A DNA stretch of 64,000 bases from Echinarachnius parma (Eukaryota; Echinodermata; Echinoidea; Clypeasteroida; Echinarachniidae). The position numbers and the translations under genes were made by a program. Shown one piece after another: positions 1 to 64,000 of this stretch; position 1 is the first letter of the stretch; the number at the start of each line of letters is the position of its first letter. The notes beneath the pieces were generated by a model, which did no database searches, had not been told where the DNA came from, and was given only the letters and a program-made list of their open reading frames with translations. The stretch is from contig JBAMJV010001790.1 in assembly GCA_037951105.1 (NCBI GenBank), positions 1-64,000 of the forward strand, read 5' to 3'.

Positions 1-92
1 TCTGGGATCCAAGTCTGTGACCCATGACCTCCTATTCTGATAGTGGGACTAGAAAGAAAGTATGACCCATATAGATAATATGACACTGTTGA

Positions 93-113
93 CCCCCCCC
101 CCCCCCCCCCCCC
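93..113. repeat. Poly-C run of 21
   Basis: Uninterrupted C homopolymer. Confidence 0.97.
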
Positions 114-294
114 ACCAACTCAAAGAAGGGAAATACCACAAACATTTCTTTATAAAATCATCATCTCGTCCCCCTCCTGCCCATTTACTGGTCGACTGAA
201 CAATTTGGCTCAAATATTCACTGAATCCACCTCATAGTCATATTCTTTTTTATTTAATTGCAAGTAAGTAATATTTTCAGGAAGGAATTACCCC

Positions 295-374
295 TCAACC
301 CCTTGACTACGGGAACCAGTTGGGTTGTGTACAAAGTCTATGTGGATTTCAGAAACTCGAAGGGAATGGGTTAA
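295..374. mobile_element. 80-bp TTAA-type short element, family A
   Basis: Inverted ends CCCCTTGACTACGGGAACC and GAAGGGAATGGG. The right flank is TTAA and the left is decayed to TCAA. Similar copies lie at 5996, 7223, 36479, 48233, 55376 and 55976. Confidence 0.75.
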
Positions 375-395
375 TTATCATCTCAAGATGTGAAC

Positions 396-551
396 CTTGT
401 TTGTGCGTGTGAGAATACAAGCTAGTTCTTGATGATATGGACCTCCCCTGCTATCTATCTGTCTTGTAAAGTTCTTGTTTGTGCGTGTGAGAAGACAAGC
501 TGGTTCTTGATGATATGGACCTCCCCTGCTATCTATCTGTCTTGTGAAGTT
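396..551. repeat. Two 78-bp tandem copies
   Basis: The CTTGTTTGTGCGTGTGAGAA unit is repeated at 396 and 474 with few differences. Confidence 0.9.
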
Positions 552-799
552 CTTGTAAAAGTCAAACAGTGTCTCCATGGAATATCCAACCATCTGTCCT
601 CCTGGTTTATTACACCCCCATCAAAGTTTGGGGGAAAGACCTTCTTTTGACTCTCTGTTTCAAAACAGAGGAACATTTCTTTTTAACCAATCTCCTTCAT
701 GGGAAGTACACATGTATGCATCTCCACTCCCCTGGTAGTCTTTGTTGGGAAAATGATACTCTCAATCTTTCAAAACAATGTTGATGATATAGTGTAGAT

Positions 800-1390
800 T
801 TTGTTTCTTTACTACTGTCATTCACCTGTTTTATTTCATCTGCACAGATGGCTTGGGAGGGCTGAACATTGTCTTTCTTTCACATTTCCCTTTCAAGTTT
901 CTCTGGTTTTATTCTACATCCTGATAGTTCTGCAAAAAGAAAAAAATAATGTCAAAACAGTGTTTCAAACATTGATGATTATATAGTATCTAGATTGTTT
1001 TCGCTACATATCACTGCAGTCCTGTCTTATTTCATCTTCACAGATGGCTTGGGAAGGGATGACATTGTCTTTCTTTCAATCCTCCTTTCAAATTGTTCTG
1101 GCTTGTTTTAACTCCTGATAGTTTGGCAAAAAGAATAAATAGTGTCAAAACAATGGTTCATTGATGACATCAATGATGCTGCAGTATAGATCTTGTTTCC
1201 TTACCTATTATCACTCAACTGTTTTGTTTCATCTTCACAGATGGCTTGGGGAATGGCCAAATATTGTCTTTCTTTCTTTCAATCCTCCTTTCAAATTGTT
1301 CTGGTTTTTAATACCTCCTTGGTAGTTTTGCAAAAGGAATGTATTGTGTCCGTTATTTATTTTTTAGATGACGATATGATATAGCAGGCC
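800..1390. repeat. Three diverged tandem copies of about 197 bp
   Basis: The landmark CACAGATGGCTTGGG recurs at 843, 1039 and 1236, with matching flanks (TGTCTTTCTTTC, AAATTGTTCTGG). Confidence 0.88.
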
Positions 1391-4300
1391 TAAATGTTTT
1401 TTATATCTGTAATCTCTTTATTCCAGTACATTTCACTGTAAATTGGCTTTTTACAGGTAAAGCTATCATGATTATCAGAAATGACATTCAGTCATTCATC
1501 AAACCAATTCTCGTGTGCCAATTTCATGTTAGCATTGAACTTGGTAAAGGTTATCTCCTGAAATTTCCCTATTTCAGCATTCCTTGATGTGCCTTATTTT
1601 GCACTTGCACAAAACTAACATATTATTTTGATGTGACCTTGATCTGACTTCAAAAACTATGCTTTGAAGATTTAGAAGAAAGTGTATACATAGGAAGTAT
1701 TTTTGTGCAGTTTCTATTAAGATGATATATATTACAAAGAATAATAACAATCCTCTACATGATTCACTATAAATGAATACAAAATTAAGTCAAAAGAATA
1801 CCCTATTCATTACCATCCTCATGTGTACTGGGGCCTATACCAGAAGAATGCGTTGTGTATTTTCTTAAAGCATTTTCTCCAAGATACCTGTGCACAGTAT
1901 GAATGGCATTCTATTTTCGTCACAAGATTGCATTTACAGAGAAGGGCATGTTATAGATGTGATACATATACTATTTTATTTTATAATATAGGTAGGCATT
2001 TACATAGACTTCCCATTTGTGACCTCAATTTCTATTTTTCTCAGGTATCCTATCACAGCATTTGTTGTGGCCTCCATTTGTATGTGTGTTTATGTCTGAT
2101 GGGCCTCTTGGGAACTTCCATTTAGGGAAGAACATCTTGTCTTTCCCATGCAATACCCCTTTCAGTTCACATTTTCAAAAGGTAGACCATTTCAGGAATG
2201 GTCCGGGTGGGTCCAGGTGGGTCCAGGTCCAGGAACAGCCCTTGTGAAGTTAAACCAGGCCTCAATCACCCTGTGGCCTGATTCATCAAATGACCTGGGC
2301 CCATATTTATCAACCATGCATGCTAGCTGTCCGGCAAAAAAACATTCGTGCCAGCAAAAATGTAAGATTTCGATTTTCCAAAGGGCCACTAGAAAAAAAG
2401 TTGATGTTGGCACTGCAAAAAGACTTGAATCTGATATTTTATAATAACTTCCAAAACAGTTTGAATTTTGAGTCTAGGTAAGAAAGGGGTACTAGACTGG
2501 AGATGGTCCCTTCTCAAGTTCATGAAATGTGATATTTCTGGGGATAAATATTTTTGGTGATAATTCTGGCAGATGCTCTGACCTGGGCTCACTTCTCTTG
2601 TACTAAATATAAACTATATCTTTGAAAAGAAGATAAAAAAGAATAGCCTATAAAATATTTGTTCAAGCAGGTATTTTATTTAGGCATATGTGAAAATCCT
2701 TATATGGGTTGAATATTTCCTCAAAACTGTTCTTTTGGTTTGAAGGCCCATTGCTGCCTATCGGTGGATCGTAGGAAAGAAGGAAAGGGTGTGGAGAATA
2801 GGGGATCCAGGTAACCTGATAGACCAAGACTTGAGATCCAGTAGGGCTAATTACTGATCCTTAGCAATGCTAGCAATTATCATTTGTTGCCTTTTAGACT
2901 CAAAATAAATAAGTGTTAAGTTCTGAAATTGTTGGTAGCCCATTCGGGCCAGTGGAATGAAGCGTCAATGAAATTTTGGTGGCCCAAAGCCAATTGATAT
3001 TGGCTCCCAGCCAGTGGGCCTGTGCTAATATCAAGCATTTCCATTAGGAAGTTGGGATAAGGGATAAAGGATAGGGGAGGAAAGCCCTATTGCTTCCCCC
3101 ATCATGGGTCATACCTACCTTGTTGTCCAGTCCAGCCATTAGAAGGAAAGATAAGGAGTGAGGGAGGAAACAGGGGGATCAGAAAGCCCTCCTCCTGTGT
3201 GGACTAAAAGGTGTTCCTAAACTAATTGCTTCCCAGGTCACTGGTCACTCCTGGGTCAGCTGTTGACCAGCTGTATGTGTGTGTCCTTAGATTCAGGTCA
3301 GCGTGACTCATGGCTGACCTCTATGTGATCTCTGACTGGACATTCAGGGGGTCAGATTTTTCACTGAAAGAGTAACACTTTTTTTCAAGATCTACAGTTT
3401 GTATATTCACTAAATAATGTATATATGATTATGGATTTATCCATACAAAATAAGTGGCACAGCATGCCTGCATGGTCGGACTAATTGGGGAAACTCTTTG
3501 TGTTTCTTTATTTATGACCCTTATGTTTTATATTGTTTTATCAAATTGTTGGGGGCAATTTCCACTTGGTGGAAATGCAATGATTGGATTGATAACATTT
3601 CATATGTGAGTGTAGCTGTTGATAATACTTTATTTGCTAAATTATGATTACAGATGATCATGGAATGACTTTTGAAAATGTTAGTGTTTCTCTTGAAAAT
3701 GGTTCAGTACAAAAATTATTGTTTGTCCAATTCTGCTATTAAAAATGTCCTCTTTTCAAACTTGGGCATATAAAATGCTCATAAAATACAAATAGAGTAT
3801 TGGGACGCTCGCTAACAACAAGTTTTCACGCTGTCTTGGGTACGATAACTTTACACCAAGTAGTCAAATTGTTGCCCAAACAAGTGGGAAAGGTTTATTG
3901 CCAAGCTGATAGGTCAAAGCTATAGATAATTACCCAAAGGAGGCTTTAATCCTCATGTGGAGAATTTGCAGAATAATAAATTACCTTAAAAATGGTGCAC
4001 AAACAGAAGAGACCAAATCTTTTGAGTCAGGAAATTTGAATATAATCACTACTGGAGATTGAATACCTTTAATCCAAACTGTTTATTCCTAAAAAAAAAG
4101 TTTGTTGTCTCTGTGCTAGAGCTATAAAAACACACCGTGGGCTTTGGGTAATAATATGACAGGATTATCCAATCAAATTCTCCTAGTTTCTTTGTGTTGG
4201 GTGTACGAGAGCAAGTGGCTTTTGATTATACCCTTTGGTTGGTAAGCTTTTTTTGTCCGATTATAGCCTTTCATATCACTCTCCCAATTTCTGGTAGTTT

Positions 4301-4572
4301 GGTCTACATCCGTTTGGTCTATCCAGTTTATGATGCCCGAAACTGTTGTCCTGGAAATATAGCAAAAGAGCTCCCAATAATCAAACAAGAACCCCAGTAG
4401 TTTGCCAAATAGTCTGTGAAACCATTTTGTAGAGTGCTAATTCTATAATATTTGAAATTTAATAATGACTCCAATAACTACAACATTGTTTTGTGTGCAC
4501 GTTACATGTGCGCCCTCTCTTCAGGTTGAAAATAAAGTGCTAATTTTATGTAGACAACTCTGAAAAGTAGCA
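1391..4572. other. No gene seen
   Basis: AT-rich noncoding DNA. It includes a short relic of the gggccagtgg family near 2940-3010 and GGTCTA-containing text near 4300 related to the repeat at 11540. Confidence 0.6.
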
Positions 4573-4597
4573 CCCCCCCCCCCCCTCCCCCCCCCCC
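4573..4597. repeat. C run (25 bases, one T)
   Basis: C homopolymer interrupted once, followed directly by an A-rich run. Confidence 0.95.
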
Positions 4598-4989
4598 AAA
4601 AAAAAACAACAAACAAACAAACAAAAAAACATTTAAATAGATATATATTCTTTCCTATTTTTAACCTGTATACAACTAAGTAGGCCTATATACGACTCTG
4701 AGCTGTTGTTCAAATATTAGCTGCTACGTTCTATGAATTAGGACAGCCTACAAAGGTTACCAGTACACAGAAAAGGACGCTGACCCATCTGAAAAGGACA
4801 GTTTTTTTTTCCTTCAGGTTTGCTTGCCATCTTTCACGAATTTAATCTCTTGAATTTACCCAATAGCTTTCATTTGGTAATGGTATTAATTACACTTTTG
4901 TTGGCGATTTTTCATAAATGCTATCTCCAAATTAAAAGCAACATCTGACATTGATTTAGAAGTGGGTGGAGCATCGCTTTGAATAGCAC

Positions 4990-5160
4990 CGACACCATCC
5001 CTCCGACCTTTTTCATGTAGTGCCATTGTTGAGAATAGTTTACCCACCTCCGATACAATTGCGCCGTTTAAAGTCTTGTATGCCCCGGCCTTCCAACTCT
5101 CCGACCTTTTCTTGTAAGCACTATTGTTGAATCAGTTTGCCAGCCTTCAATATGACTATT
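4990..5160. repeat. Two diverged copies of about 100 bp
   Basis: CTCCGACCTTTT and the following ATTGTTGA-AGTTT-CC-CCT blocks recur about 100 bp apart. Nothing else is seen from 4598 to 5639. Confidence 0.55.
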
Positions 5161-5639
5161 ATGAGTATATTACTATTATTATGCCATTTTAAAGGTTTTT
5201 ATGTCTGAGCTTTTTGTTTTCCTTATATAATAATGACACGCCGTGAGCGTCCAAAGACTGAATGTGCGTTGTTATCATTTAAATGCCTTGAAACCTTTAG
5301 GGAGGTATACTATGCTCGTGCATTTTCCATCAAATGATTTTAAAACTTTTATTATGATCCTCATCGTGCATTGTTATATACATGTATGATCCCCTTTTAA
5401 ACACTTTATCTTCCCATTTAGGGCTGTTTGAGATTTCAAAGATAGTTTATTATGAGATTTTAAAGATGACTTTGAAATCCTAATCTTATACATCAGCTCT
5501 ATTCATATTGCCCCATTTAGATCTTATCACAAGAGATAACCATCCAGATAATTATATTGATAGGGTGAGATGTCAAATTTGTAGCATTATCCCGATGTCT
5601 TTTCGACAGTTTACGAACATCATTTAACTCCATTCCCGC

Positions 5640-5905
5640 ATTCAATGTATTGTCAATCATTTAATTGTGACACGCTTTTAACTTTCTACTATTGAATATG
5701 ATTTTTGCAACAAAATAAATTATAAACATAATTTAACTTCATTTTGGCTTAATAGTGTATTGTCAACGATGTAATTGTGACAAGCTTTTAACTTTCTTGC
5801 TATTGTATATGATTTTTGCAACTTCTTTTCGGCTTGATAGTATTGTCAACGATGTAATTGTAACAAGCTTTTAACTTTCTTGCTATTGTATATGAATTGT
5901 ATAAT
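5640..5905. repeat. Three diverged tandem copies (about 85-115 bp)
   Basis: Shared blocks: GTATTGTCAA, TAATTGTGACA, GCTTTTAACTTTCT, TATATGATTTTTGCAAC. Confidence 0.85.
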
Positions 5906-5995
5906 TTTTTTTTTACAATATGTAACATTTGAATTCTGGTAGTTATTCATGCTTTTCAGGAATTGGTGAAATGGTGGGGAAATTTGAAACCTCCC

Positions 5996-6075
5996 TTAAC
6001 CCGTTCCCTACAAGTTTATGAATTCCCCATAGACTTTGTACACAACCCACTCGGTTCCCGTGGTCAAGGGGTTAA
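5996..6075. mobile_element. 80-bp TTAA element, family A (reverse orientation)
   Basis: Intact TTAA at both ends; CCCGTTCCCTACAAG at the left, TCAAGGGG at the right. Confidence 0.82.
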
Positions 6076-6076
6076 C

Positions 6077-6580
6077 ATGGATTCCCAATGTCGTGTGCTG
6101 ACAACTCAAATCAATGTTCTAGTCTACAGTTAAAGGGACTTAGTAACATTGTCCAAATCTCAAAATAAATTTTTCATTCTAGCGGTTCCCTCATACCTTG
6201 TTGTATTCGTATTAACAATAAAATCATGGGACAGGTTTCGGTTTTTCAAATTTCCCTTTCGTTACAAAGATATGTACGATCGAAGTATTCAGATAAGAAA
6301 AACTCCGGTGGAGTTTTGAAACAGTGTACAAAGTGAGTGCAGTGAGTTAGTGAATATCTCTTTGCATTTTTGCTCATTACTCGGCCATTACTCGGCCATG
6401 CAACGTCCATTTGACTTGAAATTTTCACACAATACCCTGTGGACATATCAGATAACAACAATATACATTGCATCAATCATTCATCACTTTTTGCACATGT
6501 CAACAAAGTTACTAGATCCCTTTAAAATGGATTCCCAATGTGGTCTGCTGACAACTCAAATCAATGTTCTAGTCTACAGT
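6077..6580. repeat. 54-bp direct repeats flanking a TTAA element
   Basis: About 54 bp beginning ATGGATTCCCAATG and ending CTAGTCTACAG is present on both sides (about 6077-6129 and 6527-6580) of the element at 6130-6525, with two mismatches. Confidence 0.85.
6130..6525. mobile_element. TTAA-flanked 396-bp short element, family C
   Basis: TTAAAGGGA at the left and TCCCTTTAA at the right. Internal text such as TTGCACATGTCAACAAAGTT is shared with elements at 17383 and 55469. No transposase is encoded. Confidence 0.82.
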
Positions 6581-7222
6581 AAAGTACTAGAACTAGTGTG
6601 TCCACAACTCCATATTTCTGAATGACATGCACATACAGTAGGTTTGGGTAGGGTGGGTGTATTACATTTTATTGAATGGAATGCAAGGTATGCTCTACGC
6701 CAGTGTAAAGTTCATTTCATAACTATGTTATATTTCACTAAATATTAGAATGTCCTGTCAGCCCATTCACTCTTAAAGTTAAACTCACTCAAGTGCGTTC
6801 ACATACAAATTATACTTGTATGTTTGTATTGATACATGTATGTGATGGTTTGTTTGTTCTTAATCCATTGCTTATGGGAACCTGATGGGCCCTGCATCAA
6901 ATCTATGAGGATTGCAATTGATATCGAGTAGGGGACAAGTTATTTAGTTGTTCGTTGAATATTTTCATGTTTGCCTTATGGCATTTTTATAGTTTCCTGT
7001 GTGATTATTTGTTGTAAGGATTAGTGACAAACTTAACAATTATTTTTACTTGAAGTATATTTACATCAAAATATGTGATGATTTGTTGATGTTTACTTGT
7101 TTGTTAAATATTTGTTCATGTTTGCCTTTTGAATAGCATTTTTATAGTTTCCTGTATGAATATTTACCTTACAGATTAGTGATAAACTATAGGCTTAAAC
7201 ATTATTTGTTAATACATTGTAT

Positions 7223-7302
7223 TTAACCCCTTGACTACGGGAACTGAGTGGGTTGTGTGCAATGTCTATGGGGATTTCATAAAATCGAAGGGAACGGGTT
7301 AA
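7223..7302. mobile_element. 80-bp TTAA element, family A
   Basis: TTAA on both sides; CCCCTTGACTACGGGAAC and GAAGGGAACGGG ends. Confidence 0.85.
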
Positions 7303-7964
7303 GGTGCATTTGAATCAAAGTTCTGTTAATGTTTTTGTTTTATGTTTGTATTGATACATCAATTCCATTTTTTTTTTCCTCAAACTTTTTTTTTTAAATG
7401 TGATGTTTTGTTTGTGTTTATTAACTTGTTTGTTAATAGGTATGTACAGTTTTGCCTTTTTAGCATCTTAATGGTTCCGTGATTATTTGCAGTACGGATA
7501 AGAGACATACTATAAAAGTTATTTTTGTTTGTGTTTATCCTCGTTAAAATTGTTCATACCCTAATGTTCTCCAGACAGAGAACTAGCTGGTAAACATTGG
7601 CAATTTGAACTGCTTTTGAACTTTCATATGTTAGGAATAGTTCTTCAAAGTTAAATAAAAATTATTCTAATCATAATATTGAATTAAATTACTTTGTTCG
7701 AGTCACTCAAATAATTGGCATGTGTGATCTAGTGTGATGATGGGATTAATACTAATATCAAACTATGTAAACCCATTCCCTGCTTGATGTTGTAAGTCGT
7801 ATAGGGGTAATTCATGATGCCTATTGCTTCCATAAGCAATGTGTTACTTGGCTAGCACCAGGTAGACATGTCATCTGTGTTTTGTTTGTCTTTTTGCTTT
7901 ATATTTGATGACAACTGCATTGATGGATTTGTAATGGAGACCTTTCTGTACTGGCCTTCTTTAC

Positions 7965-8145
7965 TTGCCCCAATATAAAATGTACATGCCCTCTTACTTC
8001 TAGATAAGCTCAACACATGTAGAAATTATATTGTTCTCTTGCAGTTTAACAATTATTTAGTTGCCCGACACCAATTTTTACTTGCCCCAGGGCAATTGCA
8101 ATTGCAAGTGCATGGGCAATTGCTAGTGTTGAGGCCTGTGCAATG
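7965..8145. mobile_element. Relic of a hAT-like element family
   Basis: Contains CTTGCCCCAATATA, GCCCGACACCAATTTTTACT and GCTAGTGTTGAGGCCTGTG, matching the copy at 38371-38615 in the other orientation. Confidence 0.65.
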
Positions 8146-9066
8146 TATGCATTCAGCCAATTTGTTTGAGATTTGTTTCTGATGGTGATTAACTGATAAC
8201 GCTGGTGGTTCATATATTTGGTACAAGCTAAGCTGTAATTTTTGGCACGTATAATTTTTTATGTTGACAATTCATGCAGTTTTGACAAATAACATTAATT
8301 TATTGCTTCCTGCACCTACACCCAATTCCGAGTACTCCACAGTCAATTCTGACCTGCCCAATAAAACCAGCAAAACATTCAGTTTCAGTGTGAATTGTTT
8401 TAAATGAGAGAAAATATTAATTGATAGTTTCCTACCATGTACCATGATCCCAATACTTCATAACCAATTCTGGCACAACTGAACCGACAGTTCATTTTTT
8501 ATGAGGTGATTGCAACCTCAATACTTACAATAACAGCTCATGGAGTTTGATCTATTACAAAGGTAACACATGTATTATTGTTCATTGGCAGCCATGACCA
8601 GGAAAATTGTTTAAAATTTTGTCTTGCATGATCTAGTATGATTATAAATATGTTTGCGATTGACAAGGAAGACCATGTGTGTTCTACATCACAAAGGTGT
8701 TTTGAGCACCGTGATTCAGTTTTAATTGGGTAATCCAATTTCATCCTTCAGCACTTGGTGTAGCCCTTTGTTTTGTAATGACTGGACAGCTATTTCATTT
8801 TCATTGATGGCTTCTTAAAGAGATGGTCTTTATGAAATAAAGCATCGTGATGTAAATAAACATATATTATGCAGATGTACTTAGTTTTGTTAATTCAGCA
8901 CCCCTTCAGCATTTATTTGAAGTTTTTAAGAACTTTTCTAACCTGCTAGAATCTTTGTATGTGCTATGTTTACATTATAAACTCCCTGCGCATAAAATAT
9001 GAATTCTCTCTTTCAAAAATACCAATTATATTGTTTATTTCTATATTTGTATGTATCCCCCTCTAA
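8146..9066. other. No gene seen
   Basis: AT-rich noncoding DNA, no recognisable element. Confidence 0.55.
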
Positions 9067-9087
9067 CCCCCCCCCCCCCCCCCCCCC
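9067..9087. repeat. Poly-C run of 21
   Basis: Uninterrupted C homopolymer after CTCTAA. Confidence 0.97.
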
Positions 9088-9099
9088 ATTAGCTACATG

Positions 9100-9960
9100 A
9101 CACTAATGTAAGCATATTTTTCAAACAAGTTCACTTGCATCTAGGTCAACTCAAAATGACTTGCAAAGTGTATAGACTTTGTGTAAATATGCTCTGGAGG
9201 AATAATGTACATTCCAATGGTGTAAGCTCAGTTTGCTAGCTCAACATTGCTTCAGCATTCCATGTGTGTAACATGCAAAGCTTGCACTGGTAAATGTACT
9301 TATTAAATGTCACTTGCAAACCAGGCCTGTAGCCCCCCCCCCCCCCCCCCCCCCCCCTTTCCCCTTGAAAAATCATGGCTACAGGCCTGCATACTGTAGC
9401 TAGGTTAACCCAAAACAGCCAGAAATTGTATGTTTAGTTTAATAAGGAATGTAGATTCCATGATCTGTTAGCTATATATCTAAAGTTGTTGGATGTGTAT
9501 TTTTATGTCAAGCTCATACCACATAGTAATGTACTTCAAAAATATCAGTTACATGGCTCAGTGTTTCTGTAATCTGGAAGTAACATGATGGTTGAGTATG
9601 AACATGCCTACACCAGTGTTGGCTAGGATTGTTAGCTTTACATTTAACAGCATTCTATGTGTATATTAAACATTCCAACTGCCAAGCTTACACTACAGAA
9701 TGTACTTTCAAAATTGTCAGTGGCATGGCTCAATGTAACTCAACATATGGTTAAGTCTCAACATATGGTTAAGTATGAACATGCCTGCATGAAAGAATGT
9801 AAATTCCACTGGTGTTGGCTTGGATTGTTAGCTTTATTTACATCCTTAGCATGAGTACAACATGCCAACTACCAAGCTTACATTATGGTTGTCATGTACT
9901 TTTGAAAATGTCAGGTCCATGTTTACTCCCTGTGAATGTGACCTTGAGTTGACATTGGCT
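9100..9960. repeat. Four or more diverged tandem copies of about 200 bp
   Basis: Recurring GTTAGCTTTA, CATTC-ATGTGT, AAGCTTACA, TGTACTTT-AAAAT-TCAG and ATGGCTCA blocks. Confidence 0.65.
9322..9389. mobile_element. 68-bp inverted-repeat element carrying a long C run
   Basis: CAGGCCTGTAGC at the left and its exact complement GCTACAGGCCTG at the right enclose about 25 C residues. Confidence 0.75.
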
Positions 9961-11089
9961 CAGTAGAAGTGCGTTAACCCACTCTTTTACACCACTGGAT
10001 ATAGCTTAGAGTAATCCCTTTTTTCACAGTTTTGTGAACAGTTGAAGCAACTATACATCCATCTTACATGATAGCTATCTTCAAGACATTACTTGTGTTA
10101 AAGGGGACCACCACAAAAAGAGCAACACATGGCTTATTTGTTTTAGAACCGATGTTTGATATTAAATTAATGTCCAACAAGGGTTGTGTAATTCATTAAC
10201 AATACAAGTAATCACCAACATTTACTGAACCATCAGTGCTTCATGGTTCCGTATGCGCCAAACATATGCGAGTGCACCAATTCTATACACGCGTAAGTTC
10301 AATAATTTGTCTGGAAACTAATATTTTTCTGAATTTTCTGGTGGGATGGACTACTCAAACTATCACTGTTGTTTGGAAATCTAAATTTTTACTCTTGCGG
10401 ACAAGTGCAGGGTTTTTGCTATATCCGGTCCCATATATGTACCTTTCACCTTTCACCTATCCTGCATAGGTATTCCATCACTAGTCCTGAACATTTAAAA
10501 ACCATCTGATTACCTTGACCGTAGGGCGAAAAAAGATAAAGAATGACATGAAATCTGTTTTGGTTGACATCTCTGATTGGCACGCATGCATAATGAAGAT
10601 CAACTCGGCTTTGATGGGGATTTTAACTGCCAGATAACCAGTGATGGTTCGAGCCACGTGCACAATTTAGAACATGAACGAGAGATTTTCCAAACTTGTG
10701 TAGGAAAACTATTTACCCACTGGTGAGGGTTTGGTATTCATATTGCTGTAACCAAATTCTCTGTAGAACCCAGACCTAGTATTTTGGGAACTGGTTCAGA
10801 ATGGGTTAACTCGTTTAGACGGTGCTCATGATATGTGTATATTGGGCTGGAGTCTACTTGTATACAAAATCATATAAAAAGCATGATGTTGAAAGAATTA
10901 ACCATGGGTCCTAATAATTTGATAGATTGAATAGGAAAGAATTTGAACTATTATGTGGATAATTGTCAAGTGTCAAACTCTTTTCAGTTAGCTGCATATA
11001 CTGTATATGTACCTCTAAAAATATCCTCCACATCTTTAAATCATACTGAATGTAACAAAAGTCACAGCCAAAGATTTCTCTAAAGACTA
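9961..11089. other. No gene seen
   Basis: Noncoding; no recognisable element. Confidence 0.5.
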
Positions 11090-11400
11090 GGTCAGTCGAA
11101 CTAACCATCTCGCCAATATTTCTTGCGCTTGTCTACCTAGGCACTTTGGTAGTGAATGACCTAAGATATTGATAAACATTATCTTAGTGCTTCTGAAATA
11201 ATGTAGCTCACATATAATATATAGCTCACATCTCTGCATTGTACTGAACATATCCTCGACCAGCTAAGCTGGTCCGTCGTCGAACCAACCATATCATGCA
11301 CAGACCAATGATAAAGCCAATATTTCTTGCGCTTGTTTACCTAGACAGTTTGGCAGTGACCTAAGATACGGATAAACATCATCTCACTAGCGCCTGCTTG
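11090..11400. repeat. Diverged duplication of about 200 bp
   Basis: CAATATTTCTTGCGCTTGT and the following TACCTAG-CA-TTTGG-AGTGA-CCTAAGATA blocks occur twice. Confidence 0.75.
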
Positions 11401-11539
11401 CTGATGTTTATTCCAGCGTAGGGACCCAGCACCTAAACACTTCTCTTTATCGGTGTAGCATCCAAACAAATCTTCTCAATTGATGGTGTAGCATTGAGTG
11501 GATGAGGGGATGAGGGGAACTTGCCCAATAGTGGGGGTA

Positions 11540-11790
11540 ATTTGCTTATTGGTCTACAAGACTACAGCCCTTCGGTCTACTTCCATTTGGTCTACAAGAA
11601 AATTCAGTATTTAGGAATTTATGATTTTGATTATGGATTGGGATTAGGTTATGGGTTTGGATTAGGGTTAGGGTTAGTTTTTTAGTTAGGGATCAAGTTT
11701 GGAGCTTGGGAAATGGTCGTTTCAGGCATCAGGTAGTAGACCAAATGAGGTGTAGACCAGCTGAGTGTAGACCAAGTGAACATAAACCAT
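11540..11790. repeat. GGTCTAC-rich repeat with telomere-like core
   Basis: GGTCTAC recurs at the left and GTAGACC at the right. The centre has GGATTAGGGTTAGGGTTAG (about 11659-11677). The gradient of degenerate TTAGGG text looks like a repeat core and not a chromosome end. Confidence 0.6.
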
Positions 11791-12415
11791 AGTGGGTTCC
11801 TCTCCCTTCCTCCTAATAAACACCAAGTGAAGTTTTGTTGCCAAAAGCAATATCTCATTATTGTCAATTTCAAATATTTGCGATTGAAGCTGCTGAAAAA
11901 CTTTTAAAGAGAGAAACAAAGAAAATTTGTGACACTTTTGATTTGAAGGTATTATTTGTGTACCATACTATATAAGATGTTAGCTTTACTTTGAAATTTT
12001 AAAAACTGGGTGATTTTGGGGTTGTTGCTTCAAAAGTCTTCATATATTTTGTGCTCGTGCTGTCCTCCTTTGAGAAATCTTTACCCCCCCCCCCCTCCCC
12101 CTGTCCCTCTCCTGCCTTCCCCCACCCCTTCATATCCAATCTAGTTTCACTGTGGCTACACCACACCACTAGTAGTAGTAAGACAACATCCCAAACACTT
12201 TTCTTTATCGGTGTTGTAGCTCGGTAGTAATCATACAAATTTATTGGAGTTGGACTTGGCATTTGAGAGCAGATGGTCAGACTCTCAGTTTAATGGGTTG
12301 TCTAGAGTTGAATGGGAGGTGACACCATTTTCCTTTTGCCAATGTTCTTCCTTCCCTATATGACTATGTCATCATTATATCTATATTCTGAATTCTCTCA
12401 CTATTAACCCTTTTA

Positions 12416-12564
12416 GGGCCCTGTTGCAGAAAGAGATACAATTAATTGTTAGTCAGAAAAGTTGTGCATTTCAACCAATCGGATTTGCGCATTTAGAACA
12501 CATGATCTGACTTAAAATTAATTGTAACTTACAATCATTTGTATCTCTTTCTGCAATGGGGCCC
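12416..12564. mobile_element. 149-bp inverted-repeat element
   Basis: GGGCCCTGTTGCAGAAAGAG at the left and the complement of GGGCCCCATTGCAGAAAGAG at the right, extending about 35 bp inward with AATTAATTGT/AAGTCAG matches. Confidence 0.85.
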
Positions 12565-12883
12565 AGGACTGGTCATACAAACGCTCAGACTGTGGACTAG
12601 GGAGAATGCATGTTGTAGCAAAATCAATTGTCGCGGTGAGGGTTAAAATATCAGAATGCTATTGATAGGGTACATTATTTTGTTGCTGATGCAAATGAAA
12701 GGAATACATGAGAGTAAAAGAGATGAATGAGAGATGTTCTGCCTTTGGCTATTGTCCACCTTTGTAATCCACACCTTCCTTTTTATTAATTTCATATTTG
12801 ATTCCATTTAAGTGGTGATTTTCAAGAACAATGCTCCAGAATATATTTTTCTGAGCAAAACTGGTTCAGACACAGTTGTAATA

Positions 12884-13054
12884 GGCAGCCTGTGAAACAT
12901 CAAGTCCAACTCCAAACGCATACTGTGCTACAAGTGACTAGGCAGCCTGTGAAACATCAAGTCCAACTCCAAACGCATACTGTGCTACAAGTGACTAGGC
13001 AGCCTGTGAAACATCAAGTCCAACTCCAAACGCATACTGTGCTACAAGTGACTA
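12884..13054. repeat. Three identical 57-bp tandem copies
   Basis: Units start at 12884, 12941 and 12998 and are identical. The length is a multiple of three so a frame stays open through all copies, but no gene context is present. Confidence 0.96.
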
Positions 13055-13059
13055 CTACT

Positions 13060-13910
13060 AACAAGAGAAACATAAATGTTTATGGGATGTATATATACCT
13101 TGTCACTTTGTCACTTTAATGATGGAGATGTTTTATGACCATAGTATCATCTTGTCAAAATCTCTTGAGGTACAGGCTATGATGTAAGTTTGTGTTACCA
13201 TAGATAGATATATATAAGTATACATGTCAGCCTTGTTTTTTACTAGTCCAAGTCAGCTAGTTAGCACAAACTAGTCTACTAATTGGACCAGAGAAGCATA
13301 AACAGTTTATGGAATGGTTGCACCTTGTCAATTTAACGATGGAGATATTTTATGGTTCTTGTCGCTAGGTTAGGTTCAGAGATGTAATGTACTGCTGCCA
13401 CCATAGATTGATATATCACCCTCCTTTGACCAGCCAAGACAAGTCCGACCCTGTTCACAACATACAGATCAAGTTTTGATCAGGTAGCTCTTTTGGAACA
13501 GTATTCAAGCTGTTCAGAACTATTGATATGTTACAAAAGAAATGTTACATCATTACTTTGGTATTTGATGGAGGGTGGCAAGAGCTTTCTTATCCAACCA
13601 CAAATCCTGTGAATTGAAAGTCAATAGACCAAAATTAATATCATACAGGTCTAGATCATTTTAAAGAGAGATGTTCTAGTATTTTTCCGCAGCTTCTAAA
13701 CAGGCCCTGTGACTTGGTATGATAGGAAGGGGGAGGGATGTCACAGTTCTTTCTTACACTGGCTTGGTTATCCAACATAAAAAACTTAGCATTAATAGAC
13801 GTAGGCTTGAACTAATGAACCAGATTATTAATATAACATTTAGAGAGATGTTCACTTAATTTTGTGCAGCTTGTGAACAGGCCCTGTGATGTGGTATGAT
13901 AGTTTTCCGT
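13060..13910. repeat. Nested diverged duplications
   Basis: ATGGAGAT-TTTTATG, CCATAGATTGATATA and GCAGCTT-T-AACAGGCCCTGTGA each occur twice within this stretch. Confidence 0.6.
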
Positions 13911-14079
13911 AGACAGGTCAGGGCGATGAAAGATGAACCGTGAGTTATGATGTAAATGCTAATGGGGGAAGGGAGGAAGGGGGAGAGAGATGCCACAGAT
14001 GTGTAGTTGCATACCACCATAGCACTGCTGGCAGATGTGTATGGCTTTTATTTGATGGGCAGTGTTCATACTTCAAGAT

Positions 14080-15010
14080 CATCATGCATGGAGATCCGCA
14101 GAACCTGTCCGAACATCTCTGAGAAGAGGTACAAAATTCTGACCCACTCCTTATGTCCACCTCTTTTGAGATCAGAAGAAGCTATGAGAACTGGAATCCC
14201 TATGGCTCGCACAAATCTGAAATCTATCACATTTTGACATGCTAGACCCTAAAAAGCATCACTCCACCCCACCCCTGCCCCTCGCCTACCTAAGAAAAAA
14301 GCTTTTGGATGAGGAATTCAAAATCCCTGTTGCTCCTAGAGATCTGAAAGATTTGAACAAGTGATGCATGTTCCTGTCCCATTTCGACACCCCCCCCCCC
14401 CTTCCTCCCCCCAGTTAGGAAATGAAGAAATGCTGATGGACCCAAATCCCCTTTGCTCCCACGATTCTGAAAGATGTGAAGAAATTATGCATCATTTATT
14501 AAAACAGGTGGAGAATATCGCTTCTTGACATCCGTTTTTTATTAAAGTGCACTTCATCTTGACATGCAGGACCTGAAATTTCTCTACCAGTACCATTTTA
14601 TTTTCAAATAGCGGAACTAGACTGTCCTCCTGCCCCACCTCAATATCCTCATCATAGAATAGTTGCTGTACATGTACTACCCCCTAGAACCAAGGCTAGA
14701 ACCCACTCTGAATATGGACTGTCCCATCTGCCCTTTCCATGTGGAATCAAAACTTATTGAAGGTTGTGAATATGAAGAACAAATCTAATGCCTGTGTTTA
14801 TATCATACCTGCCCTCACAGAATCTACGCTGTCCCCATGCATACTTGGGCTGGAGTCTATGGAGAATGCATGTTATAGTCTTAGCACAAATCCATCATTC
14901 TTGAATAAACCTTTTCCTTTTTGACCTCACCCACTTTCCTTCTTTCTTGTTTTAAAGAGAAGAATCTATCCTGTGCCCTCAGGACTATATGTTTCATACC
15001 TGCCCTCACA
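14080..15010. repeat. Diverged tandem copies (CCC-TTGCTC..GA-ATCTGAAAGAT; CATACCTGCCCTCACAGAATCTA)
   Basis: Three copies of the first motif lie between about 14190 and 14500 and two of the second near 14806 and 14996. A C run is at 14391-14401. No gene is seen here or on to 15746. Confidence 0.6.
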
Positions 15011-15746
15011 GAATCTATACTGCCTCCATAAACCTTTCCTTCTTGCTGCCCGGTCCCTCTTGTTTCTCTTTGAATCTAATATCTGTGCCTCGGGTTTATT
15101 CTCACGCCAGTTCGCACATCATTTCAGCGACAGTTACGACTGTTGGCACACGCCCTCACAAAATAGCTGACATACTCGTTGTCGGGACCATTAGCTTCTG
15201 TAGCACATCAGCTGCTCCGAGTTCTGTCGTCTTTGTGGTGTTAGCGTGGAATGGCTTTTAAAGGCACACTCTGATTTTGCAGGTATTTGACACAGACAGA
15301 AATAATCTTCAAAGAAATTGAAATAGGTTTTTATTGATATTTATTATTGACAAAAGTATCCATATTTAGGTTGACAAGCAGGAGGTTAAATTCAAAAGAT
15401 GTATACTTAGTGAAAGTTGAAAAGATATATATATTTGTAGAGATATAGAATTCTGGAGCTTTATGTGTAGTGAGGATTTCAGTGTCTTTTGAAAAATATT
15501 GGGTTAAAGGTGGGGAAGATAAAATGAGCATTTGTTTGTGGATGCCGACAAAAATAATGATACACTTTTAAAGAGATATGAAAATTCTGAAGTTTATATG
15601 TGTAGGGACAAGAGGTTTATTAGTTCTGTGTAAGGCGAAAGGTGCAGAAATTATCATAAAAAGAAAGGTCTTATCTTTTGTTTTAAAAAATTGAAAATTT
15701 TACTGACCAGTGTTTACTCTTTAGTGAAAAGAGAAAAGGTTTATTG

Positions 15747-17017
15747 TAATGCTGTTAGGTAAAGAAAAAATCCTGGATCGTTCTCGGATCGGTAGAATTC
15801 AAAATCGCTAACGAGATTCTCGGATCGGATCGGATCTCGGAAAAAAATAATATTGCAATTTGCTCTGAAAAAAATGCAGCGTTGTAGACTTATCTTTCTT
15901 GTTTTATATGCCAATAATATTAACAATGTTGACGCTTTGAGGCATGCACATATCAATCTTTACAGAAAAACAGTTACAGACTATTCAGAATTAACTAAGT
16001 TTCGCAAGAAAAGTATTTTTTCCGAAATGAATTGGGCCTAGAAATCGATCGTTTGTTCAGCATCGCGCCACACATTCACAGAACTCAGCCGGCTAGTCAC
16101 GGGGAAACATCACATGTAAATTTGTACGATCTTCTTGGTGAGAGCCTTCAAAATGTGGCTATAAATTAGCCTTTTTGTGATCAACACAATTTTGGTAGTC
16201 TACTTACATGATAACATGGCATTTGAAAGCTGAACAGATTACAAAAAATACCCCCAAAACAATGAAAACTGCGCTGAATATATTGATAAATTTCCAAAGC
16301 ACGTTCGTGAGGGAAGGTTGAAGTAGTTACGGTACTGGTAGCAGCAAGTTTTCGGGCCGCTGCACTGCTGGCATGTTACACACATGTTCGCTCGTGTACG
16401 GGTCTTTGTTTCATACGCCGGATTCATCCGCGATCTGTTATTATATGTATAGTTGTTATTTACCGATTTTTTTTAGTAGTTGTTTGCATTGCTTTGGGGC
16501 TCAGTTTTTTTCTGTTCAGCTTTTAAATGCCATGCAATCATGTAAGTAGAATATCAAAACATTTAAACATGGTGCAAATAACCAAAATACGTATTTTGAG
16601 CCACTTTTAGAATGCACTGGCTGATCAGCTCGATCATACAGATATACATCTGAAGTCTCCCCGAGAGTTTCGGCCTAACTTTGTGTGCATTTCCGTCGGC
16701 AATATCGTTCAAATGACTAGCAATTTTTCGCATCCTGTTCAATTTTCGACTGCGAAACAAATTAGCCAACCAAGAATTTCTCCAAAATAACCACTCATAA
16801 AGTAAACAATATTGATTCCCCCATTCTTTATTTAAATTACACTACTTAATGGACTGTCAAACATACACATTTTCAATTATTACTGGAGAAAATGGGTCGG
16901 CAAAATCTTCCGATATTTTCTACCGAGAAAATTTATTTCTCGGATCCGTCTCGGATCCGGCTCAGAAGCGATTATCGCCGGGAAATCGGATCGTTCCCGG
17001 ATCGGATAACAGCATTA
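15747..17017. mobile_element. hAT-like non-autonomous DNA transposon with perfect 8-bp target-site duplication
   Basis: TAATGCTGTTA at the left end and its exact complement at the right end, flanked on both sides by GTTTATTG (15739-15746 and 17018-17025). Both subterminal regions are packed with CGGATC palindromic text (about 15775-15842 and 16937-17006), a likely transposase-binding region. There is no transposase-length frame. 8-bp duplications with short terminal repeats suggest the hAT superfamily, but the ends are not a classic hAT terminus. Confidence 0.82.
16199..16550. repeat. Inverted repeat inside the 15.7-17.0 kb transposon
   Basis: A 39-bp arm (starting TCTACTTACATG, 16199-16237) is complementary, with few mismatches, to 16512-16550. 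The arms could form a stem around a 274-bp loop, or mark a nested element. Confidence 0.78.
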
Positions 17018-17382
17018 GTTTATTGCTTATTAGTAAAGTTTGAGAGGTGGTGTAAATGGTGGACCAGGGGAATTCAAGCAAGTTAAGGTCATCAGCATTA
17101 ACAAGTTTTTATTTTATTTATAAGGTTCCCTGGCATCAGGTTGAATATTTCCTGACTATTGCAAAATATGGAGCTTTTGCCATACCTCAAATTTTCTTTG
17201 CCAATTTTTTGTATTTCTGAAAGGAAATTTAATCAAAACAAATTTAAGTATTCTGCTGGTTAAAGATGTTGTTCATGGGCAGATTTTAATCAATTATTGC
17301 CAAAAGGAAAACAAATCTGAAATGTTTTCATTTCAAGTGTAGATCATTGAAACCCTTTTCCAAAAGTAAATTGACATGATGT

Positions 17383-17768
17383 TATAGGGATCAACTTTGT
17401 TGGCATGTGCAAAAAGTAATGAATGGTTGGTATAAGTAATGTGTAGTTTTGTGATCTGATGTGTCCTTGAGTATTGCATGAAAATATTCTGTTAAATGGA
17501 TGTTATATGGCCGAGTAATGAGTGAAAATGCAAAGTGATATTTGCTAACTCATTGCACTGACTTTGTACATAGTTATGACTATCCAGTGGATAGTTGAAA
17601 ACCTGTACACTTCAATTGTAAATAACTTTCTAATGAAAAGGAAATTAGAAAAACCTAAACCATGTTCCATGCTTCTTTTGGTAATGCAAATACAACAAGG
17701 TATGAGAGAACCACTCGAGTTCCAAGTAAGTTTGGGGGATTTGGACAATGTTACTAGATCCCTTTAAA
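17383..17768. mobile_element. TTAA-type short element, family C
   Basis: AGGGATCAACTTTGTTGGCA at the left, ACTAGATCCCTTTAA at the right. The left TTAA has decayed to TTAT. Inverted relative to the copy at 6130. Confidence 0.78.
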
Positions 17769-17989
17769 GTGCTTAAAGAATGTGCTGTAATCACTTAAAT
17801 TTGCTGCATAATTGCATGAGGATCCTGCTCAGGAATAATTTGTGCCTAGCTATGAAGACATAGCGCTGAGCCCTGTGCGCATTCCCCACTTTGACCACTT
17901 AGTGACTTTAAATTATAGTACTTCAAGTTCCAGAGGCCTACTATCACTGTCAAAGTCCATTATAACAAATGGACAGATGACCAAACACT

Positions 17990-18650
17990 CAAGGTCAAGA
18001 AAATGAGGGACCAATTTAATTGGAGGTGGTCCTATTCCTGTTGATGATATTCTTTATCCAGCTGGTCATATTACTGGATAGGAATAGCAAAATATATTTG
18101 ATGCCTCAATAATATCTAACATTTAAATTCAGTATTTTAATACTGTTGAAACACTATAGAGATTAATAACAACATACTAAAGTTCAAAAGATTACAAGTG
18201 GTGGTCCAGGGTATAGGCCGCTTGATGTGGTTATGACAGTGATGTTTATGTGTCTGACTAGCATAAGGAAATGGAAAATGTCCGAAATTTATCGTTGGTC
18301 ACGAGAGAAATGGTTTTGGTCCAATGTGTGCTAAGGAGGTTTATATGCCAGTGAGGCGAAAGGAAAATAGAAATATCATTAATGTTCGAAATTGAACTGA
18401 AGTATTTTGCTACTGTTAAATAACTATCAGAAAAAATGACAATCTTCATGTTAACAGGTCACGTCAAATTCATCCAAGGTCAAAGGAGTAATGGTTTGAG
18501 TCCAGGGTTGGCTAATGAGGTTTATTTGCTTCACTGGCGAAGGAAAATTGAAATGTCCATAATTGAACTCATTTGTATGTTAATATTGTTAAATAATGAC
18601 GATCTTCATGTCAACAGACGACAAATTTATCTAGGATCAAGGGGGATTTT
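17990..18650. repeat. Diverged tandem copies of about 185 bp
   Basis: GGTC-A-G-AG-AATGGTTT, CTAA-GAGGTTTAT and GGCGAA-GGAAAAT blocks recur at about 18300 and 18480. Confidence 0.6.
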
Positions 18651-18678
18651 TTTTTATGGAGGTGGGCTGCTCCATACC

Positions 18679-18872
18679 CAGTGTCATAGCTACAGGGGGC
18701 ATTGGAGAATACCCCCCCCCCCCCCCCCCCCACACACCCCATTTTTTTTGATGGAAGACAATTAAAAAACATAATTTTAAATCTTTTTAAAAGTAAAGAT
18801 GTACCTACAGTGCACCCCCATTAATGTATGTGTGCCCCCTCCCCCAATCTGTCTGACCATGCTACACCATTG
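18679..18872. mobile_element. hAT-like short element, CAGTG-CRTAGCTAC family (old copy)
   Basis: CAGTGTCATAGCTAC at the left and GCTACACCATTG at the right. Flanks TCCATACC and TCAGTACC agree at 6 of 8 positions. Carries a C run at 18712-18730. Younger copy at 39763. Confidence 0.7.
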
Positions 18873-18990
18873 TCAGTACCACTGGGGTGTTTATCCCTTT
18901 GCCTGGCTACAAGCGATGGGAAGTGAAGACGTCATTGGTGTTTGTAATTGAACATGACTCTACCACCTCTTCCAGGAATGGTTTGTTTAA

Positions 18991-20043
18991 AATAGGGGGA
19001 CGTTGATGGCAGCATGGGGGTGCAAATAGGGGGACGTTGCTGGCAGCATGGGGGTGCAAATAGGGGGACGTTGATGGCAGCATGGGGGTGCAAATAGGGG
19101 GACGTTGATGGCAGCATGGTGGTGCAAATAGGGGGACGTTGCTGGCAGCATGGGGGTGCAAATAGGGGGACGTTGATGGCAGCATGGGGGTGCAAATAGG
19201 GGGACGTTGATGGCAGCATGGGGGTGCAAATAGGGGGACGTTGATGGCAGCATGGGGGTGCAGGGGGACGTTGATGGCAGCATGGGGGTGCAAATAGGGG
19301 GACGTTGATGGCAGCATGGGGGTGCAAATAGGGGGACGTTGATGGCAGCATGGGGGTGCAAATAGGGGGACGTTGATGGCAGCATGGGGGTGCAAATAGG
19401 GGGACGTTGATGGCAGCATGGGGGTGCAAATAGGGGGACGTTGATGGCAGCATGGGGGTGCAAATAGGGGGACGTTGATGGCAGCATGGGGGTGCAAATA
19501 GGGGGACGTTGATGGCAGCATTGGGGTGCAAATAGGGGGACATTGATGGCAGCATGGGGGTGCAAATAGGGGGAAGTTGATGGCAGCATGGGGGTGCAAA
19601 TAGGGGGACGTTGATGGCAGCATGGGGGTGCAAATAGGGGGACGTTGATGGCAGCATGGGGGTGCAAATAGGGGACGTTGATGGCAGCATGGGGGTGCAA
19701 ATAGGGGGACGTTGATGGCAGCATGGGGGTGCAAATAGGGGGACGTTGATGGCAGCATGGGGGTGCAAATAGGGGGACGTTGATGGCAGCATGGGGGTGC
19801 AAATAGGGGGACGTTGATGGCAGCATGGGGGTGCAAATAGGGGGACGTTGATGGCAGCATGGGGGTGCAAATAGGGGGACGTTGATGGCAGCATGGGGGT
19901 GCAAATAGGGGGACGTTGATGGCAGCATGGGGGTGCAAATAGGGGGACGTTGATGGCAGCATGGGGGTGCAAATAGGGGGACGTTGATGGCAGCATGGGG
20001 GTGCAAATAGGGGGACGTTGATGGCAGCATGGGGGTGCAAATT
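18991..20043. repeat. 34-bp minisatellite, about 31 copies
   Basis: Unit AATAGGGGGACGTTGATGGC followed by AGCATGGGGGTGCA. Copies are nearly identical; one lacks CAAATA-type bases near 19260 and one has a single-G deletion near 19670. Because 34 is not a multiple of 3 and the unit has no stop on the minus strand, all three minus frames stay open and give 347-385-residue false ORFs. Confidence 0.98.
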
Positions 20044-20089
20044 AGTCCACCACATGTACCCCATCCATCACCTGAACTCTTGAAGGGAA

Positions 20090-20700
20090 AATAACAATGT
20101 CATCGGTGATGGAGTCGGTCTTGAGATCTGCTGTGAGGTCCAAGACTTGTTTTGTAATTGGGTTTTTAGCTGTAATGGGTGATTTGTAGGACTGAGTCTT
20201 GATTTGGAATACAGTCTTTATTTAGTCCTATTATGTGAAGATCAAAAACCTGAAGTTGGCATTGAGATTTGCTGTTAAGTCCCACTTGATTTGTAACGAG
20301 GTATTTAGTCAGACCTATTAGATGAAGCCCAAAATCCTGACAATTGTCAAGTCTCGAAATTTGATGTTAGTGTTACTCCGAGTCTTTATTTCTAATAATT
20401 GAGACCTATTAGATGAATCATACAATCCTGAAGTCAGTCTTGACGTTAGCTATTGGGTCCTAGTCTTGATTTGTAATATGGTCTTTAGACCTAGTATGTG
20501 AAGTCCCAAATCCTTAAATCATCTTGAAATTTCATGTTGGGTCCAAGTCTTGATATGTGTTAAGGTCTTGGGACATACATGTATTATGTGAAGCTCAACA
20601 TCATGTAGTCAGTTTCACATTAGGTGTTAGGTCTGAGTCTTGAGTTGTAAGTGAGGTCATGAGACCTGTTTTAGGTGGAGACTGAAATCCTGATCAAAAT
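20090..20700. repeat. About five diverged tandem copies (100-120 bp)
   Basis: GAGTCTTGATTTGTAAT, GGTCTTTAG-ACCTATTA, TGTGAAG-CC and AATCCTGA-GTC blocks recur. Nothing else is seen up to 21407. Confidence 0.72.
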
Positions 20701-21407
20701 TAAATTGCCGCAAATAACTGGTCTAACAGGTCTAGCTTGTGGTCCATCAAGATACCTTTTGACAAATCCAGGATTTGTTCCCACATAATTTATACCAAAT
20801 TATACTTATAACTTCAAGTTGTCTTCTAAATGATCTCGATAATGAATATTGTCAATGTGATTCATTGAGTACGTAGACACCATAATCTTAGTTCCAATTT
20901 TGTAATTAATTTGCATCAATAATGTTGTGCATTACCCAAAACTTGTACCCCTATAGCTCTTTCTACCTTCAACTTTCACCCCATCTTCATTCATATTAAC
21001 CCCCACCTCAACTCATACCAACACCCTCAAGTTGTCTTCTAAATGATCCCGATAATGAATATTGTCATCCGTTTATCACCTCGCACCTTAAGATGACACT
21101 TCCAATATCCCAATTCCTGTCAGACACCAATTAAGTGGGTCAGATTGCTGGAGATGGTAGATAGATTTACACTTTTACTACTCCAAGACCAAACAGGATT
21201 CACAGATTGATTTTGGATGTTAATGTTGGTTGCAGTCAAAATGTGTAGTGCGCCCTCTTTTGACAAAGTGGGTTGAGGGAAAATGTTGGATTTAGATGAC
21301 TTGCCTTGCTGAGACTCAAAACCTGCAAACCTTGCACAGAAAGACGAGAACCCAATCCACTCTACCACAATGATTGATCTATAGATTGGTGAAGTGTGAT
21401 GTCATCA

Positions 21408-21780
21408 ATGATGTCATAAACATCTTTTTTTGGAATTTTCAAATTTGGACTTCATTTTCAGAAAGAGCATAACAAATCATGTCCAAATACCGAAAATCAA
21501 TTGAATCTATAGGTTACGTATTGGCTGAGATATGCCCATCCGAATGATTTGTGTTGTCAATGGGCAATCAGTGTTATAGTGCACTGGTTCATAACTTTAT
21601 GAACCAGTGCACTATAACACTGATTGCACATTGGAGTAAAATTCATTTGGATGGGCATATCTCAGCCAATACGTAATATATTCAATTGATTTTCGGTATT
21701 TGGACATTATTATTGATGCTCTTACGGAAAATGGAGTTCAAATTTAAAAATTCGAAAAAAGTGTTTTTATGACGTCATGG
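21408..21780. mobile_element. Long palindromic (foldback) element of about 370 bp
   Basis: Arms of about 180 bp. The inner part is nearly perfect: CAGTGTTATAGTGCACTGGT at the left and its complement at the right, with the turn near 21597. The outer ends are ATGATGTCATAA and TTATGACGTCAT. It encodes no protein. A cruciform-capable MITE is the likeliest origin. Confidence 0.85.
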
Positions 21781-22988
21781 CTTCTGTACTCTATAGTATT
21801 TTCTCAAAGGTGCAATACACGATTAAAGAATGTTTTGTTATCTAAACTAGACAAGAACTTGTCAATGACACTTTGCAGTTGGTTCAGATATTTGCAAGTG
21901 GAAGTATTAGTTTCCAACTTGTTAATTCCTGTTTACTTTTTAGAGATAATAGATAGTGAGACTTTAATTCAAGGGCAAATCTGAACTTCAACCTTTAGTT
22001 TTGTCTATCAAACATAATTGTGTTTCTGTGACTATTAGTGAATGGCCAAATAAAACACTGAAGGGTGCATCAAGTTATATTAGTTTCATACTTATTTGTT
22101 ACTGTTTACTTAAAGAGATAATTTGGATTTTTTGAATAGTGAGTTGTTATATTCTTGGCTGAATCTGAACTTCAACCTCTGGTTATCTCTCAAACCAAGG
22201 AGGTTTATTAAACCTCCTTGCTCAAACACAGTTGGACATGTGTTTCTCTTGAGTGTTACTGAACAGCTAAATAAACAGAATGAAGTGTGTGTGAAGTTAG
22301 TCAAGTTAACCCATCCTAATGTGTTGACGATTTTACATTTTTAACCATACGTAAAAGCCATGAACAATCTCTATTGGTAAACTTGATTACCAAGCAATAA
22401 TCCGGACAACATTTTTCACAATGTGAAGTATATTCTCAATAAATCAGCATGATCTCGGGATCAGGTCTATAGAGACATTGTGTTAATATTGAAATTAAAT
22501 TGTCTTCAAGAATTTAAAGGACTTGGAAATAGTCTTGGACTAATGCTTTTTATTCTATAACTAATACTAATTTACAGTAATTTTTTTGTTGGTATAGTGG
22601 TCAAAACAAGATAGACTTTATCTTCAAACTAGCTTATTTTGCACCCATCCTGTTTTAATCAAGTCTCTCAAACCACAAGAGCAAAATGTAAACGTTTGGT
22701 AATGGATATACTGAGCAAATTTTGTTATAATCATGTTTAAGTTAAAGATAGAGTGAACTCCAACAATGTTGACATTCCTCTTATAGACACACCTTTCTGT
22801 GGTTCTTTGGGTATGTGAACTTTAGTGCTGGTAGTGGTGGGTGGAAGTTGTTCCAAATTTAATATTTTGGTTGAATTTGACAAAGTTAATATAGCACTGT
22901 TGTATGTAATTAAAATCCAATTAAACAATTTTAAAAATGATTGACTTAAAATCCTCACTCTGGGATGACAGTCAAATATACAGTGCAT
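21781..22988. other. No gene seen
   Basis: AT-rich. Near 21930-22250 two diverged copies of a TGAACTTCAACCT-containing segment occur. Confidence 0.5.
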
Positions 22989-23211
22989 ATGATGACATAA
23001 ATGGTACCCCGGGGTACCAGACGAAAATCCGCCATTTTGTTTAATTATTTATTTAATTTTTAGGGCTGTACTGTGGGTATAGCGTGCATACAATCGCGCG
23101 CTGCACTGCATGCACAACGCAATAGCTGCGGTACGGTTGGACGCAAGATGGCGTTACACAACGCGGGATACCGGGTACAACGGTACCCCGGGGTACTGCG
23201 TGTGTCATCAT
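22989..23211. mobile_element. 223-bp inverted-repeat element with GGTACCCCGGGGTACC at both ends
   Basis: ATGATGACA, a 6-bp variable part, then GTACCCCGGGGTAC at the left; the same order, complemented, at the right. The interior is CpG-rich, unlike its surroundings. Confidence 0.78.
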
Positions 23212-23704
23212 ATATACAATACAAGACACATACGGAATGCTTTCCCATTAACCCATTGCTTACTGGTACCTGGTTGGTCCTGTAGTAACTCTATGGGGGA
23301 TTGCGAAAACAGGTTTATTATAGCACATTCTTCATAAAACCTAGTCCAAGATACCCTTGGCACACTAATTCCAGCAATAACACACATGTAAAATGACATG
23401 TTTACTCCCTTGGGAGCTTTCCAGCAATATATACCCATATTTTTCCATTCAGTAATTCCTTTATACAGAAGGGAGATATATATTATCACACTCAACAATC
23501 AACAAGAACCATTTTGTTTAATTGTCATTGGTTTGCTGATAGTAGATCCATCCTGCTTTTGACTTTATTTAGTCTACTGCCCTCTTGTGATAAGAATAGT
23601 CACATGCCACCATAGATTGGTACACTGCCTACCTTGCAATAGTCATGGTCAATATTGAATACCAATTTGAGAAAGTTTGTTTCAAATTCATAAGTGGTTA
23701 TTAT
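23212..23704. other. No gene; half-copy of family A near 23249-23310
   Basis: TTAACCCATTGCTTACTGGT followed by CTATGGGGGATT resembles the start of family A; the other end is absent. Confidence 0.5.
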
Positions 23705-24124
23705 TAGGCCTGAGTCATGTCGGAATTTTTTTGTTCCGGAATCCGTCGGTGTTGTGCCGGTCGGAATCCGGTATTCCGTTAAAAAAAATCTGCCAATGAA
23801 TGATACGGAACGAACACGCACTAGAAGGTCTGCCATGGTTTCGGCAGCGCAGCTGGCATGCAGGCCCCGCGCTGCGAGACAGGCCAACTCAACTGCCTTG
23901 ACCTTGCAAGCAAGTTGCACTCTTAAAAAGTGCCGAAAAGGAACGAAAATGTCTCTTATTTTACTTACATGTTTGTATGGCTTTTAAAATAAATACGAGA
24001 ACAATTACCTGCAAAAACAGCAAAAACAAAAAATGCGCTGATTATATCTCGAACATTTTCTAACTCGCTCGAAACTGCATGAACTGAAGCTAATAAATAC
24101 AACGACACGAATAAGTCAACACTA

Positions 24125-24260
24125 ACTTGTATACTTTGCGTGCAGGCTATAGGGTCTATTTTCCTACGCGAGATCCATCCGCTGGGGATTTCCCCAATTC
24201 CCGGCGGATCGATCTCGCGCAAGAAAATAGACCCATAACCTGCACACAAAGTATACAAGT
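24125..24260. repeat. 136-bp near-perfect hairpin
   Basis: Arms of about 58 bp beginning ACTTGTATACTTTG and ending ACAAAGTATACAAGT, with GGTCTATTTTC-CGCGAGATC in each arm. The turn is near 24190. Confidence 0.92.
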
Positions 24261-24407
24261 GATATGGCGGGCTGTGTCGGAGCATTAGTACCGATATCGA
24301 TAGAGGGCGGACTGGATGTCAACGTTTGAGAAACGTTTGATGACATATGTTATAGGTACGGCGCAGCTAGCTAGCTCTGACGTGATAGCAGCTGGGCAAT
24401 TCCACCA

Positions 24408-27259
24408 TAACGGAATTACATTCAGAGACGTTTTTTGCTCATTATTTCATTCCCTGCGCAATATTCTCATGACTTAAGTAAATTTTGATACTTATATAAG
24501 TTGTATGGGTAACCAGGCTACAACATGATAGGGAAATGGTTTTATATCTTCCATGTGTTGTTGCACACTAGACCAATATGTGTGACCGTAACGGAATTAC
24601 CGGAGAATGGAGTTTTTTTTTTGCTACAAGTTTGCGTTGAGTTTCTCTGAAATATAAGACACTTTGAAACTGATTTTATGTATTTTTTGTATCTTGATAA
24701 TGTCAACTTCATTTTGGAACAAGTACGTGCATAAACAACACAATAATAAGTTCACAAATTCACTTTTTTGAAAAAAGACCACTGTAACGGAATTACACAA
24801 ATTTGTAACGGAATTACATCTCTGAAAGTTACAAGGAAAACTCAATTATTTTGCACTCAACTTTTCTTACATGCTAATGCAAACATCAAGGCTATCTAGC
24901 ACTTGAATATAAACCATAATTTGACATATCTGTAAAGCAATTTTTGAACTTGTTATGTGTAAAATAAATGAAAATATGGCCAAAATACAAATAAGAGTGA
25001 AATTTTAAAAAAATATTGCTAAACTCCAGCTTTATTTCGGTTTATTTTCAGCTTTATATTAGTAGGCAAGAAATTAAAAAGGATTGCATCAATTAAATGA
25101 AAGAAAAATCCTAGAAACTATGTCCACTAAAGTGTGTAACGGAATTACACAACTTAAGCAGTGGGATCAACTTTTCCACAAATTGGTACATGAACAACAA
25201 CAAATTCACATTTTAGCTTTAATACTTTTCAAAAATCAATAATTTGACAATAATAACCATATTTGAAGTAAAAAATAGCAACATTTTTGAATTTTTCCTT
25301 TACTTCAAGAAAAATGGTTAAATTGTGAAAAAACCCAAAGTAAAAAAAAAAAAAAAGTACCTACATTATGTGACATGCTAAAGAACTGCACATCATCAAT
25401 ATCAAGAAACATTTAAACAATTTAAAATCACAAACAGGTCAAATAATTCAACTTTCAATGCTATAAAGCCTCGTAAACTTCCTGAATATTGGAAATCTGT
25501 GTGAATGGAAATGCATTGTGAATGGGCAATTCCACTGTTACAGAATGATATATAAGTGATTTTTAGCTCTGTTTTCTTAATCATATTTAAAATTCCTTTC
25601 ACTTCCACAGTTTTTACAACTTTAATAACTGGCAGGGGTACTAGAGGTACAAATCTATAACACTGTAGCGTCAGGAGACCAAAATACAATCATAACGGAA
25701 AGGGGTCTTTTATTCAACACTAACTTTGTAATGATTTTCTGCAAAAGCTACCACAAAAAATTCTTCATTGGTAATAAAAACTTATCATTCAAGTTACAAA
25801 CTTGAATTTGGTACATCTTTTTTCCAGAAATGATCTATTTTAACCTCTGAAATTACCTTATTAGACAAACGAATGTCACTGTAACGGAATTACGCCTGTG
25901 AAATCCACCCATGAATCCACCCATGAAAATGCAATTTCTTGGTTACATTTTTCTGCGTACAGTCTATAGTAAAGAATTTGTATGCATTGTTAATTTGTAT
26001 GCAGTGTTAAACAATGTATGCATTGTTAAACTCTTACATAAGGACCAGAACAAATCCTGAATTTATGTGTGTGCGTAACAGAATTACAAACAAATCAAGA
26101 TTTGTTATATAAACTCTTGTTATATTCTAAAATTATTCTTTTAAAAAATTCATCCTAAAGTGATCTTAATTTACTCTCAAATCAATTTAGAATGCGTTTT
26201 CATTCATTTCATGAAATACATGTACGGATATAAACATGTATGATCCAAATACAAAAAGTTAGCATATTATATAAAATATAAAAATCGAATTGCAAAAAAT
26301 GAAAGACACCTTTAGGAATTCCCATTTGAAAATGCAAATAGTTTGTACATCTTCTTTGATCTGCATACAGAAGCACACTGAACACTCAATGAATTCTGAC
26401 TTTATGATAATGAATAAAACATATCTTAGCCTGTATTATGTAGTTTTGAATATCTTGAAGCCTATTCTGTATTTATGTTTGATTATATATGCTTCAGTTT
26501 AATACAAATTTACATAATTAATGGTGAGTTATGAGCCCTTAACTGATCAATGATATTCAAATCTACATACAAAATTATTAATATTAAATCTCCTTAAAAG
26601 TTGAAGGTATGATTTATATCTTAAAATACATCAATGTAAATTAATGTGAGAAAATAAATGTAGAACCAGTGTCATACTAATTACTGGATATTTTTAAATT
26701 TTTGTTATTGTTTTTGTTTTTCCCTTTCTAAAGTACAAACATGAATCTGCTGCATCTTCATAATTTCAGTCAAGTGGGTCTTGCTGGAAACTAATTTAAT
26801 GATAGAACATTATCATCTCTATTATGTTCATGGAGAAATTAGAGAAATTATCTATCGTGTATCAATTTAGTTAAATCACCATTGATGCAATATGAAGCAT
26901 GTGAGGTAATGAGTCACATAAAGTAACATTGTACAGTACATGTATGTATAATGACTTATTGTCTACAGGGCTACAGTTCATGCTATTTAAAGGGTATTTC
27001 TACATTCAGAACAAGAAAAAATGTTATTTTCAGCAATATCATTCAATACCTTACAAACCATGTGCATGTAATTCCGTTACGTAACGGAATTACTAATACT
27101 GTTACGCCATTTTTGGAAAAAGTAGTGACATTATTTCAGAAAATTATGTTGGAAGTTCTTAGGACTATGGTGAAGGAAGAGAATTCACAATGATATGACT
27201 AAAGAACAAGTAATAAGATATTGAGAAAAACTTAAAACGTTTTATCGTAACGGAATTAC
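24408..27259. repeat. Array of TAACGGAATTAC motifs
   Basis: Exact + strand copies start at 24408, 24589, 24785, 24806, 25137, 25882, 27082 and 27248. One exact copy is inverted at 27068-27079 and forms a perfect 26-bp palindrome with the copy at 27082. A one-mismatch copy is at 26076 and weaker ones near 25534, 25692 and 27606. The sequence between them is AT-rich and unrelated. Confidence 0.93.
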
Positions 27260-27930
27260 GATCAAATGTGCATAGATTTTTAAAATTTCTCAAAAAAATA
27301 TGCAATGAAGTTACTGCCCATGCTTTACAATTTGTGATTGTTACAACATCGTATGGAAAATATGAGAAAATGAGCAGAAACAGTCATTGAATTAAAAGAT
27401 TCACTTTATTTTCACAAAATGAAGCTGATTTATGAATAAAAGGTCATAAATTTCTGTTCAATTCAAGCAGAAATATTTGAAAAACCAATCGAGCTATATA
27501 CAAACGGTTTTCAGTTTCCTAAAATTCAAGTTTTCCTCTATTGATAACAGTTTGATTTAGGGAAGATTGCTCAACTTTGAGATGTGGTGTTTTTGCCTTC
27601 TCTCATACGGAATTGCCCAGCTGCATGACTGTGCGGGGCGCGCCGGGGTAGCTAGCCTAGTCGATCGTAGTAGTACTCGCTAGATCGGCTTTCATATAAA
27701 CGCAGCGGATTTCTTGTCGTTGTAAGTTGCATTCGACATCGTCTTTCTTGTACTTTTTTGTCATTTGTTTTCTTCTGTTAGTTTTCTACTACAAAATATG
27801 AATTTTTGAGGAAAAAGAGGTTTTCCGTGATTTTCATCGGAATACCGGAATGGAGAAAACAATACTGGAACACGCACACACCGGACGGATTCCGGTATTC
27901 CGTCCGTTCCGACCCAGGCTTAGTTATTAT

Positions 27931-28561
27931 GTACAAATATTGCACTTACCTCCCATAATATATTAAATAATTTGTAATGAATTGTTCTACAGTCCCTTAT
28001 TTCTAACTTGCATTTATAATTTTAAACTGAAACAAAAATAGTCATGCAACTACAATGAGATTTTGTTTCCCCCTTTAGATTGTGTTCTCTCTTGCTTCAA
28101 TTGAACGTCATTCACAACATCGTACTTAGTGAATATTGCATGCTGCCCTCTTTTGGTGATGATTTTGTGTAGCATAAAGATTTCAATAATGCAGTGCGAT
28201 GATATGAAAATGTTAACAGGTGAACCCTGCCTGCATTGATCAATGTCAAATTATGGATTTGTAAGAATGAATCCCTGCTTTTTGCGGCCTTATGTAACTA
28301 AAAAAAATTGATACGAACGAAAGATACAACTAATATGTGTCATTGTGAAAATAATGTACTATGTTTGAATGTGTGTGTGCATTTGTCTGTGTGCGTGTGT
28401 GTGTCTTTCTGTATGTACATGTATGTCTGTATATGTGTGTTTACATGTCTGCATATATATTCATGTTTAAGTGTTTGCATGTAAAGCATTCACACCTATT
28501 CTCAGTGATTTGTTCGAATGATAAAATAATAAATTAACAAGAAATATCAACCTGTATAATG
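27931..28561. other. No gene seen
   Basis: AT-rich, with GT-rich text near 28370-28440. Confidence 0.5.
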
Positions 28562-29068
28562 TTATGGGTAGTACAGTTTTGGTAAGCCTGAGCTGTAGTA
28601 AAACTAATAATTATAACTCCACCATGCTCGAAAGGTATAGTAAATGACTTAAGTAAAAAGCCTGTTATCATTCAAAAAGAGCCATTAAAACACAAGAGGG
28701 CGCTCTCTAAAAAAGCATTGCTTTCAACCATTTTTCATAAAAAATTATGCATGTGATATTTTTAATATAATAATTAAATAGAGAGATCATCAACAACTAT
28801 TTAAAAACCTCTTTCGAAAATGTTTGAAAAAGTGTATCCATTTGTTTATTTTTTTTAAAATCATCGAATAAATCAGTGCCCCAGATTGATTACGATTGGA
28901 TATATTTATTGAAATTATAGCCGTTTCTGAACCGATTTTGATCAAATAAAGTTTATTCTGCCATTAAAATTGTATGCTCTTTCAAATTTAACACTCAGTT
29001 TTTCATTATCTCACAAAAAAATTATTTCGTGCAGCGCCCTCTATACCAAAACTGAACTACCCCTTTAA
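28562..29068. mobile_element. TTAA-type short element, family D (about 507 bp)
   Basis: Left GGGTAGTACAGTTTTGG and right CCAAAACTGAACTACCCC are inverted. The right flank is TTAA, the left decayed to TTAT. Related ends at 30548 and near 44369. Confidence 0.75.
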
Positions 29069-30198
29069 GTTGTTTTTATATTCAAAATCAGATATGTCCA
29101 CATTAACTAAAGCTTCTCACGAGTATAGCGGTAACAAAATGTTTGAATATCATTGCCCAAAAAGTCTGGATGATTGTGATGATTAAATTTGCAGTCATTA
29201 TTAATGTGATTTCTCTGAAATCTTTCAATTTATTTGAAATGTATAAGAAATGGTGTGAAACGCTAGCTTGACAGATGATGACTTTTAATAATACTTTAGG
29301 GAATATATTAACCCACATATTAAACATGGCAATTATTTGGTGGAGGGCTCAAAAGTAGAATTACATTTCGCTTGTTCAAAGTTGATCGAGTGATCGAGAA
29401 TAATCACCAACAATCAAAAGCTCAACAGTTATGTTTGCTTTGGACACGTAATGGATCCCTATTAATACTCTCTTTGATCTTTTGAAGAATGCAATTGTGA
29501 AGGGCCTTTGAAATTCAGGTTTGGTCGAAGATTGCTTGGTGATTGTCAAATAGAATTCCCACTTCTTTATCAGAACCTTGTCAAACCTTTGTTTGAATAA
29601 CAAGCAGGCAAATGTGGGAAGATCAAACACTGAAACCAACATTTGAAGTTTCCAGCTGAGTTCGGTTCCACTTTTTTTTCTGTGTCAAGAAACGTTTTCT
29701 TCTTTCTTTTTTCATTTCTCTGTTCATTTTATTATTATTTTTACTACCTTCTTTTTTCTTTGATGATGCCCCCTTTCCTTCTGCATTTATAAAATATTTC
29801 ACCACCCATAATTGTTTTGTTCTTATAGTTTGTCACTCTCCATTGTTTCTTTCTCCTCCTGTTGATTTTCTCTTCATTTACAAAATGTTTAATTGTGTGT
29901 AAATAAATTATTAATCATTTTATTCTCTTTCTTTACTTCCTGTAGATGTTCCTTTTGTCACAAGAAAACCAGAAAGGAAAGGTAAGAAAGTATATTCATT
30001 TTTCATTTTTACATTATTACTTAAATGTATGTATTATTAGCTTGTTAAAATGTCATCGGCTTCCAAAGTTTGAAACTTTTTGCACTAAAAATGCACTTTG
30101 TCTGAAATGTATTATTGATATTGCTTCTGATTTCTACAATTATACAGTCATGATTTTCTTTGAATGATTTCTTTGCGATCAATTACATTTTTCTATAG
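29069..30198. other. No gene seen
   Basis: AT-rich with a pyrimidine-rich tract near 29670-29870. Confidence 0.5.
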
Positions 30199-30268
30199 TC
30201 CAATCAGTCTGCAATTTGGATATCACAGCATAATCCAATCAGTCTGCAATTTGGATATCACAGCATAA
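30199..30268. repeat. Two identical 35-bp tandem copies
   Basis: TCCAATCAGTCTGCAATTTG unit at 30199 and 30234. Confidence 0.93.
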
Positions 30269-30461
30269 TCCTATTTTCTGATAACATCTTTGAATTCGGG
30301 CATGTTAACTTATGTTTTCATGACCATAATTTGACAAAAGGCTTTATGATATTGATCAAGATAAGATAATTTTGTGTATTATTTATTTGAGAGTTTTATT
30401 AGGACAGGAAATTGCCTTTCCTAATCCTAAAAAATGATATAAATATTTGTATTGTTTGCAT

Positions 30462-30551
30462 TTAACCCATTCAGGACTGGTCCCAATAATCTGGCTTGGG
30501 TCTATGGAGAATACATGTTGTAGCAAATTCAGTCCGTCCTGAACGGGTTAA
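30462..30551. mobile_element. 90-bp TTAA element, family B
   Basis: TTAA CCCATTCAGGACTGG at the left, CCTGAACGGG TTAA at the right. Related copies at 47646 and partial ones at 36334, 37445, 41431, 42050, 44134 and 60967. Confidence 0.85.
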
Positions 30552-30881
30552 AGGGATAGTGCAGTTCTGGTCAAACTGAATGTTAGTAACTGAAACATGT
30601 AGGTTATCATTAAAACCTTACAGTTATGATTAAATGATGCTTGAATGTTAGAAAAAACATATGAACTTCAAAGTTACAGGGCTGTTTCATTGAAGCTGTT
30701 GACACAAGAAAGCCCACTCCAGCCACCTGGAAGTTATAAACATTGTATTATTTTTAAATATATCTGAATGTGATGTTTTCTTTCAAAAATCGTTCAATAG
30801 AGGTATCATTCAAAAAAGAATTTTTTATTCCGATTGGATATTTTCAAACAATGTTGATCAAAGTGTATTCTGTCCCTTTAA
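30548..30881. mobile_element. TTAA element, family D, sharing its TTAA with the element before it
   Basis: TTAAAGGGATAGTGCAGTTC at the left, TCTGTCCCTTTAA at the right. Confidence 0.75.
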
Positions 30882-31178
30882 AAGAAGTTTGAGAACAAAT
30901 ATAATGTGTCCTGTTTAGGTAGAAAGTTTGGACTTTATTCTTCTATTGTTAACTTACAGTATATGCCACATTTTTAAAAATCAAGAAATGATTGCTGGAT
31001 TTTATGGCAGTTTATCTTCTTTATAAAAAAGGAGCTGTTTAATTTTCTTGGTTTGAACCTCCACTCTAATGTTTATGAGGTCATTTGAGGTCATCATGAA
31101 TATCATATTAGTTGAGGGAGAACCACTTTTCTGGCCCCCAGGGCCTTTGATGATGTTGGTCTGAGGTCCCTTAAGACC

Positions 31179-31439
31179 TTGTCACATATCACCGGATGTC
31201 ATTACGGTTGCCCGCCGGAGAGCCAAATTTACAACCCGTTCATCTCCGTTCTTTTGCATTTCTTGTCAGTTTTTTATTCGGCGAATGTGTTCCTTGTCAG
31301 GCGATGTACTTGTATTTGTTCTATCCAGCAGAATGTTTTGTACATGAAGCAATGGAAATGACTTTCACCACCGGAGAATTTGATTTTGCAAATTTCTATC
31401 CGTCAGTGTCCTTTTACGATATCGGGTGATATGTGACAA
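31179..31439. mobile_element. 261-bp inverted-repeat element
   Basis: TTGTCACATATCACC at the left and its exact complement at the right, with weaker matching inward (CGGATGTC/GATATCGG). Confidence 0.85.
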
Positions 31440-31759
31440 CCCCTTTATCACATTATCTTGTCTCCAAAACATCCTGATGATTACAATTTATCCTCATTCA
31501 TGAATGAACTCAAACCATCCATCAATTTTTCCCAGGCGAATTTCTCAGGGGGCTGGTTATGTTTGCAAGAATACCATCCTTCCAATAAAAAAATAAAAAA
31601 TAGACTGGAAAGAACTCTATGACCAAAATGTGTTGGTTTTTGCCTGAAACTGGCTGATTTGTATTTAAAAATGTGATGATTTAGCCTGACATAGAAGCTG
31701 AGTTTTGCCCTGAAATGAGCTAATTTTGCCCTAAAGTGTGATGGCGATCGTGCCTGAAT

Positions 31760-32890
31760 ACAAGGTTGTTCTTCAAATCAGCATCTTTTATTGGGTTTGG
31801 TTTTTCTTGGTTATGCGCTTATATGGATGATTATGTTGACATTGACTTGATTTCCATATCAATGAGGCTTCCCCTTTTGTATTCCAAAGTATAATTTTGG
31901 TTTCCTTGTACGATTACTAGTATTTTCAAAACTCTTGCGGCACCCAAATTAATATTCAAATGAGCATGTTTTATTGAATTTGGGTTTTCCAGGCAATACA
32001 CTTATTTCATGGATGATGATTTTGTTGACATTGACTAGATTACCATCATGATGAGACATCCCCTTTTTTTCTACCAAAATGAGTCATGCCCATATTTCAA
32101 CAGGTCTGTAATCGCCACCAATTAATTACACTTGAGGGATAAGGGAACTTTAATCATGCAAAACAACTCGTCGCTTAATTCGTCATCTGGGTCAATACAA
32201 AAAAATGGTCTAGTGAAACATTAAATTTATAGTACTTTGGTCATTCATGTTGCATCAGAGTTGAGTTTGTCATCTATGTTATTGTTATTACCTACTTGTC
32301 ATATTTTGACTTCTACTGTTCAATATATTGCTTGATGAGCTGAAAATAACATTGCACTCGATATAAAATGCCAAGGGAAAATATGATGATGAATAATTTT
32401 GCAAAAGTGTACATGACACACAACACAACCAGTAAAAAAAATGTTAATCTTTTTATGTGCTTTATATTCATGATATCTGTTAATGATAGATTAATTTCAG
32501 GGCTGCCATCAGGCAATATCATCTGAACATAATTTGCATATTTCCTATAAAAGATGATCATGAATATCAGCTAAAACTGAAATTCATTGTGAAATATAAA
32601 TTAGCGCATTGAAACATTGTTCGTACAAATATTTGTCATCAATGTTTATTTAAAAAGAGGAAGATAACTTTGACTGTGACTGTATGTAGCATGATTCAAA
32701 CCACTAATATCAATGAATCATGCAGTTGTACATTGTGTGATAAATAGTACTTTGAAACATCGTTCGTGCAAATATTTTTCATCAATGTTTACTGAAATTT
32801 AAAAAAGGAAGATCTTTTTTACTGTGACTTTATGTAGAATGATTCACTGCACTGTTATATCTATGAATCACGAGTGTGCACATTGCCTCT
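31760..32890. repeat. Two separate diverged duplications
   Basis: About 180-bp copies at 31790 and 31970 (TGTTGACATTGACT, CATCCCC/CTTCCCC blocks) and 146-bp copies at 32611 and 32757 (GAAACAT-GTTCGT-CAAATATTT). No gene is seen here or up to 33189. Confidence 0.75.
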
Positions 32891-33189
32891 GACTGATCAA
32901 TAGTAATACCACTTCGTCAATCTAAGCTGTCCTCGAACACTGCATTTCATCTCGGTTAAGCCTTCCATTGCCATTGGCTTATATTTAAATGCAATTAATT
33001 AGTGGCTTTTCCACCGTGGTGGTATTGAGCGGATAAACTAAGTAGCCTGCGGCAATGGCCTTCAGTGTTGAATCATAAATGTCTGGTGTTAATCATTTTA
33101 ATCATTAATCCTAGCTAGCTAAGACTCAAAGCCATTACTGAGATTGAATGATGCTGTTAAAATGTTTTTCATTATGTAGTATTGCCGGA

Positions 33190-33540
33190 TTGCCATGTGA
33201 GGGATTGAATTGTGCTTCAGAATATTTGTATTAACTCAATAATATCTGGGAGATTAAATTGCGCTGTAGAACATTATTGAACACTCAATACTCTCTGGGG
33301 GGTTAAATGTACAACTGGTGCACATTTTGATAACTCAATACTCTTGTAGGGGTTTAAATGTACATACTGTAAAACATGGGTGCACCAGCATTTTGAAAAC
33401 TCAATACTCTTGTAGGGGTTTAAATGTACATAAAACATGGGTGCACCAGCATTTTGAAAACTCAATACTTTCCGGGAGATTAAATTGCACTCTATTATTA
33501 AACATTATTTTCATTACTCATTGCCATTTGGGAGATTATA
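33190..33540. repeat. About five tandem copies of roughly 65-70 bp
   Basis: ACTCAATACTCT, GGGTTTAAATGTACAT and GGGTGCACCAGCATTTTGA recur; the middle copies are nearly identical. Confidence 0.85.
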
Positions 33541-33639
33541 GTAATATGGAGGGGGAAAAAAATTTCTACTGTATCAGGTGTTCAGGTTTTTGAATGCTTG
33601 TTTCTCATGTTGCTTGAGCATGTAGAGTTTACTGTTCAA

Positions 33640-33845
33640 GCAGGGCTCGAGATTAGCACAAGCCGCTGGCCTGGGGCCACCAAAAATAAGTTTTCGGGCT
33701 TCGGGCCACTAAAATGTTTCAATAACAAAAAAATACTTTTGAACTTTTGGGGCCACTCAATTCTGATTTTAGACTGGTCAGCAACATTTGACAATTCTCT
33801 ATTTACTTGCCTGACTGGGCCACTCACTATTGAAACTTCATTTTA
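33640..33845. mobile_element. Relic of the CAGGGCTCGA hAT-like family
   Basis: CAGGGCTCGAGATTAGCAC at the left, then alternating GGGCCACT/GGCCACCAAAA blocks as in the copy at 54133. The right terminus is missing. Confidence 0.65.
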
Positions 33846-34012
33846 GCAATGGTGTAAAGATTATTGCCAATGTCACATGGGCCCCCTTCTCTTGGGGGTC
33901 AAAGAGCACATGAGTTGAGTCACTATCAGATTGCCTTCCATGGGAGAACTGGAGAACGAGGAGAAATTGATTGGACGCCAACCTAACATCCAATCCTGGG
34001 GCATAGCTGAAA

Positions 34013-34188
34013 GGGGACCATCTACAAAGTACGTACGCACGAGAGGGGGGAGGGGGGGGGGGGGGGGGGGGGGTTCACGCTAATGCGTAAGATATATTCA
34101 ACCACATGCGTAAAAAGGTGCATACAGGGGGGAAGGGGGGGGGTCAATTTCGGACAATAATTTGCGTACATACTTTGTAGATGGCCCC
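34013..34188. mobile_element. 176-bp inverted-repeat element carrying a long G run
   Basis: GGGGACCATCTACAAAGTAC at the left, GTAGATGGCCCC at the right, plus internal CGTACGCA/TGCGTACA. G runs at about 34046-34073 and 34131-34143. Confidence 0.85.
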
Positions 34189-35785
34189 AAGGAGGAAGGG
34201 GTTGGGGTAAGAGGGGCACATGCCCTCCATCCCAATAACTTAACAGAAACAATACAATACAACAATGGAAATCCATAAAATATAAGAAATTAAATTCATA
34301 TAACAAAATATAGTCAAACCTGCTATAGTGACCACCTGTTTATAAAGACCAACTCTATTGACCTTTATTGACTCCCAAGAAAACACTCTGCATGTCAGTG
34401 AACCTGTCTTTAAAGTGCACTTGCTTATAAAGACTGTTTATTCTATTAACCTTGGGGGGTGTGTGTAGACAGGTTTCACTGTACAAAGAGTATGCGCCCC
34501 CCCCCCCCCCCCCTCCCTATCCACACATCAGTCGACTGACACTACCCCACTGATGCAATCCATCCCTGTGCCTAAGTGCAAGATGTGTCCTATTCATATT
34601 TCATTTTCCCCTTTACAAATAATTTGACAGAAACAATAGCAAAACAAAAAATAACCCCATAAAAATAAAGGGTGAAAACTATTATAAAGCAAAGAAATAA
34701 ATGTGACCTTACATCACAAAACGACCAATCATTCGGGAAAACTGATTGTGCTGATTTTCATTTAACATTATAGAAGTCATTACCTTTAAAATGGTATATG
34801 ATTTGTCATGTTTGGACGAAGCAAACCCTTTCAAAATGAACGTCAAAGATTTGGAATATGGATGAGGCATTTTTAAAATAAGGGAGAAACGGGCCGCTTA
34901 AAAGATCGGTGTCTATTCAAGCGCTGTAATAAGATCACATTTATTAGATGAAAAATAATATTTAAACATGGTTTCCGACGCTCAAAACTTCACAGGAGGT
35001 AGATTAAGATATGCTTATTCAGGAAATACCAAAATCCTAAATCTCATATTTTGAACAAAATTTGACTATTTTAGCTAGTAAAAGGAAAGAAACTACCACA
35101 GCAACATAGCGGTCGTTTTGTGGTGTAAGGTCACAAATGGAGTGTATTCCCCCCCCCCACCCCCACCCCCACATCAGTCAGATCATGCTACCCACCCATC
35201 TCATCCAATCCAGCATCCCTGGGCTCGAGTGCAAGATGTTTTCCTCACTCTATCACATTCCCTTAGGGCTCAGGATTTATTGACTGGTGCTGATCAATAG
35301 TTTAATCCTCAGGGGTTTCTAGTAGTTCATCATTGACTCGCAGATTATTTTTCTGGTGATTTTCAATTTTTGCAGCTTTTTGCCGTTGCCCACTTCTTCC
35401 CCCTTTCCCAATTTTCCCCTCATCCTCTTGGATCTTCATATCTTCAACCGTTCATTAGCTTCCACATCAGCGAAAAAATTAATATTTTTATTTCGGGGGC
35501 TCCATTTTCGGGGCTACTTTTCCAACTTTCGGGGGCTACAAATATCCGGGCTCTTTTTCGAATTTCAGTGGCTACTAATAAGCTATAATGCTGTAAATGA
35601 TCATTTTATAAGCATTTGTTTAACAATCCAAACAGAAAATCCCACAAAAAATCCCGAAAATCCAAAAAAGATCGCCGCCCCCGTGTATTTTTTTCGCTGT
35701 TCCACATCAAGCACAAAACCCCCTTCTGAATTTTCCAGAATGTCCACCATCTTATCAACCCATTAAATATGAGTTGATGATAATA
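34189..35785. other. No gene seen; C runs at 34497-34513 and near 35150
   Basis: Noncoding. An inverted pair around GACCTTACATCACAAAACGACC (34705) and GGTCGTTTTGTGG-GTAAGGTCAC (35110) suggests another old element of about 430 bp. Confidence 0.55.
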
Positions 35786-36317
35786 CAGGGTGGCCCAAAA
35801 AAAACGGAACGGGGCACTTCCCAAAATATAATACCACAATGTTTATGTTCATCGGATAGGGTGTCCTTTGCAATGAAAAACGATACCAAGAACAGTAATT
35901 TTGGTCAGGTCGTTATTTGTTTAAGGACGCAGTGAGTGAGACCATGTCAGGTGCCGATTTATGTCGATTTCGACCTAGTCAATACCAGTTTAACCGCACT
36001 CCTTGCCCGTAATACCATTCAGCGACCTTGCCCATTCTCTCGGCACACGGCTGAATGCACACTAACAATAGTGCGCGATGCTCAACGCGTATGAACGGCG
36101 GTTCGTGCGATTCATCAAGCGGTGGCTCAATACAAATTTACAAAAAAGAGAACCTGACATGGTGTCACTCACAGCGCCCTAAAACAAAAACTACACAACC
36201 AAATTGACTGTTCTTGGTATCGTTGTTCATTTGAAAAGACGCTCTATCCGATGGACATAATACATTTGTTACTATATTTTGGGAAGTGCCCCGTTCCGTT
36301 TTTTTGGGGCCACCCTG
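35786..36317. mobile_element. 532-bp mariner-like non-autonomous element
   Basis: TA target duplications (35784-35785, 36318-36319). Ends CAGGGTGGCCCAAAAAAAAC and the complement continue inward for roughly 150 bp with CGGAACGGGGCACTTCCCAA and CATCGGATAG. CAGGGTG termini are typical of mariner elements. No transposase frame. Confidence 0.88.
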
Positions 36318-36333
36318 TATAACATGCAGTATG

Positions 36334-36392
36334 ATTCTCCATTGACCACAGCCCGAGTAGTTTGAGGACCCGTCCTTAATATAATGGGTTAA
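36334..36392. mobile_element. Partial family B copy
   Basis: GATTCTCCATTGACCACAGC and ATGGGTTAA match family B in reverse. Confidence 0.55.
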
Positions 36393-36439
36393 ACCTGTAA
36401 TGCTCATTCTCTACTGTGTACATTTTAATATGCTCATAT

Positions 36440-37110
36440 AATTAATTCTCATATTTCACAAAATCACCCATCCAACTATTAACCCCCTTGACTACGGGAA
36501 CCGGGTGGGTTGTGTGCAAAGTCTATAGATGGGGATTTCACAAACTCGTAGGGTTAATCCTTTTATAAAAACTGAGCAGAGTAATTTTGTAAGTAATTGT
36601 AGCTCTTGTGCTCCTCACTGTAAACAATCCTGCACTGGGTGAAACATGGCTGGAATACAGCGGTGATTCAATATATATTGCATCACACAAAAAGAAGATT
36701 TACACACAAAAACATGATTGATTTCATGCAATTTCAACCCACCCAACCCCCAGACAAGATATTAAATGTTTGTGCTAGTTTGTTATTATGCTTACGTCTC
36801 ATTAACTTTTTTCATTTGTATTTCTCTAGTGATATTGAAGTTTGTTGTCCTTGAACTAGGATTGATATTTTTCTCCATTTTGCCCTGTCAAGTTTAATTA
36901 TTTCTTTCCAGTTCTCATATTTCACTAAATCACTCAACCAACAACAGTTACTTACTTTTCCAATAATACATCCATTGGATTTGCAGAATGTTCTGGCATC
37001 TCTTGCACTCCTTCAAGTTTTGTTGTAAATAATCCTGTGAAACATGGCTGGAATTCAGCAACGATTCATATCATCTCACCTCTCACAAAAAGGAGATTTT
37101 AAGAAAAGAG
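36440..37110. repeat. Diverged duplication of about 440 bp
   Basis: TTCTCATATTTCAC-AAATCAC and GTGAAACATGGCTGGAAT-CAGC-A-CGATTCA occur twice, in the same order. The family A copy at 36479 lies in the first half. Confidence 0.7.
36479..36557. mobile_element. 79-bp TTAA element, family A
   Basis: TTAA on both sides; CCCCCTTGACTACGGGAACC left end. Confidence 0.83.
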
Positions 37111-37444
37111 ATTCCTCACGCGATTTCACCCCTCCCCGCTCCTAGACACAAGATTAAATGTTGTTGCTATTTTGTTGTATTTTCAAAGCCACCAGGGTAC
37201 ATTTACTATTAAAATATAGCAGGCTGAATGAACACAGTTGTTGACACAGATTCTATGACCAAACATGAATTTAAAGGAATTGTTTTGCTTTTGTACATCA
37301 TCTCAAAATGTTCACCTTGATTATAATATAAATAGTCAAGGTGGCGATAGCCCTTAAAATTGAATATTGGACCTGGACTATTTAAAGTGGTCTTGTTCTT
37401 TGAACTCATCGAAGACCAGTTGATTTTGGTATAACTTACACACT

Positions 37445-37493
37445 CCTTAGACCCCAGCCCAAGTATACTCAGGACCAGTCCTGAATGGGTTAA
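37445..37493. mobile_element. Partial family B copy
   Basis: ACCCCAGCCCAAGTATACTC and CTGAATGGG TTAA. Confidence 0.6.
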
Positions 37494-37494
37494 T

Positions 37495-37600
37495 CATGGG
37501 CGTCGATACTTACGTAATACCTATTCATCAGGGGGGGGATGAATGAATAGATCACCCCCCCCCCTGACGAATGGGTATCAATTACAGATCAACGCCCATG
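37495..37600. mobile_element. 106-bp inverted-repeat element with paired G and C runs
   Basis: CATGGGCGTCGAT at the left and ATCAACGCCCATG at the right; internal GGGGGGGG and CCCCCCCCCCCC could pair to extend the hairpin. Confidence 0.82.
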
Positions 37601-38140
37601 GGGTTAATAAAGACTGTTCCTATTCATGTGCAGTGCCATCTTGCAAACACCTTGCCCATGGTGTGAAATACACACGGGCTCAGTGTATTGGGCAGAAGCT
37701 AACATAGTTACGAATGGTCGGACTGCCCTCTACATCCCCACGCATAGCAATCTTTAATATGAGTGGTGAAAAAAACCGCCTTTAAATCCAAGAAAGATAT
37801 TCTAATTGGATGCATTCTTGTTCCATTAGCATCAGCTATCTAACAGACAAGAAAATGTAGACTATTGAATGGAGAATTTAGCTTATTCGTTGAAATTTTA
37901 AAGATAGTAAGCATACAAAAATGGTAAGGACCGTGAACGGGCCAGGCCTTTAAATGATGTGAAGCAAGTATTGTGATAAGGATTGGGGGCGGGGAAAGGG
38001 CAATGTTATTGTAGAAATGAAGACGAAATATGCACCCATGAACATAATGATAATTTGAGTTCGGAGAGGCACACATCAAATTACCAGGGAGGCACAGGGA
38101 TGTCCTAAACTGGAGAGGAAAGAGTTAATTAAGCTTTGTG

Positions 38141-38358
38141 TTAAGCCCTCTGCAGACAGAGCCGACTCGACCCGATTCGGCTGGTTTTCATTCGGATCGG
38201 CTCAGTTTTCAGTGCCTTGCGACACACATTTTGCCAGTCGGATGCTAGTTGGGGCCAATTCAACACTATGAAACGGATCAGACTGACCGGGCCCACCTCT
38301 AGCCTGATTGAAACCAGTCAGATCGGGTCGAGTCGGCTCTGTCTGCGCCAGGCTTTAG
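38141..38358. mobile_element. 218-bp inverted-repeat element
   Basis: GCAGACAGAGCCGACTCGAC at the left and its exact complement at the right, extending to about 45 bp with CCGAT and GGTTT. Confidence 0.88.
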
Positions 38359-38370
38359 GCAGGGCTCAAC

Positions 38371-38615
38371 ACTAGCACTTTCCCACTTGCCATGCAGAGC
38401 AAGTAAAAATTGGTGTCCGGCAAGTGTAATTTCATTAATCATCTAGTTTTCTTGCCCGATATAATTTCTAACATGTAAGACTTCATCAACAAGTACGAGG
38501 GCAAGTAAATTCTATATTGGGGCAAGTAAATTTTCATATTTTGTTTATTTTTTGTTTAGTTTACTTGCCCGAACGGGCCAGTACAAACCAAAGTTAGTGT
38601 GGAGGCTTGTGTGAG
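38371..38615. mobile_element. hAT-like family CAGGGCTCAACACTAGCAC copy
   Basis: CAGGGCTCAACACTAGCAC at the left, GTTAGTGTGGAGGCTTGTG at the right, with CTTGCCCGA and GGCAAGTAAA inside. Same family as 7965. Confidence 0.72.
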
Positions 38616-39762
38616 GAATGATATACATGTAGATGACTGGGCAAGCCACTAGCTCATGACATTTCTTTTACCAATTATGTGTAAATAGAGAGGTATTCCT
38701 CAATGAAAAAATAAATAATAATTTCATACTAAAAATTGTGCGGTTAATTAATACAGAAGATTTATTGCCTGCAGTGCTTATTTATATTTGTGTCAATTCA
38801 AATAAGAGTGCACTTTCGTGATTTATTGCAAAAATTTGTGTATTTTTCGCACTTCAAACTTTTTACAAACGCTTTACAAACATGATTCTTTCTTTATGAA
38901 GGGGAAGGCTAAATAGATACTCATCATTAATGGCAATTTTCTTTCTCAATATCATTGCCTATTTATCACTCTTTCTCAATACCTGTAATAGTTGTCGTTC
39001 CAATTAGCTTTCCAATGATCACGGTGAATGCAAACGTGCCAACTCAATCAATCACACCATTTTAATTTTGTTAGGTAAGATTCATTAGAATTGTATATTC
39101 TTTACCCTTTTGGAATTGGCCCCGAAAAATGCATTCTGAGCTGGGTTGTATGAAGGTTGCATGATATACCAAAATCAAATCGTTTTTTCATGAATTAAAA
39201 AGAAATACCGGGAGAGAGGAAGGATAAAGATGGAGAATCAGAAAGCAAGAGAAAAAACAAAATTGTGAGATGGTCCCTAAGTATGGCTGGAAGGTGAGAT
39301 TCTCTTTTGACGGTTTTTGTTGTCGATGTTGTCGATTTTTTGGCAGAGCGGCCGACATGTGAGCTCTGATTAGTACACCTCTCGCTACCACTCTCGAGTG
39401 GGTAGTGCGTCTTTGGCAAGGTGGTTGAAAATGGAGCTCTGTAAATCTCTGACGGGACCCCCAGCCAAAGTAAAGAATAAACAATCCAGACCTGTTGGCC
39501 GATGGCAGAAGAATTCCCCACCCCCCCCCCCCCCCCCTTTCATTCCGTGATCACACCCACGGTTGATTTGCTGGATTGAATGCAAGAAATGAAGATTTAG
39601 AAGAAGTGCTTGCCCTTTTTATGGTGTATTGAATGTATTTATTCTGTTTATAGAGGATTTGATGAGAGAGAGAGAGAGGGAGAGAAAAGCTTGCTCCTTA
39701 TTCAGGGAGGGGGGGGGGCAGAATAAAATGAGATATGGTAGTGAAAAGGTTAATCCTGTTGG
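38616..39762. other. No gene seen; C run at 39519-39538
   Basis: Noncoding; short GA-rich text near 39665-39690. Confidence 0.5.
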
Positions 39763-39943
39763 CAGTGGCGTAGCTACGGATGGAGGGGGTCAGGGGCACA
39801 TGCCCCCAAAAATTATTGGTCAAAACATTAGAAAACATAAGGGGTACATTTTGTTTAAATAAAGAAATACATAAGGCTTGCCCCTCCCCCCCCCCCCCAA
39901 TAATTGATGTGCCCCCAATCAGTCCAACCATGCTACGCCACTG
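39763..39943. mobile_element. 181-bp hAT-like short element, CAGTGGCGTAGCTAC family
   Basis: CAGTGGCGTAGC left and exact complement GCTACGCCACTG right. Flanks CCTGTTGG and CCTTTTGG agree at 7 of 8. Contains a C run at about 39881-39898. Confidence 0.88.
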
Positions 39944-40989
39944 CCTTTTGGTGTGCAGATGTAAAGAGAAAAAAATCATCTGGTGTGAGGGAGAATGGCA
40001 TTAATATTTATGCTGTATTGATTTCTGCATACCACCTTGTAGGTCAAAGGCTTCTCTCTATATATGATGCTACATTTTCAGATGATAATTTGGGGAATAC
40101 TTATCAACAAATTTTAAAAGAGAGCTAAATGGGCTTCTAAAAAAGCTCCCAAACTTTAACAATTATTATCTCCAAGAGTTCTAAAAGTGACTTGGCGCCC
40201 TTCTCTTTCTCAACCGACAAATGCTCAAACCTTTATCATGAGAGAGAGAGATAGAGAAAGAGAGCGACAGCATTAGAGGGGGGAGAGCAGGCTAGATTTA
40301 GTGGAATAGTGCGATACGATAAAGAAACAAAATAGTTTCTTTTCAGAGAGCAGATTGCTCCTTTTTTTGGTTTGTGCAATATGACGAGGAAAAAAGTGTA
40401 CCAGTTCATTTTTGGTGTGTGGGATAAGACGTAAGAAAAAGAGACTCGGCAGAGAGAGAGAGGGGGAGAGCGCAGAGAACCAGCCAGATTTCTGTGGGTA
40501 TTTTTTGGATCGTCGAGTTGCGCAGTTGATATCGGGACCTTGGTTTGATCGGTTGGTGTCGTTTCATATCTCTTCTGTTTTTTCGTCTCTGGAAAATAAA
40601 GGAAGATATTGAAATTAATCTGAACCGATTATTGCAGATGTAACAAAGGAGGATCATAATATGTATCTTTCACTAATTGTGATGTTTGAAAATAATAACT
40701 TTTTTGTGGCGGATATGTCACTTGATCATTTGGTGGATTACTAAGCGGCATCATATTGGAATCAAATCATCGAGAGCCGAATGCCCTTTTCTTATTTTTG
40801 TGGGAATGATTTCAATAATTTTTCTCCAAATTCTTCTCGTTGGAATTCAAAAAGTGTGATTTTGTGCAAATATATATTTTGACAATCTTCCTTTGGAGAT
40901 TTGATGTCTGCGACTTGAATTGTCCATATTATTTTGTCAAATTTTTTTCTCAATATTTGTTCTTCTGAAGAAGGAATTTCCTATGTTTT
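39944..40989. other. No gene seen; GA-rich tracts
   Basis: Purine-rich GAGAGA tracts near 40240 and 40455. The stretch 40440-40600 is slightly GC-richer, but no coding exon or promoter signal can be supported. Confidence 0.45.
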
Positions 40990-41350
40990 TATTTCGAAGT
41001 TTAGATTGGCACTGGCTGAAGTGCTGCTACAGTATTTCTCGTACAACTATTTGCATAATTTCCTTCATTTAGAGGTTTTATAGTTTCTCTTTTCAAATTA
41101 ATTTCTGTGAAGTATTATTAGAGCTGGAGCAGTATTTTTTAAGGCAAACTGACCATTTCTTGCGTAGATCTGAAGTGCTGGGACATTATTGTATAGTGCA
41201 ACCGTTCTCATATTTATGTGATTTAGAAGCCCCTTTTGTTTTCTTTTCAAATTTATTTCTGGGAACTAAGTATTAAGAGCTGGAGCAATTTCCCGTCAAG
41301 TGCGGCCATTTCTTGTATTGATATGAAGTGCTACAGCATTAATGTAGAGT
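40990..41350. repeat. Two to three diverged copies of about 155 bp
   Basis: GAAGTGCT, TTCTCATATTTAT and GAGCTGGAGCA recur with similar spacing. Confidence 0.72.
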
Positions 41351-41504
41351 GCACCTCTTCTCATATTTATTTGATGTATGTGCTTTGTTGCTGGTATAAT
41401 GTATTCAACCTTTGGAGACCATTTGATTTTGGTACAACATGAATTATCCATAGACCCCAGTCCGAGTGTTTTCAGGACCAGTCGTGGATGGGTTGAGAGC
41501 TTGG

Positions 41505-41831
41505 GGGGTTTCACAAAGATCCTAAGTTGATCTTAAGCACTAAGATGGTCTTAAATATTATGGAAAGCCACTAGTGTCTTGAAACAGTTTTGTAAAAGTT
41601 ATGTTGAAATGCATAAAATGTTGATTCAAATCATATATCAAAGAGATTCATGATCTTCACATCAAGTTCATGAAATTTCTTTGATAATTAGAAAATATAT
41701 ATGATATGAATCAACATTTTATGCATTTCAACATAACTTTTACAAAACTGTTTTAAGACACTAATGGCTTTCCATAATATTTAAGACCATCTTAGTGCTA
41801 AGATCAACTTAGGATCTCTGTGAAACACCCC
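41505..41831. mobile_element. Palindromic MITE of about 327 bp
   Basis: Arms of about 140 bp: GTTTCACA-AGATCCTAAGTT, GATGGTCTTAAATATTATGG and ACATAACTTTTACAAAACTG in each. The loop is about 50 bp near 41668. Partial family B copy just upstream (41431-41497). Confidence 0.92.
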
Positions 41832-42049
41832 CCTGGAACATTATTCTTTGGGGAACACATGTATGTGACACAGATTGCTACCCACAATATCTAAAAGTGA
41901 TTTGATTGGGGATGCTCCTATACCTTTAGATGCATATAATCTGGATTTGGCCTTTATTTATTATAATGCATCTTAAATCATTGTATTTTTACATTCTGTC
42001 CATCATCAAAGAAGTTTGTATTTGTATGTTGTTTATGGATAAACTAGTT

Positions 42050-42135
42050 CAGGACTGGTCTTAAAAATAAGTGTCCTGGGGTTTTTGAAGGATGCATGTT
42101 ATAAAAAGAATTTAATCATGTTCTGTGGGTTAAGC
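42050..42135. mobile_element. Diverged family B copy
   Basis: TTCAGGACTGGTC, GATGCATGTTATA and GTGGGTTAA. Confidence 0.55.
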
Positions 42136-42619
42136 GCGCTGGAACATTATTCTTTGGGGGCATGTGCGACCATTTCTGGTATTGAATCGATTTGAGATGA
42201 GCCTTCGGTTGGATGAAATCTGATCAGCGCAGAAACGTGCCTGGCAGTAACAAAGGAATATCCATTCTATCCATCCACTCTATAAAAAGGATAAAGCACT
42301 TTATATTCAAGTAGAGGTTGCTGTAGCTGATTTGGGAAATGCATTTTGTTTTTTTATTCGAAAGCAATTTGATGTATAGGCCTGTGTACGTATAGCTTTT
42401 CCTGTTTACTATTTTCGTGATGGTCATAAATTTGGTTGTGCACTTATATATTTGATACGATCCTATACTGCCTATCCTTTAACAATTCGTGCGTTATAGA
42501 GAATACATTTGGTTATTCACTCAAACAAATATTGAAGTGCCAAAGGATCTTTAATACTTTACAAAGTGCATCAACAGCCTTTTTACTTTTAATCAGATAT
42601 ATTAGCATTATTAATGGTC

Positions 42620-42890
42620 TTTTATGATTTCATATTTGTACAATATTTCCACAGACAGAAAGAAGGGATCATAAAAGGAAAATAAGTTTGTTTAAATACA
42701 TAAAATAAGGATAATAGATTATTGATGGTCCTGTTTGCTTGTATATCTGTACAATATTTATACAGACAGAAAGAGGGAAACTTAGGAAAATAGTATGTAT
42801 GCATAAAATATGGACAGTATATGGTTTAGTATCATTGGTCCTTTATGCTTTCATATTTGTACAATACTTCTACAGACAGAAACTTAGGAG
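42620..42890. repeat. Three diverged tandem copies of about 115 bp
   Basis: TGTACAATATTT--ACAGACAG recurs at about 42637, 42747 and 42866. Confidence 0.85.
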
Positions 42891-43137
42891 TCCAAAGTAT
42901 AATGATCAACAGTAGATTGTTCAATAATAAATATTTAAATTTAGGAGATCCAAATTGTTCAGTACTAATGTGTGACTGATTTTTTTAGTAACATCCGCAA
43001 CAACAACTCTAGCTCCAAACAGAGAAAATATAACTATTTAATTAAAATCAAAGTATTTTGATCCCCAATCGTGCATTCTAAAATACAGGTTTTAATGCAA
43101 TTGAAGAGAATTGAGCAAATGCTAGCATGGAAAGATA

Positions 43138-43358
43138 TACCGTAGAACACCATCGTCAAGCACCCCCAAGCACCTATACGCATCTTGCTTTTAAAGAGCG
43201 CCTGCTCTCTGTCCAAAAGGGAAACGTTAATCAAGAATGCAAATAATGGTGAGGAATATTCATGAGGATAATAATGGAGGTGAATCTCATGGAAACGTCA
43301 CTTAAAAGCAAGATGGGTATAGGTGCTTGGGGGTGCTTGACGACGGTGTTCTACGGTA
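43138..43358. mobile_element. 221-bp mariner-like MITE
   Basis: TA at both flanks. TACCGTAGAACACCATCGTC left end, nearly perfect complement right. Terminal repeats about 58 bp. Confidence 0.9.
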
Positions 43359-46300
43359 TATGTACTACTAACTTCTCAATATTGAAGTCATAAAGAGTCA
43401 AAGTAAGTCATAAGAACTGTGCCATACAAAACTAACAATGCTTGGCAAACCACATGCTGCTTCTGCCAAGCTTTGACAAATGGGGTGAAAATGTATATTG
43501 TATCATATATAATTATTCTTTGTGTTATTCTAAGGGAGAAGTATCCTGAGGAATGGTATTGACTTTTCACAGAAATAGTGCATATGATCAGATATTAAAG
43601 TGGGGGTGAGAATTTTGTGTGTGTGTGTGTGTTTTATAATAAAGTCCATTTTGACATTTAGGGAATTCATTGTATTTATAAAAAAGACAATTTGACAGAT
43701 TTTGTTCATGTTGTCAATGTCAGCAAAGTTTGAAACATTTGCTTTTCACAGAAAAGATCAACATCAAAAGGGAGAGAAAATTTGCCAGATGTGTTTGTCA
43801 AACTACAATGTCACATGTTAGGAAATACTGTGTCAAGTTTTAGGAGATTTTTTGTGTGTTAAGAGGAAGCAAAGTTGAAACTTTTCTTTTAAAATAATAT
43901 TGACCTTTCACAGATACTATGCATATAAATTTATGAAAGAGGTAGTGAACCTGTGTATTTAAAGATGTGTTTTTGAAAGTACAATTTCACATGGCACAAA
44001 ATGTGACAATACTAAAGTTTTAGTCCTGTTATCAGAGAATACAAACAATTGACATTTGTTGTATTCTGATGTTTATTTGGCGGTACATGTAGATATTAAA
44101 GAAAATGAGTTTGGTATGAATCATCCTTTAAATCATTCAGTACTGGTCCCAAAATGTCTTTGCTGGGGTTTATGGAGAATTATGTTTTGAAACAATGTAA
44201 ATACAATGCACATTTAGGACTGCTCCCAAAATACTGAACTACTTTATAGCCATGTGTAAGTTTTTCTACCTTTCTAGCATGGTGGAGTTATAACTATTTG
44301 TTTGTAGTGATATGGTGCAAGTTTTGTTTACTAAGTTCAGTTTTGACCAGAACTTTACTATCCCTTTAAGTCCATTTAGATTCCCAAGGCAATATTTCAT
44401 CTATGCACATAATCGGGATGCCGAACATGAATCTCTGCATAAATTAATGTACAAAACTTCTTGAGGGGCCGTGGACATGACAATCTTGTGAGCACTAGAA
44501 ATGCCAATATTCTAAGATGGATGTCTCCTCTCGTATCTGCCCTAACCAAAACAATATCCGCTACTTTAGATGTCGGTAACCATGGGAACCATGATTTTTA
44601 TATGGTGCTTAACATTTCTCATGTTGCATTTAAGTATCATGAATGGGTTATATACCTCAGTGATGGGTTTATTTACCTCTCGGCAAAATGGGGGTCTCTA
44701 GAGGTAGCTTTGCTACATACCTAGATAATATTTAAGTAACTTAATTGTATAATTTGGGAGTAATATTTTATTCGGAGTTGAATATTGTTTATTTTTCAAA
44801 TGCTAATGTTCTCTACTGAAAAATGTCTTTGTTTCTATGAATATGATAATTTCAATTTTAATATCAACCCCAAATAATTTAGAAGTAATTCGACAATACT
44901 TTTAACGCCTATGTTAAACAAATGGAGATGTTTTTTTTTTTTTTATTCATGATGCAGTTTTGAGCTTGGATGTTCAGATTGCCTGTTTAAGAATGTGTAC
45001 CGTTCATAACTCCTTAAAATCATCCTACCAATAATATCCAGCAAATAATGTTCACCAATATCCGAATGAATCATAAAAGGGAATACAAGTTGAGATGGGC
45101 CAATAAGGGATAATGAAGCTGATAAACGTAGCAGGAAGATGTTGCTACGGTAACGTAAATAATTAATCATCCACGATGCATCATTCTTGGGATAACTGGG
45201 GCAGCCCCAATAGAGAGAGAGGTACCTAGTACCTCCTCCTAAGCCTCAGCACGTAGATTTTGTAGATAAGCTTTGATTGGCTGGATGAACTGCATCAACT
45301 AGGAAGATTGTTAGAATGCAAATCAATCTTGATGAATACAAAGAATGTTAAAAGTTTGATCACAATACAAGTGTTATATTTGTATTGTAAAAAAGGTTTT
45401 ATAAGTAGACTCATTTGTATACGTTTGATGACAATCCAAGTATATTTGTATCCTGATTAAAAGTTTGAAAATGTTTCTTCTTGGGAGCATTGTTAGCATG
45501 AACATTCATCTGTCTGTATTGGTATAAATTTCATGAGAAGAAGAAGAATCATTTTCAAAATTGTTTAACACAATATAAATAATTACCTCACAAATTGTTG
45601 GCTGTTATCAGTACAGTCGGGTCGCAATGCTGACAAAGGCTGTAGATGACAACTAAAATAAAAACAATCTTGGAGGTTGATATAATTATATACATTGTGA
45701 TCAAAAGTTAACAAATTATTTTTTTCTTGGGAACATTGTTCATTTCTTTCAATCATGAAATGTAACCTTGACGTACATGTACATGCATGTACGTCATCAG
45801 AAATACAAATGAACGAACGATTGCTCATTCCAAAATGTTTTCTCTTTTTACTTGAATTAAATAAGACATGCAATATGCCATACATACAAATGAAGGAATG
45901 ATTGCTTACTTCAAAGTTGTTTGGGGTTTATTTTTATTTATTTATTTTTATTTTTTTTGGGGGGGGACTTAATGCACCTGTTTTAGTTTTAAATCGGGAA
46001 GAGATGTATAAAGTTGATTTAATATGAGGCATAGACCATTTTGTCTAGTGGTGTTTTCTATGAAAATAATTCAAAGAAAAATGATGCCGCTTTCAATAAA
46101 GAATTTTCATTAAAAAAATAATATAATTGTTGAAGTTTAATCTACATCAGTTGCATTTTGAATAAAAATTGATAATTCAGGTTCTTTTTTCTGAGACTCA
46201 AAAGTCTAACTCATTGATTTGATATCGGTCTAAACTACATTGTGCCTGAAGAATTTTACTCGCATCGTTCAGCCCCTTTCCAAATATTATTTTCTGCTCT

Positions 46301-46540
46301 CTAGGCTGGTCATTTTTGTCCACTCTTTCATAAATCGCCTGGACACAATGGTAGGGGTATTTCACCCTTTTGTGACATTGTCCAAAGCATATTTTTGTTG
46401 GGGATGGATAAGTCTTGTGGGAGTTTTAGGGGATTATTCTCTGCAATTTTGTGTTATTTTACGCAATACTGGGTGTGCCTAGAGAGGATTTCAAGTTTGA
46501 ATGAACCTTTTTTCTATCAATGAAAGCATATTTTTTTGTT
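43359..46540. other. No gene seen; two repeat relics
   Basis: AT-rich noncoding. Diverged family B copy near 44134-44186; right half of family D near 44280-44369 (CAGTTTTGACCAGAAC-CTATCCCTTTAA); GT run at 43617-43632. Confidence 0.5.
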
Positions 46541-46565
46541 GGGGGGGGGGGGGGGGGGGGGGGGG
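46541..46565. repeat. Poly-G run of 25
   Basis: Uninterrupted G homopolymer. Confidence 0.97.
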
Positions 46566-47645
46566 TGATGGGAAACATTGGGGTTGAAAATGGAGAACGA
46601 GAAATTACCCAAACAAATCACAAGAAGAGAACAAAGTGGAGGGAGCAGAGAGGTGATAAAGAGAGAGAGATCGGTAAATAGACAGAAAATTATGGCAATT
46701 CAAATGAAAAAGGGGAGGACTGGGAGAGAGAGAGAGGGGGAGACGGAGTCATATCAAGGAGAGAAGTTATATTTTAGGAACAGATTTTCTGTACAAATTA
46801 TTTCACAAACCACCTGCCTAATGTGCAAATATCAGCATATATAAGGTGTCAAGTTCAACTATTCCATTTGGCGGCACAGAAGTATCACCTTTCCTGTCGC
46901 CACTTTGTAAATCTCTGTCAAACTCTTTGTAACAAACATAGCGTCTCATACAACATGCATGGACACCTTTTTGGTTCTGTGTAACAAAGATTTATTTATT
47001 TATAAGGATCTATTAACTTAAATCTGAAAATATAATTGTCAGTTGGACTGTGCTTGTCCCAGTTTTCTGTAAAAAGAAGAAAAATAATCTTCTTTGAAAA
47101 GTCTCTGTTTGAGATGTATGTACAGTACTTCTAAGGGGAAATTTGAATTTGTATTTATTTGAAGCGGCTACATTCACTCTGAAAAATGTTGAAGGAGGCT
47201 TTTTGCAGCATTTTCACGACTAAAACTGGGTGGTGTCGGTATTTATGAATCTTTTTGCACACAAATCAGATATGATGATTCATTTTTCTAACTAGACCCT
47301 GCCTACTGGATTCTGTTAATATTTAATATTTCCTTTTATTGATTATAAGTAAAGTAACCATTGAGAAAATATACCCCCTTTTATTTTCATATTTTTATTA
47401 AACACAATTAGCCTCAAGGCAATACTGCTGTAAACTACATATTGGGGTGACTGATTGCAAGCTGATAAATGGGTGAAGCGGCTATGTCCTTGAACTAGAG
47501 AGACTTAGCGATTTGCACAAACACCTTGAGAAAAATAACAGTTACGGAAGTGATTTGTGAAAGCACAATATCTAACCCATTTAGGTATGGTTTGGTATGG
47601 TATGGTTACAAACAAAAATGAGTTGTGGACTGTGGAGAATGTGTG
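46566..47645. other. No gene seen
   Basis: GA-rich near 46650-46760; otherwise AT-rich noncoding. Confidence 0.5.
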
Positions 47646-47738
47646 TTAACCCATTCAGGACTGGTCCCGAAAATACTTGGGCTAGGGTCCATGGAGAATA
47701 CATGTTATAGCAAAATAAATCAGTCCTGAATGGGTTAA
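47646..47738. mobile_element. 93-bp TTAA element, family B
   Basis: TTAA at both ends; CCCATTCAGGACTGGTCCC left, CAGTCCTGAATGGG right. Confidence 0.88.
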
Positions 47739-48232
47739 ATACAAAATCAAACAATCTTGTTTGGGTTATTTTTAATGCAGGAGAGCCTCCCATTTTGGAG
47801 TTATGCAAAAGCATGAGAAAGGAAGGCCTCAATATGTCTCAGTTGTAGCTGATTTAAAATGTGCCGGTAGTTTTATCAAAAGTTAAAGATAAATTAAAGT
47901 AAATGATTGACACAGAAAAGTGATAATTGACTGCAAAGTAGAGGCTGAAACATCAAATTAAAAGAGGCAGACTGAAAAATAAATACAGAAATGGTAAATA
48001 ATACTGTTTGATCACATAAATAATGCAATATGTAGACGGTGTCAATCCAAGTGGAAAGGCTAATCAAATCTGCGCCCTTAATTCTTGTACAGCAAAAGTG
48101 AAATATATAAGTTGGAAGAAGCAAAAATAGATAGAAGATATGTGAAGGAGACTTTCGAATTGGTAGACAAATTACAAAAAGATACTGGGTTGAATCTACT
48201 GACAGACAGACAGACATGTAGCTTGATTCATA

Positions 48233-48323
48233 TTAACCCCTTTCCTACGGGGAACCTGGTCTATAAGGAAATCCCCATAGAATTTGTACTTGGCCAACCA
48301 GGTTCTTGTAGGCAAGGGGTTAA
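48233..48323. mobile_element. 91-bp TTAA element, family A-like
   Basis: TTAA at both ends; CCCCTTTCCTACGGGGAACC left, GTAGGCAAGGGG right. Confidence 0.82.
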
Positions 48324-49060
48324 CATAAAGAGAATGGCAAAGAAGAATATAGAGAGAGGTGTAAGGAGAGGGGTGGGGGGGGGGGGGGGGGTCGAGGATG
48401 GTAAGGGGAAAGAGAGAGGTTGAACTGAATCAAAAGTAGCCTAGAATCATTTGAAAGTTAGAAAGGCTGGAGCAAAAAACAACACTGCTAGACAGATGGT
48501 TGAGTGTTTGATCACATTCGTGAATTAAGTCGTAGCCAGTGTCACTCTGGTTCGTCCGTCCAATCTAATCTCAATGTCTACCACCCGGTATGAGTCACCC
48601 CCTTCGTGTTCATTGGCTTCCAATCGATCATGAATATAAATCCCTCTCCCTTCATCCCATGGAGTGATGGAGTGATGATCTTCCAGGGGCCCATCCCCTC
48701 CTTGAGAGATTCTCCTCGTCACTTTTATCTTTACTCCTACAACATCTTTCTTTGAAATATGTATTAAAACGAAATGAGCCTATATTCATTATTGTGATTC
48801 TTCTGTAAAGAGGTGTAGGTATTGTTGGGGGGGGGGGGGGGGGGGGCTGTGGCAGGGCACAGGGGGGCACATATATGCAAATATTTTGATCATGAATGAA
48901 AAGGAAACTGCAACCCATGGATTGTACTTCTATTTCCTATCATTGGTTCACTTGCTATGCACATACCACCACTTTGCAAATGCTAGTCGCAATCCCACTC
49001 CTCAATAACTTTTCCGCTATGAGGTCATTATGGGGAATCCCCTCTTACCTTTTAACAGGA
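48324..49060. other. No gene seen; G runs at 48375-48391 and 48827-48846
   Basis: Noncoding with two long G homopolymers. Confidence 0.55.
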
Positions 49061-50220
49061 GTTATTCATTCGGATCGCCATGTACGTTTCCCAATAGGCC
49101 ACAAAAGACAGATTATAAATTGGTAAATTTCCTTTTCCTGGTAAATGGTTTCATTTAGGATGCAAAACTTCTATAAGCTCTGAACTTCTGAAGTAGGTTT
49201 GTTCATTTATTCAAGGGCTATTCATTTCTCTAACGATGTCATCTGGGCAAGCCCCCTTCTATTTCTAACACAAGGCACATGACGATATCTGTGTAGATTT
49301 TAAAATGGGTAAATTTGTACATTTCCCAAAAGGTAATAATGATAAATGCACTCTCCTGGTAATGCTTCTCTTAGATTAACGCTGGAAAAACCTGGTAATT
49401 TATGAAAGAAAGAAAAAATATTTCATGATTTGGGTAATCCATTTGGGGGAATTCAATTTATACACAAGATACATTCCAACTCATGTTCATTACAAAGTTA
49501 TGTTACTACCAAGTAGAATGTTAATAATTTCCCCAATAGATATTTCCACTAATAAAGTTCTATTTCAAATCATTCTTCTCTTTTTTAAACTCTGAAGAAG
49601 ATTAATTCAGTCATTTATTCAAAGACTCATTTTTCTCAAGATTCTTCATCGTAATTGGTAGACATTTAAAATAATTTTTGTGGTAATAATTTCATTAAAA
49701 AATGTATTACACTCTTTCTAACTCTGGAAGTAGATTTATTTGGTAATTTATTCATGGACCACATATTTGTACAGATTCTTGTTTGCACAAGACATATTTC
49801 AACCCTTGTTCTTTTCCCAGTAGATGATATTGCTACATTTCCTGATAGGTCATATGATACCAGTTCATTCCTTTCCGTGGTAATGGTTTCATTTCAAAAT
49901 GCGCTCCTCTCGTATAGGTCTGAAGTAGGTTTTTTGGTTATTGTTTCAAGCCTTTCAAGGACTCATATTTCTAAAGATTTGTCCATGCACGCAACATATT
50001 CCAGTCCCTTGCTTATTTCCAGGCAGATCCTCTTGCTACGTTTCTCAAGAGGTCATAAGATACACTCATTTCCGTTGTAATAGTTTCTTTTCAAAATCTG
50101 CTTGTTTAAAATTTGCTCGTTGAAAGTCTGGAATAGGGTTTATTTAGTCAATTGCTCAAGGATTCTCCCCAGAAACAAGCAATTTCCTAATTTTCTTGCA
50201 CTATTTGTTATTTATTCATA
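49061..50220. repeat. About five diverged tandem copies of roughly 200 bp
   Basis: CTGAAGTAGGTTT-TT-ATTTATTCAAGG, GTACATTTCC-A-AGGTCAT and TGGTAATGGTTTCATTT blocks recur in order. Confidence 0.72.
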
Positions 50221-51924
50221 GAAGCCCCACTTTTATTTGGCAATATTTTCCCATTAAGACATGTTTTTGTTTGTTTGTTTTTCTTCTTTTTTCCAAAATC
50301 AAGTCAAGAAATGATACAAGAGTATAGTGAGATGGGGGTCGGCCCAATTTGGTGATATTGCAAGCATATGCTGATCTATCCTTGACATAGATTTGTTCTT
50401 TAAGAAGTTTGTGCATAAGAACCTCCAGAATGTGTAGTTTAGCTTCTAGTTCTGTTTTGCTCATCAGTACCCATTGAAATATTTGTAAAGGAGGATATAG
50501 AAACTGGAATTTTCATAATTTCATCAAAGATCTTTAATTGGGAAAATGCTTTCATGAAGTTAATTCAACGCTTTGCTTTGTTAACCAATAATTTAGTTAT
50601 ATCAAATGTGATTTTATTTAGGGGAAACCGGTATGGGAGTTGTTTTAATTACAAAGATAGTTTAATATATTAATTGCAGCTATTTTATATAGATCCATGG
50701 ACCACTTTTGTTGAATTAATTGGCTTTTGATGCCTTTTCACCACCGACACTAGCAAAGCTTTTAAATTGCAATTTATGGTAGATTGTCATTGACGAGGAG
50801 AAATTGTAATGTGCATTGTTTAACAGGAGAGTTAATGAATCAATACCTCAACCTTTTCATGCTTAAATCTGCTCACTTTTGTCGGATGAATTATAATTGG
50901 CTTTTGACGCCACTTCCACAACGATTCACATCACGTAATGCCTTTTGAAATACATCTGCCCGACACCTTCTGAATGCTGTTGTTGCACCGATACATAAAA
51001 CATCCATTATATTCGACCTTGGTTCATGTTTGTAATCGCTTTATGCATTTTTCCTCCGATCGAGGGGGGAGTCGATTGAATCAGGCTCGAGCTCCCAAAT
51101 TCATATCGCATTGATTCTGATTTGGAATATATTGAACGCTCAATTGAGCGAAGACTTTTTGACATCCGAGGGAATCGGGTTAGTAATTTTGAATCGTGTC
51201 TCTTTCGCTGGAAAAGGGGATGACGTACAAGGCCTTCTGCCGTACCATGGCTTCATCGATGAATTTTTTTTTGTACCAGCCACTCTGGAATTAATTTTAC
51301 CAATCTGTGCGCATATTCGCTGGATTATGTTTTTGGTCCATGGATGTTTTTGACCTTAGACTGCCAGCCTAGTATGTTTATTTCAAAATATGAAGGATCC
51401 ATCCTGGGCACACATGTTTATGTTTTTCTTATTTTGTTTTACAGGAATCTATGTCGCATGAGCTTGCATCATTGATTGTTTTTGCTGTCTATACAAACAG
51501 TTGACTGTAGTTGACTATTTACTCTCAGAAAAGTTTGTAATCGCACAAATGGAAATAACTCTTTGACCTCATTCCTTGGTGGAGATGTTTTTTAAGTGAT
51601 GAAGTGAAACAAACATTAATGATGTATGCGTGAGAGTTTGACTTCATCCAGACTTTGAAAAAGCATGTTATGCAAGCGTAAACCATCCAGCCCTTCTCCT
51701 TTCTTCTTTGAAGAACAAGGAATACATATTGTCAGTTTCTCAGAGACTAAGATGTGTAATACCAGCTAAAGGAAACGGATTAAGCCTTTTAAGGCTAAAA
51801 GGATAACCATTATATGAAGACAGTTTACTACCCAAAGGAATATCATCACCAGTGATTTCATCAGTTGTTAAAAATGACAAAAATAAAGAGACCTGATGTA
51901 GATGTTGTGTATCACAGTGAAACA
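50221..51924. other. No gene seen upstream of the Kazal gene
   Basis: Noncoding. It could include the promoter and 5' leader of the Kazal gene but no core promoter can be assigned from sequence alone. Confidence 0.45.
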
Positions 51925-52122
51925 ATTGTGTAAAGTACAGACCATAAGGAAAGATCTTGAAAACTTTACAGGAAACTTATTAATAAAATGTTCAGGAACT
52001 AAACAGAAAATCATCATAGCAAATGATTGTGTAAAATACAGATCATAAGGAAATAACTTGAACATTTTACAGGAAAATTATTTAAGTCTTCAGGAACAAT
52101 ACAGAGACTATAAAATCATCAT
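51925..52122 (+). repeat. Tandem duplication spanning the 5' leader and start codon of the Kazal gene
   Basis: Two diverged copies of about 100 bp (about 51925-52018 and 52021-52122) share gtgtaaa-tacag-cataagga, cttgaa-a-tttacaggaaa, ttcaggaac and aaatcatcat. The downstream copy ends in the ATGGC of the start codon; the upstream copy ends in ATAGC and so lacks the ATG. Confidence 0.65.
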
Positions 52123-52448
52123 GGCGAGAAGATCAATACTTCATAACCTTTTGTTGCTAATGACAATACTAACGGCGTTTCTTGCCTTTCCCCCGCCTTC
52201 CCTCTGTGGTCGCGGTCTTGGCCGTGGTCGTTGGTGGTCAGGACCCTGCGACATGGTGCTGTGCATCTTCGGTGCGACGTGCATAGAGAACGAGGGGCGC
52301 CCCCAGTGCGTGTGCGACCGTGTGTGTCCCGAGGTCTTCGCGCCGGTTTGCGGGTCGGATGGCGTCACCTACGCGAGCGAGTGCTTCCTGAAGAGGGCGT
52401 CGTGTGAGCAGAAGCGGCGCATCTCGTTCAAGTCGCAGGGAGAATGTG
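52121..52448 (+). CDS. Exon 1: signal peptide plus Kazal module 1
   Basis: From ATG 52121 the protein has a basic start (MARRS), a leucine-rich core and a small-residue cleavage region near residue 25-30. A Gly/Arg-rich linker (GRGLGRGRW) follows, then a ten-cysteine follistatin-type module with CPEVFAPVCGSDG. The predicted P1 residue (second after Kazal Cys2) is Glu. The donor is G|GTAAGT and leaves the codon after one base. The upstream extent of the exon and its promoter cannot be fixed. An in-frame ATG at 52058 is the alternative start. Confidence 0.88.
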
Positions 52449-55400
52449 GTAAGTCTCTGACGTTTTTTTTTCTTCTTTTTTTATTTGTTTTTATTTAGAC
52501 AAAATATGCACTTTCCTACAGGATTTTTATTGGGCATAAATAATAATAATAATAGTGGATACTTATATAGCGCACGTTCTGTCTTTCGACGCTTGCGCGT
52601 GGCTTTGGGAAAGAAGAAAAACGGAAAAACATTTTTTTTTGTTTTTCATGATACAATTAAATAATTAATGTGTTTTTTATCATTTATTTACGAACAAGAA
52701 AGCTTTTGGACTTAAATATTGTTTTTGTCAAATCATTGGGTAGCCCACTTTGCCACTTCACATGTATAGAACCCTGTCACATTTGATTTCAGCCGATAAT
52801 ATATAACTGGCATTTTGCTTTGTGTAGTTTATAATCATTATTTTACACCTTTCTAATTCTATGTTATATTATATTTATTTGTTATAGTTATTATTAATTT
52901 TTCTCAATCTCAATCCTGTATACATGTATAATCATTTCAATGTTCACATTGCTTTATTCATAAAATAGTTCTTTTTTCTTAATGATTCATTCAACTCTCC
53001 TTTGCTCCTTATTTAGAATATTTTCAACAATATCACCTAGCACTTATTAACCCCTCATGTCCTGTGCAAAGTTTTGCTTAAATAACAACACAGTAACATT
53101 TTTCTACAAACAGAATGGGAGCTTTCAATGCAATAGTAACCAATTTGTTGAAATTGAATCATATAGGCCCCTATAGCCTCTGTTGATTGTGATGCACTTT
53201 CGTGATCGGCCAAAACGTAAATATTGCGATAAAAGATCAAAGGTGCTCTTTTAAAAAGTGGGACAAAAGAGGGGAGGCTAAATGAAATGCAAGGTTTTCA
53301 GTTCAAAATTGAATTTGTGTAATGAAAATGGGGAGGAAATATTTACAGATAAAATATATATGTGTAGCACCTACAAATTTGTATTTGACTCTTATTTTGT
53401 TTTTCAAAATTTAGGGCCAATGTACGGTCGAGACAATAATTCTAGACAGATGCGTCAAAGTTTCTCTGAACTAATCAATTTGATTGCGTGGAATTGTAAT
53501 TTGATGGGCAGAGGGGACGCAATATGTTGTGATACCGTCACGCTCAAAAATGTAAAAAGCATCCCTGCAAAAAGATGTCGCAATTTTTCTAATTCCTATT
53601 GCAATGCATATGGGTCAAAAACCTTATTTAGTTCCAAATATTTGTAACCATCAGTCAGCAAGTATTTTGAGCAGACCGGTTTATTTTATTGTTGTTTAAT
53701 TTTTATAATTTAACCATCCTAAAAAAATAAAAATTGTCCCGATTTTGAAGTCTCCATTGCATATAAATAGGTATTGGTCATAAACCTTTTGTAATTGCAC
53801 ATATTTGCAACCATAATTGTGCATATATTTTGAGCAGAACAGTATAATTCATTTTTGTATTTAACCAATTGGTGATTTACAGAATTTGATGCATATAAGA
53901 TGCAACAATTTGTTAATTTCTATTGCATAATGTATAAGGGTCAAGAACCATATGCAATTGCTCATATTTGTATATGCGCGTTATAAATATGATATATTTG
54001 TGACAATCACTCAGGCTGTTATTTTGGGCACAGCTATATATGTACATATTTGTTTTCATATTCATTCTGTTATTGCTCAAGCCACAAAAAATGCATGCCA
54101 AATATATGCTCATGTGGAATGAATATTATATGCAGGGCTCCACACTTATCTTTTTTGTCAGTGGCCCAGTCGGGCCAGTGAAATGATTTCTTCCCCTCTT
54201 CTGGTGGCCCAGAAGAAAAATATACTGTCCCAAAATGTTTATTTCATGAGTAAACTTTTTACTATTCAAAATATCACTATTTCCTGATCAAACTTGAGAT
54301 TCTAGATGGAAGAAAGCAAGATTTTTCTCATTTTGTCAATGTCAGGTTGAAATTCTACTTGCCCGATCAGGCCACCAAAATATGACATTTATATATTTTT
54401 GCTGGCCCAAATTGCAATTTCATTGGCCTTGGGCCAGCGGGCCAGTGCAAGTGTCGAGCCCTGTTATAGGATAAGGGAAACAAAAAATAGATCAAACATG
54501 TTAGGTAAATTTGTTAAGGTTTCTTTTGGAACTTAACCCATCCAGTGCAAGAGTTTATGATTTCCATATCTTTGTTAATACAGGGTCCAACAGGTATCTG
54601 TAGGGTTAACAATAGACAAAGTCCATTTCTCACTCTCAAAATACAGCTGTACCATTTTTTTTTAAAGGTACCGACTTTGATTTGATGTCTTGCGCAAAAA
54701 CATTACTAGAATAGGAGAGTCGTACATACATGTATATATATCAGTTTTTAAAAATCGGCTTTACTTGCAGAATAGTCTGTGTAAACTTGATTTCTAGCAT
54801 TGCATTTATAGGCCTTTTGTATTACCAGGCTGTACACAATGTATGACTTACTTATATTTCACCTCTGAATCAAACAGTTTGCCAATGTTTTTTAACTGCT
54901 GTTATCTAAAGTGGGAGAAAAGCATTATTAAAAGGCTGTTTATATGACCTCTTTTCCTATTAAAATCAAGTAGATGGATTTCTTCAACGCAGAGAGAGAA
55001 AACAAAATTCCATCTTATTTTCAGAAAATTATAAAGAGCTTCCATGCTCTTACATTAAGTAAATCGTTGCCTGCAGTATTTTGAGAGCAATATTGAATAG
55101 GCATTCAGAATGTTCAGATCCTATCAAGTGTAGCATAAAAAAGAGTCTGCTATATATTGAGAGAACCGATCTCTACTAGCACTTGTGCTAACTTTTGGTT
55201 CTCTTTTATTAACAATTTTAACTTTCGTATGAATATATTTTATAGTATGTATAAAGCATAATAAGTAAACTAATCTATTACAGTAGTTCATTGTTTTGCT
55301 AATTATTTATAGTTCGTATTTTAATAATTTGTCTTGCATGTATTTTATGATGTACATACGATATTGTTTTGGTTGTTAACCCATTGCTTACGGGAACCAG

Positions 55401-57886
55401 GTGGGCTATGTACATAGTCTATGGGAATATTAGAATCTCGAAGGGAAAGGGTTAATAAACTTCAAACTTTAAAGGGATCTACTAACTTTGTTGACATGTG
55501 CAAAAAGTGATGAATGGTTGATGCAATGTATATTGTTGTTATCTCATATGTCCACAGGGTATTGTGTGAAAATTTCAAGTCAAATGGACATTGTATGGCC
55601 AAGTAATGAGCGATAATGCAAAGTGATATTCAGTAACTCACTGCACTCACTTTGTACACAGAAGAAAAACTTGCCCGGAGTTTTTCTTATCTGAATACTT
55701 CAATCATACATATCTTTGTAACGAAAGGGAAATTTGAAAAACCGAAACCTGTCCCGTGATTTTATTGTTAATACGAATACAACAAGGTATAAGGGAACCG
55801 CTAGAATTAGAATTTTATTTTGAGGATTTGGACAATGTTACAAAGTCCCTTTAAATATCGTTCTCTGTTTCATCTGCTCACTACTAGATTTTGTTCAGTT
55901 GGTAGATGTTGGCTCCTGTAGGTAATGGGTTAATTTGGTAGGTTCATGCAGTGCACTTCACAAGTTCTTGCCCATTTGACCCGTTCCCTACAAGTTTATG
56001 AAATCCCTATAGACGTTGTACACAACCCACTCGGTTCCCGTGGTCAAGGGGTTAACAGGAGTAACTGATCAAATGGCAAATTATTTCTTTTAGAAACCTA
56101 AGAAATGTTTTGTCAATTCGTACCCTTTTATTAAAATAGCTTACATCATTGAAAATTAATAATTTGAGTGTATTGGCTTGAACCATATAAAAAGATGAAT
56201 GCTGTAAAACCATGTAGCATTAATAGTCATGTTAACATTCATAGCAATCTGCGCATAAACATAAACAGCCTGTATAACTTAGAAAGTTCTTAAACTTATT
56301 ATTAAACATAAAGTCACACACAAAATCCAATACATGCATGTGGAGGGGGAAATGAGAGCGTAACAAACAAAAAAAGCGGTACATAAATGTTTTTTTTAAA
56401 GCATTTAAAAATTCCCTTTCACACATTTGGATGTCACCAAACTATTTGCTTCCGATCTTGACTGTGACCACAAGCAGATGCAGATTTCTTCATGGTAGAA
56501 CATTGAGCCAAGACAAATAAACTGTTGAATGGTGGGGGATTTTTTTCCCCCTCATTTTCTTTGTCAATTTTCCTTTTTCTCATTTTCAGCTTTTTGATTT
56601 CTTTTCCTACTTATTTTCCCTCCTTTTTTCTTATACATTTTGTTGCTTTTAGACTTCCTTTCCCTTTCTTTTCTTTCTATTTTTTTATGTTTGTATGTTT
56701 TGGTTTTCTTTTCCCCTCATTTGTTTTTCTTTTCCTCCTTATTTCTTCTTCTTTTAGCCTTTTCGCCTTATTTCCATTCTTTCTTTTCAATCCATTTTTA
56801 TGTTTGGCTTTTGATTTCCTTTCCCCTCCTTTTTCTTGTCAGGTCTTCATAATTTCCCTCTTATCAGGTCTTCATAATTTCCCTCTTTTCTTTCTTTTTA
56901 TTCCTTTTTCATGTTTGGCTTTTAGTTGCGCTCTTTTCTCATTGTGCGTGACTCCAAGGAGAGCCAGGCTGTCAAAATATAATTTCTATTTGTTCACTAA
57001 ATAGTCCTTGGCGGATGGGAACACCTATGAAAATATTTGATGAAAATCTTAAAGGGGTGGATTGCTGTTTTTTTCGCTTTTCTCATGTTCGTTCTACTTT
57101 TCTTTTCAAGAATTTGGTTTTCTTATTTCATTTTTTTTCCTTACTCAAGATGTTTTCAAGTTTAAAGGCCACTTGAAATTGTTTGAATGTAGTTTTCTTT
57201 TAATAAAGAGGTTTTAAAGACTAGTAGAAGATGTGTTTATATTGCCATGAAGTTTTGTTAATCAGTTTTACAATTTCTTAGCTCATTCTGAAGTTTGCTT
57301 GTCTCTCATTGTTTTAATTTTAATTTTGTTGCTGATGATATTTCTTTGTTTCCTTTAGCCTTATTCATCTAGCTTTAATTTTGTTTCTCTATTAAATGTT
57401 TGTTGTCTTTTTGTTTTTGTTAATTAATTATTATTTCAATATGCAGAATAGGTAAAAGAACATGGGATTCATACTGTATAGTGCATTGCATTGTTAAGCT
57501 TTTATAGAGTATCATAATTTGTGTTTTTTTTATTTGTATCTCATTTCTTGTTTGTATCTTCTGTCTGATTCTTGTAGAAGAGAGAGATCCATGCCAGGAC
57601 ATTCAGTGCAACTACGGGGGAGAATGCGTCATCGAGGGCGATGAGGCATCGTGCATATGTCCCGACATCTGCCTCCTGGCCTACGACCCCGTTTGCGGCA
57701 GCGACGGTATGACGTACAGCAACGACTGCCAGCTGAAAGCGGCTGCGTGTCACCAGCAGACGGAGATCACAGTTCAAAGCACAGGACAATGCGGTGAGTA
57801 GATATCAAGTGGATGATGATGATGATTTTGGTGGCATCGGGGATGGTGGTGGTGGTAGTCATGGGGATGATGATGATGATGGTGAA

Positions 57887-57944
<58 letters not shown>

Positions 57945-60900
57945 GTAGTGATGGTGATGATGATGATTTTGATGTCAAGCACATCATAGAAATTAAAAAT
58001 CTTGATTCTGCTTTTATTTGTGCGTGATATTTGATTATGCATACATTTGTTGTATCCTGTGATATTGATCAAGAAATCAACATACTCTTTATGTATCAAA
58101 TTCAAGAATGAGATTTTAAAAATTGTAATGTTGTCAGTAATTACATCACAGATATTAAAGAAATCTCTGTTTTATTTCTCTCACTTCACAGTCGAAAGGG
58201 ACCCGTGTGACAATGTAACGTGCAACTTTGGTGCATCCTGCGTTACCGATGGCAACACATGGGTGTGTCTATGTCCTGAGATCTGTTTGGAGGTCTACAG
58301 TCCGGTCTGCGGGAGCGACGGGATGGACTATGGGAATGAGTGTGAACTGAACGTGGCCGCCTGCTCGCTGGGCAAGAACATTACCATCGTCTTTCAGGGC
58401 TCTTGCGGTGAGTTCTAGATTGATATCAATTGTTTGATATTTATTTTGTTGCATTTTATTGTCAAATTTAATGGAAATTCTTTTTTTTTCACATTGTTAC
58501 AATGTATAGATATGAAACAATCATAAATGAATACAGAAAATTCAAACAAAATATTACTCATTACTTACTGAGTATGTCATGTTAAGGTAAGTTTAATAAA
58601 TTGACACTTATCTGGTATCAATACTATTATTCTAATAAAGACCTTTTTGGTTGTGCTTAGAAATAATATTCATGGAGAAATAAGTGCCCGCATAATTTTG
58701 TCATGGTTGATTGCTTTGGTTTGTTTTGATGTCATTTGGTCTTTCTCTTTATATCCGCCATACAGATCCATGCAGGGACATTCAGTACGAGGATGCAGTG
58801 TGTAAGCTAGATCGTTCGCGGCAGCCCGAGCCGAGCTGTGAGTTTGACTGTACGGCCGAGCTTTCCACTCCCGTTTGCGGTTCAGACGGGATGACGTACG
58901 AAAACGAGTGCGAACTTACTCGTGCGGCGTGCTTGAGCAATCTCGAAAACCAACTCATAGTGTTCACAGAAGGAGTCTGTGAAATAGGATCACGTAAGTT
59001 TATTTACTTCTTGCAATCTTGTCATTTTTGTATGGAATACTTAGATTTCCTCTAATCTTGTTTTTGCATGCAACTTTTATAAAAATTATTCTTCGACTCC
59101 AAAGATGACTAGATCATGTATAATCCAATCCTACACAGATCCGTGTGAAGATCAGATGTGCGACTTCGGACTGTGTGTCACCGATTCATCTGGCGTGCCG
59201 CAGTGCGTGTGCGTGGGTTGCCCAGATATCTACGTTCCGGTGTGCGGGAGCGACAGCGTAACGTACAACAGTCGATGCCATCTTGATCTTGCCAGTTGCA
59301 ACAAAGAGGTCCTTATCACAGTGGTGGAAGAGGGCACTTGTCGTAAGTTGTTGTACTCTTCATTTGCATTTTTTAAATTTTAGTTTGTTGGTCGTTTGTT
59401 TGTTTGTGTGGAAGTGATGGTGTAACATACATTTGTACCACAGCCATCTTGATTTCGCTAGCTTCAAAAAGGGTTTGAAGGTTTTTGAAGAGGGTATATG
59501 CCTATTCAAAGTTGTTTTATTTATCTTTATGTGTGTGCTTGTTTATTTGTATGTTTGTTTGCGTGGAAGCGATGGTGTAACATACATTTGTATGTTTGTT
59601 TGCTTGAAACTGTTATTATACTGTACTGAATTCAAACTCTTGTCAATGTGTAAAACTTCTTAACATTTGACCTTCTTTATGCCATCCTAGAGCCCAAGAA
59701 CAAGTGACAACCTGCACAACGCCAGCATGCGAAGCAACAGAAGGTGTTTTAACGCCAGTCTGAACAGACAATGTAGACTTTGTTTGTTACTTATGTTTGT
59801 TTGTTTGTGTGTGTGTGTGGAACTTTGTTATTACTAAACTAAACTAAAAACCTGTTTCAATGTGTTTAATAAACTTCTTTACATTTGAACTCTTTCTGCC
59901 GACCCACAGCCCAAGAACAAGTGACAACCTGCACTACACCAGCGTGCGAAGCGACGGAAGGAGCGCTCACACCGGTCTGCGGAACAGATGATGTAGACTA
60001 CCCAAGCCTGTGCGCTCTACAACAGGCCGCTTGCGACCAGGATAAGACTATTGAGGTCGCCTCAAATGGTTTCTGTGGTAAGTGTTGAATTCTATACTTA
60101 TCTATAGGTAAAGTTTGAATTTAGATAGAGTTAGATTTTGAAGTGTTGAAGCAAGAAAATAAGTGAATTGCATTTGTGCTAAAAATTCTACCAACTATAT
60201 TTTCAAAGTTCACATATTCATTTAATACACTAATGATAATTTCCAGATTGACATAAGATTAGTTACTGAGAAGTATTGATTATTGACTATTTCATTGTAA
60301 ATACTTTTATGGAATAAGCCATTTAGATGAAAATATTCAATTTCTGAAATACCCCTTCCATGTTTTTGTTCACGTAGACAAATGCAACGAGGTGGAGTGC
60401 ATTCTGGGGGCATCGTGTCAGATGCGTGCCGAAGGACCCACATGTGTCTGCAGCGACCACTGCGAAATGGTCAACATGCCCGTATGCGGGTCAGATGGCG
60501 AGACATACGCCAGCGAGTGCAAACTGAACGTGATGGCCTGCACCAATCAGAAGAACATCACGGTTGTCTCATACGGAAATTGCGGTGAGTAATCCGGGCT
60601 GCAGAGCCTTGATTCAATAATGAATAATAATTATCGATGTAGCGCTGAATGCAGGGTTGCTATTAAACACTGTACCATTGTTTAAACCTTGTGTTCCTAT
60701 GAAGTCCAAGACAGATTGTTTCAATAAAATGTATCAGAATTTGTCTTAGTTGTGTCCAACAAAGCAACTATAACCAAATCTGTCTATTAAAGAAGCTCTC
60801 TATGTCTATAGCAACCAACCTGCCTAAAGTGGCCACCAAAAGTGGTCATCTGCAGTGAAAAGAACTGAAATAGATCCTGTCTATAGAGGTCATATATATC

Positions 60901-63386
60901 AAATTAAAATAATCAATTGCCATGATAGGCATAGTATAGCGTAAAAACTAAGTATGGCTATCAGGACTTGTGTTCAGGACTGGTGCCAAAAATACTCCGG
61001 CTCTGTTTAAAGGAGAAAACATTGTTTCCCTTTAGCTCTTTATTGTTCTTTTGTGTTTAATTCGAGAAAGCATATTATACTAAAATTGTGATGTCTGGAA
61101 TGGGTTAAATGAATGGTGTGCAAGTTTCTATTCCTAATCTCCACAGTTCTGTTTTCTGTTTGATTCAGACCTTTGTCTTGGTGCCATGTGTTAGTCCTTA
61201 ACATTTTATTATTTTGAAAAGGATAAATGAATGGCATGCAAGATTCTTTCCTAATCTCTCCTTAATTCCGGTTTTCTGTTTGATTCAGACGACTGTCTTG
61301 GCGTCACGTGCCGAACCGAAGACTACAACGAGGTTTGCTACCAAGGCGTGTGCGTCTGCCAGGAGTCCTGTGCGCTTGCGCGTGCGGAAGAGGACAACGT
61401 GTGCGGAACGGACGGAAAGACCTACGACACGCTGTGTGCCATGCAAGCTGAGGCGTGCGTGAGCCAATCCAACCTCTCCGTGGAAAGCTATGGACCTTGC
61501 GAAAGTAAGCATATTTCTTTGTATGTCTGTTTTTTATTTGCTTTTGGTTTGGATTATAGCTACAGTGACAAAAGTCTGTCCCACATTAGTCCCTCCATTA
61601 GGACAAGGATGCATGTACCAGATACTTACACAGGGCTTGACACTAGCACTTGCCGATCGCCTGGGGCAAGTAAAGATTGATGCCTGGCAAGTTAAATTCC
61701 ATGAATGGTCTAGTTTGGTTGCCTGATCGGGAAAGTAGCAATTCTGTTCAACTATGAGAGAAAAATGTTAAGTTCTCCTTTTGTGTAAATCCCATCTAGA
61801 AACAAGGGAAACATTTTCCAAGCAAATCGAGCGACCTAACGCAATTCATTTTTCTTTTGTTTCCTGTATTCTATTGTAATGTGTGTTTGTGCAGTATTGC
61901 TCACAATTTTGTTAGGTTTCCTCATAAATTTAGTACAAGGCCCACCAGGTCTTATATATATAGGCATGGGTTAGTACTTGGTTTCCATTAATTGCCACCT
62001 CAATATATTATTTTTTTTGGACAGACAACTGCCGAGGTGTGGTGTGCAATACTGAGCTGTTCAACGAGGTGTGTTACTATGGTGTGTGCGTCTGCCAGGA
62101 GTCATGCCCGACATCGCGGTCAGAAGAGGACAACGTGTGCGGAACAGACGACGAAACATACGACACGATCTGCCACCTGAAGGCCGCGGCGTGCCGGAGC
62201 CAGTCCAACCTCACCGTCGAGGCCTATGGACCCTGCGAAAGTGAGTCAACATTTCCTTTCTAGCGTTCCACTTTCCATATTGATTTATTTGTGCATGTTT
62301 TCTTTGCGATAAGTTTAAAAGAAGAGTTGAAAGAGAACATACACTGCAAACTTCAAGGCAATTTAACCTTATTGACCAAAGAAGCCATCTGGACATGGCT
62401 GCAAAGAGCTGTAGTCCTTTTCTGCTTTTTAAAAATATTATTTCATCATATCAATTGTTGTCTGACCTGCTATGTACAGCTGGTTTATATTAGTGAGGTG
62501 TACTTTTAATGAATTTTTTACCAAATAAATATCTTTATTTGTTGTTTTGTCTGAGGTTCTGGAAGTGGAAGCGGCACCATCCCACCAGAAATCATCCAGG
62601 TCTGCGATGACGTCTCGTGCGGCTTTGGTGGAATATGCCGCCCTCTATCTACGGAAGAGTACCAGTGCGTCTGCAACTTCAACTGCCCGGCTGTGCGGTC
62701 GCCAGTATGCGGCACTGACAGCGTAACCTATGGCAACGATTGTCAGCGCCGTGAGGCTGCGTGCGAGCAACAGGCTAGCATTATCCTGGAGAGAGTTGGG
62801 ACATGTGAAGGTATGTTTGAGAATGCGATTGAATGTGTTAGAACAAAGACACACATAAAAGAAAGAATGGCTTATTAGAGACATTTTGTTTAGCTGACTT
62901 GAATTTGCCTATATCTTTCAACTACCCGGCCATGCGATTGCCCTGTCTGCAGTACAGATGGCATAACCTAAAGGAAAAGACTATCAGTGTATTGTATTTT
63001 GTATTATCAAATTGATATTCATAAAAGAGAGATTTTTTTATTTAGCGTCCTTCCTCTAGATATTGAGATCGAGCTATGGGGAAATTCCCCTAGTTATGGA
63101 GGGTACATGGGAGTACTACACCTGTTTTTATTTCACTAAAAACAATGCATCTAATTATCAATATTCATCCTTCGTATTATCTTTTAACATTGACAAGATA
63201 ATGGTACATTGTTTTCATATCTCCATCTAGATATTGAGATTGAGCGGTGCGATGGGGAGAGCCCCCTAGTTAGGGAGGGGACCACGGACCTCTACACCTG
63301 TAACGAGGATAACAGGGGGGAGGATTGCCCCTCGGGCAGTTACTGCCACATACACCCCCTTGGAACATTCTCTGTCTGCTGTCCGG
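52121..63386 (+). CDS. Secreted multi-Kazal (follistatin/agrin-like) protein with lustrin-type domain, 11 exons, 3' end uncertain
   Basis: Spliced gene joined from 52121-52448, 57578-57793, 58192-58407, 58766-58993, 59139-59342, 59910-60077, 60378-60584, 61289-61504, 62025-62240, 62556-62810 and 63231-63386. All introns are GT-AG and phase 1, and the joined frame is open for 803 codons plus one base. The product begins with a hydrophobic signal peptide, followed by ten cysteine-rich modules of follistatin/agrin type (EGF-like hairpin plus Kazal, hallmark PVCGSDGxTYxNEC) and one lustrin-type module ending CCPG. It is expected to be secreted or extracellular matrix. Kazal modules inhibit serine proteases or bind growth factors; which applies here is unknown. 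The repeats resemble the N-terminal region of agrin, but no laminin-G, SEA or laminin-EGF domain is visible, so agrin identity is not shown. Exon GC is much higher than in the flanking introns. The start is chosen at 52121 because it gives a clean signal peptide; an in-frame ATG at 52058 would add 21 polar residues in front of it. Confidence 0.88.
53578..54040. repeat. Three diverged tandem copies of about 167 bp in intron 1
   Basis: ATTGCAT-ATA-GGGTCA-AAACC, TTGCACATATTTG-AACCAT and ATTTTGAGCAGA recur. Confidence 0.75.
54133..54463. mobile_element. 331-bp hAT-like element in intron 1
   Basis: CAGGGCTCCACACTT at the left and AAGTGTCGAGCCCTG at the right are inverted. Flanks TTATATG and TTATAGG are a likely decayed target duplication. 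Confidence 0.8.
55376..55455. mobile_element. 80-bp TTAA element, family A, in intron 1
   Basis: TTAA both sides; CCCATTGCTTACGGGAACC left, GAAGGGAAAGGG right. Confidence 0.82.
55469..55854. mobile_element. 386-bp TTAA element, family C, in intron 1
   Basis: TTAAAGGGATCTACTAACTT left, AAAGTCCCTTTAA right; internal text matches the copies at 6130 and 17383. Confidence 0.85.
55976..56055. mobile_element. 80-bp TTAA element, family A, in intron 1
   Basis: Left flank decayed to TTGA, right TTAA; CCCGTTCCCTACAAG and GTCAAGGGG ends nearly identical to the copy at 5996. Confidence 0.82.
57578..57793 (+). CDS. Exon 2: Kazal module 2
   Basis: 72 codons, acceptor cttgtag, donor G|GTGAGT, phase 1 at both ends. 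It encodes ERDPCQDIQCNYGGEC, then CLLAYDPVCGSDGMTYSNDC and a terminal GQC, with all ten cysteines. The predicted P1 is Leu, the only classic hydrophobic P1 apart from Met in module 7, so this is the best candidate for a chymotrypsin- or elastase-type inhibitor. The exon lacks a useful internal ATG and is easily missed by ORF listing; an antisense open frame over it is a shadow. Confidence 0.9.
57806..57967. repeat. GAT/ATG trinucleotide microsatellite in intron 2
   Basis: Nearly pure GAT repeats start immediately after the exon 2 donor. They create false Asp-rich (+) and Ile-rich (-) open frames. Confidence 0.95.
58192..58407 (+). CDS. Exon 3: Kazal module 3
   Basis: 72 codons, acceptor ttcacag, donor G|GTGAGT, phase 1-1. 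The module reads VERDPCDNVTCNFGASC, then CLEVYSPVCGSDGMDYGNEC, and closes with GSC. All ten cysteines are present and Kazal Cys2-Cys3 spacing is the canonical seven residues. It has potential N-glycosylation sites (NVT, NIT). The predicted P1 is Glu. It is the closest of the set to textbook agrin follistatin repeats. Confidence 0.92.
58766..58993 (+). CDS. Exon 4: Kazal module 4, two cysteines missing
   Basis: 76 codons, acceptor atacag, donor C|GTAAGT, phase 1-1. The Kazal half is intact (STPVCGSDGMTYENEC). The EGF-like hairpin has lost two cysteines: the usual second Cys is Tyr (DIQY), and the fourth is gone because the usual Cys-x-Cys-x3-Cys is reduced to SCEFDC. Cys2-Cys3 of the Kazal half is eight residues instead of seven. 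It ends with an extra EIGS linker. Confidence 0.88.
59139..59342 (+). CDS. Exon 5: Kazal module 5
   Basis: 68 codons, acceptor ctacacag, donor C|GTAAGT, phase 1-1. It encodes HPCEDQMCDFGLC, then CPDIYVPVCGSDSVTYNSRC and EEGTC. Ten cysteines and canonical seven-residue Cys2-Cys3 spacing; predicted P1 is Asp. Two decayed copies of parts of this exon lie in the following intron. Confidence 0.88.
59401..59505 (+). pseudogene. Decayed copy of exon 5 (3' half)
   Basis: Aligns with exon 5 from the VCGSDSVTY region to its end. The best-kept parts are the stretch encoding HLDFASFKKG (exon 5: HLDLASCNKE) and EEGIC (exon 5: EEGTC). Cysteines are lost and the frame is shifted, so it cannot encode a functional module. 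Confidence 0.75.
59555..59590 (+). pseudogene. Second, shorter relic of exon 5
   Basis: Encodes GSDGVTY in one frame and is nearly identical to the first relic over gtggaagcgatggtgtaaca. It is flanked by TATGTTTGTTTG repeats that also flank the first relic, so it looks like a secondary duplication. Confidence 0.6.
59693..59782 (+). pseudogene. Decayed tandem copy of exon 6 with in-frame stop
   Basis: The 3' splice site and the first 23 codons match exon 6 closely (QEQVTTCTTPACEATEG retained). The codons for Cys-Gly in PVCGTD have collapsed by a 3-base loss to TGA at 59761-59763. The intron DNA before both copies is also duplicated, giving a unit of about 217 bp. Confidence 0.85.
59910..60077 (+). 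CDS. Exon 6: Kazal module 6 without the EGF-like half
   Basis: 56 codons, acceptor acccacag, donor G|GTAAGT, phase 1-1. Only six cysteines are present, so this is a bare Kazal domain: TCTTPACEATEG, then LTPVCGTDDVDYPSLC and NGFC. Cys2-Cys3 spacing is ten residues, which would distort the usual inhibitory loop. A tandem decayed copy with a stop codon lies about 217 bp upstream. Confidence 0.85.
60378..60584 (+). CDS. Exon 7: Kazal module 7
   Basis: 69 codons, acceptor cacgtag, donor G|GTGAGT, phase 1-1. It encodes DKCNEVECILGASC, then CEMVNMPVCGSDGETYASEC and GNC. Ten cysteines, canonical spacing, predicted P1 Met. An overlapping open frame one base off is a shadow. Confidence 0.9.
60585..61104 (+). 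other. Intron 7, no exon seen
   Basis: Noncoding. It contains a GATGTAGCGC-type dispersed repeat near 60620 and a half-copy of the CAGGACTGGT repeat family near 60970. Confidence 0.6.
61105..61194 (+). pseudogene. Decayed copy of the exon 8 acceptor and 5' end
   Basis: The intron end (tttctgtttgattcag) and first codons (CLGAMC then TAG at 61192-61194) duplicate the true exon 8 start (CLGVTCR) with a period of about 120 bp. The match ends soon after the stop. Confidence 0.75.
61289..61504 (+). CDS. Exon 8: Kazal module 8 (divergent type)
   Basis: 72 codons, acceptor tgattcag, donor A|GTAAGC, phase 1-1. It encodes DDCLGVTCRTEDYNEVC, then VCVCQESCALARAEEDNVC and GPCE. Ten cysteines, but Kazal Cys2-Cys3 spacing is ten residues with an acidic EEDN stretch replacing the usual xPV. 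It is clearly paralogous to exon 9: same length, shared VCVCQESC, EEDNVCGTD and SQSNL.VE.YGPCE. A decayed copy of its 5' end lies upstream. Confidence 0.88.
61631..61740. mobile_element. Relic of the CAGGGCTYGACACTAGCAC hAT-like family in intron 8
   Basis: Starts CAGGGCTTGACACTAGCACT and continues with the family's gggcaagtaaa and cctgatcggg blocks. The other end is degraded. Confidence 0.6.
62025..62240 (+). CDS. Exon 9: Kazal module 9 (divergent type, duplicate of exon 8)
   Basis: 72 codons, acceptor ggacag, donor A|GTGAGT, phase 1-1. It encodes NNCRGVVCNTELFNEVC, then VCVCQESCPTSRSEEDNVC and GPCE. It shares length, loop spacing (ten residues) and most residues with exon 8, so the two arose by exon duplication. 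Confidence 0.9.
62556..62810 (+). CDS. Exon 10: Ser-Gly linker plus Kazal module 10
   Basis: 85 codons, acceptor gtctgag, donor G|GTATGT, phase 1-1. It opens with SSGSGSGTIPPEII, a flexible linker after an acidic residue that fits a glycosaminoglycan-attachment site. It is followed by CDDVSCGFGGIC, then CPAVRSPVCGTDSVTYGNDC and GTCE. Ten cysteines and canonical spacing; predicted P1 is Ala. Confidence 0.87.
62906..62990 (+). pseudogene. Decayed copy of the middle of exon 10
   Basis: About 85 bp align with exon 10 from CVCNFNCPAVRSPVC through SVTYGNDCQ with one single-base gap. TAT of TYG has become TAA. It lies about 90 bp downstream of the true exon 10. Confidence 0.75.
63058..63125 (+). 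pseudogene. Decayed copy of the exon 11 5' end
   Basis: The acceptor (cctctag) plus about 66 bp match exon 11 (shared starts atattgagat and blocks gatgggga, cccctagtta, ctacacctgt). Small deletions break the frame. The true exon 11 follows about 170 bp downstream. Confidence 0.75.
63231..63386 (+). CDS. Exon 11: lustrin-type cysteine-rich module
   Basis: 52 codons, acceptor catctag, donor G|GTAAGG, phase 1-1. It encodes ERCDGESPLVREGTTDLY, then TCNEDNRGEDCPSGSYC and FSVCCPG. The order C-x2-G-x-P-L, C, CP-x-G-x-Y-C, CCPG matches the lustrin cysteine-rich repeat found in many invertebrate secreted proteins. The following exon is not certain. Confidence 0.8.
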
Positions 63387-64000
63387 GTAAGGAAAACATT
63401 AACAAGAACAGTCACAATAACTGTTGTGGTATATCTTTCATGTTTTTTTTTCTAATACTTGAACTAAAGCACTAGCTGTAGACCTTTGATATAAGTCAAT
63501 TTTATATCTTCGTTATTATCTTATGATAACTTTTTAATAATAGTGGTATTTCTATGATGATATTTTCATTGATCTTCACCAATGTAATCTAATTTTTGTG
63601 CAGAGTTAACTGTTAACATTGACTGTAGAAATCCAATGTGTAATGATCAGGAATTTAGATAGCTGCCTTGCATGTTGATCACTTTAGAGAAGATATAACA
63701 TATTAATCTGCCTCAGTGGCTAAATGTAAAACAGTGCATTGACTTTTGATATAAACCGAACACAAAAAGTAACTTCACCCCTAAGTAATTGCCCATAATT
63801 TCATAGCCGATTATTGTTTCAAGATATCATCCTGCCACAATATTGGCACAGTTGTTATGTTCGATATGTGCGAAAATCAGAGACATTCATTACTTTATGG
63901 CTGAATGAGCACAGATTAAAGACAAAATGGCCCAATTCAAAAGTCACAAGGTATTGCGCGTGCCTGTACATTGTTGTGAATCCGCACATGTGGTGGAATG
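63387..64000. other. Window end, no confident gene
   Basis: Follows the exon 11 donor, so probably intron or 3' flank of the Kazal gene. Apart from the possible small exon at 63604 nothing coding is visible. Confidence 0.5.
63604..63662 (+). CDS. Possible exon 12 (terminal) or another exon relic
   Basis: A good acceptor (tttttgtgcag) is followed by a phase-compatible frame, ELTVNIDCRNPMCNDQEFR, then TAG. If used, the protein would be 822 residues. The text resembles the first two cysteines of another module, so it may equally be a decayed exon like the others in this gene. No polyadenylation signal is evident downstream within the window. Confidence 0.25.

Follow-up and report, generated by a model that had tools for sequence, protein, structure and literature searches.

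Half-exon relics in the introns of a Kazal gene of Echinarachnius parma look like scars of short tandem duplications across splice sites

In vertebrates, repair-mediated duplications of proximal DNA have been reported that are short (up to 619 bp) and closely linked (Pace et al. 2009, PMC2671141). As with the relics described below, what they copy includes exons, partial stretches of exon and intron, and splice sites, and they form part of a general background process. They are recognised by microhomology, filler sequence or a small deletion at the breakpoints relative to an empty site; at the locus analysed here, divergence has blurred the breakpoints. Table 2 of that work contains four partial exon/intron donors among 824 events; our own counts are made per exon, so that the two rates are not directly comparable. 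In a survey of 20 genomes with Exonize, genes with intronic and inter-boundary duplications of exons significantly outnumbered those with full-exon duplications (PMC12343006), and the catalogue holds, as do the introns analysed here, partial and inter-boundary matches derived from exons of the same gene. As presented there, Exonize classifies such matches, whereas a separation of copies that were dead on arrival from dead modules, by the side of the exon they hold and by codon position, is attempted in the present work. In potato, a tandem duplication crossing an exon boundary created a new intron (PMC4974935). The duplicated unit there joined the 3' end of an intron to the 5' portion of the exon, as in three copies at our locus (those of exons e5, e7 and e10), but the new potato intron is spliced, whereas the extra acceptors described here are putative.

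Here, we analysed a window of 64,000 bases (bases 1-64000 of contig C1789) from the 1.2-Gb assembly of Echinarachnius parma, which consists of 14,790 contigs. An earlier note on this sequence had described the introns of a Kazal gene as a graveyard of the gene's own exons. In our search of open-licence papers, we did not find relics in this gene described.

Between 57.5 and 63.4 kb on the forward strand, the gene comprises ten exons, e1 to e10, numbered one lower than in the earlier note. Pfam searches placed a Kazal domain in nine of them and a Lustrin-type cysteine-rich domain in the tenth, e10. Every exon length is divisible by three, the splice sites are GT/AG and the reading frames correspond to phase 1-1. 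For the upstream exon e0, the gene's own Kazal HMM matches an open frame at 52049-52495, with PF00050 at 52322-52447. The top solved-structure match of e1 and e2 is agrin (8s9p, 2.4e-93); judged by its tandem follistatin/Kazal exons and by this match, the gene is of an agrin-like FOLN/Kazal type. It probably extends past the window to include a further Kazal exon at ~69 kb and EGF domains at 82-83 kb, which were found on the same contig. Neither an Rfam match at gathering score nor a tRNA was found in the window. A second copy of 59139-60590 was sought in the genome, and the stretch matched itself and three short stretches only.

Table 1. Exons of the Kazal gene and relics in its introns, with positions in the window. 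Identities of relics refer to the parental stretch unless stated otherwise.
Feature	Position	Strand	Parental stretch	Evidence
e0, first coding exon	52121..52448	+		start codon, signal-like N-terminus (judged by eye) and first Kazal domain
e4 (exon 5 of the earlier note), FOLN/Kazal	59139..59342	+		PF07648 1.9e-10; splice sites
e4 relic: 3' half of exon (nt 103-204) and intron head, donor GT lost	59405..59545	+	59241-59375	90/129, 70%; z 9.2
Second copy of e4 relic	59550..59593	+		93% to first relic over 44 bp
e5 relic: intron tail, acceptor region and exon nt 1-90	59576..59779	+	59785-59999	162/202, 80%; z 22
e5 (exon 6 of the earlier note), Kazal	59910..60077	+		PF07648 1.3e-12
e7 acceptor-region copy: ~88 nt of intron and 22 nt of exon	61081..61190	+	61199-61310	78%
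e7 (exon 8 of the earlier note), Kazal, old paralogue of e8	61289..61504	+		Pfam; 70% amino acid identity to e8
e8 (exon 9 of the earlier note), Kazal	62025..62240	+		Pfam; comparison with e7
e9 (exon 10 of the earlier note), Kazal	62556..62810	+		PF07648 3.6e-9
e9 relic: exon nt 123-193, downstream intron	62917..62989	+		z 11.9; exon sequence alone recognisable
e10 relic: intron tail, acceptor and first 71 exon nt	62980..63125	+	63154-63301	103/138, 75%; z 13.4
e10 (exon 11 of the earlier note), Lustrin-type cysteine-rich domain	63231..63386	+		PF14625 8.2e-9

For detection of relics, exon-only queries were aligned to the introns and compared with dinucleotide-shuffled introns (60 shuffles per pair). 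Four exons found a match above all 60 shuffles (z values in Table 1): e4 at 59405-59502 in the intron after it, e5 at 59693-59779 in the intron before it, e9 at 62917-62989 in the intron after it and e10 at 63059-63125 in the intron before it. Their scores of 160-293 compare with shuffle maxima of 81-119. For these four exons, the claim that decayed copies lie beside their parents is thus borne out by the very comparison with shuffled introns that the earlier note had named as a possible refutation. For e7, whose relic had been listed there as well, the picture is mixed: with a score of 291 versus a shuffle maximum of 223 in the window scan described below, the upstream copy is a genuine tandem duplication, but it holds only 22 bases of the exon, and e7 alone as a query gave no relic signal. 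No relic was found within the 600-bp flanks of e0-e3, e6, e8 and, with the exon alone as query, e7 by the rule that a match must exceed all 100 shuffles with z>4.5.

Chance similarity or low-complexity alignment is hardly credible as an explanation. It could draw on the TTTG-rich intron at ~59390-59620, which blurs edges (among them the left edge of the e5 relic), on the little exon sequence in the e7 relic and on a few further exon/intron pairs that barely beat 60 shuffles. Among the best four pairs per intron in a table of all exons by all introns, these weak pairs were e4 with the e8-e9 intron (z 4.8, score 101 versus 83), e1 with the e6-e7 intron (z 3.6), e3 with the e5-e6 intron (z 3.1) and e4 with the e7-e8 intron (z 2.6); e1 and e3 also scored slightly above shuffles on the e9 relic itself, and none of these pairs was counted. 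Against chance stand the score distances of the four relics, for which the shuffle test already refutes it, and three duplications that exceed the shuffle maximum of the scan.

The copies are partial throughout. Exon bases held by the relics amount to 102/204 for e4, 90/168 for e5, 71/255 for e9 (nt 123-193) and 71/156 for e10, i.e. at most about half an exon, and a whole-exon span with both splice sites is absent from every copy in the window. Those of e4, e5, e7 and e10 include adjoining intron as well as exon. All window copies lie in direct orientation adjacent to their parent, with gaps to the parental unit of 5 bp (e5, which almost abuts it at 59785), 10 bp (e7), 28 bp (e10) and 29 bp (e4). 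The intron parts of the relics have diverged by 0.24-0.39 and contain many gaps, so that several ages are visible at the locus, as had been claimed. The earlier note had also counted e4 as copied twice. Two copies can indeed be seen, but the segment at 59550-59593 is closer to the first relic than to exon e4 and is therefore a copy of that relic and not of the exon itself. An 18-mer common to 59545 and 59586 suggests that the rest of this second copy was removed by deletion between short repeats.

A single duplication reaching from the middle of e4 to the middle of e5 was considered for the neighbouring relics of these exons and rejected, as it would place the half copy of e5 ahead of that of e4, contrary to the observed order.

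The acceptors carried by the copies bear on a further reading, in which the relics are functional intronic elements under selection, such as alternative exons, decoy splice sites or splicing enhancers. In the e7 relic, the acceptor and the last ~15 intron bases are unchanged, and an AG is retained in those of e5 and e10. Nevertheless, use of any of these three acceptors would bring a frameshift or stops, the donor of the e4 relic is destroyed and the intron parts are diverged and gapped to the extent given above. We regard selected function of this kind as very improbable.

Scars of the same kind are present at other loci. We assembled 31 Kazal query exons and set one aside as itself a relic (L011:5709-5864); of the remaining 30, 11 lie in the window and 19 elsewhere on contigs C1789, C899 and C348, the queries outside the window being domain matches (E under 1e-4) and not full exons. 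A relic within 600 bp accompanied 10 of the 30 exons, 4/11 in the window and 6/19 elsewhere (P 1.0 for the difference). From 150 CUB matches listed, 30 loci were sampled, of which 2 were excluded because of a stop or an unclear place and 8 as near-identical. Among the resulting 20 CUB exons, 2 had a relic within 600 bp (P 0.09 versus 10/30 for Kazal exons). Loci L039 and L042 gave no relic match, and a third match, at L066, was left uncounted as the neighbouring intact CUB domain of the same exon. In the CUB gene at L044 (contig C378, reverse strand 1036-1592), two upstream half-exon relics form a ladder with the live exon. Each consists of intron tail and ~95 exon bases; the alignment can be stretched over 197 of the 201 bases of the match, which would count against a partial copy, although good identity ends after ~95. 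Two successive upstream relics of one exon also occur in Kazal genes on contigs C899 and C348 (L017, reverse strand 2441-2924; L011, 5547-6089). Within this sample, the scars are special neither to the window gene nor, clearly, to Kazal exons, and the earlier description of the locus as unusual does not stand in view of the 6/19 Kazal and 2/20 CUB exons of the same genome with similar scars. The locus looks like a clear, dense example of a known process, not like a special graveyard.

We read 16 relics with respect to their parents, five in the window, eight by other Kazal exons and three by CUB exons. Twelve are placed upstream of the parent and four downstream. Eleven of the 12 upstream relics hold the 5' side of the exon (the exception is the weak L014y, which covers the exon middle), and all four downstream relics hold a 3' or middle-to-3' part. 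In the window, this takes the form of intron tail, acceptor and 5' part of the exon upstream of the parent, and of a 3' or middle-to-3' exon part downstream. All 16 relics have lost the side that faces the parent or keep it only in decayed form; in the e9 relic and in the weak L014y, both exon ends are missing. If a tandem duplication begins in an exon and ends in an intron, or the reverse, it necessarily leaves such a half copy next to an intact exon. We thus suggest that the relics are probably scars of ordinary tandem DNA duplications that span a splice site, with a short unit of ~118-240 bp.

With one breakpoint of such a duplication in exon sequence and one in intron sequence, the gene would keep one intact exon, and its intron would gain half an exon together with a second copy of the splice site. 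The event would survive because selection tolerates the half-exon copy, and the exon half of the copy would remain recognisable for longer because the parent exon is held still by selection. The duplications may arise by break repair or replication slippage. Most copies would never have been spliced, and their main effect would be a lengthened intron with decaying decoy splice sites.

A background of local duplications was found in the window as a whole. We scanned it with 120-bp queries against the following 360 bp, using the maximum of 4788 shuffled positions as threshold. Of 25 tandem-duplication clusters above this maximum, three lie in the 5.9-kb Kazal block, which is no excess (P 0.41; P 0.10 with the e4 and e9 relics added). 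The 22 clusters outside the block are local duplications with a spacing of 66-441 bp and identities of 72-100%. Ten more 10-kb stretches around Kazal matches contained 11 clusters in 100 kb; the window is richer in clusters than this other sequence scanned, and the term 'genome-wide' rests on few loci. When units of 21 background lengths were dropped at random in the Kazal block, tolerated events were 55% partial exon, 41% intron only and 3% whole exon, and the chance of zero whole exons in five exon-touching events was 0.75. Five partial copies and no whole copy are hence what chance leads one to expect.

The earlier note had proposed a different history, a birth and death of modules through repeated single-exon duplication and loss. 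On this view, each copy would have been a complete exon, spliced in as an additional Kazal module until deletion and decay left half of it. Exon lengths divisible by three and phase 1-1 would make extra copies tolerable, and the live pair e7/e8 demonstrates that a whole-exon duplication can be retained. A whole-exon copy cut by a deletion between the copies looks like a half copy of partial origin; we rejected abutment as proof of partial origin for this reason, and abutment by itself does not decide. Such a history leads one to expect, however, some relics that have lost only the far side and some surviving whole relics, whereas 0/5 window relics are whole and the loss is on the parent-facing side in every relic read. 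As the copies are partial and fit a geometry with one breakpoint in the exon, they need never have been spliced modules. We therefore do not follow the view of single-exon duplications later lost as a general account of the locus and consider it unlikely.

The live pair had been taken as part of the same series. With 70% amino acid identity, e7 and e8 are the closest pair among the nine Kazal exons (next 52%), with dS 1.02 and dN 0.21. Their upstream introns show a homology score no better than shuffles, and their downstream introns a score of 108, compared to a shuffle 95th percentile of 102 and maximum of 127. Given this dS and the lack of clear intron homology, compared with the much lower divergence of the relic introns, the pair is an older and separate event and not the start of the relic series, and its greater age counts against module turnover as the origin of the relics.

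Third codon positions give a different indication for individual relics. Among the five window relics (e7 included), 48/82 differences (0.585) fall on third positions, with 11/14 in e5, 18/30 in e4, 11/19 in e9, 6/13 in e10 and 2/6 in e7. Simulation of a dead copy of a constrained exon gave a third-position share of 0.43-0.45 over ten settings of CpG, AT bias and divergence, under which 48/82 has a P of 0.000-0.010. A rough likelihood comparison favoured always over never constrained by ~86x and 137x in two settings, the e4 cell at full constraint resting on 13 and 5 simulations; over all five relics, it preferred constraint during most or all of the time since duplication. The excess in e5 and e4 and the simulations argue for module turnover; no past constraint is evident in the relics of e7 and e10 (a frameshifting gap of 5 bases lies in the latter), which argues against it. 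The eight relics of other Kazal genes, as a set, do so too, their share of 59/150 (0.39) being close to that simulated for dead copies. The counts come from local alignments, of which that of L014y is weak. Window and other relics differ with a Fisher P of 0.006 (0.04 without e5), and pooled they amount to 107/232 (0.46). The CUB relics, kept out of the 59/150, gave 10/32 at L043 (no excess) and 5/10 for the core of L044.

The third-position excess in the e4 and e5 relics, the best argument in favour of the earlier note's view, is hard to obtain from a copy that was dead on arrival, and one or both may therefore have been coding. Thus, the relic class as a whole seems to have been dead on arrival, and one or two relics, e5 and perhaps e4, may be exceptions that were once live. 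We consider it rather doubtful that both were full copies of an exon in use as Kazal modules, kept under coding selection for the greater part of their lifetime until a deletion removed the parent-facing half. If it were so, the number of modules in this gene would recently have risen and fallen.

For the relics in general, we retain short duplications across splice sites as the probable origin and suggest a simple rule: where it is always the parent-facing half that is missing, a copy most likely originated as a tandem duplication across a splice site, and there is no need to assume that it ever served as a module. A census that scored such relics as dead modules would exaggerate the birth and death of exons. 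With scars of different ages, the locus and the genome could be used to test intron lengthening and the decay of decoy splice sites.

Some further observations were made at the locus and in the assembly. Exons e4 (59255-59257) and e9 (62720-62722) each have a Ser codon (AGC) in the Kazal CGxDG motif where both of their relics encode Gly, and it seems that the relics preserve the older state at this site. The 5' UTR contains a 101-bp tandem duplication reaching the start codon (51920..52125, forward strand), with copies at 51920-52020 and 52021-52125 that are 85% identical; the ATG of the second copy reads ATA in the first. A dispersed repeat of ~230 bp occupies 61631-61861 in the e7-e8 intron and has at least 40 genomic matches of 73-83% (40 of 4639 candidates were scored); the inverted arms I2 and I3 tie it to inverted kin near 54349-54506. 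Kinase matches in the assembly are often paired, with identical scores on two contigs (e.g. C3025 and C4211), as if both haplotypes had been kept; 59139-60590 is without such a twin contig copy. At 18990-20042, a 34-bp unit is repeated 31 times with 97% likeness; it is G-rich on the forward strand, and the reverse strand is open in three frames.
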